From an uncultured Litoreibacter sp. (GTDB lineage Bacteria > Pseudomonadota > Alphaproteobacteria > Rhodobacterales > Rhodobacteraceae), in NCBI GenBank assembly GCA_947501685.1, contig CANMWQ010000001.1:434001-498000 (forward strand): a stretch of 64,000 nt of DNA, given 5' to 3'. The notes beneath the pieces were generated by a model. It did not search any database. It was not told the DNA's origin and worked only from the letters and a program-made list of their open reading frames with translations. Below, one piece after another: positions 1 to 64,000 of the stretch. The position numbers and the translations under genes are program-made. Numbering within the stretch: position 1 is the first letter of the stretch; the number at the start of each line of letters is the position of its first letter.

Positions 1-67
1 CTTCTAAGGAAACAGTCCCGCCACAATCTTGCCCCATTCAGGCCAGGACGCGCGCACCCGAGTCGCG

Positions 68-700
68 CTACTCCGCCGCCTCGCCGGACTGCGAGTGGTT
101 GGCATAGGTGTCCCAGGTCGGCGCGTAGTCCTCGGACTGGTTGCCCCACACGGTCCACCCCTTGCGCGGCCCTCGGGCAAACAGCTCCAGCCGCGACCCG
201 AAGCTGCACGCTTCGATCAGGTCATATTGCTCGTCGGGCTTGCGGCTATGCTCGCGTTTCTGGGTCGAGATGATGTTCTCTTGGCTGCGCCCCGGCTGCA
301 ATGTCCGCGCGTTCTTGCCGCGCACGCCAAACAGCAGCACCTCGGTGACATTGCGAAAGTAAAACCCCACGCCGCGCCGGTCCGGCCCGCCATCCTTGCG
401 AATTTTGTACCAGATGATGTTCGACTTATAGGCAAACCCCCAGGCCTGCATCACCCGCAACCCCTCGGGTAGAAGCGCATTTGGCACCCACATATAGAGA
501 TGCGCCGGGTCGCCGGCAAAATCGGCCACCGGCATCTCGCAGATCTCGTCCAGCGCCATGGTGGGGTAGCGCGCCAGCCGCTTATGCTCGGGCGCCATTT
601 TCCCGGTGCGGTTTTGAAACTGCCAGGGCGGGTCGGCCAGAATGGTCTGGAACGTCTGCCCCTTGAGGTCGGCCCGCAGGGCGTCGGCGGCGCTGGTCAT
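68..700 (-). CDS. MT-A70 family adenine-N6 DNA methyltransferase
   Basis: This 210-aa protein carries the catalytic DPPW motif near residue 23 (ILADPPW), followed by MYMWVPN-like and GF-Y-S-I-W segments typical of the MT-A70 family of S-adenosylmethionine-dependent N6-adenine methyltransferases. It starts inside the last codons of the upstream restriction endonuclease gene (4-base ATGA overlap at 697-700), so the two are translationally coupled. The expected role is to methylate host DNA at the site recognised by that endonuclease. MT-A70 relatives can also act on RNA or as solitary phage methylases, but the coupling to a nuclease makes a restriction-modification role much more likely. Family assignment is firm; the target sequence cannot be read from the protein. 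Confidence 0.9.
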   Translation of the reverse strand: MTSAADALRADLKGQTFQTILADPPWQFQNRTGKMAPEHKRLARYPTMALDEICEMPVADFAGDPAHLYMWVPNALLPEGLRVMQAWGFAYKSNIIWYKIRKDGGPDRRGVGFYFRNVTEVLLFGVRGKNARTLQPGRSQENIISTQKREHSRKPDEQYDLIEACSFGSRLELFARGPRKGWTVWGNQSEDYAPTWDTYANHSQSGEAAE

Positions 701-1290
701 GTCTCGTCATCCTCAAAGAGCGTTGGAGAAATTCCGAACACCAAAAGCGGACACCCGCCACCACCACCGCCCTCAATCCGAGGCAGCAGCTTGCCCATAT
801 GCGTGGTCGACGCCCCGTAAGACGTGCCCCGCCCGATCTGTTTGAATATGCTTTGCAAGTCGTCGCACCGCGTGATGATCACCCCCACACTAACCGCCTG
901 CAGGTCAAACAACAGCCGAAAATTGTTCAGATCACGGTCAAAAAACGGGTCCTTGTTGTTCCACTCGATCTCCAGCGCGACGCGGTTGCGAAAACAATCC
1001 ACCGAATGGGTCGGGCTGTCGGTATAGACCCCGTCCACATAAACGCCGGTCTTGAAATCCTTCTCCTCCCAGCCGCGCCCGTACAGCGCGCCGTCGATGA
1101 ATTCCGAAACCTTCGATTTGCGACCACCACCTTGCGTGATCCACGATTTTTTCAGCCGAAACACCTCAAGGACGCTCAGAATGTCCCACCACTCATTGGG
1201 AAAATCCTGAGACAGGATGGCCGACGCATGCCGCCACTCATGGCACTCATAATGCGCGGCGATAAACGGAGGCAGGCGGTCTTGCAACAT
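697..1290 (-). CDS. BglII/BstYI-like type II restriction endonuclease
   Basis: This 197-aa protein resembles BglII/BstYI-type restriction enzymes. The diagnostic part is Asp98, then Glu107 and Glu109 in VALEIEWNNKDPFFDRDL, matching the D-x8-E-x-(Q/E) spacing of the BglII active site. A C-terminal Gly-rich run (residues 174-179) is unusual. The ATG has a GAGGATA ribosome site 7 bases upstream. It is the first gene of a two-gene operon with the MT-A70 methyltransferase, so the operon would make the nuclease first. By analogy the target may contain GATC (BglII cuts AGATCT, BstYI cuts RGATCY), but this is inference. Very short for a complete restriction system with no separate specificity subunit. 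Confidence 0.85.
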   Translation of the reverse strand: MLQDRLPPFIAAHYECHEWRHASAILSQDFPNEWWDILSVLEVFRLKKSWITQGGGRKSKVSEFIDGALYGRGWEEKDFKTGVYVDGVYTDSPTHSVDCFRNRVALEIEWNNKDPFFDRDLNNFRLLFDLQAVSVGVIITRCDDLQSIFKQIGRGTSYGASTTHMGKLLPRIEGGGGGGCPLLVFGISPTLFEDDET

Positions 1291-1714
1291 CTAGCGGTAT
1301 CCTCGTGAGTGACCCACATTAGCTTGTGGCAGGGCAGGGGTTCAATGGAGAAGTAGAGCCGTGACAATACTCAAACCAAGCCGATGTTAGCGCCTATTGG
1401 CCCCGCCTCGAGCCGGGCAGCGCCAGACCGGGGGCAGGCGACCCAACACCGTTTCTACAGAGATTTATACCAGCCAAGCACATCTTCCATCCACGCGCTG
1501 CGCCTACGTCAGCAATATCGCCAGCCCATCAAACCGGAGGTTTGCCCTTGGCAAAACGACCGGTCTGGCGATGCCCGGCGCCTTCGGCTTGATTCCGGGC
1601 GACGGGGGATGCGACCCGCGGTTGCAATTCTTTCAGAAATTGGGACTCTGTAGTTCTACGGATCTTGAGATGCCTGCAGATATATTTTGGTTGCATGATG
1701 AGTGGGGGGATAAG
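1291..1714. other. intergenic stretch between the divergent R-M operon and the membrane/TerB pair
   Basis: About 420 bases with no gene I would accept. The frame of the downstream membrane protein stays open back to 1397, but the upstream part reads as low-complexity Arg/Pro/Gly without a conserved look and without a ribosome site. Base composition changes here: roughly 1390-1630 is GC-rich like the chromosome, while sequence after about 1640 is AT-richer. That marks the left edge of the AT-rich insert that carries the next two genes. Promoters for both divergent units must lie here, but none is clear enough to call. Confidence 0.5.
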
Positions 1715-2164
1715 ATGACACATATGGATGTTGCAGTTTTAGCAGATGAGCTGAAAGGGCGCGATTTCACCACCTTCCATGAAGGTGTTCCGAGACTTGA
1801 GGAAATTAAGAAGTGGCTTGAACGAAGAGATTGGTCGGCGGATGCAAAGGCTATTGTCTTACGAATGGCAACCGTGACCATAAAGATCGGCACCACCATC
1901 GTAGCGGTTGGGCGTAAAATTCTAAACACCGTGCTAGAAGTAGCGAGGCAGTATCCTCAAACCACTTTTGGGTTGGTGATTGGCGCCGTACTTTCATTGC
2001 TGGTGGGCAGTATTCCAATCATTGGAGCCGTGCTTGGGACCTTGCTCTCTCCAATTCTCCTGATTTTTGGAATTGGAGCGGGAGCAATTGCCGACTTCCG
2101 GAACGCTCACTTCGAAGCGAAAGTGAAACTGATCTTAGCGGAATATAGGGCGCTGCAACCTTGA
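1715..2164 (+). CDS. small membrane protein, partner of TerB-like protein
   Basis: I do not recognise a named family. Residues 1-75 of this 149-aa protein are mixed and helical. Residues about 84-125 form one long or two short hydrophobic segments rich in Gly, Ile and Leu, and a charged tail follows. The start at 1715 is chosen because a GGGGGGA ribosome site ends about 5 bases before it; in-frame ATGs at 1670 and further upstream lack this. It overlaps the next gene by four bases (TTGA, 2161-2164), so the two are probably made together. Codon use and base composition are AT-richer than the flanking chromosome, suggesting acquisition with its partner. Confidence 0.65.
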   Translation: MTHMDVAVLADELKGRDFTTFHEGVPRLEEIKKWLERRDWSADAKAIVLRMATVTIKIGTTIVAVGRKILNTVLEVARQYPQTTFGLVIGAVLSLLVGSIPIIGAVLGTLLSPILLIFGIGAGAIADFRNAHFEAKVKLILAEYRALQP

Positions 2165-3000
2165 CCCCTCAAGATACGGCAATGCTATCTATCCTGAGCA
2201 CATTTGAAGATGTCGAATGTGTCGTAGAAGATGATCTTCGTTTCAAGCTTAGGCTAGGCATAGGGTCTGATGCCTATAGCTCTATGAAGTACGGCAAGCG
2301 ATTGCAGGCCCTTTGGGATGTCGGAGGTGTTGCCGCAACGGGGGCAGGTGTTGCCTCGTCCTCTACCGTGGCGGGGATGTTTTTCGCTTCAAGTGGCTGG
2401 CTTTCAGCCATCGGCCTCGGGTCTGCGGCTGCCACCCCAGTGGGTTGGGTGCTCGCCGCCGCAGCGACTTCAGGTGCTGCATATTACGGAGTCACAAGGC
2501 TCATCAAAAGCTATTCAGATGATTTGGTGCAGACAGTACCGAAGTTCATCAATACGCCGCTAGACCTTCTTGCGATGAGTTTGCTCGACTTAATCGCGCC
2601 GCTCGCAATTAAAGTCGCGCTGGTTGATACCAAGTTTCATCCAAGCGAGCGTAAGAAGATCGAAGAGTACTTCACCCGAGATTGGGGGCTCTCGAAAGAG
2701 TACCTTCGGAAGTCTCTACCAATTATAGAGGAAAATATATCTGACGCATCATTGGATGCTATCGTAAAATCTCTGGTCGATTTTAAGATCAAGAATCCTG
2801 ACTGCAATTACGACTTTATTTCAAAAGGGATAGTGCAGTTCCTACGTGAAATTATAGAAGCAGATGGTGTCGTCGACGTACGAGAGGAATTGGCGCTCGA
2901 GCGTGTTCAAGAAATCCTTAATTCTCGCGGACGTCTTTCGTTTGCCAGTTTCACTTCAATCTTCCGAGGATCAAATGCTAATCTGAGGCGACCAAAGTAA
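2161..3000 (+). CDS. TerB-like domain protein with hydrophobic hairpin
   Basis: This 279-aa protein has three parts. Residues 1-50 are charged. Residues 54-110 are a Gly/Ala/Ser-rich hydrophobic hairpin that could insert in a membrane. Residues about 140-255 look like the helical TerB (tellurite-resistance B) fold, with the acidic ADGVVDVREELALERV segment at 234-249 typical of it. TerB-like domains are scaffold or metal-sensing modules at the membrane and often occur in stress and phage-defence gene sets. The start is a TTG overlapping the stop of the membrane protein upstream; an internal ATG at 2182 is possible. The function of the pair is unknown. AT-rich composition suggests horizontal transfer. 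Confidence 0.7.
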   Translation: MTPQDTAMLSILSTFEDVECVVEDDLRFKLRLGIGSDAYSSMKYGKRLQALWDVGGVAATGAGVASSSTVAGMFFASSGWLSAIGLGSAAATPVGWVLAAAATSGAAYYGVTRLIKSYSDDLVQTVPKFINTPLDLLAMSLLDLIAPLAIKVALVDTKFHPSERKKIEEYFTRDWGLSKEYLRKSLPIIEENISDASLDAIVKSLVDFKIKNPDCNYDFISKGIVQFLREIIEADGVVDVREELALERVQEILNSRGRLSFASFTSIFRGSNANLRRPK

Positions 3001-3006
3001 CCCCCT

Positions 3007-3255
3007 TCAATGCAACCGCGCCCGCCCAATATACCCCTCAATCATCTCCTCCCCCAGCGCGCGCATGGCTTCCAGCCGGTGCAGGCCCTCCAGCAGAATG
3101 TAATCCTCGCCATCTTCTCGCACACGGATGGGGGTGGTCTGGCCGTTTTGCAAAATGTCTTCTGCCAGCGCCGCGACCTTCGCCTCTTCAAGCGTTTTGC
3201 GGCGTTTGACTGGCACGCGGATGCGGGCCACGGGGAGGGGGAGTTTCACGGGCAT
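3007..3255 (-). CDS. stand-alone ParB N-terminal-like domain protein
   Basis: An 82-aa protein consisting only of a ParB/Srx-like fold: an N-terminal strand segment (VARIRVP), the middle LAEDILQNGQTTPIRV, and the conserved GLHRLEAMRALGE segment (the G-x-x-R-x-x-A box that binds nucleotide in ParB CTPases). It lacks the helix-turn-helix and dimerisation parts of a plasmid or chromosome partitioning ParB, so a role in DNA segregation is unlikely. I chose the Met at 3255; an upstream in-frame start at 3282 adds nine residues. It points toward the end of the TerB-like gene, seven bases away, and is a monocistronic gene. Exact role unknown. Confidence 0.75.
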   Translation of the reverse strand: MPVKLPLPVARIRVPVKRRKTLEEAKVAALAEDILQNGQTTPIRVREDGEDYILLEGLHRLEAMRALGEEMIEGYIGRARLH

Positions 3256-3451
3256 GGCCCCACCATGCACAGCCCTCCCCAAGATAGCCAGACAATAGCG
3301 CGGCCCGCCCTAGGTCAGCCCCTGAAACAAGATATTAATATGCGGTAAAGATTTTTCGACAAGCCCCTGAAATCAAGCACTTACAAGATCCGACGCACGC
3401 GTCGCCCCCCTCCGCTTGACCGCGTGGCCTTTCCGCCTCATATCCTCTTTC

Positions 3452-5266
3452 ATGACCGATCTCACACATATCCGCAATTTTTCGATCGTGGCCCATATCG
3501 ACCACGGAAAATCCACCCTCGCCGACCGCCTCATCCAGGAGACGGGCACGGTGAAGGATCGCGATATGAAAGAGCAAATGCTCGACAGCATGGATATCGA
3601 GCGCGAGCGCGGCATCACCATCAAAGCCAACACGGTGCGCATCGACTACCACGCCGATGACGGGCAGGATTACGTCCTCAACTTGATCGACACCCCCGGC
3701 CACGTGGATTTCGCCTATGAGGTCAGCCGCTCCATGCGCGCCGTCGAAGGCTCCCTGCTGGTGGTCGACAGCTCGCAGGGCGTCGAGGCCCAGACGCTCG
3801 CCAATGTCTACCACGCCATCGACGCCGACCACGAGATCGTCCCGGTCCTGAACAAGATCGACCTGCCCGCCTCCGATTGCGACCGCGTGGCCGAACAGAT
3901 CGAGGACGTCATCGGCATCGACGCGACCGGCGCCATTCAGGTCTCCGCCAAGACGGGGCAGGGGATCCACGAGACCCTTGAGGCCATCGTCACCCATCTG
4001 CCCGCGCCCAAAGGCAATCGCGACGCTCCGCTGAAAGCCATGCTGGTCGACAGCTGGTATGACAGCTATCTCGGCGTCATCGTGCTGGTTCGCATCATCG
4101 ACGGCGTGCTGAAAAAGGGCGAGCGCATCAGGATGATGTCGAACAACTCCACCCATTTCGTGGACCGCATCGGCGTGTTCAAACCCCAGCGCGAGGACAT
4201 TGCAGAGCTTGGCCCCGGCGAGATCGGCTTCCTCACCGCCTCCATCAAACAGGTGCGCGACACGCGCGTGGGCGACACGATCACCCATGAGAAGAAGGGT
4301 TGCGAGACGCCACTGCCGGGCTTCAAACCTTCGCAGCCGGTGGTGTTCTGCGGTCTCTTCCCGGTGGATAGCGCCCAGTTCGAGGACCTGCGCGACGCCA
4401 TCGAAAAGCTGGCGCTGAACGACGCAAGCTTCTCTTACGAGATGGAAACCTCCGCCGCTCTGGGCTTCGGCTTTCGCTGCGGCTTCCTTGGCCTGTTGCA
4501 TCTCGAAGTGATCCGCGACCGGATCGAGCGCGAATATGACATCGAGCTGATCACCACTGCGCCCAGCGTGATTTACCACGTCTACATGCGCGCGCCTGAA
4601 GACGAGCAGGGCGAAATGATCGAGCTGCACAACCCCGCCGACATGCCGGACCTGACCCATGTGGACCATCTGGAAGAGCCGCGCATCAAGGCAACCATTC
4701 TGGTGCCTGACGAGTATCTGGGCGACGTGCTGAAACTCTGCCAAGACCGCCGCGGCATTCAGGAAGACCTGACCTATGCCGGCTCCCGCGCGATGGTGGT
4801 CTATGACCTGCCGCTGAACGAGGTGGTGTTCGACTTCTACGACCGGCTCAAATCGGTGACCAAGGGCTACGCGTCCTTTGACTACCAAATGACCGGCTAC
4901 CGCACCGACCATCTGGTGAAGATGCAAATTCTGGTCAATGACGAGCCCGTCGACGCGCTGTCCGTCATGGTCCACCGCGACCGCGCCGAAATGCGCGGCC
5001 GCGCCATGGTCGAAAAACTCAAAGACCTCATCCCGCGTCACATGTTCAAAATCCCGATCCAAGCGGCGATTGGCGGCCGGATTATTGCGCGGGAGACACT
5101 GGCCGCATTGCGCAAAGACGTGACGGCGAAATGCTACGGCGGGGATGCGTCGCGGAAGCGGAAGTTGCTGGACAAGCAGAAGGCGGGCAAAAAGAAGATG
5201 CGGCAGTTTGGGAAAGTTGATATACCGCAAGAGGCATTCATCAGCGCACTGAAAATGGACAGCTAA
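3452..5266 (+). CDS. lepA: elongation factor 4 (LepA), ribosome back-translocase GTPase
   Basis: A 604-aa translational GTPase of the usual LepA length. The G1 box [10 protein letters not shown]3 DTPGHVDF and G4 NKIDLP are all present in the first 140 residues. They are followed by EF-G-like domains II, III and V and the LepA-specific C-terminal domain, which ends in [16 protein letters not shown] and carries the characteristic [15 protein letters not shown] stretch. LepA acts on stalled or mis-translocated ribosomes under ionic stress and in initiation. The Met at 3452 begins the conserved [16 protein letters not shown] segment; the in-frame ATG at 3416 would add 12 unrelated residues. It appears to be a single-gene unit. 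Confidence 0.97.
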
Positions 5267-5489
5267 AGCTGTTCGTTTTCGGGGTTGCTGAATGCCTCGG
5301 TGGGCGTAAGCGAATTTGCGCAGAAAAATTGCGGGCCCACACCGCCGATAAGCTGGGTGTTGCCGATCCGTCGCATTGAATCAGACGAATTCGCTGGCTT
5401 GCATACTTAATAGGGTTCAGCCGATACTAGGTCTCCTGATATTTTATTGAAAGTCTTTAGGTAGTTGGTTCTATCATGAGGTTATGGGT

Positions 5490-6392
5490 ATGAGCGTTGA
5501 ATTCAGTGATGTTGAACCGTCTGTCGAAGCGGATATTGTCCTAAAGATTGACTACAATGAAGGTTCTTCTTCCGCCGCTCATGCGTTCGAAATCGCAGCC
5601 GAATTAATTCGGTCTATGGAACAACTCGATCAAGTCTTAACTCAATCAATCCATCCTCAACTTTCGACTGCGCTTGTGGTCGAAGACTTACAGAAATCTA
5701 GCCTGAAAATATTTTTAAAGAGCGTGCTAGAGGACGTGCCTGACGAAGCTCTGAAAGATGCAAATATCAAAAAATTGGTTGGGCATTATTTGCTGAAGAG
5801 TAAGTACGCAGCAATCAGGTGGCTCGATAAGAGTGATGACGAACCAAAGCAGATTTCGGATTTAACTACAGAAATTTCTGAATTTGCAAAAGAAACAGAT
5901 CTTCGGCACCTACCAGATTACCCCCCCCCGAATCCGAGCCGACTTGCGCAGCCGTTAGATCGGTTTCAGGAGGCGAAGAAAAAGTTCGACGACAATGAAG
6001 AACTAACAATTACGTTAGGGCCAGACGAGTACAAGGTTCATTTAGATCGTACTTGGGTTCCCTCTGAAACCATAAAAGAAGAAGACGGCGACAGAGAACT
6101 GACCAGTGAGCAAGACCAGTATTTGACGATTGGTCGTCCTGACTTTTTCGGCGAAACAATGTGGTCCTTCAAGCACGGTAAAGTCACTGTAAGGTATCGT
6201 ATTGCCGATCAAGACTGGTTGGATAACTTCCGAGCTGGACAGTACCCGATCAAACCTGGAGATGCGCTTCGTGTTCGAATTAGAGTTAAACATACGTATG
6301 ATGCCAGCGGAAACCTTCTGGAAAGCACCGAAGAAATCGTACGAGTATATTCGATTATCGAGAAGGGCAGCGGTTCAGATCGACTCGTTTAA
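5490..6392 (+). CDS. hypothetical protein, AT-rich orphan
   Basis: I do not recognise this 300-aa protein. It is soluble and acidic, with no signal peptide or membrane segment. Residues 10-115 are mainly helical with many charged residues. A proline-rich link (PDYPPPNPS) lies near residue 145. The last 100 residues look beta-rich, with a segment GKVTVRYRIADQDWLDNF and then R-V-R-I-R-V-K. The ATG at 5490 is preferred because an AGG ribosome site lies eight bases before it; an ATG at 5484 is too close. The gene is clearly AT-richer than lepA upstream and the genes downstream, and it stands alone, which suggests an acquired gene. No function is proposed. Confidence 0.75.
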   Translation: MSVEFSDVEPSVEADIVLKIDYNEGSSSAAHAFEIAAELIRSMEQLDQVLTQSIHPQLSTALVVEDLQKSSLKIFLKSVLEDVPDEALKDANIKKLVGHYLLKSKYAAIRWLDKSDDEPKQISDLTTEISEFAKETDLRHLPDYPPPNPSRLAQPLDRFQEAKKKFDDNEELTITLGPDEYKVHLDRTWVPSETIKEEDGDRELTSEQDQYLTIGRPDFFGETMWSFKHGKVTVRYRIADQDWLDNFRAGQYPIKPGDALRVRIRVKHTYDASGNLLESTEEIVRVYSIIEKGSGSDRLV

Positions 6393-6425
6393 TTGCCAAA
6401 GTCTTCGATTTTAGCAGCGCTCGGA

Positions 6426-6442
6426 CCGCCCCCACGGGGCGG
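6426..6442 (+). terminator. GC-rich hairpin after the AT-rich orphan
   Basis: A perfect 7-bp stem (CCGCCCC / GGGGCGG) with a 3-base loop begins 34 bases after the stop codon of the 300-aa orphan. There is no T-run, so it may be a weak or factor-assisted terminator. Seen directly; the function is inferred. Confidence 0.35.
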
Positions 6443-6481
6443 GCGCTTTGCCCCTCGGTTCGGCCGCTTAGCGGCTGCCAA

Positions 6482-6604
6482 CTATCCCTCCGCTTCCTCC
6501 TCAATCACCTCTCCGGCCTTCTGGACGTCTCGTCCAAAGCCTTCGGCGGTCTCGCAGCCAGCGAGGGCGAAGAGGGTGGTGAGGGCGAGAATGATGCGGT
6601 GCAT
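6482..6604 (-). CDS. entericidin A/B-type small lipoprotein
   Basis: A 40-aa protein on the minus strand starting at 6604. The first 15 residues are a lipoprotein signal (MHRIILALTTLFALAGC) with the lipobox ALAGC. The mature part, CETAEGFGRDVQKAGEVIEE, has the pattern typical of the entericidin EcnA/EcnB family, which are tiny membrane lipoproteins usually discussed as toxin/antidote pairs. An AGGA ribosome site lies 6 bases upstream of the ATG. Only one member is present, so a pair is not seen here. The gene is divergent from the next plus-strand gene. Confidence 0.85.
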   Translation of the reverse strand: MHRIILALTTLFALAGCETAEGFGRDVQKAGEVIEEEAEG

Positions 6605-6747
6605 GGTCTGTCCTTTCGTGCGTTTCTCCTATCAGCGCTGCAAAACGTAAAAAGTTCCAAATTTTGCGGGTTGGGAGATGTTTTTCCCCTGAAATTCGGC
6701 GCGATCCTCCCCATATCGCAACCACACACATGCAAAGGGACCCAAAA

Positions 6748-7047
6748 GTGTTCAAATTTCTATTCGGCAAATCAAAAACAGAGGTCGAGGTCGTCACCGA
6801 AACCCAGCGCGAGACGGTGGCGCGGGCGATGGGGGAGGTGAATGAGGTGCTCTCCGGCATGGCGGTGCGGCCAAAAGTGGCGGTGAACCTTGAGACCGGG
6901 CTGATCGAGATTGAGCTGCCCGAGCAGATGCCGGACGAGGCACTGGCCCTGCCCGCGCCCGAAGCGAAAGCCGAAAAGGCCGCGGTCACACCGAAGCCCG
7001 GTGCGCAGGACAAGGCCAAGGCAGAGCCACAAAAGGCGGCGGCCTGA
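6748..7047 (+). CDS. conserved hypothetical protein with Ala/Lys/Pro-rich tail
   Basis: About 99 aa when started at the GTG at 6748, which has an AAAGGGA ribosome site 7 bases upstream. The ATG at 6730 would add six residues and puts this ribosome site inside the gene. The N-terminus (MFKFLFGKSK) is short and basic-hydrophobic. Residues 15-65 are a compact acidic domain containing VNLETGLIEIELPEQ, and the last 35 residues are an Ala/Lys/Pro-rich, probably disordered tail like those that contact nucleic acid or partner proteins. No family is recognised. It is separated from the VPLPA-CTERM genes downstream by a long regulatory region. Confidence 0.6.
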   Translation: MFKFLFGKSKTEVEVVTETQRETVARAMGEVNEVLSGMAVRPKVAVNLETGLIEIELPEQMPDEALALPAPEAKAEKAAVTPKPGAQDKAKAEPQKAAA

Positions 7048-7473
7048 AGCAAGGGCGCATGGGGGGGCAGGCGCGGCCCCTTCATGCAAGCGTGCAGGCC
7101 AGCGCGGGCAGAATAGTGAGCAGGACGCCGGAAATTTCGGCCTCCAGCGATTCCCTTCCGGAACGTAGGCATGTTCTCCTATTGTTTCCGCTTTGGAACC
7201 AATAACAGTTATCCCCAAAACCACCCCAAGGAGCGTCCCGCGAGGGTCCCCCCCGACGCCTCGGTCTTCCAACGGCATATGGTGTTGATTTAACACATGA
7301 ACCCCACAGGTTGTGTTGTTTTTGCCGCGGAGCGCGGGTTTTGCGACTATCGAATTCAACTTTTCTCGGCGATGGGAGAACGTGGTTAACGCGAAGATAA
7401 CATTCGCACGAGATACGTGATTGTGTTAACTATAAGGCAACAGACGTGTCCCCTTTCATGAGTGAGGATTAAG
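7048..7473. other. regulatory stretch upstream of the VPLPA-CTERM genes
   Basis: About 425 bases without a convincing gene. Near 7293-7325 there is an imperfect stem (AACAC...AACC / GGTT...GTGTT) followed by a short T-run, which may be a terminator. The sequence just before the next gene is AT-rich and holds a TATAAG hexamer close to 7430, a plausible -10 box, though no convincing -35 box sits at the right distance. Nothing else can be supported. Confidence 0.4.
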
Positions 7474-8100
7474 ATGACCCTGAGTAAATCAATTTTGAGA
7501 GCCGCCGTGCTGCCCGCAGCCGCAGCGCTTATGATGTCCACCGCATCGACCCAAGCGGCCGTTGTTGGCAGCTACGTTTTGGACGTTGAAGGCAGCCTGA
7601 GCTCCGTAGATTTCGGCTCCGCCTACCGCGTGAACAACAATAACAACCGCGTGCGCCACGTGCAAGACGCCTCCTACCGCAACCCAAACCGCCTGTCGAT
7701 CAACAGCAATGCAGCATGGGTTGCCGAACTTGGCGCGACGAGCGGCTCCATGCAGATCGACATCCACGACACGGGCGACGTCAGCTACACAGGCTGCTCG
7801 GGCTTCCTGAGCACCATGTGCAACGGCGCGTTTCAGGCCGCTTATGGTGAGAGCCTGGTCGCCTCGGACGGCTTCAGCTTCCTGTCGGAGCTGAGCGCCA
7901 ACGGCTTTTCCTATGAGGATGACGGAACTTATACTTGGGACATCGGTAACCGCAGCTTCTTCCAAGACACCTATGGCGTCAGCGTGAACTATGACATCTC
8001 CGCCAGCTCGCTGAGCGCGGTGCCGCTGCCTGCGTCCTTGGCCTTCCTGATGGGCGGCTTTGGCCTACTGCTCGGGTTTCGCAAGCGCGCGAACGCCTGA
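7474..8100 (+). CDS. VPLPA-CTERM sorted secreted protein A
   Basis: A 208-aa secreted protein. Residues 1-29 are a signal peptide ending in TASTQAA. The C-terminus has the VPLPA-CTERM signal: VPLPASLAFLMGGFGLLLG, a hydrophobic helix, then the basic RKRANA end. This is the sorting signal recognised by exosortase-type enzymes in Rhodobacterales (the enzyme is not in this window). The middle holds a motif T-G-C-S-G-F-L-S-x2-C-x-G, shared with the next gene, whose two cysteines may form a disulfide. The ATG at 7474 has a GTGAGGA ribosome site; the GTG at 7462 lies in that site. A strong terminator follows at once, so it is a single-gene unit. Confidence 0.88.
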   Translation: MTLSKSILRAAVLPAAAALMMSTASTQAAVVGSYVLDVEGSLSSVDFGSAYRVNNNNNRVRHVQDASYRNPNRLSINSNAAWVAELGATSGSMQIDIHDTGDVSYTGCSGFLSTMCNGAFQAAYGESLVASDGFSFLSELSANGFSYEDDGTYTWDIGNRSFFQDTYGVSVNYDISASSLSAVPLPASLAFLMGGFGLLLGFRKRANA

Positions 8101-8124
8101 TCATCAGCACTTATCCGATTGAAG

Positions 8125-8152
8125 AAGCCGGGCTCTTACGCCCGGCTTTTTT
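8125..8152 (+). terminator. Rho-independent terminator of VPLPA-CTERM gene A
   Basis: Perfect GCCGGGC / GCCCGGC stem (extended by two A-T pairs) with a TCTTAC loop and six T residues, 25 bases after the stop codon. It separates the two VPLPA-CTERM genes into different transcription units. Confidence 0.92.
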
Positions 8153-8301
8153 ATTGGCCGCCGCACAAATACCCTGCCGCGTTAATCATGTTTTAAGATT
8201 CTTCGAGACGCTGCCCTCTGCCATAGCCTACCTTGCCCAGATGCAGTGACCTGTGTGGGGCAGGTCTTGCAATCTGGTTTATTCAGTATGCGAGGTGCGC
8301 C

Positions 8302-8937
8302 ATGACGCGGGTCAAGACAGGTTTGATCGCTATTTCTATCCTTCTCGGCCTCGGGTCTGCCGCCACGGCAACCCCCTTGCAGAGCTTTACGATACGGGCG
8401 GAGGGGCAGTTTTCGAGCCTGTGGTATCCCGGGCTAGCCTCCTATGATCAGGCGTCGTTTCAGTACCTTTCCAGCCGTGAGACCACGTTCTTCGACGCAG
8501 GCGCCGCCGAGTTGGCGACGCATGAACTGTCCGCACAGTTTCAGGCTGTTTCTGGGTCAGCGCATATGCGTGTCAGCGCCCAAGCCGACCCCGCAAACGG
8601 CAATGCCAGCATAACGGGGTGCAGCGGGTTTTTGTCCTTTCTGTGCAGCGGCAGCACGCAAATTTTCGACCTCGCGTCACAAACGATCAGCAGCTTCACC
8701 ACCAATTCGGCAATCACAACCTTGTCTGCGGCGGGGCTGTACCACGGCACTGATCGTGATGCGCACTGGACGTCAGGCAGCACCAGCTTTTTCACCACCG
8801 GCGGCGGGGAGACGGTCGCATTCTCCGTGACCTCGCTCGAGATCGACGTGAGCCCGGTGCCCTTGCCAGCGGGGTTCGCATTCTTGCTTGGCGGTTTGGC
8901 AATGCTTGGGGCGGCGGGTGCAAGGAAGCGTACTTAG
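8302..8937 (+). CDS. VPLPA-CTERM sorted secreted protein B
   Basis: A 211-aa paralogue of the gene upstream. It has an N-terminal signal peptide (residues 1-22), a beta-rich body, the shared T-G-C-S-G-F-L-S-x2-C-x-G motif near the middle, and a C-terminal VPLPAGFAFLLGGLAMLG helix followed by RKRT. The start at 8302 is chosen because the 23 residues added by the open frame at 8233 do not look like protein and would bury the signal peptide. Likely an outer-surface or extracellular matrix protein anchored or released after exosortase processing. The pair probably arose by tandem duplication followed by strong divergence outside the cysteine motif and sorting signal. Confidence 0.85.
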   Translation: MTRVKTGLIAISILLGLGSAATATPLQSFTIRAEGQFSSLWYPGLASYDQASFQYLSSRETTFFDAGAAELATHELSAQFQAVSGSAHMRVSAQADPANGNASITGCSGFLSFLCSGSTQIFDLASQTISSFTTNSAITTLSAAGLYHGTDRDAHWTSGSTSFFTTGGGETVAFSVTSLEIDVSPVPLPAGFAFLLGGLAMLGAAGARKRT

Positions 8938-9106
8938 GCGCGACACATGCCTGCCCTGCAGCCTTAAATTCCGAGGGCAATAGAAAGTTACCTTAAGGTC
9001 AACTTCTATTCTATCCCGGCTGCGCGGTTCGTGCTAATCCAATGCTGTACGCATTATCTTACCGATATGCAGGGTTTCGCCTTTGGTGAAACATCGGGGC
9101 CTGTTT

Positions 9107-12100
9107 ATGAACGACATCAAACTGCTGCTGACGGGGCTGGGAGTCCCGCAGTACTTTGAAAATTTTAAAGAAAACGACATTGATATCTCGATGATCGCGG
9201 AGCTGACCTCCGAGGATTTGAAAGAAATTGGTGTGACCTCGCTGGGGCACCGCAAGAAGATTCTCTCGGCCTTCAAGGGCGCATCCAGTCCAGCGCAAGA
9301 CGCAGGCGAGGGGGCAGCACAACCGGAGGGCGGCAATCTCGATGAGTGGCCCGACGAATGGGTAGAGCGCCGCGAGGTGACCACCGTTTTCGCGGATCTG
9401 ACCGGCTACACCAGGCTGTCGCGCGAGATGGAGACAGAGGACCTGCACGAGGTGCTCACCGCGTTTTTCGACCGGTTCAACGAGATCGTAACCCGTATGG
9501 GCGGCACCATCGACCGCCATATAGGTGACTGCGTGATGGCCGTGTTCGGCGCGCCTGTCTCACATGGCAATGACGCGGAACGCGCCTTGCGGGCCACCAT
9601 TGAGATGCATCACGCTATGGAAGATGTGGCGCGCCATTTTGGCCGAGATCTCAGCGCGCATATCGGGGCTGCTGCGGGCAATGTGCTGTTCTCTCGCAAG
9701 GGGTACGGCCAGCGCAAGGAGCAGGATTTCACGCTGACCGGGGACACGGTCAATCTGGCGTCCCGGCTGGCGGATCAGGCAAATCCCCGCGAGACGCTGA
9801 TTGACGACCACCTGTTTGCTGCTCTCAGCCATATGATCGCCTGCGACGCCCCGGTCGAGCTGGAGGTGAAGGGTTTTGACAAACCTATTTTGGGCCATCG
9901 CCTTGTCGAGTTTCGCCGCCTTGCGCCAAATCGCGCACTGATTGGCCGAGAGACTGAGATGCAGGTCTTCCGCACCGCGCTTGAGCGCTGCAAGTCAGGC
10001 GGCAATGGCGAAACGCTGTATCTGTCCGCCGATGCGGGCATGGGCAAGTCGCGGCTTTTGCAGGAAATCACAAGCGAAGGCGGGCAGCTGGGCTTTGATT
10101 TCCACTCCACGCTGGTGCTCGATTTTGGCCTTGGCGGCGCGCAGAACCCGATCAATGCGTTGATCGGCAGCCTCTGCGGCCTGAGCGAAAACGCGCATTC
10201 CTCAGCCATCGACGCGGTGGTGGAGCGGCTGACTGAGGACACAACCCTTGACGCTATGTCTGCGCTGTTTCTCCGAGTCATGCTGGGCGCTGAACTGGAG
10301 CGCAGCAAGGCCGCGATTATCGACGCGATGAGTGATGCGTCGCGGATTGAGGGGCAGAACGAAACCGTGCGACGGCTGGTGCGCCACTTCTCGGCCCAGC
10401 AGCCCAAATTGCTGGCCATTGAGGATATCCATTGGGCAGGGAGCACCTTGCTGCCCACCATCCGCACCTTGCAAGAGGAAAGCCAGACCAACCCGGTGGT
10501 GCTGGTCATCACCTCCCGCCCCGAGGGGCCGATCGCCGAGATGGAGATCGCGCCCATCGAAAGCAGCTCGCGCATCCGGCACATGTCTCTGGGCGCGCTG
10601 TCGGGCGAGATGGCATTGGAATTGGCCAACACGTCCCTGCACCCCTCCGCCGATATCGTGCAGCAATGTGTGGAACGCGCCCAAGGCAACCCGCTGTTTC
10701 TGGAGCAGCTTTTGCGCCATACCCGCGACACGGATGACCTGATACCGGGCTCGATCCAAAGCCTCATTCAGGCGCGTTTTGACAGGCTCGCCCCTGTGGA
10801 CCGCCGGGTGCTGCAATGCGCCGCGATCCTTGGGCAACGGTTCTCTCTGGTGGCGGTGACGCAGATCGCGGGGATCGACGTTTATGACGAAAGGCCGCTG
10901 ATCGACGCCTCCCTGATCCGTCAGATTGAAGACGGCTATCTCTTTGATCACGCCCTGATCCGCGAAGCCGTCCTCAGCACCATTTTGCGCAAGGATTTGC
11001 AGGCTCTGCACAGATCGGCCGCCGCGTGGTTCAAACCCCGCGACATCGCGCTGCATGCCGAACATCTGGGCGCGGCCAAAGACGCCGCCGCCGCAGAGGC
11101 CTATCTCGCTGCCGCCCATGATGCACGCGGCAGGTTCCGCAAAGATGCAGCACTTGATTTTGCCGAGAAGGGCATTGCCGCCGCCGCACTCTCTGAGGAC
11201 GCGCAGATGGCGCGCACCCGTGGCCAGCTATTGCGGATCAAGGGCGACATGCTGCGCGAGCTGGGGCAGGGGGAGGCCTCCATCGCTGCCTTCATGGAGG
11301 CCCGCGACGTGGCCGATCTGCCCTGCGACACCTGTTTGGCGCTGATCGGCATGGTCTCCGCGATGCGCATTCTGGACCGCATTGACGAGGCCTTCGCCCT
11401 GCTTGACGAGGCGCAGGCCATTGCCGAGCCGGAGGGCTTCTTGCTGGAGCTGAGCGAAATTCACTACTATCGCGGCAGCCTGCATTTCCCACGTGGCAAC
11501 CTTGATGAATGCCTGGACGATCACACCAGATCGCTGGAGTTCGCCAAACAGGCCGACCGCCCGGAACGTCAGGCGCTGGCGCTGAGCGGATTGGGTGACG
11601 CGCATTACGCACGGGGCCGCATGTTCACCGCCCATAGCGTAATCGAAGAATGCCTGTCGCTCTGCGAAGAACACGGGCTGGGGGCGGCAGAAAGCTCCAA
11701 CCGCTTCATGCTGGCCACGGTGAAGATATACATGAACGAGACCGCCGAGGCGCTGGAACACGCGCAACGCTCCGCCGCACTTGCCGCAGAGGTCGGGTTA
11801 AACCGCCCTGAAATCGTCTCCCGGCTGACGGCGGGCTGGATCCTGACCTCCATGGCGCGCTACGCCGAGGCGCGCGCTGAAATCGAGGCTGGGTTGGCGC
11901 TGGCCGACCAGCTGGGCGCGAAACGTTTCGAGCCGTTCCTTGAAGAAACCCTCGCCCGCATCGAGCTTGCCGAGGGCCACGCTGCCAAAGCCGCCGAGGT
12001 GGCGGAAGGCGCCAAGACCAAGCTGCATGAGGTGGGGGCCGAGACCTTTATCGGCCCGTGGGTTCTGTCCACCGTGGCGCTGACAACACCTGACGCGGAC

Positions 12101-12436
12101 CGGCGCGCGAGCTGTCTGGCTGATGGCGAAGCGCTGCTGGAAAAGGGCTGTGTCGGGCACAATTATTTCCGCTTCTACTGCAACGCGATGGAGGCCTGCC
12201 TGAACGCCTCCGACTGGGCGCAGGCCACGCGCTACGCCGACGCGCTGGCGGCCTACACCGCTGAGGAGCCCACCCCGTGGTCTGACTTCTACATCGCCCG
12301 CACCCGCGCTCTGGTCGCCCGCGCGAAAGGCGACACAGCCGCAGACACAGACATGGGCACAGAGATCACCCGGCTGCGGCAACTGGCCGAAGACAAACAG
12401 CTCTTCGACGCCCTGCCGCTGCTGGCCGACGCGTAG
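9107..12436 (+). CDS. SAM domain - class IIIb adenylate cyclase - AAA ATPase - TPR protein
   Basis: A 1109-aa multidomain signalling enzyme. Residues 3-58 are a SAM protein-interaction domain. Residues 88-270 are a class III nucleotide cyclase: metal-binding Asp97 and Asp141, Asn216 and Arg220 for the transition state, and Thr209 at the adenine-selecting position, the class IIIb hallmark. Arg137 stands where Lys is usual. From about 275 an AAA-type ATPase follows with a Walker A variant (ADAGMGKSR) and LLAIEDIHW as Walker B. The last 450 residues are helical TPR-like repeats. This order resembles soluble, bicarbonate-stimulated cyclases. The cytoplasmic product is probably cAMP. The ATG at 9107 begins the SAM domain. 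Possible effectors lie downstream at 14263 and 14947. Confidence 0.9.
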   Translation: MNDIKLLLTGLGVPQYFENFKENDIDISMIAELTSEDLKEIGVTSLGHRKKILSAFKGASSPAQDAGEGAAQPEGGNLDEWPDEWVERREVTTVFADLTGYTRLSREMETEDLHEVLTAFFDRFNEIVTRMGGTIDRHIGDCVMAVFGAPVSHGNDAERALRATIEMHHAMEDVARHFGRDLSAHIGAAAGNVLFSRKGYGQRKEQDFTLTGDTVNLASRLADQANPRETLIDDHLFAALSHMIACDAPVELEVKGFDKPILGHRLVEFRRLAPNRALIGRETEMQVFRTALERCKSGGNGETLYLSADAGMGKSRLLQEITSEGGQLGFDFHSTLVLDFGLGGAQNPINALIGSLCGLSENAHSSAIDAVVERLTEDTTLDAMSALFLRVMLGAELERSKAAIIDAMSDASRIEGQNETVRRLVRHFSAQQPKLLAIEDIHWAGSTLLPTIRTLQEESQTNPVVLVITSRPEGPIAEMEIAPIESSSRIRHMSLGALSGEMALELANTSLHPSADIVQQCVERAQGNPLFLEQLLRHTRDTDDLIPGSIQSLIQARFDRLAPVDRRVLQCAAILGQRFSLVAVTQIAGIDVYDERPLIDASLIRQIEDGYLFDHALIREAVLSTILRKDLQALHRSAAAWFKPRDIALHAEHLGAAKDAAAAEAYLAAAHDARGRFRKDAALDFAEKGIAAAALSEDAQMARTRGQLLRIKGDMLRELGQGEASIAAFMEARDVADLPCDTCLALIGMVSAMRILDRIDEAFALLDEAQAIAEPEGFLLELSEIHYYRGSLHFPRGNLDECLDDHTRSLEFAKQADRPERQALALSGLGDAHYARGRMFTAHSVIEECLSLCEEHGLGAAESSNRFMLATVKIYMNETAEALEHAQRSAALAAEVGLNRPEIVSRLTAGWILTSMARYAEARAEIEAGLALADQLGAKRFEPFLEETLARIELAEGHAAKAAEVAEGAKTKLHEVGAETFIGPWVLSTVALTTPDADRRASCLADGEALLEKGCVGHNYFRFYCNAMEACLNASDWAQATRYADALAAYTAEEPTPWSDFYIARTRALVARAKGDTAADTDMGTEITRLRQLAEDKQLFDALPLLADA

Positions 12437-12489
12437 AGGACGAACGCAAAAAATGGGCCAAAGAGCCTGACACCAAGGGAGAGAAGACA

Positions 12490-14010
12490 TTGGATAGAAT
12501 TGGCATTATTGGCGGCGGCGTTGGCGGTCTGGCCGTGGCGTGGAACCTCTACCACAAACTGAAAGACGCCGGAATTACCCCCGATATCAATGTGTTCGAG
12601 GCCAATAGCCGCTTTGGCGGCAATGCCGATACCAAGACATTCAACTTTGGCAAAGGGCCGGGCAGCGAGGACAAGGACCTGATCCGCTGGGCCGATATGG
12701 GGGTGAATGATTTCAACATCCCCGCCTATAAAAACATCGTCGAAGTGATGAAACAGATCGGCTACACCAAGGAAAACGGCAACTTCCGCGCCCTTGAGGA
12801 CAGCACCACCTATTACGACACCAAGGGCAACGCCTTTACGGCCAACTCCACCCCCGACGGCAAGCCTGACCCGTGGTGGGGCACGGCGATGCCCGCCGAT
12901 CTTGCATCCTCTGTTGCGGATTTTATGGAGGTCGCTGGCAAGGATTTTACCGACTTCAAATATCACGACTACACGGTCGAGCAATATATCGACGAGATGT
13001 CGCCCAAGCATAAATGGCATCCCGATCTGGGGCCAAAGGTGATCTACCCGCGCATCAACGGCATGTATTTCACCAGCAGCGTCACCGGCCCGCGCGCCAT
13101 GCCGTTTGTGGCCGTCATGCATTACTACCACATCCAGGAAGGCGTCGGCGGCGGCAAGGCTGACCGAAACTACTTCGTCAACGGGTCGAGCACATGGATC
13201 GACGCACTCGTGGCCTATATGGAGAAATGGCCCGGCATGACCCTGCATCTCAACCGCAAGGTCTGGGCCACCCCAAGCGAGACCGGACCGGGCTACGAGG
13301 TCCGCAATGAGACCAAGGACGGCGATACCGACAGGCTCTATTGCCGCTACATTTGTCTCGCCACCCCGGCTGATAGCGCGCTGCAAGTGATGGCCTCCAC
13401 CGGCGCCACAGACCCGGCCACCACGGGACTGCCGCAGCAAGTGTCAAACATCCTGTCACAGGTGAAATACGAGACCGCCGTCAGCGTCGCTCATACCGAC
13501 ACGCGGCTCTTGCCGGTCGAGCGCAACGCATGGAGCACCTATAACATCGTGATCCACGAGCCGGGCAGCGTCGCGCTGAAGCCCTATGTCATCAACTATG
13601 TGGCCAACCGCCACCAAAACGACGCCGCTAACCCCGAGTTCAACAAATTCGGGTCACCTGAGTTCTTCTTGTCGATCAACCCACATATCCCGATCAGCAA
13701 AGACAAGGTGCTGACCGACACCGATGGCAACCCGGCTGTCGCCAACCTGCGCCATTTCGTCTTCGACTTTGACTGCATGACAGCGCAATACCTGATCAAA
13801 TCCTGGCAGGGCAAAAACAACATCTTCTACGCCAGCGGCTGGACCGCCGGATCCGGGCTGCACACCGAATGCTGGACCCAAGGGGAAGACGTCGCTGGCT
13901 GGATCCTCAAAGCCGTGCAATCCGAGGCGGAGGAGGTCGTCCAGGAGCAGACACAAAGCAAGGCCGACTTCATCACCTCCCGCCTGATCGCCGCGGGCGC
14001 GCATAGCTAG
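12490..14010 (+). CDS. FAD-dependent amine-oxidase-like flavoprotein
   Basis: A 506-aa oxidoreductase with an N-terminal Rossmann dinucleotide motif (IGIIGGGVGGLAVAWNL) and a second conserved flavin segment (FEANSRFGGNADT). Near the C-terminus, ASGWTAGSGLHTECWTQG resembles the FAD-closing motif of amine oxidase/NAD-binding Rossmann proteins (COG2907-like). Translation starts at a TTG (12490) preceded by AAGGGAGAGAAG. It lies 53 bases after the cyclase and may be cotranscribed with it. Substrate unknown. No signal peptide is seen. A perfect inverted repeat follows the gene. Confidence 0.85.
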   Translation: MDRIGIIGGGVGGLAVAWNLYHKLKDAGITPDINVFEANSRFGGNADTKTFNFGKGPGSEDKDLIRWADMGVNDFNIPAYKNIVEVMKQIGYTKENGNFRALEDSTTYYDTKGNAFTANSTPDGKPDPWWGTAMPADLASSVADFMEVAGKDFTDFKYHDYTVEQYIDEMSPKHKWHPDLGPKVIYPRINGMYFTSSVTGPRAMPFVAVMHYYHIQEGVGGGKADRNYFVNGSSTWIDALVAYMEKWPGMTLHLNRKVWATPSETGPGYEVRNETKDGDTDRLYCRYICLATPADSALQVMASTGATDPATTGLPQQVSNILSQVKYETAVSVAHTDTRLLPVERNAWSTYNIVIHEPGSVALKPYVINYVANRHQNDAANPEFNKFGSPEFFLSINPHIPISKDKVLTDTDGNPAVANLRHFVFDFDCMTAQYLIKSWQGKNNIFYASGWTAGSGLHTECWTQGEDVAGWILKAVQSEAEEVVQEQTQSKADFITSRLIAAGAHS

Positions 14011-14023
14011 GGCTGTCTTGCGC

Positions 14024-14054
14024 GGCCAGCGCGGAGGGCATCCTCGCGCTGGCC
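14024..14054 (+). terminator. inverted repeat after the flavoprotein gene
   Basis: Perfect 10-bp arms GGCCAGCGCG and CGCGCTGGCC with an 11-base loop, starting 14 bases past the stop codon. There is no T-run, so it could terminate, attenuate or protect the message end rather than act as a classical terminator. Confidence 0.45.
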
Positions 14055-14262
14055 GACCACCTCTGCCCCCCGACCACAAGGCCCAAGCTCAAGATTTTTT
14101 GCAACTTTTTGAGCTGAAACGCGGCAGATGTCGTTTCTGGGCAAGAGAAAGCGCGGCGAAGGCCTTTGGGTCTCGGAACGTGTGGTAATCCACGTGCAAG
14201 AGCGCCGGTCTATGATGGTTGATCATCCGGCATGACAGGGCAGAATTTTAGGAACGGATCGA

Positions 14263-14934
14263 GTGGACTCGCTGAGCTCTTTGGCAATTTCCCCCGGTGG
14301 CATGGTGCTGCTTGCGGCGTTTTTGCAAACGGTTGCCTATCTTTTCCAGAACCAGATCCTGATGCGCGTGCTGCTGCTGATCGGCACATTCTTGTATCTA
14401 TGGTATTATTTCATTGCCGCCGCCGAGCCGCTCTGGGCCGCCATCTACGGCACCGCCGCGATTGCGGCGACCAGCATTTTCGGCTTTGCCGCCTTACTGA
14501 TCGGGCGCTCCAAATGGATCATCCCCACAGCCCATCGCGAAATTTTTGAGCATTTCCCCGGCGTCGAGCCACGCGTGTTTCGCAAACTGATGAAAGCCGC
14601 CCTGATCCGCGACGTGGAAGCCGAAGAGGTGCTGACCGAAATCGGCAAAGCGCCGGACCATCTGTTCTACATCATATCCGGCCACGTCATGGTTGAGAAA
14701 GAGGAGGCCGCGTTTCAGGTGCCCGCGCTGAATTTCATCGGGGAGATCTCGATGCTGCTGGGCAAATCCTCCAAAGCCTCGGCGGCGGTCACGGCCCCGG
14801 CGGGCACCCGGTTGATCGCATGGCCAAGGCCCAAGCTGGAGCGCATCGTGCAAAACGACCCCAAGGCCCGCATCAGTCTGGAGGCGCTGCTGGCCCGTGA
14901 CATGGCCGCCAAACTGGCGCGCAGCCGGGCGTAA
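14263..14934 (+). CDS. Popeye/CRP-like cyclic-nucleotide-binding membrane protein
   Basis: A 223-aa protein starting at a GTG (14263) with an AGGA ribosome site. Three predicted membrane helices (about 12-28, 34-52 and 57-80) are followed by a cyclic-nucleotide-binding fold of about 130 residues with the segment FIGEISMLLG. The usual phosphate-binding Arg in this cassette appears to be Lys (SKASA). Three helices followed by such a domain is the layout of Popeye proteins, which bind cAMP in animals, and of bacterial relatives. It lies downstream of a class III cyclase, so it is a possible membrane receptor for its product. It may also bind nothing, given the Lys. Its 3' end is 12 bases from the convergent SulP gene. 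Confidence 0.75.
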   Translation: MDSLSSLAISPGGMVLLAAFLQTVAYLFQNQILMRVLLLIGTFLYLWYYFIAAAEPLWAAIYGTAAIAATSIFGFAALLIGRSKWIIPTAHREIFEHFPGVEPRVFRKLMKAALIRDVEAEEVLTEIGKAPDHLFYIISGHVMVEKEEAAFQVPALNFIGEISMLLGKSSKASAAVTAPAGTRLIAWPRPKLERIVQNDPKARISLEALLARDMAAKLARSRA

Positions 14935-14946
14935 AGCGGAAGCCCT

Positions 14947-17118
14947 TTACCGATCCGAGACAAAGGCGTTCATCCGCACCACTTTTTCTGCAAGCGTCTG
15001 CGCCAACAGCTTATGCAGCTCCGCGCTGAGCACAGGCTCCGTCGTCGCAAGCGCCTCCATCTGTGCCATGTCCAGCCGGAAGACCTCGCTTGCCCGCTCG
15101 GCCACAATATCGGCGGAGCGGGGCAGGTCGAGATAATAGGCCAGCTCTCCGATAATGGCGCCGTCCACCATCGAACGGACCCGCTTCTTGCGGCCATCCT
15201 GCACCGTAATATAGACGCCCAGCCGCCCGGATTTGAGGAAATAAATGTCCTGACTGGCCTCCCCGGCGGAGATCAGCATATCGCCCTCCGCCAGCGATAC
15301 TTGCGTCATATGGCTTTTCAGCTGCGCAAAACGGGGGCTGTTCCAGTCGCTCTCAGGCTCATGCGCCTCTGTGGCCATCTGCGCCTCTTGGGCCAGCAGG
15401 CTGTTTTCGCAAAACTCAATCGCGGCGTCGGTGTTGTCCCACAGGCGGAACCCGTCGCCGCCATCCAGCTTCATCCCCCAGGCGCGCATCACCCGTTCGG
15501 TCTCCGCGCTGGCGGCCGACATATGCAGCGATACCTTGTAGCGCTGCACCCGCTCAGCCAGCTTCTCAAGCGCCGAACACGCGGCGCTGTCGACGCCGCT
15601 GACATTGGCAAGATCAAGGATCACATAGCTGGGCTTAGTGTTCTGCTTCACCCGGTCGCGCACGGCGTCAATCAGGTCCTCCACCGAGCCGAAGAACAGA
15701 TAGCCCTGCAACTCGAACAGCTGGATACGGGCCGCGTTCAGCCGCAGGACCTCGCCATCATGCATATGCCGGTCCACCGGGCTGCTGCGGCTGCCCGCCG
15801 CCGCATTGTGCTGAATGGGCGGGATGCGCGCATAGCTGAACGCGAACGCGGCCAGCGAAAAGATCAGCCCCGCCACCACCGCCGTCAGGATGCCGATCAT
15901 CGCCGTCGCCACCAGAATTGCCAGCACAATACCCCAATCCGCGCGCGTCATCCGCCTGCGCGTGTTCCAGACCCAATCAATAAGCATGGTGATCCCGATG
16001 AACAGGAGTAGCCCGGCCGCAATAAACGTCGGCACGGCGGCGACAATCTGATTGGCAAAGAAAAAGCCAAGCATCACGGTCACGCAAAACCCGAGCCCCA
16101 CATATTGTGGCTTGGCACCCAATTGGCTGGCCACAGCGGTGGAGCCCGCGGTGATATAGCCCGCAATGCCCCCCATCAGCCCGATGATCACATTGGCCCC
16201 GCCGGTGGAGCGCAGCTCGCTGTTGATATCCACCTCCGTCTGAGTGGCCAGCTCCGCGCCGCCCGTATTGAGCAACATGCCCACCAGATTGACGATCACC
16301 ACAATCGCCAATGTCGGCCCCACAACCAAAACCTGCCCCCAGTCGATCAGCGATAGGCTGTCCAGCGACAAGGTGATTTGCTCGCCCGCGCTTGGCAGCA
16401 AGGGCAAAAACCCACGCTCCCGCGCCACGTCCAGCGGCAGGCCTAGTAGCGCGCAGATACCGTAAAAGGCGAGGATCGCGAGGATCAGCACCGTCAGCAC
16501 CCCGTTCACGCCGGGCCGGAAATGCATTGTGACCAATAAGACCAAAGCCAACCCGCCCGCCAGCAGTAGCGAGGTCAAAATGTCCGGATCCTGCACCTGG
16601 CTGAGAATTTGCCCCATATCGCCCGCATGGATCGAGATCAGGATCGCCGCATAGGCCAGCAGCCACCCTGAGCTGGCCAGAAAACCTGCCGCAACCGGGT
16701 AGGGCAGCACCCTCACCACCCGGCCCAACTTGAAGACACCGACAAGCTGAAACAGCACCCCCGTTGCCAGCGCCGAGACCCCCAGAACGGCCAGCGCGGT
16801 CATGAACTTGGCGTCTCCCGACCCGCTGACGCCCACAACCGCAATCGCCACCGCAGGCGCAAGGATCGAAATCGAGGTGTCCTGCACCATCCCCAGCGCA
16901 CCCTTGATGCCGCTGAACAGCTGCAACGACAGAGCGATGACAAAAGTGCTGAGCAAGAACACCGCCGTGCCGGGGGCCAAGCCGCTGATCAGGCTGCCCG
17001 AAAACACCAAAGTGGCCATCGCGACGCAAAACCCGATCGCGTCCACGCCCAGAACCCCTCCCGCCGCCGTTGACGCCAAAACGCCCGCGGTCTTGGGTTG
17101 CTTTGCGTCATGTTCCAT
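14947..17118 (-). CDS. SulP anion transporter with STAS and cyclic-nucleotide-binding domains
   Basis: A 723-aa inner-membrane transporter. Residues about 25-430 are the SulP/SLC26 membrane domain with many Gly/Ala-rich helices. Residues about 445-565 are a STAS domain (LANVSGVDSAACSALEKL). The last 130 residues are a cyclic-nucleotide-binding domain with an intact cassette (IIGELAYYLDLPRSADIV, conserved Glu and Arg). SulP proteins move sulfate, bicarbonate or other anions with sodium or protons. The fused CNB domain suggests gating by cAMP or cGMP. It converges with the Popeye-like gene and lies near the cyclase, giving a candidate signalling set. The transported anion cannot be told from sequence. 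Confidence 0.88.
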   Translation of the reverse strand: MEHDAKQPKTAGVLASTAAGGVLGVDAIGFCVAMATLVFSGSLISGLAPGTAVFLLSTFVIALSLQLFSGIKGALGMVQDTSISILAPAVAIAVVGVSGSGDAKFMTALAVLGVSALATGVLFQLVGVFKLGRVVRVLPYPVAAGFLASSGWLLAYAAILISIHAGDMGQILSQVQDPDILTSLLLAGGLALVLLVTMHFRPGVNGVLTVLILAILAFYGICALLGLPLDVARERGFLPLLPSAGEQITLSLDSLSLIDWGQVLVVGPTLAIVVIVNLVGMLLNTGGAELATQTEVDINSELRSTGGANVIIGLMGGIAGYITAGSTAVASQLGAKPQYVGLGFCVTVMLGFFFANQIVAAVPTFIAAGLLLFIGITMLIDWVWNTRRRMTRADWGIVLAILVATAMIGILTAVVAGLIFSLAAFAFSYARIPPIQHNAAAGSRSSPVDRHMHDGEVLRLNAARIQLFELQGYLFFGSVEDLIDAVRDRVKQNTKPSYVILDLANVSGVDSAACSALEKLAERVQRYKVSLHMSAASAETERVMRAWGMKLDGGDGFRLWDNTDAAIEFCENSLLAQEAQMATEAHEPESDWNSPRFAQLKSHMTQVSLAEGDMLISAGEASQDIYFLKSGRLGVYITVQDGRKKRVRSMVDGAIIGELAYYLDLPRSADIVAERASEVFRLDMAQMEALATTEPVLSAELHKLLAQTLAEKVVRMNAFVSDR

Positions 17119-17299
17119 CGGCGTGAAATCCCAGATATTCCAATGGCGGAACTAGATAGCCAGCCTCGCTGAAAGTCCATGCAAACCAAATGGGCGAGGT
17201 GAATTTTGCCGAAAAAAAACATACTGCAAAGCGACGGGGTGCCACGACAGGGCAGGCCGCTATCTGGAGGCGCAAGCAAAACCACCCGCAAAAACGACG

Positions 17300-17325
17300 A
17301 AAGCCGCGGCGTAGGCCACGGCTTT
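17300..17325 (-). terminator. Rho-independent terminator of tRNA-Gly
   Basis: On the minus strand the arms AAAGCCGTGGC and GCCGCGGCTTT form an 11-bp stem with one G-U pair and a 4-base loop, then T residues. It begins 18 bases beyond the tRNA 3' end, so it terminates the tRNA transcript. Confidence 0.75.
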
Positions 17326-17343
17326 TCGCATTGGGGACCAAAC

Positions 17344-17418
17344 TGGAGCGGGCGATGAGATTCGAACTCACGACCCTAACCTTGGCAAGGTTATGCTCTA
17401 CCCCTGAGCTACGCCCGC
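17344..17418 (-). tRNA. tRNA-Gly (GCC anticodon)
   Basis: The minus strand folds as a standard 75-nt tRNA. The acceptor arms are GCGGGCG / CGCCCGC, the D arm is GCTC/GAGC, the anticodon stem is TAACC/GGTTA with loop TTGCCAA (anticodon GCC), and the T arm contains TTCGAAT. The CCA end is encoded in the gene. It reads glycine GGC/GGU codons. It stands alone, followed by its own terminator. Confidence 0.96.
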
Positions 17419-17509
17419 ATCCGTTGGTGAGCCGTGAGATATAAACTCTCACCCTGTCCTGCAAGGCTTAAATCGCACGTGCCGTAGATTTTTTCATTCG
17501 CAGGGGGCG

Positions 17510-17824
17510 TCAGATATCAATCGCGCTGTCATCCTCTGGGGTCATCTCGGCCGGGCTCTTACGCCGGATGATAATGTCGCCATTGGGCAGCACCTCAGGC
17601 GGGTGATAAGCGCTGAGCCCGCGCAGCTGGTCGCCGAGGTCCTCCATCAGCGGGGCCACGTCGTCCTGAATGCCCTCAAGCAGCTTGCGCATCCCCTCTG
17701 TCAGCTCGTCCAGCCCCTCAAACAAAGGCGCATCGGGGGCAGGGGGCCCTTCAGGCTCCGCGCTTTGCGACAGGGCAGGGGCGGCGGCAAAACACAAGGT
17801 TAGTGCAAGGAATACATGTCTCAT
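17510..17824 (-). CDS. small secreted protein, acidic, function unknown
   Basis: A 104-aa protein with a clear signal peptide (residues 1-19, ending ALS/QSAEPEG) and no membrane helix after it. Residues 25-75 contain an acidic helical region (EGMRKLLEGIQDDVAPLMED) and the sequence LPNGDIIIRRK, which looks like a short beta segment. Related small proteins sit beside tRNA genes in Rhodobacterales and are often mislabelled AAA ATPase, but no nucleotide-binding motif is present. It is probably periplasmic. Monocistronic, pointing toward the tRNA. Confidence 0.7.
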   Translation of the reverse strand: MRHVFLALTLCFAAAPALSQSAEPEGPPAPDAPLFEGLDELTEGMRKLLEGIQDDVAPLMEDLGDQLRGLSAYHPPEVLPNGDIIIRRKSPAEMTPEDDSAIDI

Positions 17825-17841
17825 ACCCCTGATATATGGGC

Positions 17842-18867
17842 TCAGAGGTCAACTTCCAAGGTGACCGGGAAATGGTCGGAGGCAGTCAGCAGCGCGTCAC
17901 AGAGATCTTTGCGCCGCCAGCAGTCAGGGTCATCAAACGGGTGCCAGATATGCCATTTGGGCTGCCGCGCGGCCAAATCCGGCGAGACCATGATGTAATC
18001 CAGCAGCGCATTCAGGTAGCGGTTCTCGCGCCGCACGAAAAAGCGCGAGGTTGACAGGCGGGCGCCGATCCGTTGCGACAGCGCGTGTTGGGCATGCGGG
18101 TCAAGCATCTGCTTTTCGGCGGGCTCGCCCACGCCCATGACGATCTCCACGCTGGAGCGGCCAAACAGCTTTTCATATTCGTCCAGCCCCGGCCCGTCAT
18201 TGAAATCACCGAGCACGATCAGCGGATCGCCCGCGCTCAGATGCGCGTCCACCCGTTCGCGCAGCCAAATGCATTGCGCCAACTGCTTGCGCCGGTTGGC
18301 AATGGAAATCCGCATCACCGCATCCGCGTTGCGCGCGCCATGCGGCGCCTTCGACTTCAGATGCGCCCCGATCAGCCGCAATGACTTCCCCGAGTTCAAC
18401 GTCAGCGCCACCTCCAGCGGTGGTTTGGAGAACACCACCTCGTCCTGCTGGTCATCCACATCGAGATCAATCTTGAACGCCCCGTCAAAGCGCGGCCCGT
18501 CGCCCTTGCCGCCGGTCTCAGGCCCTTGCGGGTCATGTATGGCCTGCATTTTGTCAGGGTCATAGATTAGCGCGATCTCTTGCTGTGTGTCATTCGCGAA
18601 GCCCATCAGGGATTTGCGCGCCCGCAGCCCGAAGCGCTGGGCAAAATGCTCAAGCGCACGGACCCCGTCGCGGCGCGGGCTGGTGTCGGGGGCCTCGATC
18701 ACCATGACCGCGTCGGCATCCAACGCCTGAAATACGGTGCCCAAGGCCTCCGTCTGCTGCGCCTTGGTCACGTCTCGGCGGCTCGACCAGCTGTCATCAT
18801 CGACCAAGCGGCCTTCATCGTCGAACAGATTGGAGAACCATTCGACATTATAAGTGGCAATCTTCAC
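17842..18867 (-). CDS. endonuclease/exonuclease/phosphatase family protein
   Basis: A 341-aa protein starting at a GTG (18867) whose first bases overlap the stop of the upstream DnaJ/TerB gene (GTGA, 18864-18867), so the two are coupled. The fold markers are the N-terminal ATYNVEWF, LIGAHLKSKAP (His), VLGDFNDGP (Asp and Asn) and TASDHFPV (Asp-His pair near the end), which build the metal-dependent active site of DNase I-like and inositol-phosphatase enzymes. Whether the substrate is DNA, RNA or a phosphoester cannot be told. No signal peptide is visible, so it is likely cytoplasmic. A longer open frame upstream to 19002 is only the neighbouring gene read in another frame. Confidence 0.88.
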   Translation of the reverse strand: MKIATYNVEWFSNLFDDEGRLVDDDSWSSRRDVTKAQQTEALGTVFQALDADAVMVIEAPDTSPRRDGVRALEHFAQRFGLRARKSLMGFANDTQQEIALIYDPDKMQAIHDPQGPETGGKGDGPRFDGAFKIDLDVDDQQDEVVFSKPPLEVALTLNSGKSLRLIGAHLKSKAPHGARNADAVMRISIANRRKQLAQCIWLRERVDAHLSAGDPLIVLGDFNDGPGLDEYEKLFGRSSVEIVMGVGEPAEKQMLDPHAQHALSQRIGARLSTSRFFVRRENRYLNALLDYIMVSPDLAARQPKWHIWHPFDDPDCWRRKDLCDALLTASDHFPVTLEVDL

Positions 18868-19544
18868 GCGGCGTCCTGCAAAATCTCGTCCCAGGCGCGG
18901 TTGATCTGCACCAGCTTCTTCTCCGCCAGCTTCACGGCCTCTTCGGGCACGCCGCGCGCGGCCATGTTGTCGGGGTGGGTCTCGCGCACCAGCTTGCGCC
19001 ACAGCGCGCGCACCTCGTCGAGCGACATATCAGGCGTCGCCCCCAAAATGTAATAGGGGTCATGGTCGTCATCGGGGACGTAGCGCGCGCGCAAAGTGCG
19101 GAACTCCGCCTGGGTCATCCCGAAAATTTCGCCCACAATCGACAGGAACTGGTCCTCGGCCTCATGGTAATTGTCGTCGGCCACCGCGATGTGAAACAGC
19201 CCCTCCATCAGGTCCAGCAGCGTGTCATGCCGGTCGTCAAACATCTCGGCGATCTGGCGGGCGTAGCTGTCAAACCCGGTGACGTCCTGACGGGCGAGGT
19301 TGAAGACCCGTGCCGCGTTCTCCTCGTCGCGGCGGGAGATGGTGAAGACCTCGCGGAACGCTTTGACCTCGTTGCGGGTGACAATGCCATCGGCCTTTGC
19401 CATTTTCGCCCCCAGCGCGATCACCGCGATGGTGAAGGCCACCGTGTCCTGCGGCTCGGCGCGCAGCTTTTCGAACACCGCTGTCAGCCCTTCGCCATTT
19501 GCGAGGGCGGCCAGTGCTTCCGCGATGCGTTGCCAGATTGTCAT
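18864..19544 (-). CDS. DjlA-like protein: TerB domain plus DnaJ domain
   Basis: A 226-aa co-chaperone. Residues 30-155 form a TerB-like helical domain (KMAKADGIVTRNEV and AVADDNYHEAEDQFL motifs). Residues 165-225 are a J domain (YYILGATPDMSLDEVRALWRKL ... ETHPDNM), with the HPD tripeptide needed to stimulate DnaK. This is the soluble relative of the membrane co-chaperone DjlA; no N-terminal membrane helix is seen. It overlaps the nuclease gene downstream by four bases, suggesting a shared role, for example folding or regulating the nuclease-family partner. That partnership is inference. Confidence 0.88.
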   Translation of the reverse strand: MTIWQRIAEALAALANGEGLTAVFEKLRAEPQDTVAFTIAVIALGAKMAKADGIVTRNEVKAFREVFTISRRDEENAARVFNLARQDVTGFDSYARQIAEMFDDRHDTLLDLMEGLFHIAVADDNYHEAEDQFLSIVGEIFGMTQAEFRTLRARYVPDDDHDPYYILGATPDMSLDEVRALWRKLVRETHPDNMAARGVPEEAVKLAEKKLVQINRAWDEILQDAA

Positions 19545-19575
19545 GCCGCCACGCTAGCGGAACTCACCGGGAATG

Positions 19576-20058
19576 TCAGAGGGTTTTCTGCATCAGCACA
19601 AGATCAATGCGACGGCCAAATTTCTGGCCAATCTCAGGCAGATGGCCGACGGTTTGATAGCCGTGTCGCGCGTGAAACTCTTGGCCCGCCGCATTCTCGC
19701 CGGAGACGCCCGCAATCATATGGGTGACGCCCTGCGCGCGGGCCGCATCTTCCAGCGCGCGCAGCAATTGCGCGCCCAAACCTGCCCCTCGCACGCCCTG
19801 CGCAAGACAGATCGAATGCTCTTTGACACGGCTGTACCCGTCGCCTTTGCGAAACGGCGCGAAGCTTGCAAACCCAACAACCTGAACGTCGTTACAGGCC
19901 ACAAGATAGGCATCCGCCTCCGCAATCTGGGCCGCAATCTCGGTCTCGCTTTTCTCAACCGGAGCAAAGGTGATCGTCGTGTCCCGAATAATCTGGTTGT
20001 AAATCTCGGCAATCCCAGAGGCGTCCTGCGCCGTCGCCGCACGCAGCTCAGGGCTCAC
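19576..20058 (-). CDS. GNAT acetyltransferase, phosphinothricin-acetyltransferase-like
   Basis: A 160-aa GNAT enzyme. It matches the pat/bar group: the N-terminal AAT..DASGIAEIYNQIIRD, the middle GFASFAPFRK, and the acetyl-CoA loop with G-x-G-A (RGAGLGAQLLRAL) near residue 95, then ARHGYQTVGHLPEIG at the end. Relatives acetylate phosphinothricin, methionine sulfoximine or amino-acid-like compounds. It starts at GTG (20058) overlapping the stop of the VOC-family gene (4 bases), so the two are in one operon. A detoxifying role is likely; the substrate is not proven. Confidence 0.85.
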   Translation of the reverse strand: MSPELRAATAQDASGIAEIYNQIIRDTTITFAPVEKSETEIAAQIAEADAYLVACNDVQVVGFASFAPFRKGDGYSRVKEHSICLAQGVRGAGLGAQLLRALEDAARAQGVTHMIAGVSGENAAGQEFHARHGYQTVGHLPEIGQKFGRRIDLVLMQKTL

Positions 20059-20678
20059 GACAGCCGCCTGACGCCATCCAGCCCATCAAACACCGCGACC
20101 AGCTTGGGCGCGTCGTCGGGCATAAACAGGGCCGTATCCGCTGCCATCAACGGCCCCAGCACCTGTGCTATGTCTTCGGCCTCAGGGTGATGCAGCGTCA
20201 GGCTGGCCAGCCGCAACCCGCTATCAGGCAGGCTTTGCGTCGGGTGGGCCGCGCCCTGCCATTCAATGATCGCGGGCGCCCAGCCGCCCCAAGGCAGCAC
20301 GCCGCTCTCCGGCACCGCCATGCGCCATTTGAACGGCCCGCGCTCCAGCGAGATCGGAGTGCCAAAGCCCGCCGGCAACACCTCAAGGGCGGCCTCCATA
20401 TCCTCGGTGCGCAGGATCCAGTTGGTCAGCCGGGGAGGGCCGGAAAACGCATCAAGGTTGAACCAGCGCGGACGCCCCACCGGCGGGGCCTCAGGGTCAA
20501 TTGCGATCGCCTCAAAATACATCTCAGGCCCCATGCCCGTCAGCAGGTTATGCGTCCCCATAACCGGATGTTTGCCGCTGGCAGGCAGCTCCACACCCAA
20601 TGTCTCGCGCAGCACTGCCGCGCCTTGCTCAAGCGTGCCACACGCCAACGCCAGATGATCCAGAACCAAAAGAGCCAT
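20055..20678 (-). CDS. VOC/glyoxalase-like family protein
   Basis: A 207-aa protein beginning MALLVLDHLALAC, the start of a glyoxalase-like (VOC) fold; His8 would be a metal ligand. Later segments (PEMYFEAIAIDPEAP, RPRWFNLDAF) fit the glyoxalase-like domain family rather than the small two-domain glyoxalase I. It heads a two-gene operon with the GNAT enzyme. The divergent folate cyclo-ligase gene begins 64 bases away. Substrate unknown. Confidence 0.75.
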   Translation of the reverse strand: MALLVLDHLALACGTLEQGAAVLRETLGVELPASGKHPVMGTHNLLTGMGPEMYFEAIAIDPEAPPVGRPRWFNLDAFSGPPRLTNWILRTEDMEAALEVLPAGFGTPISLERGPFKWRMAVPESGVLPWGGWAPAIIEWQGAAHPTQSLPDSGLRLASLTLHHPEAEDIAQVLGPLMAADTALFMPDDAPKLVAVFDGLDGVRRLS

Positions 20679-20741
20679 GGCCGAAGCCTACGTCGCTGCT
20701 CCGCGCTTGCCAAGCAGGCTTCGCCGCGCCAGAAACGCGGT

Positions 20742-21308
20742 ATGAGCGATATCCAACCCCTCAAAGCCGCCGCCCGCAAAGCCGCCTTCGCCCGCCGCAA
20801 ACAGGCGCGCTCTGCCCAAGGGGATGCGCAGGCCACCGCGCATCTCATTGCGGCTTTGCTGCCCCATAAGGGCAAGCCGCTCGCAGGCTACATGCCCATC
20901 CGCACGGAGATCGACCCGCTGCCCGCCATGGCCGCTTTGCAGGCCTTCGGCCCCGTCGGCGTGCCGGTCATCCAAGGCGAGGGCCAGCCGCTGAAATTCC
21001 GCGCATGGACGCCGCGGGCCGAGATGGTCGAGGGCCCTTTCCGCGCGAAAATCCCGGCGAGCGGAGACTGGGTCACGCCGCAGATCCTCATCGTCCCGCT
21101 GGTGGCCTTCACCCCTAAAGCCATGCGGCTGGGCTATGGTGGCGGCTTTTATGACCGCACGCTTGAGGGCCTGCGCGCGCGCGGTCCCGTCACGGCCATC
21201 GGCTTTGCCTATAGCGCGCAAGAGGCCGCCGATCTGCCGCTGGAGCCCACCGACCAGCCTCTTGACATGATCGTCACGGAAAACGGCCCGCTTACCCCGC
21301 CAAACTGA
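20742..21308 (+). CDS. 5-formyltetrahydrofolate cyclo-ligase
   Basis: A 188-aa protein of the usual length for the enzyme that uses ATP to turn 5-formyl-THF into 5,10-methenyl-THF. The N-terminal basic part (AFARRKQAR) and the C-terminal ATP-binding GYGGGFYDRTL are diagnostic, with YMPIRTEIDP in between. The ATG at 20742 is chosen because the frame upstream runs through the VOC gene on the other strand. It heads an apparent operon with the YmdB-type phosphoesterase 41 bases downstream and the EamA permease. Confidence 0.93.
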   Translation: MSDIQPLKAAARKAAFARRKQARSAQGDAQATAHLIAALLPHKGKPLAGYMPIRTEIDPLPAMAALQAFGPVGVPVIQGEGQPLKFRAWTPRAEMVEGPFRAKIPASGDWVTPQILIVPLVAFTPKAMRLGYGGGFYDRTLEGLRARGPVTAIGFAYSAQEAADLPLEPTDQPLDMIVTENGPLTPPN

Positions 21309-21349
21309 CAGCCATTGCACCACCCCCCTGAGACGCCTAACACTGCGGA

Positions 21350-22171
21350 ATGAAACTTTTGTTCCTTGGCGACGTCATGGGCCGGTCTGGCCGCACCGCA
21401 ATCACCACCCATCTCAAAGCGCTGCGCGAGGCGTGGAGCCTTGATTTCGTCGTGGTCAACGGGGAGAACGCCACCAACGGGGCAGGGCTGTCGCCCGCCC
21501 ATGCCACCGCGATGCTGGAGGCGGGCGTCGATTGCCTGACGCTGGGCGATCATGCGTTCGATCAAAAGGACATGCTCAGCTTCATCACCCAAGAGCCCCG
21601 CATCATCCGCCCGCTCAACTTTGCCAAAGGCGCGCCGGGCGCGGGCGCGCGGGTGTTCGAGGCCACGCGTGGCCGCAAAGTGCTGGTCACACAGGTCTTG
21701 GGGCAGGTCTTCATGAAGCGCGCCTTCGAGGATCCGTTCGGCCAGATCGAACAGGTCCTCAAAACCCACATCCTTGGTGGCGCGGTGCAGGCCGCCATTG
21801 TCGATATCCATTGCGAGGCCACCTCCGAGAAAATGGCCATGGGCCATTGGTGCGACGGCAAGGCTTCCATGGTGGTCGGCACTCACACCCATGTCCCCAC
21901 TGGCGATGCGATGATCCTGCCGGGCGGCACTGGCTACATGAGCGACGCGGGCATGTGCGGCGACTACCTTTCTGTCATTGGCATGGAAAAGGCCGAGCCG
22001 ATGCGCCGTTTCGTTACCGGCATGGTCAAAGGCCGCTTCGTGCCAGCAGGCGAAGAGGCCACGCTCAGCGGCTTCTATGTCGAGACCGATGACCGCACCG
22101 GCAAAGCCACCCGTGTGCTCCCCGTGCGCCAAGGCGGGCGGCTGGCCGCTTCCGGGCCACTCGACGCGTAA
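21350..22171 (+). CDS. TIGR00282/YmdB-family metallophosphoesterase
   Basis: A 273-aa calcineurin-like phosphoesterase. Metal ligands are visible in order: GDVMGRSG (Asp), VNGENATNG (Asn), GDHAFDQ (Asp-His), VDIHCEAT (His), GTHTHVPTGD (two His). In Bacillus the homologue YmdB hydrolyses 2',3'-cyclic nucleotides and affects biofilm and mRNA turnover. The neighbouring folate cyclo-ligase is a common partner. The gene starts at an ATG just after that gene. Confidence 0.92.
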   Translation: MKLLFLGDVMGRSGRTAITTHLKALREAWSLDFVVVNGENATNGAGLSPAHATAMLEAGVDCLTLGDHAFDQKDMLSFITQEPRIIRPLNFAKGAPGAGARVFEATRGRKVLVTQVLGQVFMKRAFEDPFGQIEQVLKTHILGGAVQAAIVDIHCEATSEKMAMGHWCDGKASMVVGTHTHVPTGDAMILPGGTGYMSDAGMCGDYLSVIGMEKAEPMRRFVTGMVKGRFVPAGEEATLSGFYVETDDRTGKATRVLPVRQGGRLAASGPLDA

Positions 22172-22181
22172 GAGCTTCCAG

Positions 22182-23102
22182 ATGCGCACCACCCTTTTTC
22201 TGTTCGCAGTGCTTATCGCCATGGGGGCAGGCTGGGGCCTCACCCAGCCGCTCACAAAGATTGCCGTGAGCGAAGGATACCGCCAGTTCGGGCTGATCTT
22301 CTGGCAAATGGCCATCGGCGCGGTGCTCTTGGGCGGGCTCACCTATGCCACGGGCCGCCCGCTGCCTTGGCACCGCGCGGCGCTGAAAACCTACGTCATC
22401 ATTGCGCTCATTGGCACCGTCTTTCCCGCCGCGTCGTCGTATCAGGCGGCGGTCTATTTGCCCGCAGGCATCCTGTCCATTCTGCTGTCGCTGGTTCCGA
22501 TGCTGGCGCTGCCTGTTGCCCTTGCCTTGGGCAATGACACGTTTCAGCCGCGCCGCCTGCTGGGCCTCGTCTTCGGCCTGATCGGTGTACTGCTCATCGC
22601 GGCACCAGAGGCCAGCCTGCCCGACCGCGCCATGCTTGTCTTCCTGCCCCTCGCGCTGATCCCGCCGCTGTTCTACGCGTTCGAGGGCAATTACGTCGCC
22701 CGCTGGGGCACCGCCGGGCTGGACGCGGTGCAGGTCATGGCCGGGGCCTCGCTTGTGGGCATGGCCATCACCCTGCCACTGGCCGTGCTCAGCGGCCAAT
22801 GGATCACGCCGAGCGCCCCTTGGGGCCTGCCTGACGCGGCGCTCGTCGCCAGCTCGGTCATCCACGCGGCGGTCTACACCACTTACGTTTGGCTTGTCGG
22901 GCGCGCCGGGGCTGTCTTCGCCGCGCAAGTGGCCTATCTGGTGACGGGCTTCGGCGTTTTGTGGGCGATGCTGCTTTTGGGGGAGCGCTATTCCCTCTGG
23001 GTCTGGGCCGCGTTCGGTGTCATGATGGTGGGGCTGACGCTGGTGCAGCCTCGGACCCGCATTGAACCCGACATTAAACCCGACGCCGATCGTGTAACGT
23101 AA
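22182..23102 (+). CDS. EamA-family (DMT) permease
   Basis: A 306-aa inner-membrane protein with about ten hydrophobic helices and two EamA repeats (GWGLTQPLTKIAV in the first, AYLVTGFGVLWAMLLLGE in the second). DMT proteins export or import small metabolites, and the substrate cannot be read. The ATG at 22182 directly begins the first helix and lies 11 bases past the YmdB stop, so it belongs to the same operon. The upstream in-frame extension is shadow coding of that gene. Confidence 0.88.
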   Translation: MRTTLFLFAVLIAMGAGWGLTQPLTKIAVSEGYRQFGLIFWQMAIGAVLLGGLTYATGRPLPWHRAALKTYVIIALIGTVFPAASSYQAAVYLPAGILSILLSLVPMLALPVALALGNDTFQPRRLLGLVFGLIGVLLIAAPEASLPDRAMLVFLPLALIPPLFYAFEGNYVARWGTAGLDAVQVMAGASLVGMAITLPLAVLSGQWITPSAPWGLPDAALVASSVIHAAVYTTYVWLVGRAGAVFAAQVAYLVTGFGVLWAMLLLGERYSLWVWAAFGVMMVGLTLVQPRTRIEPDIKPDADRVT

Positions 23103-23119
23103 GGGCAAGGCAACGCGCT

Positions 23120-24898
23120 ATGGACCTCTTCGGATTTGACCAGACAACCCATGCGATCATCGCGCTATGCGTGGTGGCGGGGATGTTTGTCTTGTTCCTG
23201 CGTGAATATTACCCCACGGAGGTGGTGGCGATCACCGGCGTCTCCGTGCTGCTTATTACAGGCGTGCTGCCCTATGATGCAGCCCTCATGGTGCTGTCCA
23301 ACCCGGCGCCTTGGACCATCGCCGCGATGTTCATCGTGATGGGGGCCTTGGTGCGCACCGGCGCGCTGGACTGGTTCACCCAAATCGCCAACCGCAACGC
23401 CGCCGCCCGCCCCGCGCTGGCCATCGGGGCGTTGATGGCCTTCGTCATCATCTCGTCAGCTATCGTGTCCAACACGCCCGTTGTGGTGGTGATGATCCCT
23501 GTCTTCGTGCAGCTGGCCAAGACCATGGGGCTGCAAGCCTCCAAGCTGCTGATCCCGCTCAGCTATGCGGCCATTTTGGGCGGCACGCTCACGCTGATTG
23601 GCACCTCGACCAACCTGCTGGTGGACGGGGTTGCGAGGGCCAACGGGCTGGCGCCCTTCACCATCTTCGAGGTCACCCCGTTGGGCCTGATCCTCGTGGC
23701 TTGGGGCATGATCTACCTGCGCTTTATCGGCCCGCGCCTTCTGCCCGACCGCGCCAGCATGGCGTCGCTGCTGTCGGACACTTCCAAAAGGAAATTCTTC
23801 TCTGAAGCTGCAATCCCGCCCGAAAGCAACCTCATTGGCCGCGAGGCGCTGGACGTGCGACTGTTCAAACGCCCCGGAGTGCGGCTGGTCGATGTGGTAC
23901 GCGGAGACCTGTCGCTCCGCCGCAACCTGCAAGGCGTCACGCTCGAAGTCGGCGACCGGGTCATTCTGCGCACCGAAATGGCGGAACTGCTGTCATTGCA
24001 AGCCGACAAACAGCTCAAACGCGTCGACCAGCTCTCTGCCGTGGAGACCTCCACCGTCGAGGTGCTGATCTCCCCCGGAGCCAAGATGATCGGCCGCACT
24101 TTGGGCTCCATCCGGCTGCGCCGCCGCTACGGCGTCTACCCGCTTGCCGTGCATCGCCGGAACCAGAATATCGGCCAGCAACTGGATGATCTGATCGTGC
24201 GCGTTGGCGACACGTTGCTCTTGGAGGGCGCGCCCGAAGACATCGCGCGGCTGGCCGACGATATGGGGCTGGTGGATGTCGCTCACCCCACAGCACGCGC
24301 CTTTCGGCGCAGGCACGCCCCCATCGCCATCGTCACCTTGCTGGGCATGGTCGGCCTCGCGGGTCTGGGCGTCGCGCCTATTCTCTTGCTCGCCGTACTG
24401 GCCGTGGCCACGGTCCTGATCACACGTTGCATTGACGCCGAAGAGGCCTTCTCCTTCGTCGATGGCCGTCTTCTGTCGCTGATCTTTGCCATGCTCGCCG
24501 TGGGCGCGGCGCTTGAGGCCTCGGGCGCCGTGTCTCTCATCGTGGAGGCGCTGGCCCCCGTCATGTTCGGCCTGCCGCCATTCTTTGTGATCTGGGGCAT
24601 CTACCTGCTCACCTCCGTGCTGACGGAGCTTGTCTCCAACAACGCCGTCGCCGTCGTGGTCACGCCCATCGCCATCGGGCTGGCGACCGCTATTGGCATC
24701 GACCCGCGCCCGCTGGTGGTCGCCGTCATGGTGGCGGCCTCGGCCAGTTTCGCCACACCCATCGGCTACCAGACCAACATGCTGGTCTACGGCCCCGGAG
24801 GCTACCGCTTCACCGACTTCATGAAGGTGGGTATTCCGCTCAATCTCAGCATCGGTATACTGGCCTCCGCGGTCATCCCGTTGATCTGGCCGCTCTAG
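23120..24898 (+). CDS. SLC13/DASS-type permease with two RCK_C (TrkA-C) domains
   Basis: A 592-aa sodium/anion symporter-like protein. The N-terminal helices carry VVVMIPVFVQLAKTMG and GGTLTLIGTSTNLLVDG, which includes the conserved (S/T)-N-x-x motif of the DASS family. Two soluble RCK_C domains (about residues 225-395; VEVLISPGAKMIGRTL) split it in the middle, and the C-terminal half repeats the motif (VSNNAVAVVVTPIA). The substrate is probably sulfate or a di/tricarboxylate; the RCK domains suggest control by a nucleotide ligand. A second permease of the same design lies at 25381-27162. Confidence 0.88.
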   Translation: MDLFGFDQTTHAIIALCVVAGMFVLFLREYYPTEVVAITGVSVLLITGVLPYDAALMVLSNPAPWTIAAMFIVMGALVRTGALDWFTQIANRNAAARPALAIGALMAFVIISSAIVSNTPVVVVMIPVFVQLAKTMGLQASKLLIPLSYAAILGGTLTLIGTSTNLLVDGVARANGLAPFTIFEVTPLGLILVAWGMIYLRFIGPRLLPDRASMASLLSDTSKRKFFSEAAIPPESNLIGREALDVRLFKRPGVRLVDVVRGDLSLRRNLQGVTLEVGDRVILRTEMAELLSLQADKQLKRVDQLSAVETSTVEVLISPGAKMIGRTLGSIRLRRRYGVYPLAVHRRNQNIGQQLDDLIVRVGDTLLLEGAPEDIARLADDMGLVDVAHPTARAFRRRHAPIAIVTLLGMVGLAGLGVAPILLLAVLAVATVLITRCIDAEEAFSFVDGRLLSLIFAMLAVGAALEASGAVSLIVEALAPVMFGLPPFFVIWGIYLLTSVLTELVSNNAVAVVVTPIAIGLATAIGIDPRPLVVAVMVAASASFATPIGYQTNMLVYGPGGYRFTDFMKVGIPLNLSIGILASAVIPLIWPL

Positions 24899-24916
24899 AA
24901 GGCGAGGGGGCAAGGC

Positions 24917-25384
24917 TTGAGACGCGCGCTTATCATCTTGGCAGGCTGCATAGGGCTGGGGGCCTGCGGGTTTTTGAATGACCGCTTTGTGGAACCGGTC
25001 GTGGACCGTGTCTTGGAACGCCCCTCTGGCCCGATCACCTTGCCGCCACCGCCGCCCAGCCGTCTGGCGCGCCCGGTCTTTGTGGTGGTCGATGGAGACC
25101 GTCTGGTCGTGGAAATGGATGACGGCGCGCAATGTATCGGCGGCGCGCGCGGCGCGTTCTCGGCGGCGGGCTGGACCGGCCAGCTGACCGAATGCCCCTA
25201 TGCCTATAATTACGCGGTGGCGCTTGCGGCTGGCAGCCCCGCAGGCCCGCTGGAGCTGGGCGAGGTCACCGGCCCTGTGCTGCCCCCTTCCGAGGGCGAG
25301 GTGCCCTTCCGCCCCATCGCCACGACGCAAATCACCGACACGGGCGGTTTCACCTACAGATACGAAAGCGCTGAAGGCTTCTAA
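24917..25384 (+). CDS. outer/inner membrane lipoprotein, function unknown
   Basis: A 155-aa protein with a lipoprotein signal (MRRALIILAGCIGLGAC; lipobox LGAC at residues 14-17) followed by a proline-rich linker (TLPPPPPS) and a small beta-rich domain. It starts at a TTG 19 bases after the SLC13 permease. The stop codon (25382-25384) overlaps the stop of the second permease on the other strand. The two flanking permeases suggest it is an accessory protein of their transport, but this is inference. Confidence 0.75.
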   Translation: MRRALIILAGCIGLGACGFLNDRFVEPVVDRVLERPSGPITLPPPPPSRLARPVFVVVDGDRLVVEMDDGAQCIGGARGAFSAAGWTGQLTECPYAYNYAVALAAGSPAGPLELGEVTGPVLPPSEGEVPFRPIATTQITDTGGFTYRYESAEGF

Positions 25385-27162
25385 AGCGGCCAGAACACCA
25401 AAATCGCCGGGATCGACACCGCGACCACCAGAATTTCCAGCGGCAGCCCCATCCGCCAGTAATCGCCAAAACTATACCCGCCGGGCCCCAGAATAAGCGT
25501 GTTGTTCTTATGCCCAATCGGGGTGAGGAACGCACAGCTCGCAGCCACCGCCACGGCCATCAGGAACGGATCCGGGCTGACGCCCAAGGATTGCGCCATC
25601 TGAATGCCAATCGGGGCCGCGACAATGGCCGTTGCCGTGTTGTTCAACACGTCCGACAGGCTCATCGTCACCACCATCAGGATCGTCAGGATCGCCCAAG
25701 GCGGCATCCCTTCGGTCAGTGACACCAGCGAGCCTGCGATCAACTCCGTGCCGCCCGAGGCCTCCAAGGCCTGTCCCAGCGGGATCATTGAGCCGAGCAG
25801 CACCACGACGGGCCATTCTATGTGGTCATACAGCTCCGAGATCGGGATGATGCGCGCCAAAACGTAAGCCACCACCACGATGCCCAAAGCCACCGGCAGG
25901 TAGACCAACCCTATCGAGGCCGCCAGCACCGCCGCGCCAAACAGCCCGATGGCCAGCCACACCTTCTTGTCGTCGGTCACCACCAGACCGCGATCCGCCA
26001 AGGGAAGACAGCCCAGCCATTCGGTCACCGAATTGGCGTTCTCAGGCGCCACCAGCAGCAACAGGATGTCGCCCGTCTGCACCGGCGTTTTGCGCATCTG
26101 CGAGCGCACGGTTTTGCCCTGCCGCGAGATGCCCATCAGCACCGCCTGCTGCCGCCATGTCAGCCCCACCGCCTGCGCGGTCTTGCCGTTGATACGCGAC
26201 TGATCGGTCACCACCACCTCGATGACCGTCAGCCCTTCGCTCTCCGCGCGCAAAATGCCTTCGCGCTTGTCATCGGCAAATTGCAGCGACTTGGCCGCGC
26301 GGAACTCGTCCAGCGCGTCGGGCGTGGCCTCCAGCACCAACGCGTCGCCCGCGCCAATGACCCGGTTCTGCCCCGAGCCATAGCGCCGCTGCCCGCCCTG
26401 AATTATCCCGATCACCGCCACATCGGCCTTTTCGGCATCCTCATTCAGGCTGCTGACGCGCTGGCCAATCAACTTGCTGTCTTCCGGCACCACCAGCTCG
26501 GCAATATATTCGGCGTAATCCTCCATCGGGTCACCCGATTGGTGCTCGCCGGTCTTTTGCGGAATGAACCGCCAGCCGATCAGCGCCACAAATGCCAGTC
26601 CGGCAATCGCGGTGATGCCCCCCACAGGGGCAAAGTCGAACATCTTGAACGGCTCGCCCAGATTGTCCTGCCTGATGGAGGCAATGATGATATTGGGAGG
26701 CGTGCCGATCAGCGTCACCATGCCGCCCAAGATCGTGCAAAAACTCAACGGCATCAGCGACAGCGACGGCGCGCGGCCCGCCTTGCGCGCAGTCTGAATG
26801 TCCACTGGCATCAGCAAGGCCAAAGCCGCCACATTGTTCATGAAGGCCGACAAGACTCCGCCCACCACGCCCATCAACGCAATATGCGCCCCGAGCTTAC
26901 GCGACGCGTCCACCAGCGTGCGGGTGATCAAAAACACCGCCCCCGAACGCACCAGCCCGGCCGAGACCACGAGCACCAAAGCCACGACCAAAGTGGCCGC
27001 ATGGCCAAACCCCGCAAAGGCATTCTTGGTCTCCACCACGCCCAAAACCACGCCCAACATCAGCGCGGCAAAGGCCACAAGGTCATAGCGCCATCTGCCC
27101 CAAAGCAGCAACGCGAACACGCCAGCAAACAGCGCAAAGAGGATTATTTGATCTTGCGACAT
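25381..27162 (-). CDS. second SLC13-type permease with RCK_C domains
   Basis: A 593-aa protein of the same architecture as the one at 23120: N-terminal helices with GGMVTLIGTPPNIIIAS, two RCK_C domains in the middle (about residues 215-390; VVPEDSKLIGQRV and VTDQSRINGKTA), and C-terminal helices with SDVLNNTATAIVAAPIGI. Its substrate may be the same or a related anion. Sequence differs enough from the first copy to suggest old duplication or separate acquisition. It is transcribed convergently with the lipoprotein and shares overlapping stop codons with it (CTAA at 25381-25384). Confidence 0.88.
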   Translation of the reverse strand: MSQDQIILFALFAGVFALLLWGRWRYDLVAFAALMLGVVLGVVETKNAFAGFGHAATLVVALVLVVSAGLVRSGAVFLITRTLVDASRKLGAHIALMGVVGGVLSAFMNNVAALALLMPVDIQTARKAGRAPSLSLMPLSFCTILGGMVTLIGTPPNIIIASIRQDNLGEPFKMFDFAPVGGITAIAGLAFVALIGWRFIPQKTGEHQSGDPMEDYAEYIAELVVPEDSKLIGQRVSSLNEDAEKADVAVIGIIQGGQRRYGSGQNRVIGAGDALVLEATPDALDEFRAAKSLQFADDKREGILRAESEGLTVIEVVVTDQSRINGKTAQAVGLTWRQQAVLMGISRQGKTVRSQMRKTPVQTGDILLLLVAPENANSVTEWLGCLPLADRGLVVTDDKKVWLAIGLFGAAVLAASIGLVYLPVALGIVVVAYVLARIIPISELYDHIEWPVVVLLGSMIPLGQALEASGGTELIAGSLVSLTEGMPPWAILTILMVVTMSLSDVLNNTATAIVAAPIGIQMAQSLGVSPDPFLMAVAVAASCAFLTPIGHKNNTLILGPGGYSFGDYWRMGLPLEILVVAVSIPAILVFWPL

Positions 27163-27208
27163 GAGGATTTCTTTGGTCCAGTCGTTAGGTTATTTTTTGA
27201 GTGTCCAT

Positions 27209-27703
27209 ATGAGCCTGACCGAATTGCATTTTACCAGTGAATTTTTGGATATGTACCGCAGCAATGGCGGGCATGGCAGCATTTCGGATGATCAGTTTAG
27301 ACGTCGTGCGCGACGTGCGCGTTTGTCTCTGGATCATGAGTTCAGTCTCGGGGTCCCCGGTGCCTCGTTGATATACAGGAACGCAAATACCTCTCCTCAG
27401 AGGCGCTATGCGTTTTTGCCAACCGAATTCGGGCGACGGTTTTCCATGTTCGAGAATATCTGCGCGTTTGGGCAATTGGGCGTCGTCGATGCGCCTGCGG
27501 ATTACATGTGTATTGTGCCGTTTCAGAAGCTGTCGATTTCCTTCGTATGTGCCTATCTTCTTGAGCCCAGACCTCGGTTTTATTGCATTTTTCCAGGCGA
27601 AAAAATCGATTGTGAACAACGGCTTGCGCAATTTACGCCCCCCGCGGCCGCGATGCAGGTCCACAGATCGCTCAAGTCAGCGACACGTGCTCAAATCTCA
27701 TAA
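27209..27703 (+). CDS. hypothetical protein, divergent from permease
   Basis: A 164-aa protein I do not recognise. It is soluble, with an Arg-rich stretch (QFRRRARRARLSL near residue 30) and several Cys and aromatic residues in the middle. The ATG at 27209 was taken because the frame upstream to 27161 overlaps the first codon of the divergent permease. No clear ribosome site is visible, so the gene is less certain than its neighbours. Composition is somewhat AT-richer than surrounding genes. Confidence 0.5.
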   Translation: MSLTELHFTSEFLDMYRSNGGHGSISDDQFRRRARRARLSLDHEFSLGVPGASLIYRNANTSPQRRYAFLPTEFGRRFSMFENICAFGQLGVVDAPADYMCIVPFQKLSISFVCAYLLEPRPRFYCIFPGEKIDCEQRLAQFTPPAAAMQVHRSLKSATRAQIS

Positions 27704-27778
27704 CCTGAATTGGCGATGATCCTGCAAAGGCAGTGGAGATACGTGCTTGGGTCACAGGGGCAGCAGGGGGCGATATCT

Positions 27779-27804
27779 TTACACGTGCAAAATGACGCGT
27801 GTAA
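27779..27804. promoter_or_regulatory. inverted repeat upstream of the HTH gene
   Basis: Arms TTACACG (27779-27785) and CGTGTAA (27798-27804) separated by 12 bases. Related sequence occurs nearby as TGGTGACTTGTAAGGCAAC and TGATGACTTATAAATCAAC, so the segment holds an inverted repeat plus two imperfect direct repeats. It is a plausible operator for the HTH protein downstream. Confidence 0.5.
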
Positions 27805-27834
27805 GGTGGTGACTTGTAAGGCAACACTAAATTC

Positions 27835-27863
27835 TTGACTCATGCAAAGTGATGACTTATAAA
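27835..27863 (+). promoter_or_regulatory. strong sigma-70-type promoter of the HTH gene
   Basis: TTGACT (27835-27840), a 17-base spacer, and TATAAA (27858-27863), a near-consensus promoter, rare in this GC-rich genome. The start would be about 27870, 54 bases before the ATG chosen for the HTH gene. The imperfect repeats TGATGACTTATAAATCAAC lie across the -10 box, so a repressor bound there would block it. Confidence 0.8.
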
Positions 27864-27923
27864 TCAACAAAGGGCATCAAGCCTATATGGAGGAATCCAA
27901 GTGCAGATCAAAGGATTGAGGTT

Positions 27924-28424
27924 ATGGCAGAGCAGACAAACGAGCTTCGCTCGGGTGAAACTGGTGCGTTTGAAACCGACGCGTTCAGAATTGATTGGCA
28001 TGAGCCCGATTATGTGCCTGCGGCGGTTACGAGCGTTGGCATCGATGCCGATATTGACGCACCGGCCCCCTCGGAGGTTGCGGATGCGTTGGCTGTTTTA
28101 CCTGAAATTGATGCCTCTCAAACTGTGGTGGACCCGGCTGCATTTGATGCCATTGACGCAGAACTCACCTCGGATGAGCGGCGCGCGGATGTTAACGAGG
28201 TCGGCAAGGATCTCGCCCGTATTCTGGGGGCCAAACTGGTTGCAGAGATGCTTGAGGCCAGCCCTCTCAGCCTGCGAGAGATACATGAGCGCTACGGTTT
28301 TGACCATGCGGCCTTGTCGCGTATGGCGAATGGCAATTCCCGGACCGGCCCGACCCTCTGGAAGCTCTACGCATTGGCAGAAGCCCTTGGCTTTGCAATC
28401 CACCTGAAACTCGTCAAACGGTGA
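27924..28424 (+). CDS. helix-turn-helix regulatory protein
   Basis: A 166-aa protein with an acidic, probably disordered first 90 residues and a C-terminal Cro/CI-like HTH region (residues about 100-155; LSLREIHERYGFDHAALSRMANGN followed by LWKLYALAEALG). The ATG at 27924 has GGATTGAGG just upstream. The open frame back to 27849 runs into the promoter, which supports this start. The next gene starts inside its stop codon, so the pair resembles a small regulatory or toxin-antitoxin type module. It may bind the repeats upstream of its own promoter. Confidence 0.75.
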   Translation: MAEQTNELRSGETGAFETDAFRIDWHEPDYVPAAVTSVGIDADIDAPAPSEVADALAVLPEIDASQTVVDPAAFDAIDAELTSDERRADVNEVGKDLARILGAKLVAEMLEASPLSLREIHERYGFDHAALSRMANGNSRTGPTLWKLYALAEALGFAIHLKLVKR

Positions 28425-28711
28425 CGTTTGGGATGACCGCGTCGCAACTGGCGCAGCTGGAATGGGTGGGGGCCACGCTTTTGCTTGTGCCCGCGATTTT
28501 TAGCTTCCTGAAACTCTGTGTCGCGCGCTTTTATGAGCACGAAGCCAAAAGCATTACAGACCCTGCACGCAGGCAAATGGAGGCAGATGACGCCCGTCAG
28601 ATGGCCAGCACCGCCTCACTCTTTCCGTTTTGGGTCATGCTCATGCTCGGGGCAGGTCTGGCCGCGCAGCTCTGTGTCTTGATTGCAAAGGTCGGCATCG
28701 TCGCGCCATAG
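28421..28711 (+). CDS. small two-helix membrane protein coupled to the HTH gene
   Basis: A 96-aa protein starting at a GTG that overlaps the TGA of the HTH gene (28421-28424). It has two hydrophobic segments (about residues 14-33 and 67-90) around a charged, Met-rich loop with no recognised motif. Small bitopic proteins translationally coupled to a regulator are often its partner, for example as a toxin, an anti-regulator or a sensor, but no specific match is seen. Confidence 0.6.
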   Translation: MTFGMTASQLAQLEWVGATLLLVPAIFSFLKLCVARFYEHEAKSITDPARRQMEADDARQMASTASLFPFWVMLMLGAGLAAQLCVLIAKVGIVAP

Positions 28712-28951
28712 GCGCGCGCAGGCGCAGGGTTTCCCGTCATGCGACAGCCCCCGCAAGCCGTTCTCGCCGGGTTAACAAGTCCCAAATGAAAAGTCGATTG
28801 TTGAGCCAGAACAGAAGCTTGCGCCAATCCGACGCATGCGTCGCAGGGCGGAACACGACCCGGCAGACGGCTGCCGGAAACAGAAGATATTGCTCATTCC
28901 GGCCACCTTGGATAAGAAATGGTTCGGAAATTCAAAATCTCGGAGAGACCC

Positions 28952-29692
28952 ATGGCAGGCCACTCAAAATGGGCAAATATTCAACACCGCAAGGGGCGGC
29001 AGGACAAGCTGCGCTCCAAGCTGTTTTCGAAGCTCGCCAAGGAGATCACCGTGGCCGCCAAAATGGGCGACCCGGACCCCGATAAAAACCCGCGCCTGCG
29101 CCTCGCTGTCAAAGAGGCGAAAAGCCAATCCGTCCCCAAGGACGTGATCGACCGCGCCATCAAGAAATCCCAAGGCGGGGACGCTGAGAATTACGACGAA
29201 ATCCGCTATGAGGGCTACGGCCCCGGCGGCGTCGCGGTCATTGTTGAGACCATGACCGATAACAAGAACCGAACGGCCTCTACCGTGCGCTCGACCTTTT
29301 CGAAGAATGGCGGCAACCTCGGCGAAACCGGCTCCGTCGGATTTATGTTCGACCGCAAGGGCCAGGTGATCTACCCCGCCTCCGCGGGCGACGCTGACAC
29401 CGTCATGATGGCCGCCATCGAGGCCGGTGCCGAGGATTGCGAAACCACCGAGGACGGGCATGTTATCATTTGCGCCGACACCGACCTGAACACTGTCTCC
29501 ACCGCGCTGGAGGCCGAGCTGGGCGAGAGCGAGTCCACCAAGCTGATCTGGCAACCTACGACGACCACCGAGCTGGACCTTGAAGGCATGACCAAGCTGA
29601 TGAAGCTGGTCGACGCGCTGGAAGACGATGACGACGTCCAAACCGTCACCGCCAATTTTGAAGCCTCCGACGAGGTTATGGCCCAGCTTTAA
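28952..29692 (+). CDS. YebC/PmpR family transcriptional regulator
   Basis: A 246-aa protein of usual family length. The N-terminus ([17 protein letters not shown]) and the downstream segments [15 protein letters not shown] and FMFDRKGQV are diagnostic. Family members control quorum sensing and virulence genes in Pseudomonas and bind DNA or translating ribosomes; a role in relieving ribosome stalling has been reported for some members. The Met at 28952 begins the conserved motif and has a GGAGAGA ribosome site; the open frame to 28919 is not needed. It appears monocistronic. Confidence 0.95.
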
Positions 29693-29753
29693 GCGGGCTC
29701 CTGGTTGCGGGGCAATCGCGCAGGCTTGGCACATGTAGGACGGAAGGAACGAT

Positions 29754-30434
29754 ATGGATAAGGGCACGCGGACGGACCTGACGCTCGTCGAGCTATTGGC
29801 TTATGGCGTCATGCTGGCTGTGGTCGCCGCCGGGTTCTACATCGCAACCGTCGATGAGGATTATTTCAGAAATACCTTCATTCCCGAGGACGGCCTTCTT
29901 GAAACTGGAACGGCGGCGATGATTTTTGCAGCCGGGGTGATCGTCTTGCTGCGCTATTTCAGGGAACGCGGCACACATCCGCGGGCCTTTGCGATTTCCA
30001 GCTTCGTTCTGGTGTTCGTCTTCTTCTTTGTGGCGGGGGAAGAAATCTCATGGGGCCAGCGGATTTTCGGGATCGAGTCGGGCGATTTTTTCATTGAAAA
30101 CAACCGGCAAAACGAGACCAACCTGCACAATCTTGAGGTTTACGGCGTTAATCTGAACAAGCTGATCTTCTCCAAAGGGCTGGTGACATTTCTGGTCATC
30201 TTCTACCTGATCGTGCCACATTTTTTCAAAAAACGCGGCAAGCTGCACGACAAGCTGTCAAAACTCTACTTCCCGATCCCCAAACCGCATCATGGTTTTT
30301 TCATGCTGTTTATCGGCATCGTTATTGATCAGATCCCCTCGTCCAAGCGTGGCGAGCTGAACGAGGTGTGCCTGGGAATTTTTGCGCTTCTGCTGGTGCT
30401 CTACGCCCAGAATATCAAGGCGAGGAAAGAGTGA
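29754..30434 (+). CDS. integral membrane protein, first gene of a sialidase-like operon
   Basis: A 226-aa protein of about five hydrophobic segments. The conserved-looking stretch AGEEISWGQRIFG lies near residue 100, and ENNRQNETNLHNLEVYG follows, probably facing outside. No family name is assigned. It overlaps the next gene by four bases and so shares its transcript. It may be part of a secretion or anchoring system for the sialidase-like protein. Confidence 0.8.
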   Translation: MDKGTRTDLTLVELLAYGVMLAVVAAGFYIATVDEDYFRNTFIPEDGLLETGTAAMIFAAGVIVLLRYFRERGTHPRAFAISSFVLVFVFFFVAGEEISWGQRIFGIESGDFFIENNRQNETNLHNLEVYGVNLNKLIFSKGLVTFLVIFYLIVPHFFKKRGKLHDKLSKLYFPIPKPHHGFFMLFIGIVIDQIPSSKRGELNEVCLGIFALLLVLYAQNIKARKE

Positions 30435-31567
30435 GCCCAGCCAAGCGCGTGCAGCTTCTTGCTGCGATTTCGGTCTCGGTCGCGCTCAGTTGCGTCGCCT
30501 GGCTGCAAGCGGATGAGCTGTCTTGGGTCTTTGCCTTTGAAGAGCCCACAGCCACCCAAGAGCCCGCCTTCTTTGAGACCATCCTCGACTATAAAGCGCC
30601 GTCCGGTGTGGCCCATGCCGTGTCGGCAAGCCTGTTTGAGGGGCGGTTTGATCTGCATTGGTTCGAGGGGACGCGCGAGTCTCATGAAGATGTTGTAATC
30701 AAACGCGCGCAATTCGAACTGGACGCTGGCCAGAGCTGGGTGCCGGGTCCGGTGGACACGTTTCTGAGCCGCCATGACATGGCCAAACTCAGCCAGCCGC
30801 ATCAGGCCATCTGGTCGCTTGGTAACACCATTCAATTACGGCCGGGCTCGACGTCGCAGCTGACCACAATTGTCTCTGTCGGCGGCTGGGCCGCTGCCGC
30901 AATTGCCAAGGTGGATATTGAACAAAACACCATAAAGAAGGTCCGGAAGCTCCGGCTCTCCCCGATGTTCAACAGGTCGCATCTGGTGCGCAATGAGGTC
31001 GTGGAATATGAGGACGGGACCCTCGCCATTCCAGCCTATTTCGAGCTTGGAAATTCATTTGGTGTCTTTGTCCGTCTGGATGACGCGTATCAAGTCCATG
31101 ACAAAAGTCGTATGAGCGAGGGGCGCGTCGCAATCCAGCCCGACGTCGTGGTGACCGGGCCGCAAAGCGCTGTGGCCCTGATGCGCAACTTCGACAAGAC
31201 CTCCAATCAGCTCGTCGCAACATGGACCGAGGATGGCGGACAAAGCTGGAGCCCGGTAGAGTTCCTCGATCTGCCCAACCCCAACGCGCCGGTCGCCGCC
31301 GTGCTGACGCATCGCAATGGGATCCTGATGGCCTATAATGATGACCCACATCACGGGCATACGCTGTCGCTCGGCCTCTCAAAAGATGAGGGCCGGACCT
31401 GGACCGCGATTGCGCAGCTTGAAAATGGGGAGGGGAATGTGCGCTACCCTGAGATCAGACAGCTCCAGAACGGGCAATACATGCTCGCCTATTCGGTGGG
31501 TTCCAAAACGGGCATCCGCGCGCATGTGTTCAACGAGGCATGGATCGAAGAGCAATATGGGCGTTGA
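30431..31567 (+). CDS. sialidase-like (BNR/Asp-box) secreted protein
   Basis: A 378-aa protein starting at a GTG (30431) inside the stop of the membrane protein gene. The first 25 residues look like a signal peptide or anchor. The body is a beta-propeller with Asp-boxes: TEDGGQSW near residue 284 and SKDEGRTW near residue 335. Exo-alpha-sialidase-like proteins cleave or bind sugars at the surface. The catalytic Arg triad was not verified here, so it may be non-enzymatic. It overlaps the next membrane gene by 11 bases, forming a compact three-gene operon. Confidence 0.75.
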   Translation: MSPAKRVQLLAAISVSVALSCVAWLQADELSWVFAFEEPTATQEPAFFETILDYKAPSGVAHAVSASLFEGRFDLHWFEGTRESHEDVVIKRAQFELDAGQSWVPGPVDTFLSRHDMAKLSQPHQAIWSLGNTIQLRPGSTSQLTTIVSVGGWAAAAIAKVDIEQNTIKKVRKLRLSPMFNRSHLVRNEVVEYEDGTLAIPAYFELGNSFGVFVRLDDAYQVHDKSRMSEGRVAIQPDVVVTGPQSAVALMRNFDKTSNQLVATWTEDGGQSWSPVEFLDLPNPNAPVAAVLTHRNGILMAYNDDPHHGHTLSLGLSKDEGRTWTAIAQLENGEGNVRYPEIRQLQNGQYMLAYSVGSKTGIRAHVFNEAWIEEQYGR

Positions 31568-32123
31568 TCTTCTGGGCTGGGTTGTCGTCGCGTTCTGGAG
31601 CGCGTTCCGTGTATCGAACTGGGTCGTCTCTGGGCGGCCCGCGCTGATGCTCGCCGGGGTGGCTGCGCTGCTCAGCGCGCTGCCGATAGTCTCCGGCCTG
31701 ATGGTTGCGGTTCTGGCCCCGTTTGGCCTGCTCCTGCCCGCCCTCGCCATACGCGACGTGCTCGGCCGCATAGGCCTGCGCGTGGAGCGGTTTCACCCTC
31801 TTGAGGTCCTGCTGGCCCTCGCAGTCCTCACCCTGTTTATCGCCTCTTCAATCGGGGTTTTCCCCTTCGATCCCTACCGTCTTGGCTACGGGGTTCTGGT
31901 CCCGGCTATTGTCAGTCTCTGCCTCGTGGTCTGGACCGTGCTGCGCCATCACTGGCTGATCCTGATCGCGATCCTCGCCGCACAAATGCTCTGGGTGCTG
32001 GGGGCCTATGGCAACAATTTTTTCGACCACCTGTTTCACGCGCTGATCGTGCCGTGCTGTGCCATCTGGCTGGTGTGTTGGGGCGTTCAGTCAATCTGGA
32101 GGCGTCGCGATGCGCCAGCGTGA
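31557..32123 (+). CDS. hydrophobic membrane protein, third gene of the sialidase-like operon
   Basis: A 188-aa, very hydrophobic protein with about six segments (residues 5-20, 28-55, 82-100, 108-130, 133-150 and 160-178). The start at 31557 overlaps the sialidase-like gene by 11 bases. No family recognised. It probably works with the other two proteins in the envelope. Confidence 0.72.
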   Translation: MGVDLLGWVVVAFWSAFRVSNWVVSGRPALMLAGVAALLSALPIVSGLMVAVLAPFGLLLPALAIRDVLGRIGLRVERFHPLEVLLALAVLTLFIASSIGVFPFDPYRLGYGVLVPAIVSLCLVVWTVLRHHWLILIAILAAQMLWVLGAYGNNFFDHLFHALIVPCCAIWLVCWGVQSIWRRRDAPA

Positions 32124-32147
32124 TGACATGCCCCAACAGGCTGCCCC

Positions 32148-32750
32148 ATGACCGCCGCCATCGCGGGCTTTACGCTCAGCTTCTCTTTGATCCTCGCCAT
32201 CGGATCGCAAAACGCCTTCGTTCTGCGCCAAGGCATCCGCCGCGCGCATGTGCTACCGATTGTGCTGACCTGCGCCATCTCCGACGCGCTGCTGATTGCG
32301 GCAGGTGTCGGCGGCTTTGGGCGGCTGGCAGAGCTCGCCCCGTGGTTCGCCCCCGCCATGCGCTACGGCGGGGCGGCGTTTCTGTTTGTCTACGGGTTGC
32401 TCTCCTTCCGCTCAGCTTGGCGCGGGAATGACGGGTTGCAGGCCGCAGAGCAGGGGGCGGGCTCGCTGGCGGCTGCCATCGGCACCTGTCTGGCGCTCAC
32501 TTGGCTGAACCCGCATGTCTATCTGGATACGGTGGTCTTGCTGGGCTCCATCTCCGCGCAATATCCGGGCGAGCGGCTGCAATTCGGGGCAGGGGCCATC
32601 GCGGCGTCCTTCGTCTTCTTTTTCAGCCTCGGCTTCGGCGCGCGCATGCTGGCGCCGCTTTTTGCCAAGCCCCGCGCTTGGCAGGTGCTTGATGTGATCG
32701 TCGGGCTGGTCATGTGGGCCATCGCCGCGAGCCTGATTTTCAGCCATTGA
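32148..32750 (+). CDS. LysE/ArgO-family amino-acid exporter
   Basis: A 200-aa protein with the LysE/RhtB pattern: TLSFSLILAIGSQNAFVLRQGIRRAHV at the start and TWLNPHVYLDTVVLLGS in the middle, in a frame of five to six helices. It exports basic amino acids (arginine or lysine) or similar compounds across the inner membrane. The nearest upstream gene ends 24 bases away. Confidence 0.9.
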   Translation: MTAAIAGFTLSFSLILAIGSQNAFVLRQGIRRAHVLPIVLTCAISDALLIAAGVGGFGRLAELAPWFAPAMRYGGAAFLFVYGLLSFRSAWRGNDGLQAAEQGAGSLAAAIGTCLALTWLNPHVYLDTVVLLGSISAQYPGERLQFGAGAIAASFVFFFSLGFGARMLAPLFAKPRAWQVLDVIVGLVMWAIAASLIFSH

Positions 32751-32798
32751 CGCCCTTTGCCCTTGCAGAGCCTGCGCGCCGCCTGTCTGAATGCCCCC

Positions 32799-33701
32799 AT
32801 GGATGCACATAAACAAAACCCGGTGCTTGGGGTCTTTTGGATGCTGGTCACTGGCGTGCTGTTCGTGGCCGTCACGGCGGTGGTCAAATATGTGGGTGAT
32901 GGCCTTCCTGCCGCGGAGGCCGCCTTCCTGCGCTACCTCCTTGGTCTCGTTTTCCTGATCCCGATGCTGCCCGCCATGCGCGCGGCCAAGCTCACCCCGC
33001 GCATCTACAAGGTCTTCGCCTTTCGCGGCGTGGTGCATTCGCTGGGCGTGACGCTGTGGTTTTACGCGATGACGCGCATCTCCATCGCGGAGGTCACCTC
33101 GATGAATTACCTCAACCCGGTCTATGTCACCATTGCCGCCGCCGTGTTTCTGGGCGAGAAACTCGCATTTCGCCGCATCCTCGCAATCATCGCGGCGCTG
33201 ATTGGTGCCATGATCATCCTGCGCCCCGGTTTCCGCGAGCTCAATTCCGGCCATGTCGCCATGCTCTTTGCTGCTGTGCTCTTTGCAGGCTCCTATCTCA
33301 GCGCCAAGATCACCGCAGACGAGGTGTCGCCCGCGGTGGTGGTCTTCATGCTGTCGGTTACGGTCACCATCGGGCTGGCCCCCATGGCTTGGGCCGTCTG
33401 GATCCCGCCAACATGGGCCCAAATTGGTTGGATGTTCGTCCTCGCGATCCTCGCCACGGGCGGGCATTACACCATGACGCTGGCCTTCGCCTGCGCGCCC
33501 CTGACCGTGACCCAACCCGTCTACTTTTTGCAACTCGTCTGGGCCGTGCTTTTGGGCTGGCTCGCCTTTAACGAGCCGGTGGACGTCTATGTGGTCGCAG
33601 GAGGCCTCTTGATCGTGGCCGCCGTCAGCTTCATGACGTGGCGCGAACATGTGCTCAAACGCCGTGCCACGACACCTGCGGCCTCAGCGACAAAAGTATA
33701 A
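32799..33701 (+). CDS. EamA-family (DMT) permease
   Basis: A 300-aa inner-membrane protein with ten hydrophobic helices and two EamA repeats (FRGVVHSLGVTLWFYAM in the first, FACAPLTVTQPVYFLQLVW in the second). It lies 24 bases before the choline-sulfatase gene on the same strand. If cotranscribed it might move choline, choline sulfate or a product, but this is speculative. The ATG at 32799 directly starts the first helix region. A different paralogue occurs at 22182. Confidence 0.85.
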   Translation: MDAHKQNPVLGVFWMLVTGVLFVAVTAVVKYVGDGLPAAEAAFLRYLLGLVFLIPMLPAMRAAKLTPRIYKVFAFRGVVHSLGVTLWFYAMTRISIAEVTSMNYLNPVYVTIAAAVFLGEKLAFRRILAIIAALIGAMIILRPGFRELNSGHVAMLFAAVLFAGSYLSAKITADEVSPAVVVFMLSVTVTIGLAPMAWAVWIPPTWAQIGWMFVLAILATGGHYTMTLAFACAPLTVTQPVYFLQLVWAVLLGWLAFNEPVDVYVVAGGLLIVAAVSFMTWREHVLKRRATTPAASATKV

Positions 33702-33725
33702 ACCGCGCAAAAAGAGGAGGGTCCC

Positions 33726-35234
33726 ATGGCCAAACCCAACATCCTGATCATCATGGTCGATCAGCTCAACGGCACGCTCTTCCCGGACGGCCCCGCTGAC
33801 TGGCTGCACGCGCCAAACCTCAAGAGGCTCGCCGCACGCTCCACCCGGTTCCAAAACGCCTATACCGCCTCGCCGCTCTGCGCGCCGGGCCGGGCCAGTT
33901 TCATGACGGGGCAGTTGCCTTCGCGCACCGGGGTCTATGACAATGCCGCCGAGTTTTCCTCCGCCATCCCGACCTTTGCCCATCACCTGCGCCGCGCGGG
34001 CTACCAAACGTGTCTGTCCGGCAAAATGCATTTCGTCGGGCCCGACCAGCTGCACGGGTTCGAGGAGCGGCTGACCACCGACATCTACCCGCCCGATTTT
34101 GGCTGGACGCCGGATTACCGCAAACCCGGCGAGCGCATCGACTGGTGGTATCACAATATGGGCTCCGTCACCGGCGCGGGCGTGGCCGAGATCACCAACC
34201 AGATGGAATATGACGACGAGGTCGCTTATCACGCCACCCGCAAACTCTACGACCTGTCACGCGGCCACGACGCGCGGCCCTGGTGCCTGACGGTCAGCTT
34301 CACCCACCCGCATGACCCCTATGTGGCGCGCAAAAAATACTGGGACCTCTACGAGGGCTGCGCCCACCTGATGCCCGAAATCGGGCCTATTCCCTATGAC
34401 CAGCAGGACGCCCATTCCCAGCGCATTCTTGATGCCAATGACCGCGACAATTTCAACATCACCGACGACCATATTGCCCGCGCCCGGCGGGCCTATTTCG
34501 CCAATATTTCCTATCTCGACGACAAGGTGGGCGAGATTTTGCAAACGCTCGAAGACACGCGCCAAGAGGCCACCATCCTCTTCGTCTCCGACCACGGAGA
34601 CATGCTGGGCGAACGCGGCCTGTGGTTCAAAATGTCCTTCTATGACGGCTCCGCCCGCGTGCCCATGATGATCAGCGCACCAGATATGGAGCCCGGCCTG
34701 ATCACCACGCCCGTCTCCAATATCGACGTCTGCCCGACGCTCTGCGATCTGGCGGGGGTGGATATGTCGGACGTCTTAGACTGGACCGACGGGACCAGCA
34801 TCGTACCACTGGGCCAGGGCGGCGCGCGCGACGCGCCCGTGGCGATGGAATACGCCGCCGAAGGCTCCTACGCGCCGCTCGTGTCATTGCGCTACGGAAA
34901 GTGGAAATTCAACCGCTGCGCGCTTGACCCCGACCAGCTGTTCGACATGGAGGCCGACCCGCAGGAGCTGACCAATCTGGCGGATGACCCGGCCCATGCG
35001 GGGACGTATAACTCCCTCTCAGCCAAAGCCGACGCCCGCTGGGACCTGCCGCGTTTCGACGCCGATGTGCGCCAATCCCAAGCGGGCCGCTGGGTGGTCT
35101 ACGAGGCCCTGCGCAAAGGCGGCTATTTCCCATGGGACTATCAGCCCCTGCAAAAAGCCTCCGAGCGCTATATGCGCAACCATATGGACCTCAACGTGCT
35201 GGAAGAGAAGCAGCGGTTTCCAAGGGGGGAGTGA
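33726..35234 (+). CDS. betC: choline-sulfatase
   Basis: A 502-aa sulfatase. The formylglycine motif is C-A-P-G-R at Cys52-Arg56 (SPLCAPGRASFMTG), and metal-binding Asp11/Gln13-region residues lie in MVDQLNG. The length and the presence of the bet cluster mark it as choline-O-sulfate hydrolase, which releases choline and sulfate for betaine synthesis or as carbon and sulfur source. An AGAGGAGG ribosome site precedes the ATG. A strong terminator follows. Confidence 0.93.
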   Translation: MAKPNILIIMVDQLNGTLFPDGPADWLHAPNLKRLAARSTRFQNAYTASPLCAPGRASFMTGQLPSRTGVYDNAAEFSSAIPTFAHHLRRAGYQTCLSGKMHFVGPDQLHGFEERLTTDIYPPDFGWTPDYRKPGERIDWWYHNMGSVTGAGVAEITNQMEYDDEVAYHATRKLYDLSRGHDARPWCLTVSFTHPHDPYVARKKYWDLYEGCAHLMPEIGPIPYDQQDAHSQRILDANDRDNFNITDDHIARARRAYFANISYLDDKVGEILQTLEDTRQEATILFVSDHGDMLGERGLWFKMSFYDGSARVPMMISAPDMEPGLITTPVSNIDVCPTLCDLAGVDMSDVLDWTDGTSIVPLGQGGARDAPVAMEYAAEGSYAPLVSLRYGKWKFNRCALDPDQLFDMEADPQELTNLADDPAHAGTYNSLSAKADARWDLPRFDADVRQSQAGRWVVYEALRKGGYFPWDYQPLQKASERYMRNHMDLNVLEEKQRFPRGE

Positions 35235-35241
35235 GCTAAAA

Positions 35242-35269
35242 GTGCGGCTGCGCCGCGCAGGTTTTTTTT
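35242..35269 (+). terminator. terminator of betC
   Basis: Stem GTGCGGC / GCCGCGC (one G-U pair) with a TGC loop, then AGG and eight T residues, seven bases after the betC stop codon. Confidence 0.85.
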
Positions 35270-35338
35270 GTGCTCTTGGGAGGTTTCACCTCCCGCCGCA
35301 CGGGCATCCCACCAGCATATTTCTGGCAAAAAGAAGCC

Positions 35339-36088
35339 TTAAGGGCTCAACCGCACCAGCCGGTGTTCTGACACAAACCCCGCATTTTCCAACGCGCCTT
35401 TCGAGGCATGATTGCTTTGCCCGCACCCACAAATCGGACGCTTGCCATCGCGTTCCAGCCTGTCGGCCAGTGCACCAATGATTGCGCGGCCCAGCCCCGC
35501 GCCGCGCCGTTCGGTCCGCACCACCATGCCGATATCGACAACCGCGCCCGAGCCATCAATCGGCAGCGTCACCCCGCTGCCCACCATCTGCGCGTCGTCA
35601 AACGCCACCCAAAGCGCGCCGTTTTGAAACAGCTGTGCTGCCTCCGCCGCGCTGTCGTAGAAATCCTGGCCCGTCTGCCAAATCTCGGTCACGTCCTGGC
35701 GCTGGGCCCGCGCCAGACGAAACCCGACGGGCCGTGGCGCACTCACAGGCACGCGTTTGCGAAACAGAAAGCCGGTTTCTACCCGCTGCCAGCCCAGCGC
35801 CTCTGCGGCCTCCATCAGGCCCGCGTCAAAGGATTTGCACAGCGCGCTGTCAAATGGCCTGTGCCGCATCAGATCATGCAGAAGCGCGGGGCCCTCAGTC
35901 CGGTCATGCGCATAAAACTCCACTAGCCTGTCGCCATGGATCACGGCATATCCGGCTTCACCAAGCTGCCAGGTTTCGCCGTCCCGAACCAACTCTTCAA
36001 GGAACCATTCCTGCGGTTCGGGCAGGCTGTCCAGATAGGCGCGCCGCAGGGCTCCGGGCGGCTTGGGAACGCGGGCAAATCCAGCCAC
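35339..36088 (-). CDS. GNAT acetyltransferase cotranscribed with betI
   Basis: A 249-aa protein starting at a GTG (36088) 2 bases past the betI stop. The first 100 residues have only weak GNAT character (LPEPQEWFLEELV), and the second half (residues 120-249) is a clear GNAT domain with the acetyl-CoA loop RRGAGLGRAIIGAL. A two-part GNAT could have one degenerate domain. No choline-specific role for a GNAT is established here, so its presence in the bet operon is unusual. The start at 36355 in the same frame is shadow coding over betI. Confidence 0.75.
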   Translation of the reverse strand: MAGFARVPKPPGALRRAYLDSLPEPQEWFLEELVRDGETWQLGEAGYAVIHGDRLVEFYAHDRTEGPALLHDLMRHRPFDSALCKSFDAGLMEAAEALGWQRVETGFLFRKRVPVSAPRPVGFRLARAQRQDVTEIWQTGQDFYDSAAEAAQLFQNGALWVAFDDAQMVGSGVTLPIDGSGAVVDIGMVVRTERRGAGLGRAIIGALADRLERDGKRPICGCGQSNHASKGALENAGFVSEHRLVRLSP

Positions 36089-36090
36089 GC

Positions 36091-36657
36091 TCAAACCACC
36101 AACCGCCTCAGCATCAAGGCTGCTTCCCGCCGCGCCGCTTCCGCGTCGCACGCACCTGATTGTGCGGCTTCCAGCCAGACGCCGTCCATATAGGCCTGCA
36201 AGGTGGCCGTGACGGAGCTCACCTCGGACGCAGCCACCAGTTGCCGCAGCTCGGCTTGCAAATGGCTTTGCACGCGGCCCCGGTTGATCCGCTGCAAGCG
36301 CGCGAGGGGGGCAGAATAGGGCGCGTTCGACCAAAACTGCACCCAAAGCGAGCATTGCGCGGGCACAAACAGCCGATCGTCGAAATTGGCCTCTACCAGT
36401 GCCTCAAGCCGGGCGCGCGCTGTCTGCGCCGCGCACAACCGCTCCACCGTGGCGCTGCGCAGCAGCCCCAGAAGCCTGCGCATCGTGGCCTCCATCAGCT
36501 TTTCCTTGCTGCCAAAGTAATAGTTGATCGAGGCCGCCGAGGCTTTGGCCTCTAGTGCAATGTCATTCATCGTCACCTGCGCGTAGCCATGCCGATGCAC
36601 GGCGCGGATGGCGGCGGCGGTCAGCTCTTCATTGCGGATATCTCGGATGCGCGACAT
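36091..36657 (-). CDS. betI: BetI-like TetR repressor
   Basis: A 188-aa TetR-type repressor. Residues 6-52 are the DNA-binding HTH (TAAAIRAVHRHGYAQVTMNDIALEAKAS...INYYFGSKEKL). The C-terminal domain with SLWVQFWSNAPYSAPL matches BetI, which senses choline and represses the bet genes. It is divergent from betB, and a palindrome between them is the likely operator. The Met at 36657 is preferred because the 23 residues added by the open frame upstream cross the promoter. Confidence 0.9.
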   Translation of the reverse strand: MSRIRDIRNEELTAAAIRAVHRHGYAQVTMNDIALEAKASAASINYYFGSKEKLMEATMRRLLGLLRSATVERLCAAQTARARLEALVEANFDDRLFVPAQCSLWVQFWSNAPYSAPLARLQRINRGRVQSHLQAELRQLVAASEVSSVTATLQAYMDGVWLEAAQSGACDAEAARREAALMLRRLVV

Positions 36658-36692
36658 GGCCCCAACATGGCAGGTTTCAAGGCCGGGCGCAA

Positions 36693-36714
36693 AACTTGTA
36701 TGGATATACAAGTT
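36693..36714. promoter_or_regulatory. BetI operator candidate (22-bp inverted repeat)
   Basis: Perfect 9-bp arms AACTTGTAT (36693-36701) and ATACAAGTT (36706-36714) with the spacer GGAT, lying between the divergent betI and betB genes. It is the only strong palindrome there and fits a TetR dimer site that would repress both directions. Confidence 0.8.
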
Positions 36715-36776
36715 TCCTTGCTGCACTATCCATATCTTGCTAATCCGGGGGGTAAATCAACGCCGGAGACGCCCCC

Positions 36777-38228
36777 ATGCACGCGCAACCCACCGCCAGC
36801 CACTTCATCGACGGCGCCTATGTCGAGGACACAGATGGCGTGGAGATAACCTGCATCTACCCCGCCACCGGCAAACCCATCGCCACGCTACACGCGGCCA
36901 CGCCTGCGATCATTGAGCAGGCGCTGGCCTCCGCCGAACGCGGCCAGAAAATCTGGGCCGCCATGACCGGCACGGAGCGGGGCCGCATCCTGCGCCGCGC
37001 CGCGCTGATCATTGAAGAACGCAACCGCGCGCTGTCCGAGCTGGAGACCCTCGACACCGGCAAGCCGCTCTCGGAAACCCTCTATGTCGACGCCACATCG
37101 GGCCGCGAGGCGCTGGAATATTTCGGTGGGCTCGCAGGCAGTCTGACGGGCGAGCATATCCCACTGGGGCAGGACTGGGTCTATACCGTGCGCGAGCCTT
37201 TGGGCGTCTGCGTCGGCATCGGGGCCTGGAATTACCCTACCCAGATTGCCTGCTGGAAGGGCGCGCCTGCGTTGGCATGCGGCAATGCGATGATCTTCAA
37301 ACCCTCCGAGACCACGCCGCTTTGCGCCCTGAAAATCGCCGAAATCCTGCATGAGGCAGGGCTGCCCGCTGGCGTCTATAACGTGGTGCAAGGCTATGGC
37401 GATGTCGGCGCGGCACTGGTGGCAGACGCTCGTGTGGCCAAGGTCTCTCTGACCGGCTCCGTGCCCACGGGTCGCAAGGTCTATGCCGCCGCAGCGGAAG
37501 GCATGAAACACGTCACAATGGAGCTCGGCGGCAAATCCCCGATCCTCATTTTCGACGACGCCAATCTTGAGGACGCCGTCTCCGGCGCGATCCTCGGAAA
37601 TTTCTATTCCTCAGGGCAGGTGTGTTCGAACGGCACGCGGGTCTTCGTGCAGAAAGGCATCAAGAAGGACTTTCTCAAACGCCTCAAAGAACGCACCGAA
37701 AGCGCCACCCTTGGCGATCCGATGGACGAGGCCACGAATTTCGGCCCCATGGTCTCCGCCAATCAGATGAATATCGTGCTGGGCTATATCGACAAAGGCG
37801 TGCAGGAAGGCGCAAAGCTGATCACGGGTGGCAAAATGGCCAACCGCGAGGGTTTCTTCATCGAGCCCACGATCTTTTCCGACGTCACCGACGACATGAC
37901 CATCGCGCGCGAAGAAATCTTCGGCCCCGTCCTCTCAGTCCTCGACTTCGAGACCGAAGAAGAAGCCATCGCCCGCGCCAATGACACCGAGTTCGGTCTC
38001 TCCGCAGGCGTCTTCACCTCTGACCTGACCCGCGCGCACCGCGTCTCTGCGGCGTTTGAGGCGGGCACCTGCTATATCAACACCTACAACCTGGCTCCGG
38101 TGGAGGCCCCCTTCGGCGGCTCCAAAGCCTCCGGCGTCGGGCGCGAAAATTCGAAAGAGGCAATCAACCATTACTCACAGGTCAAATCCGTCTATGTCGC
38201 CATGACCCCGGTCGAAGCGCCGTTCTAG
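36777..38228 (+). CDS. betB: betaine-aldehyde dehydrogenase
   Basis: A 483-aa NAD(P)-dependent aldehyde dehydrogenase. The active-site Cys is in [13 protein letters not shown], the general base Glu in [11 protein letters not shown], and the Rossmann GSVPTG motif is in between. It converts betaine aldehyde to glycine betaine. It is the first gene after the BetI operator and is followed immediately by betA (stop codon and ATG are adjacent), giving a two-gene operon. Confidence 0.95.
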
Positions 38229-39887
38229 ATGAGGGCCGATTACGTCATCATCGGCGCAGGCTCGGCGGGCTGCGCGATGGCCTTTCGTCTGTCGGAGGCG
38301 GGCAAATCCGTGATCATCATCGAGCATGGCGGCTCGGATATTGGCCCCTTCATCCAGATGCCCGGCGCGCTCAGCTATCCGATGAACATGTCGCGCTACG
38401 ACTGGGGCTACAGCACGGAGCCCGAGCCGCATCTGAACAACCGCCGCCTCGCCACCCCGCGCGGCAAGGTCATTGGCGGGTCCAGCTCGATCAATGGGAT
38501 GGTCTATGTGCGCGGCCATGCGGGCGATTTCGACCATTGGGCGGAGCAGGGCGCGGATGGCTGGTCCTACTCGGACGTGCTGCCCTATTACAAACGCATG
38601 GAAAACTGGGACAGCGGCGGGCGCGGCGGCGACCCCGATTGGCGCGGCACCGATGGCCCGCTGCATGTCTCACGCGGTCCGGGCCGCAACCCGCTGACAC
38701 AGGCCTTTATCGACGCAGGCGTGCAGGCGGGCTACCAGATGACGCCCGATTACAATGGCCAGCAACAGGAAGGCGTCGGGCCGTTTGACGCCACCATCAA
38801 GCATGGCCGCCGCTGGTCCGCCGCCAACGCCTATCTGCGCCCCGCGCTCAAGCGAAAAAACTGCACCCTGGTCACGGCCTTCGCCCGCAAGATCACCATG
38901 GACGGCACCCGCGCCACTGGCGTCGAGGTCGCGCGAAAAGGCGCAATCGAGACCATCCGCGCCGCCCGCGAGGTCATCATCGCGGCCTCTTCTATCAACT
39001 CCCCCAAACTGCTGATGCTGTCAGGCATCGGCCCTGCACATCACCTGCGTGAGCACGGCATCAAGGTCACCGCAGACCGCCCCGGCGTCGGCCAGAACCT
39101 GCAAGACCACCTTGAGCTCTACATCCAGATGGCCGCCTCCAAGCCGGTCAGCCTCTATAAATACTGGAACATCCCCATGAAGGGCTGGGTCGGCACGCAA
39201 TGGCTGCTGGCCAAGCTGGGGCTGGGGGCCTCCAACCAGTTTGAAAGCGGCGGCTTCATCCGCTCCAAGCCGGGCATCCGCTACCCCGACATCCAGTTCC
39301 ATTTCCTGCCCATCGCCGTGCGCTATGACGGGCAGGCCGCTGCCGAAGGCCACGGCTTTCAGGCCCATGTCGGCCCCATGCGCTCCAAATCGCGGGGGCA
39401 GGTCACACTGGCTTCCTCCAACCCCGAGGACGCGCCGAAAATCGCATTCAACTACATGTCCCACCCTCAGGATTGGGAGGAGTTCCGCACCTGCATCCGG
39501 CTGACCCGCGAAATCTTTGGCCAAGAGGCCTTCGCCCCTTACGCCAAGCACGAAATTCAACCCGGCGACGCCGTGCAAAGTGACGACGAACTCGACGCCT
39601 TCATCGCGGAGCATGCCGAAAGCGCCTACCACCCCTGCGGCACCGCCCGTATGGGCCGCGCGGATGACCCCATGGCCGTCGTTGACCCCGAGACCCGCGT
39701 CATCGGCACGCAAAACCTGCGCCTCGCCGACAGCTCCATCTTTCCGCGCATCACCAATGGCAACCTCAACGCGCCCTCGATCATGGTGGGCGAAAAAGCC
39801 GCCGATCATATCCTTGGCAAGCAACCTATGCCCAAGGACAACGCGCGGCCATGGGTCCATCCCAACTGGCGGACCGAACAGCGCTAA
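38229..39887 (+). CDS. betA: choline dehydrogenase
   Basis: A 552-aa GMC flavoprotein of usual BetA length. The FAD Rossmann motif is [15 protein letters not shown]; the second GMC signature is [14 protein letters not shown]. The catalytic His region near the C-terminus is [10 protein letters not shown], and [19 protein letters not shown] completes the family signature. It oxidises choline to betaine aldehyde at the membrane and passes electrons to the respiratory chain. It lies directly after betB. Its stop codon overlaps that of the convergent hydrolase (CTAA at 39884-39887). Confidence 0.95.
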
Positions 39888-40705
39888 AAGCGGTTCAGGA
39901 AGGCCAATAGCACGTCAAGCGCGTCCCCTTGAATCACGTCACTATGGCCCGCGCCAGGAGCCTCGTGAAACAGCTTGTCGCCGCTCGGCGCGGCCTCAAA
40001 CAGAGCCCGCCCCTGCGCAATCGGGATCAACGGGTCGTCGCTGCCATGCAGGATCAGCAAAGGCCCGGTCATGGCACCCGCTTGATCAATGCTGCGCCAC
40101 GGGCTGGGCATAATCCCGGTCAGAAACTGCAACCTTGGCTGCACATGTCCCGCGACCTCCGCGATGGAGGCCAGCGGCGCCTCCAGCACAATCGCCGCAG
40201 GCCGATCCGCCGGACCCAGCCGCGCGTTCAGATGCGTGGCGACCGCCGTGCCCAGGCTCTCGCCATAGAGCACCGGGCGCACAGGCTCACCCGTCAAGGC
40301 GCCGCTCAGCAGATCGCGGTAAATCGCCTCCATGTCGCCAAGGATCGCGCGTTGATGCGGCCAGCCCTTGCTGCCCGACGAGCCGCGATAGGCCGGGGCC
40401 ACAATCCCGAACCCCATCTCCGCAAACGCCCCGAAATGCGGCGCGCGATTGGCCAGATTGCCCGCATTGCCATGCAGATAGAACAGCGTGGGCTTGCCAC
40501 CCGCCGCGGGCGAGGTCCAGATCACCAGATCGCGCCCGTCTTTGGTGTAGCGGATCACGTTCGCCGTGGGCAGGTCCAGCCCTTCCGGGGCCACTTCTGT
40601 CGGGTCGAACGGGTAAACCAGCATCCGCTCCAGCGCGAGCACCCCCGCCACCGCGAGGCCCAGAACACAGAGCAGGGCCAAAAACCACATCACCACGCGC
40701 CTCAC
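39884..40705 (-). CDS. alpha/beta hydrolase, membrane-anchored
   Basis: A 273-aa hydrolase with an N-terminal membrane helix (residues 5-27) and a cytoplasmic or periplasmic alpha/beta domain. The nucleophile elbow is [11 protein letters not shown] (Ser), the oxyanion HG is in [14 protein letters not shown], the acid Asp in [11 protein letters not shown], and the catalytic His in GAGHSDV. Homologues are the Bem46/YfhR group with unknown substrates. The GTG start overlaps the stop of pccR (40702-40705), so the two are coupled, which suggests a role in short-chain acyl or ester metabolism. Confidence 0.85.
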
Positions 40706-42084
40706 GACCCAACCTTATAGGGCAGGGTGCCGCGCTGCGTGTGATCCACCGTCAGCTTACTCTCCAACGGCGGCACGGAGCGTTGATGGCACTTCACCCG
40801 CTCGCAAATACGGCATGAAATGCCAATGGGTTCAAAGGCTTGTGGCTTGGCGGGCAGCAGGTCATCCGCATAGACAATCGCATCTGCATGGCTGATCTCG
40901 CAGCCCAGCCCGATGGCAAAGCGGCGTGTAGGGGCCGCAAAGCTGCCCCCCGGTTTCGATACGTCCCGCGCCAATGAGATATAGCGCACCCCGTCCGGGG
41001 TTTCAGCCAATTGCCGCAGGAACCGCCCCGGCGTCTCGAAAGCCTGATGCACGTTCCACAGTGGGCAGGCCCCGCCAAACCGGGCAAATTGCAGCCGCGT
41101 GGCCGAATGCCTTTTGGTGATCGTGCCCGCCTGATCCACCCGCACAAAAAAGAACGGCACGCCCTTGGCACCGGGGCGCTGCATGGTCGACAACCGATGC
41201 GCCACCTGCTCGATGGAGGCGCCGAACATATCCGCCAACCGCTCCAGATCATGCCGCGTCTCCCGCGCGGCTTCCAGAAACCGCGTATAGGGCAAAAGCG
41301 CGGCCCCCGCGAAGTAATTGGCAAGCCCGATCTTGGCAATTTGCCGCGCCGCATCCGACTGAAACCGCGCCAAATCCAGCGTCGCGTCCAGCAGGTCATT
41401 ATGTGCCACAAGGGCCAGCTGATGCAGCACCTGAAACCGCTGCGTGGGCGCGCTGGCGCGGGCCGACAGGCGCAACACGCCAGCCTCCGCGTCAAACTGA
41501 CGAAGGGCTGCGCTGTCAACGGATTGCACCTCAAAGCTCAGACCATCCGCGCGCAAAACATCGCCCTGCATCTGGCCGGAGACCCGCTCCGCCGCGCGGT
41601 CCACCGCATCAATGTAATTGTCGCAATAATGAAAGAAGTCTCGCACCTCTTCCCACGGGCTGGGCTGCAAGGCGGCGTCCTCGCGCCCCAAAGCCTCGTC
41701 CAGCGAGGCCAGCCTCTCATGCGTATAGCGATAGGCCCGGTGCAGGCTCAAAAACGCATGCGCCAAACCGGGCGCATTCGACGCCGCCAGCTGCAAATCC
41801 GACAGCGGAGGCATCTGGTCGTCAAATACCGGATCACTCAACGCCTCGCGCATATCGGTGACCATCCGCTCCGCCTCGCCGGGACGCAGTTCGGTGATGT
41901 CGAAATCAAATTCTTGGGCCATCGACAACACCACGCCCGTAGACACGGGCCGGTTGTTATTCTCCATCTGGTTGAGATAGGGCAGGGACACGCCCAACTG
42001 CGCGGCAAAGGCCTTTTGGGTCAGGCCCAGCCGGGTGCGCAGCTCGCGCAGTTTCACGCCCACATAGAGTTTCTGCGCTGCCAT
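40702..42084 (-). CDS. pccR: PccR-like short-chain acyl-CoA regulator
   Basis: A 460-aa regulator of the ScfR group. Residues 5-62 are a Cro/CI-type HTH (TRLGLTQKAFAAQLGVSLPYLNQMENN); the middle has an ImmA/IrrE-like part (residues 170-260, AR...HQLALVAHNDLL); and the end has a Cys-rich acyl-CoA-binding-like domain (GISCRICERVKCHQRS). In Rhodobacter sphaeroides PccR senses propionyl-CoA and activates pccB. The start at 42084 is the Met of MAAQKLY; the open frame from 42093 adds three residues. Boxes resembling its operator lie just upstream of its own gene and of pccB. Confidence 0.88.
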   Translation of the reverse strand: MAAQKLYVGVKLRELRTRLGLTQKAFAAQLGVSLPYLNQMENNNRPVSTGVVLSMAQEFDFDITELRPGEAERMVTDMREALSDPVFDDQMPPLSDLQLAASNAPGLAHAFLSLHRAYRYTHERLASLDEALGREDAALQPSPWEEVRDFFHYCDNYIDAVDRAAERVSGQMQGDVLRADGLSFEVQSVDSAALRQFDAEAGVLRLSARASAPTQRFQVLHQLALVAHNDLLDATLDLARFQSDAARQIAKIGLANYFAGAALLPYTRFLEAARETRHDLERLADMFGASIEQVAHRLSTMQRPGAKGVPFFFVRVDQAGTITKRHSATRLQFARFGGACPLWNVHQAFETPGRFLRQLAETPDGVRYISLARDVSKPGGSFAAPTRRFAIGLGCEISHADAIVYADDLLPAKPQAFEPIGISCRICERVKCHQRSVPPLESKLTVDHTQRGTLPYKVGS

Positions 42085-42096
42085 CCGCCTCATACC

Positions 42097-42134
42097 TTTG
42101 CAACTTTGCTAAACGCGCTTTTACAGTTTGCAAA
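42097..42134. promoter_or_regulatory. PccR-type boxes upstream of pccR
   Basis: TTTGCAAC (42097-42104) directly followed by TTTGCTAA (42105-42112), then a perfect TTTGCAAA at 42127-42134, between the pccR start and the end of the MFS gene. The same base pattern occurs at pccB. Position 13 bases from the pccR ATG fits autoregulation. Confidence 0.75.
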
Positions 42135-42162
42135 CTGCTCTGGCAACGGGGCACCGCGGGGC

Positions 42163-43380
42163 CTAGCTCAGCGACAATTTCCGGCTGCGGCGGATCACGT
42201 AGAAAATAGACAGCCCGCCCATCGCCGCGCTCAGGAACATGATCCATTGCAGCGGGAAGCTACCATTGCCGCCTTCCAGCACGGCCCCCGCAAAGGCCGC
42301 CAGCAACGCGCCGCCGCCGATCATGATCGCGCTGCCGACGCCGCTTGCCGTGCCCGCCAGATGCGGCCGCACCGACAAAAGCCCCGCATTGGCGTTGGGC
42401 AGGACCAACCCGTTGCCCAAACCCACGAAGGTGACAAATCCAAAGAACATCCACGCGCCGCCGAAGCCCATATAGGAGACCACCAGCGACAGCCCCAGCC
42501 CCACAAATTGCACGATGCTGCCCGCCACGATCATCCGGTTGATGCCGTAACGCACCGAATACCGCCCCGACAGGAAATTGCCCAACGCGTAGCCAATCGC
42601 GGGCACGCCCAGAAAGAAGCCGGTCATCGCCACGGGCTGGTTGAACACCTCCGTCGCGACGTAAGGCGCGCCGCCCAGAAACGCAAAAAACGTCCCCGAC
42701 GAGAACGCCGCCGAGAACACGTAGCCCCAGAAGCGCGGCGACTTGAACAGCTCCGGGTAGTCCTTGACCTGCTGGCGGAAGGTGACGCCCGTGGTCTTCG
42801 CGGTCTCCCCCTGATCTGCCCAGCACAGCAAGGCCATGACGCTGCCGAAGATCATCAGAAACACGAAGGTCGCGCGCCAGCCAAAGGCGGTGTCCAATGC
42901 GCCGCCAATGGAAGGCGCGATCATCGGAACAATCGACATGCCCATGGTCACATAGCCGATCATCGAGGCCGAGTCCTCCTGGCCATACATGTCGCGCACA
43001 ATCGCCCGGCTCAGCACCATGCCCACCGCGATGGTGGCCTGCAGCATGCGAAACGCCAGAAACATCTCCACGCTGGTCGACATGTAGCAGCCCGCCGTGG
43101 CCAGCACGAAGATCACCAGCGACAGGATCGTCACCGACCGCCGCCCGAACCGGTCCGAGATCGGGCCAATGATCACCTGCAACAATGCGGTGCAGCCTAG
43201 ATAGACCGACACGGACAGCTGCATCACCGCGTAATCGGTGCCGAATTCTTCGGTCATGGCCGGCAGCGAGGGCAGGAAAATGCTCATATTCATCGCCGAC
43301 ATGCCCGCCATCAGCACCAAAGTCAGGATGTGCGGCGGGGTGGTGCGGTCAAGAAAACGGGTGCGGATGCGCTCTGCCAT
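42163..43380 (-). CDS. Bcr/CflA-family multidrug MFS transporter
   Basis: A 405-aa MFS protein with twelve hydrophobic segments. The Bcr/CflA-type N-terminus (MSIFLPSLPAMTEEFGTDYAVMQLSVSVYL) and the loop ISDRFGRRSV between helices 2 and 3 are diagnostic. It probably exports small drugs or metabolites. It sits between pccR and pccB and is divergent from pccB, so the PccR boxes lie in its promoter region too. Confidence 0.9.
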   Translation of the reverse strand: MAERIRTRFLDRTTPPHILTLVLMAGMSAMNMSIFLPSLPAMTEEFGTDYAVMQLSVSVYLGCTALLQVIIGPISDRFGRRSVTILSLVIFVLATAGCYMSTSVEMFLAFRMLQATIAVGMVLSRAIVRDMYGQEDSASMIGYVTMGMSIVPMIAPSIGGALDTAFGWRATFVFLMIFGSVMALLCWADQGETAKTTGVTFRQQVKDYPELFKSPRFWGYVFSAAFSSGTFFAFLGGAPYVATEVFNQPVAMTGFFLGVPAIGYALGNFLSGRYSVRYGINRMIVAGSIVQFVGLGLSLVVSYMGFGGAWMFFGFVTFVGLGNGLVLPNANAGLLSVRPHLAGTASGVGSAIMIGGGALLAAFAGAVLEGGNGSFPLQWIMFLSAAMGGLSIFYVIRRSRKLSLS

Positions 43381-43449
43381 ACCTTCGGTTTAGACCCATT
43401 TGACGAATTGTCCATGAAGGGCGGCGCGCAAAACCTGTGCGAGGCTGAA

Positions 43450-43505
43450 TTTGCAAATTTGCAATTTGATGGCATTACCCGTCAATAAATTTGCAAATTT
43501 GCGGC
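43450..43505. promoter_or_regulatory. PccR-type boxes in the MFS/pccB divergent region
   Basis: TTTGCAAA (43450-43457) joined to TTTGCAAT (43458-43465), and 40 bases further TTTGCAAA (43490-43497) joined to TTTGCGGC. The pairs match the TTTGCAAA elements reported for PccR in R. sphaeroides, though the period here is 8 rather than the reported 12 bases. The last pair ends 75 bases before the pccB ATG. Confidence 0.8.
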
Positions 43506-43580
43506 TTTCCGCTTTGTTGCGCCGCAGCAATTGTCTACATTGCGCCCATTCCAGAGCAGAACTCCAAGGGGGAGGCCTCC

Positions 43581-45113
43581 ATGAAAGATATTCTCGCAGA
43601 ACTCGAATCCCGCCGTGACGTGGCCCGGCTGGGCGGCGGTCAGCGCCGCATCGACGCGCAGCACGCCAAAGGCAAGCTGACCGCGCGCGAACGCATCGAG
43701 CTGCTGCTGGACGAAGGCTCTTTCGAGGAATTCGACATGTTCGTCGCCCATCGCTGCACGGAGTTTGGCATGGAGGCCGAGCGCCCCCCCGGCGACGGCG
43801 TCATCACCGGCTGGGGCACCATCAACGGGCGGCTGGTCTATGTGTTCTCACAGGATTTCACGGTCTTCGGCGGCTCGCTGTCCGAAACCCACGCGCAGAA
43901 AATCTGTAAAATTCAGGACATGGCCGTGCAGAACGGCGCGCCGATCATCGGCATCAACGATAGCGGCGGCGCGCGCATCCAAGAAGGCGTGGCCTCGCTG
44001 GCGGGCTATGCGGAAGTGTTCCAACGCAACATCATGGCCTCTGGTGTGGTGCCGCAGATCAGCCTTATCATGGGCCCCTGCGCGGGCGGCGCGGTCTATT
44101 CGCCCGCCATGACCGACTTCATCTTCATGGTAAAAGACACCTCCTATATGTTCGTCACCGGCCCCGACGTGGTCAAAACCGTGACCAACGAGGTCGTCAC
44201 CGCCGAAGAACTGGGCGGCGCTTCCACCCACACCAAGAAAAGCTCCGTCGCCGATGGCGCGTTTGAAAACGATGTTGAGGCGCTGGCCGAGACCCGCCGC
44301 CTTGTCGACTTCCTGCCGCTCAACAACCGCGAAAAGCCGCCCGTGCGGCCCTTCTTTGATGATGTCGCGCGGCAAGAGGCCTCCCTCGACACGCTGATCC
44401 CCGACAATCCGAACACGCCCTATGACATGAAAGAGCTGATCCACAAGCTCGCCGACGAGGGCGATTTCTTTGAAATTCAGGAGGATTTCGCCAAGAATAT
44501 CCTCACCGGCTTCATCCGCCTCGAAGGCCAATCCGTGGGCATTGTTGCCAACCAACCCACCGTGCTGGCGGGCTGTCTGGACATTGACAGCTCCCGCAAG
44601 GCCGCGCGTTTCGTGCGTTTTTGTGACGCGTTCGAGATCCCGATCCTCACGCTCGTTGACGTGCCGGGCTTTCTGCCGGGCACCGGTCAGGAATATGGCG
44701 GGGTGATCAAACACGGGGCCAAGCTGCTCTTTGCCTATGGCGAGGCGACGGTGCCCAAAGTCACCGTCATCACCCGCAAAGCCTATGGCGGCGCCTATGA
44801 CGTGATGGCCTCCAAACATCTGCGCGGCGATTTCAACTACGCCTGGCCCACCGCCGAGATCGCGGTGATGGGGGCGAAAGGCGCGGTCGAAATCCTCTAC
44901 CGCTCCGAGCTGGGCGACGCGGAGAAAATCGCAGGTCGCACCGCCGATTACGAAGACCGCTTCGCCAACCCGTTTGTGGCCGCCGAGAAAGGCTTCATCG
45001 ACGAGGTCATCATGCCCCATTCCACCCGCAAACGCGTCAGCCGCGCCTTCGCCTCCCTGCGGGGCAAGACGCAGCAAAACCCGTGGAAAAAGCACGACAA
45101 TATCCCGCTGTGA
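43581..45113 (+). CDS. pccB: propionyl-CoA carboxylase, carboxyltransferase (beta) subunit
   Basis: A 510-aa carboxyltransferase of the usual length. The segments [34 protein letters not shown] and [17 protein letters not shown] form the acyl-CoA and carboxybiotin pockets of the family. With pccA at 47119 it forms (S)-methylmalonyl-CoA from propionyl-CoA, bicarbonate and ATP. The ATG at 43581 has an AAGGGGGAGG ribosome site. The next gene overlaps its stop codon. Confidence 0.95.
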
Positions 45114-45595
45114 TCCTACCGTTCGGCCTCTGGGCGCTCACCTGCGCCACGATCGGCATTGGCTGCGATGCCGAGATCGAGCCCGAAGACGAGCTGCGCG
45201 CCGATGAGGCGCAACAGATCGCGCCGGTCGCTTTGAGCACAGCCGAAGACGGCTCCATCGCGCTGCCCTCCGGGCTGGTGGTGCGCCAGCATGAGCTGCG
45301 CCTCGAGCCGCAAGGCGCGGTAACACATGGCGTTCAAACCGTGCGGCTGCGCTATGTCTCCGAGCAGTTGGCAGATGCCGACGCGTTCGGTTTTGAGCGC
45401 ATTGAGCAGGATTTTTTGCACCTGTGTCATCAGTTCGGATTGGCGGTGCGCGGGCGTTCCGCGCCCAAGGCGGCGCAAATTGTTATCTCAATGGCCTCGG
45501 CCCCAACAGCTTTCGGCGAATCTGTGCCGGAGGTGGTGCAATATTTTGATGGCTTCCTTGTTGAGAATGACCGCTGTATCTGGGAGGGGCTATGA
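45110..45595 (+). CDS. small secreted/anchored protein in the pcc locus (DUF6497-like)
   Basis: A 161-aa protein starting at a GTG that overlaps the pccB stop codon (45110-45113). The first 20 residues are hydrophobic ([17 protein letters not shown]), a signal peptide possibly ending in a lipobox. The rest is a compact mixed domain ([25 protein letters not shown]). It resembles a Rhodobacterales-only family that I recall being labelled DUF6497 or mis-annotated acetolactate synthase; I am not certain. The coupling to pccB is direct, but no role in propionate use is established. Confidence 0.65.
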
Positions 45596-45809
45596 AAAAA
45601 ACACAATATATTGAGGTAGATAGCAGCTCCAAAATGGCGATTGATGCAAACACGTCACAGCCGCAATCGCGCAACGCTGGACGGTATTTTTCTGCTAAGA
45701 ATACAGATACCTTGCATCAAGGTCGCATTTCTGTGACCCATACATCGTGTGTTGACGGAACCAGGGGTGACTCGGGGGAGTTAACGTATGAACTTAATAG
45801 GAGACAGAC

Positions 45810-45941
45810 ATGTCCAAGAGCATCAAAGCTATCGTTGCACTTAGCTTCGTCGCAGTTGTCGCAGCATGCGGCGGCCAGCAAGAAGAAGAAGTGGTTATTG
45901 TTGAGCCAGTGGCTGCAGAGCCAACATTCAACAAGTTCTAA
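45810..45941 (+). CDS. 43-aa lipoprotein in the pcc locus
   Basis: A very small protein: a signal part (MSKSIKAIVALSFVAVVAAC), lipobox VAAC (Cys20), then an acidic mature peptide GGQQEEEVVIVEPVAAEPTFNKF. An AGGAGA ribosome site precedes the ATG. Near-identical short lipoproteins occur at the pcc loci of other Rhodobacteraceae as far as I recall, which supports a real gene rather than noise. A perfect 12-bp inverted repeat follows its stop. Function unknown. Confidence 0.85.
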   Translation: MSKSIKAIVALSFVAVVAACGGQQEEEVVIVEPVAAEPTFNKF

Positions 45942-45945
45942 TACC

Positions 45946-45979
45946 TTTGCGGGGCGGCTCTTTTGGCCCGCCCCGCAAA
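45946..45979 (+). terminator. 12-bp perfect stem after the small lipoprotein gene
   Basis: Arms TTTGCGGGGCGG (45946-45957) and CCGCCCCGCAAA (45968-45979), starting 4 bases after the TAA. The stem is strong, but there is no T-run after it on the plus strand; it can act on either strand. Likely an end-protecting hairpin or terminator. Confidence 0.65.
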
Positions 45980-46073
45980 ACCCCGCTGGCCTGACCAGCG
46001 ACCCAAACCCCCTGAAAATTTGTTGTGATATGCCGCCTGTTTCGGTCCGCTGCGCTCTGCGTGGAGCAGCGCC

Positions 46074-46436
46074 ATGCTGAAACATCGCGGCTTCCCCTCC
46101 CGCCTGCCGGGCACCGATTTCCAATTCACCATTCGCCGTGACAACAAGAAGGGCCCCACGCCCCTTGTTGCCCGAGAGCGTTTTGCAGACCGCCGCCCAC
46201 CTGATCGCCGCGCCGATGAAGGCTTTATGTGGGCGCTTTGGGAGCATTTCGGACCCGACCCTTTTGAACGCGGCAATCTCGACGCGGGTCGGCTGAGCTG
46301 GCTTTTGGGCCGCGAGGTACTGCCGGCCGAGGATCCTTTCGATCCCGCCAGCTATGACGCGCTCCTCCGAATCGACGAAACCCGCGCCCGCGCCTCATTC
46401 CCGGCCGCGTTTGACGGCACATTCGGGGGCGATTGA
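46074..46436 (+). CDS. conserved hypothetical protein of the pcc locus
   Basis: A 120-aa protein, strongly charged, with RFADRRPPDRRADEGFMWALWEHF and a C-terminal LSWLLGREVLPAEDP segment. No signal peptide or membrane helix. Not a recognised family. It follows the small lipoprotein by 132 bases and precedes the region with the strong terminator. Confidence 0.65.
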   Translation: MLKHRGFPSRLPGTDFQFTIRRDNKKGPTPLVARERFADRRPPDRRADEGFMWALWEHFGPDPFERGNLDAGRLSWLLGREVLPAEDPFDPASYDALLRIDETRARASFPAAFDGTFGGD

Positions 46437-46770
46437 GCATGTTTACGCGTCAGATTGGAAACAATAAGCAGGAATCGGCTCAAAACCGGTACAAAAATAA
46501 GGCACGCTTTGTTTGCGCCCAAACAGCGGGCACAGTCATCCCACGAGCATATCCCTCCAGCACAGTGACGTGCTCGTATGTACAAAACCGTTACCCTTCC
46601 CCTCTGAAGAGGTCTGCCTTCCAGGGCAGACCTCTTTTTTATTCAGAACCGCATTCAGAACCGGGCCGGGCAGGTTATCGCACAAAACCGTGCTCTCCCA
46701 ATAACGTGTATTCTGCGTGTGCAGCGCGCCCGTTAGCTGTGTCCAGACCACACATCACTGGAGAACGGAC
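46437..46770 (+). other. intergenic stretch with an orphan terminator; candidate small RNA
   Basis: About 335 bases without an accepted gene. It contains a 7-bp hairpin (ACGAGCA at 46543-46549 and TGCTCGT at 46571-46577) and then a strong terminator at 46608-46640. Such an arrangement could be a structured RNA of about 100-200 nt, or just the end of the upstream message. No promoter is convincing. Confidence 0.35.
46608..46640 (+). terminator. strong Rho-independent terminator in the pcc locus
   Basis: Arms AGAGGTCTGCC (46608-46618) and GGCAGACCTCT (46625-46635) with a 6-base loop and a T-run to 46640. It is 172 bases downstream of the nearest gene end. Confidence 0.9.
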
Positions 46771-46974
46771 ATGCGCAAAGCACTTACATCACTCACCCTC
46801 ATCGGCGCGCTGGCGCTGCTCGCGGCTTGCGACTCGGATGCCGAGCGCGGCTTGGTCGGCGCAGCAGGCGGCGCGGCCATCGCATCGGCCACTGGCGGCG
46901 ACGGGCTTACAGGCGCCGTCATCGGCGGCGCGGCTGGCGTCTTTTGCGACGATGTGGGCATCTGCCCCGACTAA
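46771..46974 (+). CDS. glycine-zipper lipoprotein
   Basis: A 67-aa protein. The lipoprotein signal is MRKALTSLTLIGALALLAAC, lipobox LAAC (Cys20). The mature part (RGLVGAAGGAAIASATGGDG, then GAVIGGAAGVFCDD) has the glycine-zipper pattern of outer-membrane surface-antigen type lipoproteins; further cysteines near the end may form a bridge. The ATG at 46771 has GGAGAACGG upstream; the frame from 46717 is an unneeded extension. A terminator at 47044-47074 and a small tandem repeat follow. Confidence 0.8.
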   Translation: MRKALTSLTLIGALALLAACDSDAERGLVGAAGGAAIASATGGDGLTGAVIGGAAGVFCDDVGICPD

Positions 46975-46975
46975 T

Positions 46976-47020
46976 CACGGCCCGACTTACCACGGCCCGA
47001 CCAACCACGGGCCAACCACA
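46976..47020 (+). repeat. three-copy 15-bp imperfect tandem repeat
   Basis: Units CACGGCCCGACTTAC (46976-46990), CACGGCCCGACCAAC (46991-47005) and CACGGGCCAACCACA (47006-47020), beginning immediately after the lipoprotein stop codon; a degraded fourth unit overlaps the end of the gene. Probably slippage-derived. Confidence 0.75.
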
Positions 47021-47043
47021 CCCACAACCTGCCAACTCGATTT

Positions 47044-47074
47044 AACCGGGGTGCCTCCCAGCGCCCCGGTTTTT
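47044..47074 (+). terminator. terminator between lipoprotein and pccA
   Basis: Arms AACCGGGG (47044-47051) and CCCCGGTT (47064-47071) around a 12-base loop, with a T-run at 47070-47074. This separates pccA from the genes upstream, so pccA must have its own promoter or depend on read-through. Confidence 0.85.
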
Positions 47075-47118
47075 CTGACTCTACCCGCGCCTGCGCGCAA
47101 ACTTTGGGGACGTAAACC

Positions 47119-49134
<2,016 letters not shown>

Positions 49135-49140
49135 AGCGCT

Positions 49141-49989
49141 ATGCCCACCGCGATCTGGATCCTCGTGTTTCTGGCGATCTTCATGTCGCTCAGCCTGATG
49201 GCCTCAGGCGGCCTCTCTGTGGATCCGGTGCTCTGGCCAATCGCGCCGGTCTTCCTGCTTGCTGCCGTGGTGATCCTCTATCTGCGCCGCGACGAAAGCG
49301 CTCTGCTGCACCGCCTCTCGCGCGGCGGCATCGTCGTCCTGCCGCTGCTGCTGCTGGCCTTGATCCCGATCCTCGTGGTGTTTGCCTATATCGGCTCCGA
49401 CGTCCGGCTTTGGCAGGGCCTTTTGGCCGGGCTGGTCGTCGTGCTGGGCTGGCTCTCCACATTCCTGTTCCAAGAAGAACGCGTGGCCCAGGACCGCCGC
49501 GCCAAGGAGATCGACCTGCTGCTCGCCCTGCACGCGGAAATCGGCAACTACCTCGCCAAATTTCAGGAAGACAATTACGCGGAACGGCTGAAAGAGTTCG
49601 AAGAGCTGAAGTCCAACCGCAAGAAACTGCCGCTCAACTTCATCCCCACGCAGGCCGATATGGTCGTCTTCCCGGCAATGCTGGGGCAGATGACGGTGGT
49701 CAATGACGTGGCCTTGCACTGGGTGGTGCAGTTCTACACGCAAGTGACCGACATTTCCGCCTTCTCAAACGATCTGCGACAGGAGAAATTCGCGACCGCC
49801 AACACCCGCCGCTTCAAGATCGAACAGCTGATCAACTTGGTGGAAATGCAGCAAACCGCCATCACCTTGGGCCGGATCGCTCTGGAAGCCATCGAGGAGG
49901 CCGTGCCCTCAGACCGCCTGGACGCGATTGAGGCGCATTATCTCGTGGTGAAAGATCGTCTGGAAATACATCAGGGGGAGGCCGCCTGA
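49141..49989 (+). CDS. membrane protein of unknown function next to pccA
   Basis: A 282-aa protein with four N-terminal hydrophobic segments (about residues 5-20, 30-46, 62-82 and 92-110) and a soluble helical, probably coiled C-terminal part (residues 115-282; KEFEELKSNRKKL). No named family. It begins 7 bases after the pccA stop, so it is likely cotranscribed. It may be a sensor or scaffold in the membrane. Confidence 0.75.
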   Translation: MPTAIWILVFLAIFMSLSLMASGGLSVDPVLWPIAPVFLLAAVVILYLRRDESALLHRLSRGGIVVLPLLLLALIPILVVFAYIGSDVRLWQGLLAGLVVVLGWLSTFLFQEERVAQDRRAKEIDLLLALHAEIGNYLAKFQEDNYAERLKEFEELKSNRKKLPLNFIPTQADMVVFPAMLGQMTVVNDVALHWVVQFYTQVTDISAFSNDLRQEKFATANTRRFKIEQLINLVEMQQTAITLGRIALEAIEEAVPSDRLDAIEAHYLVVKDRLEIHQGEAA

Positions 49990-50167
49990 TGCAGAAAGCC
50001 TTAGCCGAACAGCCCCACGCCATACCGACCGGGCACGATCGGGGCGGGAATGTCTTTTTCAGTCGGTTGCTGCGGAATCTTCGTCATAGCGCCACCTTAC
50101 CGTTCGAGTCTGAACATTTCAACAACAAGGCCATCAGGGTTCAATCCGGGGCCCACGCTGCCTGCTC

Positions 50168-50181
50168 TGACCCTTATATAG
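50168..50181. repeat. 14-bp direct repeat copy 1 (downstream of DUF4174 gene)
   Basis: TGACCCTTATATAG occurs here and again at 50702-50715, upstream of the DUF4174 gene on the minus strand. The two exact copies flank the gene. Confidence 0.7.
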
Positions 50182-50215
50182 TTGATCCAAAGGCTATTTT
50201 CAAGCCAACCACGCC

Positions 50216-50689
50216 TTACCCATCCACCCGCAACGCATCCTCACGCCGGTCGCGCAGCTCTTGTTGCCGCATGGGCATCTTGTCGATGCTGCGCGACAAT
50301 TCCCGCACCGACCACGGGAAGGGTTTGCGCAGCTTCACTCCGCCATCCTTGCCAATCAGCACCAGCATGAACCCGCGCGGGCGCAGCTCTTCGCGCAGCT
50401 CCGACATCGCCTCAGGGTCCGTGTCGGTCAGGATCACCACGTCACGCTCGGCCAAGGCCTCCTTGCGGTCCTCCAGAAGTTCCATCTGGCGGATGAAGGC
50501 CGGGTCACGTTCCGTGTCAGCGAAGACCACAATCGGACGCTTTTCCCACAGAAAATCATTCAAATTTGTCTCAACAATAGGCACAGGAGCCATCTCTTCC
50601 GCCTCCGCCTCGACCGTCTGGGCCAATAATGGCCCCGCCGCCAAAGCGGTGAAAAATGCTGCAAAAACAAGGGGTGTACTGTGGGTCAT
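50216..50689 (-). CDS. DUF4174-type secreted protein
   Basis: A 157-aa protein with a signal peptide (residues 1-24, ending LAQ) and a thioredoxin-like-looking domain typical of DUF4174: NDFLWEKRPIVVFADTERDPAF, then VVILTDTD and RGFMLVLIGKDGGVKLRKP. It lacks the CxxC pair. It is likely periplasmic and of unknown function. It stands alone between the pccA-linked membrane gene and the sulfotransferase-like gene, with identical 14-bp repeats on both sides. Confidence 0.8.
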   Translation of the reverse strand: MTHSTPLVFAAFFTALAAGPLLAQTVEAEAEEMAPVPIVETNLNDFLWEKRPIVVFADTERDPAFIRQMELLEDRKEALAERDVVILTDTDPEAMSELREELRPRGFMLVLIGKDGGVKLRKPFPWSVRELSRSIDKMPMRQQELRDRREDALRVDG

Positions 50690-50701
50690 GGTGCCTCCGG
50701 T

Positions 50702-50715
50702 TGACCCTTATATAG
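50702..50715. repeat. 14-bp direct repeat copy 2 (promoter side of DUF4174 gene)
   Basis: TGACCCTTATATAG again, 13 bases before the start codon of the DUF4174 gene. With the following bases it forms ACCCT-TATAT-AGGGT, a short palindrome that could be an operator. Confidence 0.7.
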
Positions 50716-50855
50716 GGTGTGTCCGCGCCATTTCTAAGACCAAATCGCGCAGAACGGCCTGCACGCCCCCAATTAACGGGTTTCACACCGTTTTGATCGA
50801 ACTCTGCCCCCCAAAGCACGCGCCACTCGCGTCGCTAGGTAAGGGGTTCGAGAAC

Positions 50856-51827
50856 ATGGATATTTGTCTGCATCTGGGCGCGCATCGTACGGGGTCCACC
50901 TCCCTGCAGGTGTTTATGAACGCCAACCGCAAGGCCTTCTTGCAAGACCGCACCACCTTCTGGGGGCCGGGGCGCACGCGCTCCGGGCTGTTTGCCGGGT
51001 TGATCCGCGACACCCGCCGCCTGACGCCGGGGGACCGCGCCACCGGGCAACGCTCGCTGGGCCGCATCAAGATGGAAATGGCGCGCGCGGCACTCAACGG
51101 CAATGACCGGCTGATCATCAGCGAGGAAAACATCCTTGGCACCCTGTCGCAAAATTTCGGCCAATGTCAGCTCTACCCGCAAGCCGCCGACCGGCTGGCG
51201 CGCTTTGCCCCCGCCTTTGGCGGCCAGAATTTGCGCATCGGGCTCGCGATCCGCTCTTACGAGGCGCATTGGGCCTCCGCACTGGCCTTTGGGGCCAAGG
51301 CAGGCCGCGCGCTGCCGACCCCGCAAATGCTCGACCGGCTCACCACCCAGCCGCGCCGCTGGCGGGACATTATCAAGGACATCGCGCATATCTTCCCGGA
51401 GGCCCAGATCGCCGTCTGGACCTTTGAAGCATGGGCCAGCCAGCAGCCGCAACAGGTCTGCGCGCTGACCAACCGCCTCTTGCCACGCACCATTTCGGCC
51501 CCGGTACAGGTCAACAACGCCTCGCCAAATGCTGCCGAAATCGCGGCCATCGCCAGGGATTGCGGCGACCACGCGTTGGCCGATGCCCTGAAATCCACGA
51601 TCGGCCGCTACCAGCCCTTCACCCAAGACCAACAACATAAATTGCGACAGGATTACGCCACGGATATCGACTGGCTCAAAGCAGGCAGCGATGGCTTGGC
51701 GACATATTATGACCCGACCGGGGACACATCCGGCGGGTCACTTGACCCAAGAGGAAGCCACCATGACCAAAAAAGACGACTGGGCCGAACGCGCCACGAA
51801 AGAACTGCGCGGCCGCTCGCTGGATGA
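50856..51827 (+). CDS. sulfotransferase-like protein
   Basis: A 323-aa protein. [16 protein letters not shown] near the start resembles the PAPS-binding P-loop of sulfotransferases (K/R-TGSTSLQ pattern), and [11 protein letters not shown] looks like the strand before the 3'-phosphate-binding loop. The acceptor is unknown. The ATG at 50856 starts this motif; the long open frame upstream is not gene-like. The last 21 codons overlap the start of the methylmalonyl-CoA mutase gene by 65 bases. That tail is rich in Arg, Gly and His and may be non-functional. Confidence 0.7.
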
Positions 51828-53892
51828 GCTGACCTGGGACAGCCCCGAAGGCATCCCCATCAAGCCCCTCTACACGGAGGAAGACGCCCAAAACCTCGGT
51901 CACATGGGCTCCCTGCCGGGGGAGGGGCCGTTCACCCGTGGCCCGCGCGCCACCATGTATACAGGCCGCCCCTGGACCATCCGCCAATATGCGGGCTTCT
52001 CCACCGCCGAGGAAAGCAACGCCTTCTACCGCAAAGCGCTTGAGGCAGGCCAGCAGGGCGTCTCCGTCGCCTTCGATCTGGCCACACATCGCGGCTATGA
52101 CAGCGACCATGAACGCGTCGAAGGGGATGTCGGCAAGGCAGGCGTGGCAATTGACTCAGTCGAGGATATGAAAATCCTCTTCGACGGCATCCCATTGGAT
52201 AAAATCTCCGTCTCCATGACCATGAACGGCGCGGTGATCCCGGTGCTGGCCTCGTTCATTGTCGCAGGCGAGGAACAGGGCCATGACCGCGCCGTTCTGT
52301 CTGGCACCATCCAGAACGACATCCTTAAGGAATTTATGGTGCGCAACACCTATATCTACCCGCCCGAACCCTCCATGCGGATCGTCTCGGATATTATCGC
52401 CTTCACGGCGTCGGATATGCCGAAATACAACTCCATCTCGATCTCCGGCTACCACATGCAGGAGGCCGGCGCGAACCTCGTCCAAGAGCTCGCCTTCACG
52501 CTCGCCGACGGCAAGGAATACGTCAAAGCCGCGATTGAGAACGGCATGGATGTGGACGCTTTCGCAGGCCGCCTCAGCTTTTTCTTCGCCATCGGCATGA
52601 ACTTTTTTATGGAGGTCGCCAAACTGCGCGCCGCCCGCTTCCTGTGGCACCGAATCATGACGGAGTTCGGGGCCCAGAAAGAAGGCTCCAAGATGCTGCG
52701 CACCCATTGCCAGACCAGCGGCGTCTCCCTGCAGGAGCAAGACCCTTACAACAACATCGTGCGCACCGCCTATGAGGCCATGTCCGCCGTGCTCGGCGGC
52801 ACGCAATCGCTCCACACCAACAGCTTTGACGAGGCGATTGCGCTGCCCACCGCATTTTCCTCCCGGATCGCGCGCAACACCCAGCTGATCTTGCAGAACG
52901 AGACCAAAGTCACCAAAGTCGTCGACCCGCTGGCGGGCAGCTACTACGTGGAAAAACTCACCGCCGATCTGGCCGATGAGGCGTGGAAAATCATCCAGGA
53001 AATCGACGAGATGGGCGGCATGACCAAAGCCGTCGCCTCCGGCATGCCCAAGCTGCGCATTGAGGAGGCCGCTGCCATGCGCCAAGCCCAAGTGGACCGC
53101 GGCGAAGAGGTCGTGGTCGGCGTCAACAAATTCACCCTCGACGAGCAGGACCCGATCGACATTCTCGACGTGGACAATGTCGCCGTGCGCAAAAGCCAGA
53201 TTGCGCGGCTCGAACAGATCAAAGCCACCCGCGACCAAGCCGCCTGCGACGCAGCCCTTGCCGCATTGGAAGACGGTGCCAAAAACGGCACCGGCAACCT
53301 GCTGGCCTTGGCCGTGGAGGCCGCCCGCGCCCGCGCAACCGTAGGAGAGATCTCCATGAGCATGGAAAAAATATTCGGCCGCCACCGTGCTGAGGTCAAA
53401 ACCCTCGCCGGTGTCTACGGCGCCGCCTATGAGGGCGATGAAGGTTTTGCGGCCATCCAGAAAGACGTCGAAAACTTCGCCGAAGAAGAAGGCCGCCGCC
53501 CGCGCATGCTGGTCGTCAAAATGGGCCAGGACGGCCATGACAGAGGCGCCAAAGTCATCGCCACCGCCTTCGCCGATATCGGCTTCGACGTCGATGTCGG
53601 CCCGCTCTTTCAAACCCCGGCGGAGGCCGCGCAAGACGCCATCGACAATGACGTCCACGTCGTCGGCATCTCCAGCCAGGCGGCGGGCCATAAAACTCTC
53701 GCCCCCAAACTGGTCGAGGCCCTGAAAGACGCAGGCGCAGGCGAAATCATCGTCATCTGCGGCGGCGTGATCCCGCAGCAAGACTATGATTTCCTCTATA
53801 AATCCGGCGTCAAAGCCATCTTTGGCCCCGGCACAAACATCCCCGAAGCCGCCAAAGATATCCTGACCCTGATCCGAAAAGAGCGCCGCTAA
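51763..53892 (+). CDS. scpA: methylmalonyl-CoA mutase
   Basis: A 709-aa B12 enzyme. The large N-terminal barrel holds the conserved [22 protein letters not shown] and [16 protein letters not shown]. The C-terminal 130 residues are the cobalamin-binding domain with the DGHDRG motif (His is the lower cobalt ligand), followed by [12 protein letters not shown] and [10 protein letters not shown]. It converts (R)-methylmalonyl-CoA to succinyl-CoA, the step after propionyl-CoA carboxylase and the epimerase. The ATG at 51763 has AAGAGGAAG upstream. It belongs with the pcc genes. Confidence 0.95.
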
Positions 53893-54025
53893 CCCCTATC
53901 ACTGCTTCAAAAATACTCGCCCCGCAGGGCCGCGCGGCCAGTGGGCAAAACCACGCCGCCAAAGCCCGACCGGGCCTTGCGCTTGCCGCCCCACTGCGCC
54001 ACATCTATGAGCAGAAAGGGCGCAT

Positions 54026-55099
54026 ATGGCATTACCGGTTCAAGATCAGGCAAAATACTGGGGCGTGGTCGCACTCCTCTTTATGCTCGCGCTCTGGTTT
54101 TTGGGCGACGTGCTCTTGCCCTTCATCGTCGGCGGCGCCATCGCCTATATGATGGACCCGGTCGCCGACCGGCTGGAGCGGATGAAATTCAGCCGCGTCG
54201 CGGCCACCGCCACGATCTCGCTGCTGGCCATTCTGGTCATTGTCCCCGTCATGATCTTCGTGATCCGCGAGGTGACGGAGCAAACCGCAGCCCTGCTCGA
54301 ACAGGCCCCGAAATATCTCAGCAGCCTCTACGCCTACCTGTCGGAGCGCTTCCCCGCGCTGCTCGACAACACCTCCACCCTGTCCAAAACCATCAACAGC
54401 TTCGGCGCGACCCTGCAGGAACGCGGCACGGAGCTGGTCAAGACCGTCTTCAGCTCCGCCGTGGGCGTCATCAACGCCGCCGTCTTCGTGGTGGTGGTCC
54501 CCGTGGTCGCCTTCTACCTGCTCTTGGACTGGGACAACCTGACAGCCCGCATCGACAGCCTACTGCCCCGCGACCACGCGCCGCAAATCCGCAAACTCGC
54601 CGCCGAGATCGACAGCACCCTCGCCAGCTTCGTGCGCGGCCAGCTCACCGTCTGCGCCATCCTCGGCACCTTCTACGCCGTCGCCCTCATGGCCGTGGGC
54701 CTGCAATTCGGCCTCGTCGTGGGCGTCATCGCGGGGCTGATCACCTTCATTCCTTACGTCGGCGCACTTGTCGGCGGCGCGCTGGCCATCGGGCTTGCAC
54801 TGTTCCAATTCTGGTCCGACCCGCAATGGATCGTGGTCGTGGCCATCGTCTTCGCGATCGGCCAATTTCTTGAGGGCAACATCCTGACCCCAAAACTCGT
54901 CGGAGAAAGCGTCGGCCTGCACCCCGTCTGGCTGCTTTTCGCGCTCTCGGCCTTCGGCACGATCTTCGGCTTTGTCGGCATGCTCGTGGCCGTCCCCGTC
55001 GCCGCCATCCTCGGCGTGCTCACCCGCTTTGGCCTGACGCAATACAAATCCAGCAGGCTCTACCGCGGGCTCGACACTGACGACGACGAAGCCAGCTAG
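54026..55099 (+). CDS. AI-2E family (PerM-type) permease
   Basis: A 357-aa protein with about eight hydrophobic helices. AYMMDPVADRLERMKFSRV and the glycine-rich GLITFIPYVGALVGGALAIGLAL are typical of the AI-2E/PerM family, which exports peptides, siderophores or other solutes; AI-2 transport is documented for few members. The ATG starts at 54026. Its stop is only 3 bases before the hdaA start. Confidence 0.9.
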   Translation: MALPVQDQAKYWGVVALLFMLALWFLGDVLLPFIVGGAIAYMMDPVADRLERMKFSRVAATATISLLAILVIVPVMIFVIREVTEQTAALLEQAPKYLSSLYAYLSERFPALLDNTSTLSKTINSFGATLQERGTELVKTVFSSAVGVINAAVFVVVVPVVAFYLLLDWDNLTARIDSLLPRDHAPQIRKLAAEIDSTLASFVRGQLTVCAILGTFYAVALMAVGLQFGLVVGVIAGLITFIPYVGALVGGALAIGLALFQFWSDPQWIVVVAIVFAIGQFLEGNILTPKLVGESVGLHPVWLLFALSAFGTIFGFVGMLVAVPVAAILGVLTRFGLTQYKSSRLYRGLDTDDDEAS

Positions 55100-55102
55100 C
55101 AC

Positions 55103-55765
55103 ATGGCCGAGCAGCTTCCTCTCCCGCTCCCCACCAAATCCGCGTTGGGGCGTGACAACTTCTTCGTCTCCGAGGCCAACCAGATGGCCGTCGCAAGCCT
55201 TGAGGTCACCGACACCTGGCCCAGCAAAAAACTGATGCTCTGCGGCCCGGCGGCCTCCGGCAAAACCCATCTCGCGCATGTCTGGGCCGGCGAAAACGCT
55301 GCCCATATCACCAGTGCCCAAGGCCTCGCGGCGCAAGACATCGCGGGCCTCGCCCGCAGCGCGTTGGTGGTCGAAGACGTGGACCGTGCGGACCCGCAAG
55401 ACGAAACCCCGCTCTTTCACCTGCACAACCTGATGCTGGCCGAAGGCCACGCGCTGCTGATGACCACCACCACGCCTCCCGCGCAGATGGCCACCCAACT
55501 GCCCGACCTCAAAAGCCGCCTCACCGGCACCACGCTCGTCGCACTCGACCCGCCTGATGATGCGCTTTTGGCGCTGGTGTTGATGAAGATGTTTGCCGAC
55601 CGCCAGATCAACCTGCCCGCAGGGCTGCTGGACTATGTCGTCCCGCGCATCACCCGCTCTTTCGCGGAGGCCCGGCGTTTCGTTGACCAGATCGACGCCC
55701 GCGCGCTGGCCGAAAACCGCCCCATCGGCAAGCGGCTTGCGGGTGACATCTTGGGCGGAACCTGA
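55103..55765 (+). CDS. hdaA: DnaA-regulatory HdaA-like AAA protein
   Basis: A 220-aa protein of the HdaA group, a DnaA-like AAA domain without the DNA-binding part. Near the start QLPLPLPTKSALGRDNF is the clamp-binding and AAA entry; Walker A is GPAASGKTHL and Walker B VVEDVDRAD; a sensor II-like Arg lies in RSFAEARRFVDQID. In Caulobacter HdaA promotes inactivation of DnaA through the sliding clamp. It follows the AI-2E-family gene and precedes ppk1. Confidence 0.88.
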   Translation: MAEQLPLPLPTKSALGRDNFFVSEANQMAVASLEVTDTWPSKKLMLCGPAASGKTHLAHVWAGENAAHITSAQGLAAQDIAGLARSALVVEDVDRADPQDETPLFHLHNLMLAEGHALLMTTTTPPAQMATQLPDLKSRLTGTTLVALDPPDDALLALVLMKMFADRQINLPAGLLDYVVPRITRSFAEARRFVDQIDARALAENRPIGKRLAGDILGGT

Positions 55766-55820
55766 CGCATCCACACCCAGAAAACTGGACATGTCGCTGA
55801 AATATTTGGCATAAGTGGGC

Positions 55821-58028
55821 ATGACCCTCCAATCTGACATCGCCCTCGCGCCCATGACAGGCGCCGATTTTCTGAACGCGGCTATGCCCGCGCCCGTGGT
55901 GTTGGACGGGTTCGACCCCGAAGGCCCTGACCGCTTTTTCAACCGGGAGCTCAGCTGGCTCGCCTTCAACTGGCGCGTTCTTGAAGAGGCCTCCAACCCC
56001 AAAGTCCCCCTGCTGGAACGGGTCCGCTTCCTTGCGATCTCGGCCAATAACCTTGATGAGTTCTACTCCGTCCGCGTCGCGGGCCTGCGGGAGCTGGCCT
56101 TGGCGGGCAACACCACCCCCTCCGCCGATGGCCGCACGCCCACTCAACAACTGGTTCTGATCGACGCCAATGCCCGCGAATTGATGGACCGCCAGGACAC
56201 CGTCCTCGGCACCCTCCGCACTGAAATGGCGGCTCAAGGTATGTTCGTCCTGACAGGCGAGGCGCTGACCGAAAGCGACGATGCGTTTTTGGAAAAACAC
56301 TTCCTGTCCAACATCTTCCCGGTCCTCTCGCCCCTCGCGATCGACCCCGCACACCCGTTCCCCTTCATCCCCGACACCGGGCTCTCGCTGGCGCTGCAAC
56401 TCAAACGCAAATCCGACAATCGCAGCCTGCAAGCGCTGCTGCCGATCCCCAAACAGATCGAACGCTTCGTGATGCTGCCCTCCGTCGAGGGCGAAACCCG
56501 CGTCATCTCCATGGAAGACATGCTGACCCAGCGCATTGGCGATCTGTTTCCGGGCTATGAGGCCACCGGCCATTGCACCTTCCGCGTGTTGCGCGACAGC
56601 GATCTTGAGCTGGAAGAGGAGGCCGAGGATCTGGTCCGCGAGTTCGAGACCGCCCTGAAACGCCGCCGTCGCGGCGAGGTGGTCCGCCTGACGCTCAGCA
56701 CAGATGCGCCCTCCAAGCTGCGCGAGCTGATCATGGACGCGCTAGAGGTCACCGAAGATGACGTGATCGAGATCAACGGCATGCTCGGCCTCAGCGATAT
56801 CTCCGAGCTGGTCGATCTGGGTGAGCCCCATATGATGTGGCCGCATTTCTCCCCGCGCGTGCCGGAACGCGTGCAGGATCACGAGGGGGATATGTTCTCC
56901 GCGATCCGGCAAAAAGACATGCTGCTGCACCACCCCTACGAGACCTTCGACATGGTGGTCCGCTTCCTCGCCCAAGCCGCCCGCGATCCCGATGTGGTGG
57001 CCATCAAACAGACGCTCTACCGCACCTCCCATGAAAGCCCGATTGTGGCCGCCCTGTGCGAGGCCGCCGAAAACGGCAAATCGGTCACCGCGCTGGTCGA
57101 GCTGAAAGCCCGCTTCGACGAGGCCGCCAATATTCGCCAATCGCGCAAGCTGGAGCGCGCAGGCGCGCATGTGGTCTACGGCTTCATTAACTATAAAACC
57201 CACGCCAAGATCAGCGCCATCGTGCGCCGCGAAAACGGCAAGCTGGTCACCTACACCCATTTCGGCACCGGCAATTACCACCCCATTACGGCGAAATTCT
57301 ACACCGACCTCAGCCTCTTCACCTGCGACGCAGCCCTTGGCCGCGATGCCACGCGGGTCTTCAACTATGTTGGCGGCTACGCCCAGCCCGACAGTCTCGA
57401 AAACCTCGCCATCGCGCCGTTAACCTTGAAATCGACTCTGATCGAAAACATCAAAGCCGAGATCGCCTTCGCCAATGCCGGCAAGCCCGCGCAAATCTGG
57501 GCCAAGATGAACTCCCTGATCGAGCCCGACGTGATCGACGCGCTCTATGCCGCCAGTCAGGCCGGGGTAAAAATCGACCTCGTCATCCGCGGCATTTGCG
57601 GGCTGCGTCCGGGCATCACCGGGCTCAGCGAAAACATCCGGGTCAAATCCATCGTTGGTCGGTTTTTGGAACATTCCCGCATCGTGTGTTTTGGCAATGG
57701 CAAAGCCCTGCCGTCGAAAAAAGCGCGGGTCTATATGTCGTCGGCCGATTGGATGGGCCGCAACCTCAACCGCCGCGTCGAAACGCTGGTCGCGATCACC
57801 AACAAAACGGTCCACGCCCAAGTGATGAGCCAGATCATGGCGGCCAATCTGGCCGACACCGCCCAAAGCTGGATCCTGCGTCCCGATGGCAGCTACGCCC
57901 GGCAGGAATTTGGCGACGAGGACGAGGTCTTCAACTGCCACCGCTTCTTCATGGAAAACCCCTCCCTCTCCGGTCGCGGCTCGGCAGGGGCGGGCGACGT
58001 ACCCGAGCTGACCCACTCCGTCGATTGA
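55821..58028 (+). CDS. ppk1: polyphosphate kinase 1
   Basis: A 735-aa enzyme. The N-terminal [19 protein letters not shown] is the family start, [16 protein letters not shown]-like sequence follows, and the phosphohistidine region is [19 protein letters not shown] (His in KTHAK). RRVETLVAI lies near the end. It makes polyphosphate from ATP. The ATG at 55821 is preferred over the GTG at 55815. The hdaA-ppk1-ppx order is common in alphaproteobacteria. It ends 204 bases before ppx. Confidence 0.95.
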
Positions 58029-58074
58029 GGACGAAAGCGTTAAGGATGGGTAAAGAAAACTGCCCCCCGAAAAT

Positions 58075-58119
58075 GTACAAAATGGGTTTTGGGGCAAAAA
58101 GTTTTGCCCCATTTTGTAC
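58075..58119. repeat. nested inverted repeat between ppk1 and ppx
   Basis: Outer arms GTACAAAAT (58075-58083) and ATTTTGTAC (58111-58119) enclose inner arms GGGGCAAAA (58091-58099) and TTTTGCCCC (58102-58110), with a 2-base loop and a 7-base bulge on the left. The hairpin is flanked by a 10-bp direct repeat CGTTAAGGAT at 58038-58047 and 58155-58164. There is no T-run that would make it a terminator. Confidence 0.85.
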
Positions 58120-58231
58120 CAAACTCGATTTTGGGCCGCCTGAGACGCATATGACGTTAAGGATTGATTGACGATTCCGGCCCGCTAATTGCATGGTTCG
58201 ACCAGACGAAGATCTCGGGGGATCACAACCC

Positions 58232-59776
58232 ATGTCGATGGACGGCACACAAGCCGCAGAAGGCGAAGAATACGGCCCTTTCGGTCGTCCTTTATTCAAT
58301 GATCCCAAGGCCAAAGCGCTCAGCCGGGTCGGCACGATCGACGTCGGATCGAACTCTGTGCGCCTTGTGGTCTTCGATGGGGCAGCACGTTCGCCTGCCT
58401 ATTTTTACAACGAGAAAATCATGGCTGGCCTCGGCGCAGATATGCGCCAGACAGGCCGTCTTTCCGTCGAAGGCCGCGCCCGAGCGCTCTCCGCGTTGAA
58501 AAGATTTGCATTGCTTTGCAATGGGTTAGACGTCAATCCTATCACCGCCGTGGCCACCGCCGCTGTGCGCGACGCCGAAGACGGCAAGGAGTTTTGCGAA
58601 GAGGTTCTGCGCGAAACCGGCCTCAATCTCTGGGTCGCCTCCGGCCAGGAAGAGGCCCGCCTCTCCGCCCAAGGCGTCTTCCTTGGCTGGCCCGAAGCCG
58701 AAGGTTTGATGTGCGATATCGGCGGCTCCTCCATGGAACTGGCCGAGATCGGCGACGGCGTCGTCGGCCACCGCGTCTCCTCTCAATTGGGACCGTTGAA
58801 ATTGAAAGGCCTTAAAGGCGGCTACGACGCCCGCAAGAAACTCATCGACGACACAATGCACGACCTCCGAACCGAAGTATCCGGCACCTATAACACCATC
58901 TATTTGGTCGGCGGCTCCTGGCGCGCACTGGCCCGACTGGACATGGAGAGGCGCGGTTACCCATTGAAAGTATTGCATGAATACCGGATGACGCCGAAAT
59001 CCGTTTTGCAAACAGTCAAGTGGATCCGGGGCAAATCCATCGACGAGCTGCGCGCCATCACCGGCAATTCCGAGGCCCGCATGCGCCTTGTTCCCATCGC
59101 CGCCCAAGTGCTGAAATCGCTCATTCAGAGGTTCAAACCAAAGGCCCTCGCCACCTCCAGCTACGGCATCCGCGAAGGCCTTCTCTACGAGCAAATGCCC
59201 TTCGAGCTGAAACGCCGCGACCCCCTAATCGAGGCCTGCCGCTGGGACGAAGCCAAAAACGCAAGGGTCCCGGGCTTCGGCCGACAGCTGCACAAATTCA
59301 TCGAGCCGATCTTTGGTAGCAAGATCCCCTATGAACGCGCCCGCCTCATCCGCGCCGCCTGCCTGCTGCACGACGTCAGCTGGCGCGCCCATCCCGACTA
59401 CCGCGCCGAGGTGTGTTTCGACAACGCAACGCGTGCAAATCTGGGCGGTCTCGACCATCAGGGCCGCGTGTTTTTGGGGGTGGCCCTGCTTCACCGCTAC
59501 AAGAATTCGCGCGACGGCACGCGGTTCAACGAGCTGTTCGAGCTGCTGCCAGAAAAGGACCTGAAAGCGGCAGAAATTCTTGGCAAAGCGATGCGGTTTG
59601 GCGCGATGTTCTCCGTGCAACGGCATGAATTAATGGGGGAATTTTCGTTTCACCCCAAGAAGAAAGTGCTCAAGCTGAAGCTCCACCCCGAGACGCGTGA
59701 TCTCTATGGAGAGGTCGCCGCCGCGCGGCTTTCAGCGCTCGCCTCAGCCATGGACGCGGAGATTGACTTGCGCTGA
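58232..59776 (+). CDS. ppx: exopolyphosphatase (Ppx/GppA family)
   Basis: A 514-aa Ppx/GppA enzyme. The actin-like start RVGTIDVGSNSVRLVVFDG and the second phosphate loop MCDIGGSSMELAE are diagnostic, with SYGIREGLLYEQM late. It hydrolyses polyphosphate or the pppGpp 5'-phosphate. The ATG at 58232 has a GGGGGAT ribosome site; an ATG at 58193 would add 13 residues. Together with ppk1 it sets the polyphosphate level. Confidence 0.92.
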   Translation: MSMDGTQAAEGEEYGPFGRPLFNDPKAKALSRVGTIDVGSNSVRLVVFDGAARSPAYFYNEKIMAGLGADMRQTGRLSVEGRARALSALKRFALLCNGLDVNPITAVATAAVRDAEDGKEFCEEVLRETGLNLWVASGQEEARLSAQGVFLGWPEAEGLMCDIGGSSMELAEIGDGVVGHRVSSQLGPLKLKGLKGGYDARKKLIDDTMHDLRTEVSGTYNTIYLVGGSWRALARLDMERRGYPLKVLHEYRMTPKSVLQTVKWIRGKSIDELRAITGNSEARMRLVPIAAQVLKSLIQRFKPKALATSSYGIREGLLYEQMPFELKRRDPLIEACRWDEAKNARVPGFGRQLHKFIEPIFGSKIPYERARLIRAACLLHDVSWRAHPDYRAEVCFDNATRANLGGLDHQGRVFLGVALLHRYKNSRDGTRFNELFELLPEKDLKAAEILGKAMRFGAMFSVQRHELMGEFSFHPKKKVLKLKLHPETRDLYGEVAAARLSALASAMDAEIDLR

Positions 59777-59823
59777 AACACGCCAAGGCCCCTCCCGAGC
59801 CATCGCCAAAATCAGAGAGCCAC

Positions 59824-60573
59824 ATGACCAATTTTGCCCAATTCCCAAGCCTCAAAAACAAGTCCGTCCTCGTGACCGGAGGCGCTGGCGGCATCGGCGC
59901 GTTGACCGTGGAGGCCTTTGCCGCCCAAGGCGCAAAGGTGGCGTTTCTGGACCGCGACGAGGCCACAAGCACTGCCGTCGCCGACGAAACCGGAGCCAGC
60001 TTTGCGCTGTGTGATCTGACCGACATTGAGGCCACCCAAGCCGCGATTGCCACGCTCGCGGCAGAGCAGGGGCCGTTCGACGTGCTGGCCAACAACGCCG
60101 CCCGCGATGACCGACACGACTGGCGCGACGTCACCCCGGAGTATTGGGACGAGCGGATGCAAACTAATCTGCGGCATATGTTCTTTTTAATTCAAGCAGT
60201 TGCGCCGGGTATGATTCAAAAGGGCGGGGGCTCGATCATCAATCTGGGCTCGAACTCCTGGTGGGAGGCGGGCGGCGGTTTTCCGGCCTATGCCACGGCC
60301 AAGGCCGCCGTCCATGGCCTGACCCGCACCATGGCACGTGACTTGGGAGAGCACCGGATCAGGGTCAACACCGTGGTCCCCGGCTGGATCATGACGGAGC
60401 GCCAGAAGGAGCTTTGGGCCACGCCAGAGGCCTTGGAGAAGCACCGCCAGCGTCAATGCTTGCCCGACCTGATTGACCCTGTCTACGTTGCGCGCATGGT
60501 TCTGTTTCTGGCTTCAGACGATGCCGCAATGTGCACGGCGAGCAATTACATGGTCGAGGCCGGCTCTATCTGA
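59824..60573 (+). CDS. SDR family oxidoreductase
   Basis: A 249-aa NAD(P)-dependent dehydrogenase. The N-terminal VTGGAGGIGALTVEAFA is the T-G-x3-G-x-G nucleotide site, LANNAAR is the N-A-G-like motif, and the active site has a Ser (GSNSWW) and YATAK (Tyr and Lys). The C-terminus resembles sugar dehydrogenases in the 3-oxoacyl-reductase/galactose-type group. The substrate is unknown. It lies between ppx and proS; the rlmE gene that often follows ppx in relatives is not here. Confidence 0.88.
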   Translation: MTNFAQFPSLKNKSVLVTGGAGGIGALTVEAFAAQGAKVAFLDRDEATSTAVADETGASFALCDLTDIEATQAAIATLAAEQGPFDVLANNAARDDRHDWRDVTPEYWDERMQTNLRHMFFLIQAVAPGMIQKGGGSIINLGSNSWWEAGGGFPAYATAKAAVHGLTRTMARDLGEHRIRVNTVVPGWIMTERQKELWATPEALEKHRQRQCLPDLIDPVYVARMVLFLASDDAAMCTASNYMVEAGSI

Positions 60574-60658
60574 GCTGTATCGTAGAAATGATGGGGTGGC
60601 GCTGCGAATTGGGATGGCGTAATCCGAACCCGACCAAATTTCAGAAAGTGGTGATGCC

Positions 60659-61993
60659 ATGCGCCTAACCCGATATTTCTTACCCGTCTTGAAAGAAACG
60701 CCAAGCGAGGCGCAGATCGTGTCGCACCGCCTGATGCTGCGGGCAGGCATGATCAAGCAAAGTTCTGCCGGGATTTATTCATGGTTGCCTCTGGGCTTTA
60801 AGGTTCTGAAAAACATCGAAAACATTGTGCATGAAGAGCAGGTACGCGCGGGCCATATCCCTTTGCTCATGCCAACCTTGCAATCCGCCGACCTTTGGCG
60901 CGAAAGCGGGCGCTATGACGATTACGGCGAAGAGATGCTGCGCATCCAAGATCGTCACGGGCGCGATATGCTGTACGGGCCGACCAACGAAGAGCTGATC
61001 ACCGATATTTTCCGCAGCCATGTGTCCTCTTATAAGGACCTGCCGCTGACGCTCTATCACATCCAATGGAAGTTCCGCGACGAACGCCGTCCTCGGTTTG
61101 GGGTCATGCGGGGCCGCGAATTTCTGATGAAGGATGGCTACAATTTTGACCTCACCAAAGAAGACGCGCTGCACGCCTATAACCGCCATTTGGTCAGCTA
61201 CCTGCGCACCTACGAGCGTATGGGGTTGCAGGCCATTCCGATGCGCGCCGATGGCGGGCCGATTGGGGGCGATTATACGCATGAATTCCTTGTGCTCGCG
61301 GAGACAGGCGAGTCGGAGGTGTTCTACGACAGCGCCGTCACCGACCTAAGCTTTGGCGACCGTGACATCGACTATGATGACGTCGCGCAGTGCCAAAGCG
61401 TGTTGGAGGAATTCACCACCAAATACGCCCGCACCGACGAAACCCACGATGAGGCGCTGTTCAACGAGGTGCCTGAAGACCGCCGCAAAGTGGCGCGTGG
61501 CATCGAGGTGGGACAAATCTTCTATTTCGGCACGAAATACTCAGACGCGCTCGGGGCCAAAGTGCAAGGGCCTGACGGCAAACCGACGGCCGTGCATATG
61601 GGGTCGCACGGCGTCGGTGTGTCGCGCCTTCTGGGCGCCATCATCGAGGCCAGCCATGACGACAAAGGGATCATCTGGCCCGAAGGGGTAACGCCCTTCC
61701 ATGTGGGCATCGTCAATCTCAAACAGGGCGACGCGGAGGCGGATGCGGCGTGCGAAAGCCTCTATGGCCAGATCGAGGCGATGGGGCTTGAGGCGCTTTA
61801 CGACGACCGCAACGAGCGGGCGGGCGGCAAGTTCGCGACGATGGACTTGATTGGCTTGCCGTTGCGCATCACCGTTGGGCCCCGTGGGTTGAAAAACGGC
61901 GTTGTCGAGCTGACCTCACGGCGTAGTGGTGAAAGCGAAGAGCTGACCCCGGACGCGGCCCTTGCCAAGATTGCAGGCATCTACGCCAGATAA
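60659..61993 (+). CDS. proS: prolyl-tRNA synthetase, short alphaproteobacterial type
   Basis: A 444-aa class II synthetase without the insertion domain, the short form of alphaproteobacteria. Motif 2 is [21 protein letters not shown], motif 3 is [15 protein letters not shown], and [14 protein letters not shown]-like sequence marks the anticodon domain. It charges tRNA-Pro. The ATG at 60659 ([13 protein letters not shown]) is the usual start. Confidence 0.96.
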
Positions 61994-62365
61994 GGGCGTC
62001 TGGCGGAACGCTGTCCCGGACCTTGCGCTCCGGAGCCTTCAACAATGCGATCCTTTTGGCCGAACAGTTGATACGTTTCGCCAAACTCTGGACACATTTC
62101 GCCCAAGTGTGTTCGGCGCGACATAGCGAGGTTTGCAAGGGGCAGTCGCTTGGTCAGATGAGATCGAAAGAGGCGTCAAATACACAAGTCATTGATAATG
62201 TGTAATAAAAAGTTCAGTTATGTGGGTTTGTCAGACACAGAACCGCAAAAGATGAACGGAAGATTAACGCATCAACATACTGTTTCCGCTCCGAACCATG
62301 TCAAAATGTTGCGCTTAATGTGGCAGGTCCGGTAAAAGATCTCTGGGGGCACCAGAGGGTGTATA
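61994..62365. other. intergenic stretch before the small orphan
   Basis: About 370 bases with no convincing gene: ORFs here are short and poorly coded. The region is AT-richer from about 62170. Nothing more can be supported. Confidence 0.4.
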
Positions 62366-62707
62366 ATGAGTTACTTCTTTTTTGAGCGTCGTGTCGTTCC
62401 GACTGAGTTAGATGAACGAAAGCCTGGCGATCACAGCCAGCTTCTGTCCGAAAGGGAGGAGCGTCACCAGATTGTGCTGGACGTTCCGAACGGACGGACA
62501 ATTTCGGACCGGAAACTTGCGGCTATTCGTGACGCATTGGAAGACGATGCGACAGCTGGCGTGTTCTACACACGGCGCCTGCGTCGTGAGCGGGGCGAGC
62601 TTCATAGCACGGTACGAGACCGTCGGTTGCAGGCGCTTCAAACCTTGACATCAAATCGCAGGGGCCGTGGCGCGGAGGGAGAGTCGGCGTCGCATCATCC
62701 GGCATAA
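62366..62707 (+). CDS. small hypothetical protein, basic
   Basis: A 113-aa protein with no recognised domain. It is rich in Arg and Glu (FERRVVPTELDERKPGD, RRLRRERGELHSTVRDRRLQALQ) and has no membrane or signal segment. An AGAGGG ribosome site precedes the ATG by 7 bases. A strong terminator 60 bases after the stop supports a real transcript. Other frames of the same region also stay open for about 70 codons, so the call is only moderately firm. Confidence 0.5.
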   Translation: MSYFFFERRVVPTELDERKPGDHSQLLSEREERHQIVLDVPNGRTISDRKLAAIRDALEDDATAGVFYTRRLRRERGELHSTVRDRRLQALQTLTSNRRGRGAEGESASHHPA

Positions 62708-62769
62708 AAGTTAGTGAGTGCGTGGCGGCCTGTGTATTTGGGCCAACACGTGAGTGCGTGTGGGGGCAG

Positions 62770-62800
62770 GGGCTCGGCGTGTTTTGCCGGGCCCTTTTTT
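62770..62800 (+). terminator. terminator after the small orphan gene
   Basis: Stem GGGCTCGGC / GCCGGGCCC (one G-U pair) around a 7-base loop, then six T residues at 62795-62800. Confidence 0.9.
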
Positions 62801-62831
62801 GTACCTGATTACCGTGCGCTAAGTGCCGTGA

Positions 62832-63707
62832 TCAGCGGTGGGCGAGAAATGCGAAAGTCTCCTCCAAGATCATCTCGGGAAGCTCCTCGGCCAGATAATG
62901 CGCGCCGGGCAATGATTTCCCGGTGACCTGTTCTGCGCGAAGCCTCCAAAGGGACAGACAGTCGAAAAATGCCTCAATGGCCCCATGCGCGCCCCATAAC
63001 ACATGCACCGGGCAGGTCAGTTTCGCGTCACCATCCGCATCATCATGGGCGATATCAATCGTCGCTGCGGCGCGGTAATCCTCGCAAGAGGCATGAATGA
63101 CGTCTGGATTATCGAAAGCTGCGTGATAGGCGGCGCGGGCCCCCGGGCTGAACGGCCCATCGCCGGCGGCCCCGAACATGCATTTCTTGTCCCAAAAATC
63201 TTGCGGATCCGTGGAAATCATCCGCTCCGGCAGCGGATAGGGTTCGGTCAGGTAGAACCAATGCGCATAGGCTCTGGCGAAGCCAAGTGTCGTGTTGGCA
63301 TACATCTCACGCGTGGGCGCAATGTCGAGAATGATCAATTTCCTGACGGCCTCAGGCGCATCCATCGCCAATCTATGCGCGACGCGTGCGCCTCGATCAT
63401 GCGACAGAATGTCGAAATGTGAAAAGCCCAGCGTGGCCATCAGCCCTACCATATCCGCGGCCATTGTGCGTTTCGACATTTGCGAATGATCGGGGCGCGT
63501 CACAGGGCAGCTGGACGCGCCATAGCCGCGCAGGTCGGGGGCGACCACGGTAAACCGCTCGGCCAATTGCGGAGCCATCTTGTGCCACATCACATGGGTT
63601 TGCGGGTAGCCATGGAGCAACAAAAGCGGAGGCCCCGATCCCCCGATACGGCCATGCAGGCTGACCTCGCCAATCACGTGGTCAAAGCTGTCGAACCCTT
63701 CAAACAT
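62832..63707 (-). CDS. fluoroacetate/haloacetate dehalogenase-like hydrolase
   Basis: A 291-aa alpha/beta hydrolase. All residues that define fluoroacetate dehalogenase in Rhodopseudomonas palustris are present in order and near the same spacing: nucleophile Asp104 and substrate-binding Arg105 and Arg108 in HDRGARVAHR, the halide pocket His149-Trp150 and Tyr211, and catalytic His270 in GAHYLAEE. It would hydrolyse C-F or C-Cl bonds of haloacetates to glycolate. The Met at 63707 is chosen because upstream sequence does not look like protein. It is alone and opposite to lolC. A haloalkane or epoxide hydrolase is less likely. Confidence 0.85.
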   Translation of the reverse strand: MFEGFDSFDHVIGEVSLHGRIGGSGPPLLLLHGYPQTHVMWHKMAPQLAERFTVVAPDLRGYGASSCPVTRPDHSQMSKRTMAADMVGLMATLGFSHFDILSHDRGARVAHRLAMDAPEAVRKLIILDIAPTREMYANTTLGFARAYAHWFYLTEPYPLPERMISTDPQDFWDKKCMFGAAGDGPFSPGARAAYHAAFDNPDVIHASCEDYRAAATIDIAHDDADGDAKLTCPVHVLWGAHGAIEAFFDCLSLWRLRAEQVTGKSLPGAHYLAEELPEMILEETFAFLAHR

Positions 63708-63810
63708 GGAGGTAGTATAGGCGGTTTGGCGCAGGCCTCCAGCCCCCCGTCTCCCTTGACCTTGGCTGCGTGAAAGCGCACATCTGGGCGCGCAGCAGCA
63801 GGAGAATAAA

Positions 63811-64000
63811 GTGGCCAAGATCACTGGCGGCAAGACCGTCCCGTTTGCAGGCTTTGAATGGATGATTGCCTGGCGCTATCTGCGCGCCAAACGGGCGGAG
63901 GGCGGCGTGTCCGTCATGACGTGGATCTCGTTGATCGGCATCACGCTGGCGGTGGCTGCATTGATCATCACCTTGGCCGTAAGATCGGGATTTCGCTACG
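63811..64000 (+). CDS. lolC: lipoprotein-releasing ABC permease (LolC/LolE), 5' part
   Basis: The first 63 codons of a longer gene that leaves the window. It starts at a GTG (63811) with an AGGAG ribosome site 6 bases upstream. The protein begins with a basic-hydrophobic segment: FEWMIAWRYLRAKRAEGG, then a membrane helix VSVMTWISLIGITLAVAAL. This is the N-terminus of the LolC/E permease that frees lipoproteins for LolA-dependent transport to the outer membrane. It follows proS by 1.8 kb; in many relatives it follows proS directly. Confidence 0.88.
   Translation, partial: MAKITGGKTVPFAGFEWMIAWRYLRAKRAEGGVSVMTWISLIGITLAVAALIITLAVRSGFRY

Follow-up and report, generated by a model that had tools for sequence, protein, structure and literature searches.

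Do a class III cyclase, a small membrane protein with a cyclic nucleotide-binding (CNB) domain and a SulP transporter with a CNB domain of its own, all encoded within 8 kb, act together as a local cyclic-nucleotide circuit? This question was raised by a sequence-only reading of a 64,000-nucleotide stretch of DNA (the window) from an uncultured Litoreibacter sp., a bacterium of the Rhodobacter group. The positions given there for the three genes were confirmed by open reading frames, and the domains assigned to their products were borne out by Pfam and, for three helices in the small protein, by prediction. The inventory of genes was incomplete, as an FAD gene lying between the cyclase and CNB genes had been overlooked. 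The locus has the following features:

9107-12436, plus strand: SAM - class III cyclase - AAA_16 - TPR protein, 1109 aa (ORF, Pfam)
about 9371-9880, plus strand: cyclase domain, with residues D97, Arg137 and D141
12490-14010, plus strand: FAD/amine-oxidase-like oxidoreductase, 506 aa from a TTG start codon, separated from the cyclase gene by 53 bp
14263-14934, plus strand: Popeye-family-like membrane protein with a CNB domain (ORF, Pfam, helix prediction)
about 14281-14505, plus strand: three predicted helices of the small membrane CNB protein
about 14608-14859, plus strand: CNB domain of the small membrane CNB protein
14947-17118, minus strand: SulP/SLC26 transporter - STAS - CNB, 723 aa (ORF, Pfam)
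15472-15726, minus strand: STAS domain of the SulP transporter
15046-15300, minus strand: CNB domain of the SulP transporter
15112-15150, minus strand: phosphate-binding cassette GELAYYLDLPRSA of the SulP CNB domain, residues 657-669, with Glu658 and Arg667
17344-17418, minus strand: tRNA-Gly(gcc), at the edge of the variable slot in which the block lies

The small CNB gene and the SulP gene are convergent, with 12 bp between them. Because the transporter is encoded on the opposite strand, the block is not one operon.

The transporter matched the Pfam models Sulfate_transp and STAS above cut-off and cNMP_binding with an E value of 4e-17; with models of substrate class, it scored 73 of 380 bits (TIGR00815), 70 of 880 (BicA) and 58.5 of 614 (DauA). 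The cassette of its CNB domain had been described as intact, and both Glu658 and Arg667 of the canonical motif (PMC2246266) are indeed present. Four CNB domains were found in the window's genome, and only that of the SulP protein has kept both residues; the sequences of the two Crp/Fnr-type proteins were inspected and lack the cassette Arg. The locus had also been called self-contained, a view that this sole retention favours and that a second cyclase elsewhere in the genome (two in total) weakens. Glu and Arg were both present in 13/13 cyclase-linked SulP-CNB proteins versus 17/27 unlinked ones (Fisher p = 0.016, with rows that are not independent), while the difference within the family alone was not significant (p = 0.14).

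Co-conservation had been proposed as a test of the circuit, and was found for the cyclase and the SulP-CNB gene in one lineage. With the window excluded, a class III cyclase lay near 8 of the 15 SulP-CNB loci of the family, compared with an expectation of 0.31 based on the numbers of cyclases and the sizes of the genomes (random placement, P about 4e-13); linkage was defined as a cyclase in the DNA retrieved around the SulP-CNB gene, which reached at most about 9 kb to either side. Each of the eight linked cyclases scored above the Pfam PF00211 cut-off. The fetched DNA of the other seven loci contained no cyclase; three of these belong to two genomes in which PF00211 matched nothing and one is on a 6.6-kb contig. 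In the class panel outside the family, a linked cyclase was present at none of 20 SulP-CNB loci (0.79 expected), indicating that the fusion does not need a linked cyclase. The exact trio was not seen elsewhere: among the loci fetched, a Popeye-type gene and a SulP-CNB gene occurred together in the window only. Loci L059, L063 and L065 combine a SulP-CNB gene and a cyclase with a different type of membrane CNB protein. With ORF starts as called, the gene of this protein shares 4 bp with the SulP gene in L063 and 11 bp in L065, and 17 bp are common to the cyclase and SulP genes of L062. A CNB protein near the L102 cyclase was considered as a membrane CNB protein and rejected; it is a Crp-type regulator and was left out of the trio count. 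PF00211 matched a single gene in each of the genomes G174, G248, G263 and G011, namely the cyclase gene adjoining the SulP gene.

A tree based on the membrane and STAS columns placed the window transporter in a clade of 15 (support 99/94) that holds most of the linked cases. Thirteen members of this clade were informative: ten adjoin a clear cyclase, two a sub-threshold one (L069 and L072) and one none (L064, whose genome has no PF00211 match). Linked loci L099 and L102 fell outside this main clade, and two Rhizobiaceae plasmids fell inside it. A scan of named genomes with a four-row SulP alignment yielded seven loci; the contigs of two were too short for an assessment, and three came from genomes already represented (L070 is L061, L071 is L059 and L075 is L060). 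Full-length SulP-CNB matches were obtained in seven plasmid records with at least 80% coverage; in the five contexts inspected, a cyclase lies beside the SulP-CNB gene in Shinella and Ensifer, no class III cyclase is annotated in Acaryochloris and Gloeothece, and the Caballeronia record is unannotated. Among the linked loci, cyclase types have been exchanged and the SulP-CNB transporter is constant, as expected of an effector. This recurrent pairing of enzyme and transporter suggests a local switch for transport.

In several relatives, the transporter is surrounded by genes for FecR, a CHASE2-cyclase, DUF3307 and exporter or secretion proteins, a setting that reads like envelope signalling. 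The recurrence of FecR, CHASE2 and secretion genes near the pair and the second cyclase of the window's genome could also reflect a SulP CNB domain that answers to the pooled cellular nucleotide, with the linked cyclase feeding other (Crp-type) receptors and the linkage arising from shared regulation, for example by envelope stress. No other canonical CNB receptor was seen in this genome, however, since both of its Crp/Fnr-type proteins lack the cassette Arg, and we regard this explanation as very unlikely.

Pfam analysis of the product of 9107-12436 detected SAM_1, Guanylate_cyc, AAA_16 and TPR_12. The claim that the cyclase has Thr at the adenine-selecting position and both metal Asp residues (D97 and D141) was upheld by residue alignment, and the transition-state Asn and Arg are also present, as in class IIIb adenylyl cyclases of the sAC/CyaC type. 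The substrate pair of class IIIb adenylyl cyclases is Lys/Thr; in the window, the Thr is kept but the Lys position is occupied by Arg137, so that the pair is incomplete and the alignment lends no support to the earlier proposal of cAMP as the product. Lys is found at this position in 31 of 47 distinct cyclase rows, while Arg is common to the window cyclase and its 59% homologue in G161. The bicarbonate stimulation known for soluble-type class IIIb cyclases, from which the earlier reading proposed that the enzyme senses an anion, found no support in the analysis.

The block occupies a variable slot at the tRNA-Gly gene, where the sister genome holds a different stretch bearing a retron Ec67-family gene. 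In a comparison across the genus, the right flank was beyond the fetched stretch in 9 of 10 loci, so that this comparison does not amount to empty-site proof. The difference in slot content would fit a chance accumulation of foreign genes at a tRNA-Gly hotspot, with the cyclase and the SulP-CNB protein working separately. Also compatible with such an accumulation are the rarity in the genus of the window-type cyclase (1 of 20 other genomes) and the Popeye-type gene (3 of 20), the lack of a counterpart of the FAD gene at E ≤ 1e-20 in 284 other family-panel genomes, and the finding that no SulP-CNB or Popeye-type gene lies beside eight relatives of the cyclase (L161-L168, from seven genomes, being 8 of 30 other family-panel cyclase matches, two of them on 9.5- and 12-kb contigs). 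Chance does not explain the pairing of cyclase and transporter, because this recurs elsewhere with different cyclase types and different neighbours, and we consider an accidental accumulation unlikely. The FAD gene was rejected as a core part of the block, having no counterpart at this threshold in the family panel and weak similarity (E 0.001) to the FAD-ADC protein adjoining the cyclase in L062. Loci L062, L059 and L056 do have flavin enzymes in the vicinity of a cyclase or CNB gene, but these are not close kin of the window enzyme, which has probably come along as a passenger or been added locally.

The small membrane protein matched cNMP_binding (E 2.5e-8) behind its three predicted membrane helices. 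Its cassette keeps the G-E but lacks the Arg, and the nucleotide binding that had been proposed for this domain is, for want of that residue, not supported. The Arg was absent from 20/20 distinct rows, including the window, in a profile search (E ≤ 1e-30), and an Arg was located one place earlier in three of them. Three transmembrane helices ahead of a CNB-fold domain, as found here, are a criterion for Popeye proteins. With PF04831, the window protein scored 14.3 bits (E 0.046, model positions 12-135 of 140), under the 28.1-bit Pfam cut-off, while 10/10 members of its bacterial family matched this model at E ≤ 1. At least four of the ten passed the cut-off (L054, 35.5 bits; L048, 34.4; L050, 29.9; L055, 29.2) and L047, L049, L051 and the window protein missed it, single scores covering eight of the ten (L052 and L053 left out). 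The likeness to Popeye noted in the sequence-only reading thus holds for the family but falls under the cut-off for the window member. A PF04831 search of the window's own genome had given no match at E ≤ 0.001, and the view of Popeye as a mere resemblance, which derived from that search, was dropped after the relatives matched the model. The Popeye motifs DSPE and FQVT (PMC6562197) do not occur literally in the 10-member alignment, where the stretch is mostly F-x-G-E. No POPDC entry was present in the best 50 Foldseek and VIA rows or, for solved structures searched by sequence, in the best 60 of 187 rows, both results being uninformative either way. A plasmid search with two Popeye-type proteins produced nothing at E ≤ 1e-5. 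The biochemical activity of the Popeye family has been called poorly understood (PMC8706714). Given the absent Arg, a scaffold role is the likelier one, and on sequence grounds the small protein would be a membrane scaffold or co-regulator rather than a second canonical receptor.

A class III cyclase with a membrane CNB effector is also the plan of Pycsar (PMC11224242), in which the receptor is either membrane-bound (PycTM) or TIR-fused (PycTIR). The block might, by analogy, be an anti-phage module whose AAA-TPR part senses phage, whose cyclase makes a cyclic pyrimidine or another cNMP and whose membrane CNB protein damages the membrane, perhaps together with the transporter. Arg137 is located four residues before the second metal Asp, as is Arg142 of the cytidylate cyclase EaPycC (PMC11224242), a correspondence mapped by offset, and the retron gene of the sister genome lies in the same tRNA-Gly slot. 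The PADLOC models for PycC (best score 64.9 bits, for the cyclase) and for TIR effectors (TIR effector 29.8 and PycTIR 25.2 bits, for the membrane CNB protein) matched the window, but these matches are limited to shared domains and the FAD gene intervenes. PycC enzymes are not known to have SAM, AAA or TPR regions, and we know of no SulP effector or other transporter in Pycsar. The CNB domain of PycTIR binds the nucleotide (PMC11224242), whereas the small CNB domain of the window is without the cassette Arg. The envelope-type neighbours of several relatives (CHASE2-cyclase, FecR, DUF3307 and exporters) also argue against defence, which we judge to be quite unlikely.

Our preferred explanation, held with moderate confidence, is a local cyclic-nucleotide circuit, encoded by the block, in which the SulP transporter is the effector. 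The cyclase would be a cytosolic STAND-like sensor (SAM, AAA and TPR parts) that, once its AAA-TPR part meets a cue, produces a cyclic nucleotide, most probably cAMP. This nucleotide would occupy the canonical C-terminal CNB domain of the SulP-STAS transporter and change transport, probably because the membrane domain is either released from inhibition or placed under it, while the Popeye-like protein, with a CNB domain devoid of the phosphate-binding Arg, may hold the cyclase and transporter together. The best-known bacterial use of cAMP is in transcription via Crp; if the circuit operates as proposed, a SulP/SLC26 transporter would be gated directly by a nucleotide made by its neighbour and not via Crp transcription. 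The locus would then serve as a small-scale model of transporters gated by cAMP, SLC9C1 among them, and open the Popeye family to study in bacteria.

Parts of this arrangement have known parallels. LtnT, a SulP nitrate transporter of Synechococcus elongatus, is latent until its C-terminal domain is removed, and has, to our knowledge, no linked class III cyclase. This domain is likewise a C-terminal jelly roll (PMC13160679). A CNB transporter and a soluble class III cyclase are likewise paired in sperm, where SLC9C1 (sNHE) and sAC interact and SLC9C1 is up-regulated by cAMP in sea urchin (PMC6660944). SLC9C1 is an animal Na+/H+ exchanger with a voltage sensor, whereas the window transporter is a SulP protein, and sAC has two catalytic domains, whereas the window cyclase has one Guanylate_cyc stretch. 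AC9 is a membrane cyclase and TREK-1, as far as we know, has no CNB domain of its own. In the POPDC1-adenylyl cyclase 9-TREK-1 complex, a Popeye protein joins the cyclase and the channel, and release of the channel is cAMP-dependent (PMC9724675). It is conceivable, although we find it doubtful, that the window encodes a bacterial Popeye protein acting as the membrane scaffold between a class III cyclase and a SulP transporter gated by cyclic nucleotides. The trio would then be a counterpart, and perhaps an ancestor, of this animal heart complex and belong to a broader class of cyclase-coupled SulP-CNB transporters, so far undescribed, whose sensor cyclases are exchangeable. Among the literature matches listed, from a search with subscription journals mostly outside it, no paper on a cyclase/SulP-CNB module was recognised. 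Bacterial CRP is named as the nearest relative of the Popeye family in the portions of the reviews consulted.

ORF and domain searches of the window bore out the existence and positions of the three genes that the sequence-only reading had joined into a self-contained cyclic-nucleotide circuit (a class IIIb cyclase, a Popeye-like receptor and a SulP transporter fused to a cyclic-nucleotide-binding domain, hereafter CNB). The searches also detected an FAD gene that this reading had omitted, starting 53 bp past the cyclase. The block (9107-17118) comprises the following genes:

9107-12436, + strand, SAM, class III cyclase, AAA_16 and TPR protein, 1109 aa
12490-14010, + strand, FAD/amine-oxidase-like enzyme
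14263-14934, + strand, small protein with a CNB domain, 223 aa
14947-17118, - strand, transporter with Sulfate_transp, STAS and CNB domains, 723 aa

The two CNB genes are convergent, with stops 12 bp apart. Two secreted-looking proteins with terminal VPLPA-type sorting signals are encoded shortly before the cyclase, at 7462-8100 (weak PEP-CTERM match) and 8233-8937 (TIGR03370, 20.3 bits; cut-off, 25.35); the sister genome G137 retains the former (DNA match) and a counterpart of the latter (by reading). A member of the LAPAL motif putative phage structural protein family (NF053583, 104 bits; cut-off, 60) lies at 5484-6392, downstream of lepA.

A family panel of 295 genomes yielded 16 SulP-CNB matches (E<=1e-60) in 15 genomes, and up to 20 kb was fetched around each of the 15 besides the window. 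A cyclase-domain gene was present within the fetched stretch at 8 of these loci (genomes G263, G149, G007, G174, G248, G011, G082 and G166), as detected with a profile built from nine cyclases of these same loci; all eight exceeded the Pfam PF00211 cut-off, that of G082 narrowly (25.1 of 21.9 bits). Random placement, estimated from PF00211 matches per genome, genome size and stretch length, predicted 0.31 linked loci (P about 4e-13, or 1e-8 with G082 and G166 treated as unlinked). The linked cyclase was the genome's one PF00211 match in G174, G248, G263 and G011. Unlinked loci were those of G035, G162 (both loci), G057, G161, G219 and G175; G035 and G162 are genomes without any PF00211 match, and the G175 locus is on a 6.6-kb contig. 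In contrast, none of the 20 SulP-CNB matches besides the window in a class-wide panel of 385 genomes, all fetched, was linked (0.79 expected). Linkage to a cyclase is, therefore, a property of one lineage. The proposed co-occurrence recurred in the family as a pair, and the exact trio of Popeye-type protein, SulP-CNB and cyclase was found, among the fetched loci, in the window only. Membrane-CNB proteins come in two types at the loci examined, the Popeye type of the window and a second type. SulP-CNB and cyclase occurred together with the second type at three loci (L059, L063 and L065), while the Popeye type accompanied a cyclase, with no SulP-CNB in the stretch, at L050, L053 and L054.

A transporter tree was built from the membrane and STAS columns, with the CNB excluded, and without five divergent loci (L102, L130, L114, L120 and L116), duplicates, L182 and rows of <550 matched residues. 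A clade of 15 (support 99/94) united the window with 12 same-family rows and, from the Rhizobiaceae, one plasmid each of Shinella and Ensifer; a first tree of 41 rows contained the same clade (support 97). The contigs of L061 and L073 were too short to judge. A clear cyclase was nearby in 10 of the 13 informative members (window, L059, L060, L062, L063, L065, L074, L097, L180 and L181), that of L180 coming from the record annotation, about 8 kb away, and those of L074 and L181 from the linkage profile; L060 and L074 are near-identical. In L069 (Paracoccus) and L072 (Defluviimonas) the neighbouring domain scored 20.5 and 21.5 bits, barely short of the 21.9 that Pfam requires, and L064 had no cyclase nearby. 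L099 and L102 were linked yet outside the clade. The linked cyclases were of various kinds (SAM-AAA-TPR, AAA, zinc-ribbon-AAA, CHASE2 and HAMP), and an unchanging transporter with swapped sensor-cyclases is the pattern that would be expected of a transporter under the control of the cyclase. With starts as called, the second-type and SulP genes share 4 bp in L063 and 11 bp in L065, and the cyclase and SulP genes share 17 bp in L062.

Other recurring neighbours were FecR, DUF3307 and type I or NHLP-type exporters. A DUF3307-type small protein, which may be a further part of the module, recurred by the cyclase or SulP-CNB gene (L060, L062, L063, L065, L050, L097 and L074). In L062 its gene shares 4 bp with the SulP gene; the window block showed no example. 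FecR and NHLP-type or type I secretion genes adjoined cyclase and SulP-CNB at L181:13339-19979, L180 and L065:11466-16434. The window's SulP and small CNB domains matched the NCBIfam 'bacteriocin-type transport-associated protein' below cut-off.

The cassette (the phosphate-binding stretch with Glu and Arg) of the window's SulP CNB reads GELAYYLDLPRSA, in agreement with the canonical cassettes tabulated in PMC2246266, and is intact, as first read. The source genome (3.32 Mb, 99% complete) encodes two class III cyclases, the second with a Tll0287-like sensor domain, and four CNB proteins (E<=0.001), two of them inside the block. The remaining pair, encoded elsewhere, are Crp/Fnr-type regulators with cassettes lacking Arg (by reading). 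As the small CNB protein also lacks it, the SulP CNB is, as judged from sequence, the sole one of the four with both residues. Glu and Arg were retained in 13/13 linked transporters with a readable cassette versus 17/27 unlinked ones (Fisher p 0.016; p 0.14 inside the family alone), which is only suggestive because the rows are related; L072 was entered as linked, L069 was omitted (CNB on a separate frame), and short-contig and duplicate loci were dropped. The Paracoccus gene (L069:9908-12196) is broken into two frames of 620 and 137 aa, owing to either a frameshift or an error in sequencing.

Both metal Asps (D97 and D141) and the adenine-position Thr were present in the window cyclase, as first reported, together with the late Asn and Arg. 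The substrate position carries Arg137 in place of Lys, which had raised doubt about activity. In 47 distinct cyclase rows taken from loci of this survey, the metal Asps were invariant, gaps aside, and this position varied (Lys 31, Gln 6, Asn 5, Arg 2, Ser 1, Glu 1, gap 1), the second Arg belonging to the closest homologue, the G161 cyclase (59% identical); inactivity is, therefore, not demonstrated by Arg137 alone. The cytidylate cyclase EaPycC has a required Arg four residues ahead of the second metal Asp (PMC11224242, in part), a spacing shared by Arg137. The two may correspond, and the window cyclase would then not necessarily make cAMP.

The cassette of the small protein reads GEISMLLGKSSKASA, with Glu retained and Arg substituted. 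Arg was missing at the aligned position in all 20 distinct rows, window included (membrane-CNB profile matches at E<=1e-30; 21 rows minus one duplicate), and stood one place earlier in 3. A cyclase was near 3 of 9 other window-type matches at E<=1e-20 (L047-L055; 0.15 expected, P 1e-4) and 1 of 11 weaker matches fetched (L056-L058 and L104-L111), namely L104, with G118 (3.2-kb contig) and G139:C1 left out of this count. The Pfam POPDC1-3 model matched each of the 10 aligned window-type proteins at E<=1, and at least four exceeded its curated cut-off with near-complete coverage of the model, so that 'Popeye-like' is correct at the family level; the window member itself matched weakly (14.3 bits). 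Literal DSPE and FQVT motifs were absent from this alignment, and four second-type proteins tested (L059, L063, L065 and L056) gave no match to the POPDC1-3 model. The Popeye domain is described as unique to POPDC proteins in the portion of PMC6562197 available, and CRP is given as the nearest relative in excerpts of Popeye reviews. In a genus-mate, G129 (L056:2260-10985), the neighbours of a second-type gene hint that it may be tied to a lipid or terpenoid pathway: a polyprenyl synthase, an epimerase, an acetoacetate-decarboxylase-like protein (below the Pfam cut-off) and an FAD protein that shares 39% identity with the FAD-ADC protein encoded next to the L062 cyclase.

The best reading of the block is that the AAA-TPR part would sense a cue and drive the cyclase, whose nucleotide would bind the SulP CNB and alter transport, while the Popeye-like protein would organise cyclase and transporter at the membrane. 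Possible parallels are SLC9C1 with sAC (PMC6660944) and POPDC1-AC9-TREK-1 (PMC9724675), as far as the partial texts describe them. The AF2 structure predicted for the transporter (pLDDT 81) matched SLC26Dg and BicA to about the same degree, and sulfate or anion transporters of plants, fungi and animals came little behind, so that the substrate cannot be named from these matches. PMC13160679 mentions the SulP protein LtnT, whose C-terminal domain is comparable, and yeast Vsb1, a SulP protein that ends in a jelly roll and transports cationic amino acids; the latter calls for caution in presuming sulfate or bicarbonate.

Of 20 other genomes of the genus, one had a match to the cyclase (E<=1e-30) and three to the Popeye-type protein (E<=0.001). 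No match to the FAD protein (E<=1e-20) turned up in 284 further genomes of the family, which include one of the genus, and SulP-CNB was absent from G127, the sole genus-mate in the family panel. In the sister genome G137, the left neighbour and the tRNA-Gly are shared but enclose a different 12.9-kb stretch, indicating that the block sits in a variable slot. In G137 this slot (L170:5900-18780) is occupied by a defence gene, a reverse transcriptase/endonuclease of the retron Ec67 family (692 bits against a cut-off of 450), and a Pycsar-like reading of the block is thereby kept alive. Integrase-like and XRE/ImmA-IrrE-like genes were also seen in the G137 slot by sequence reading.
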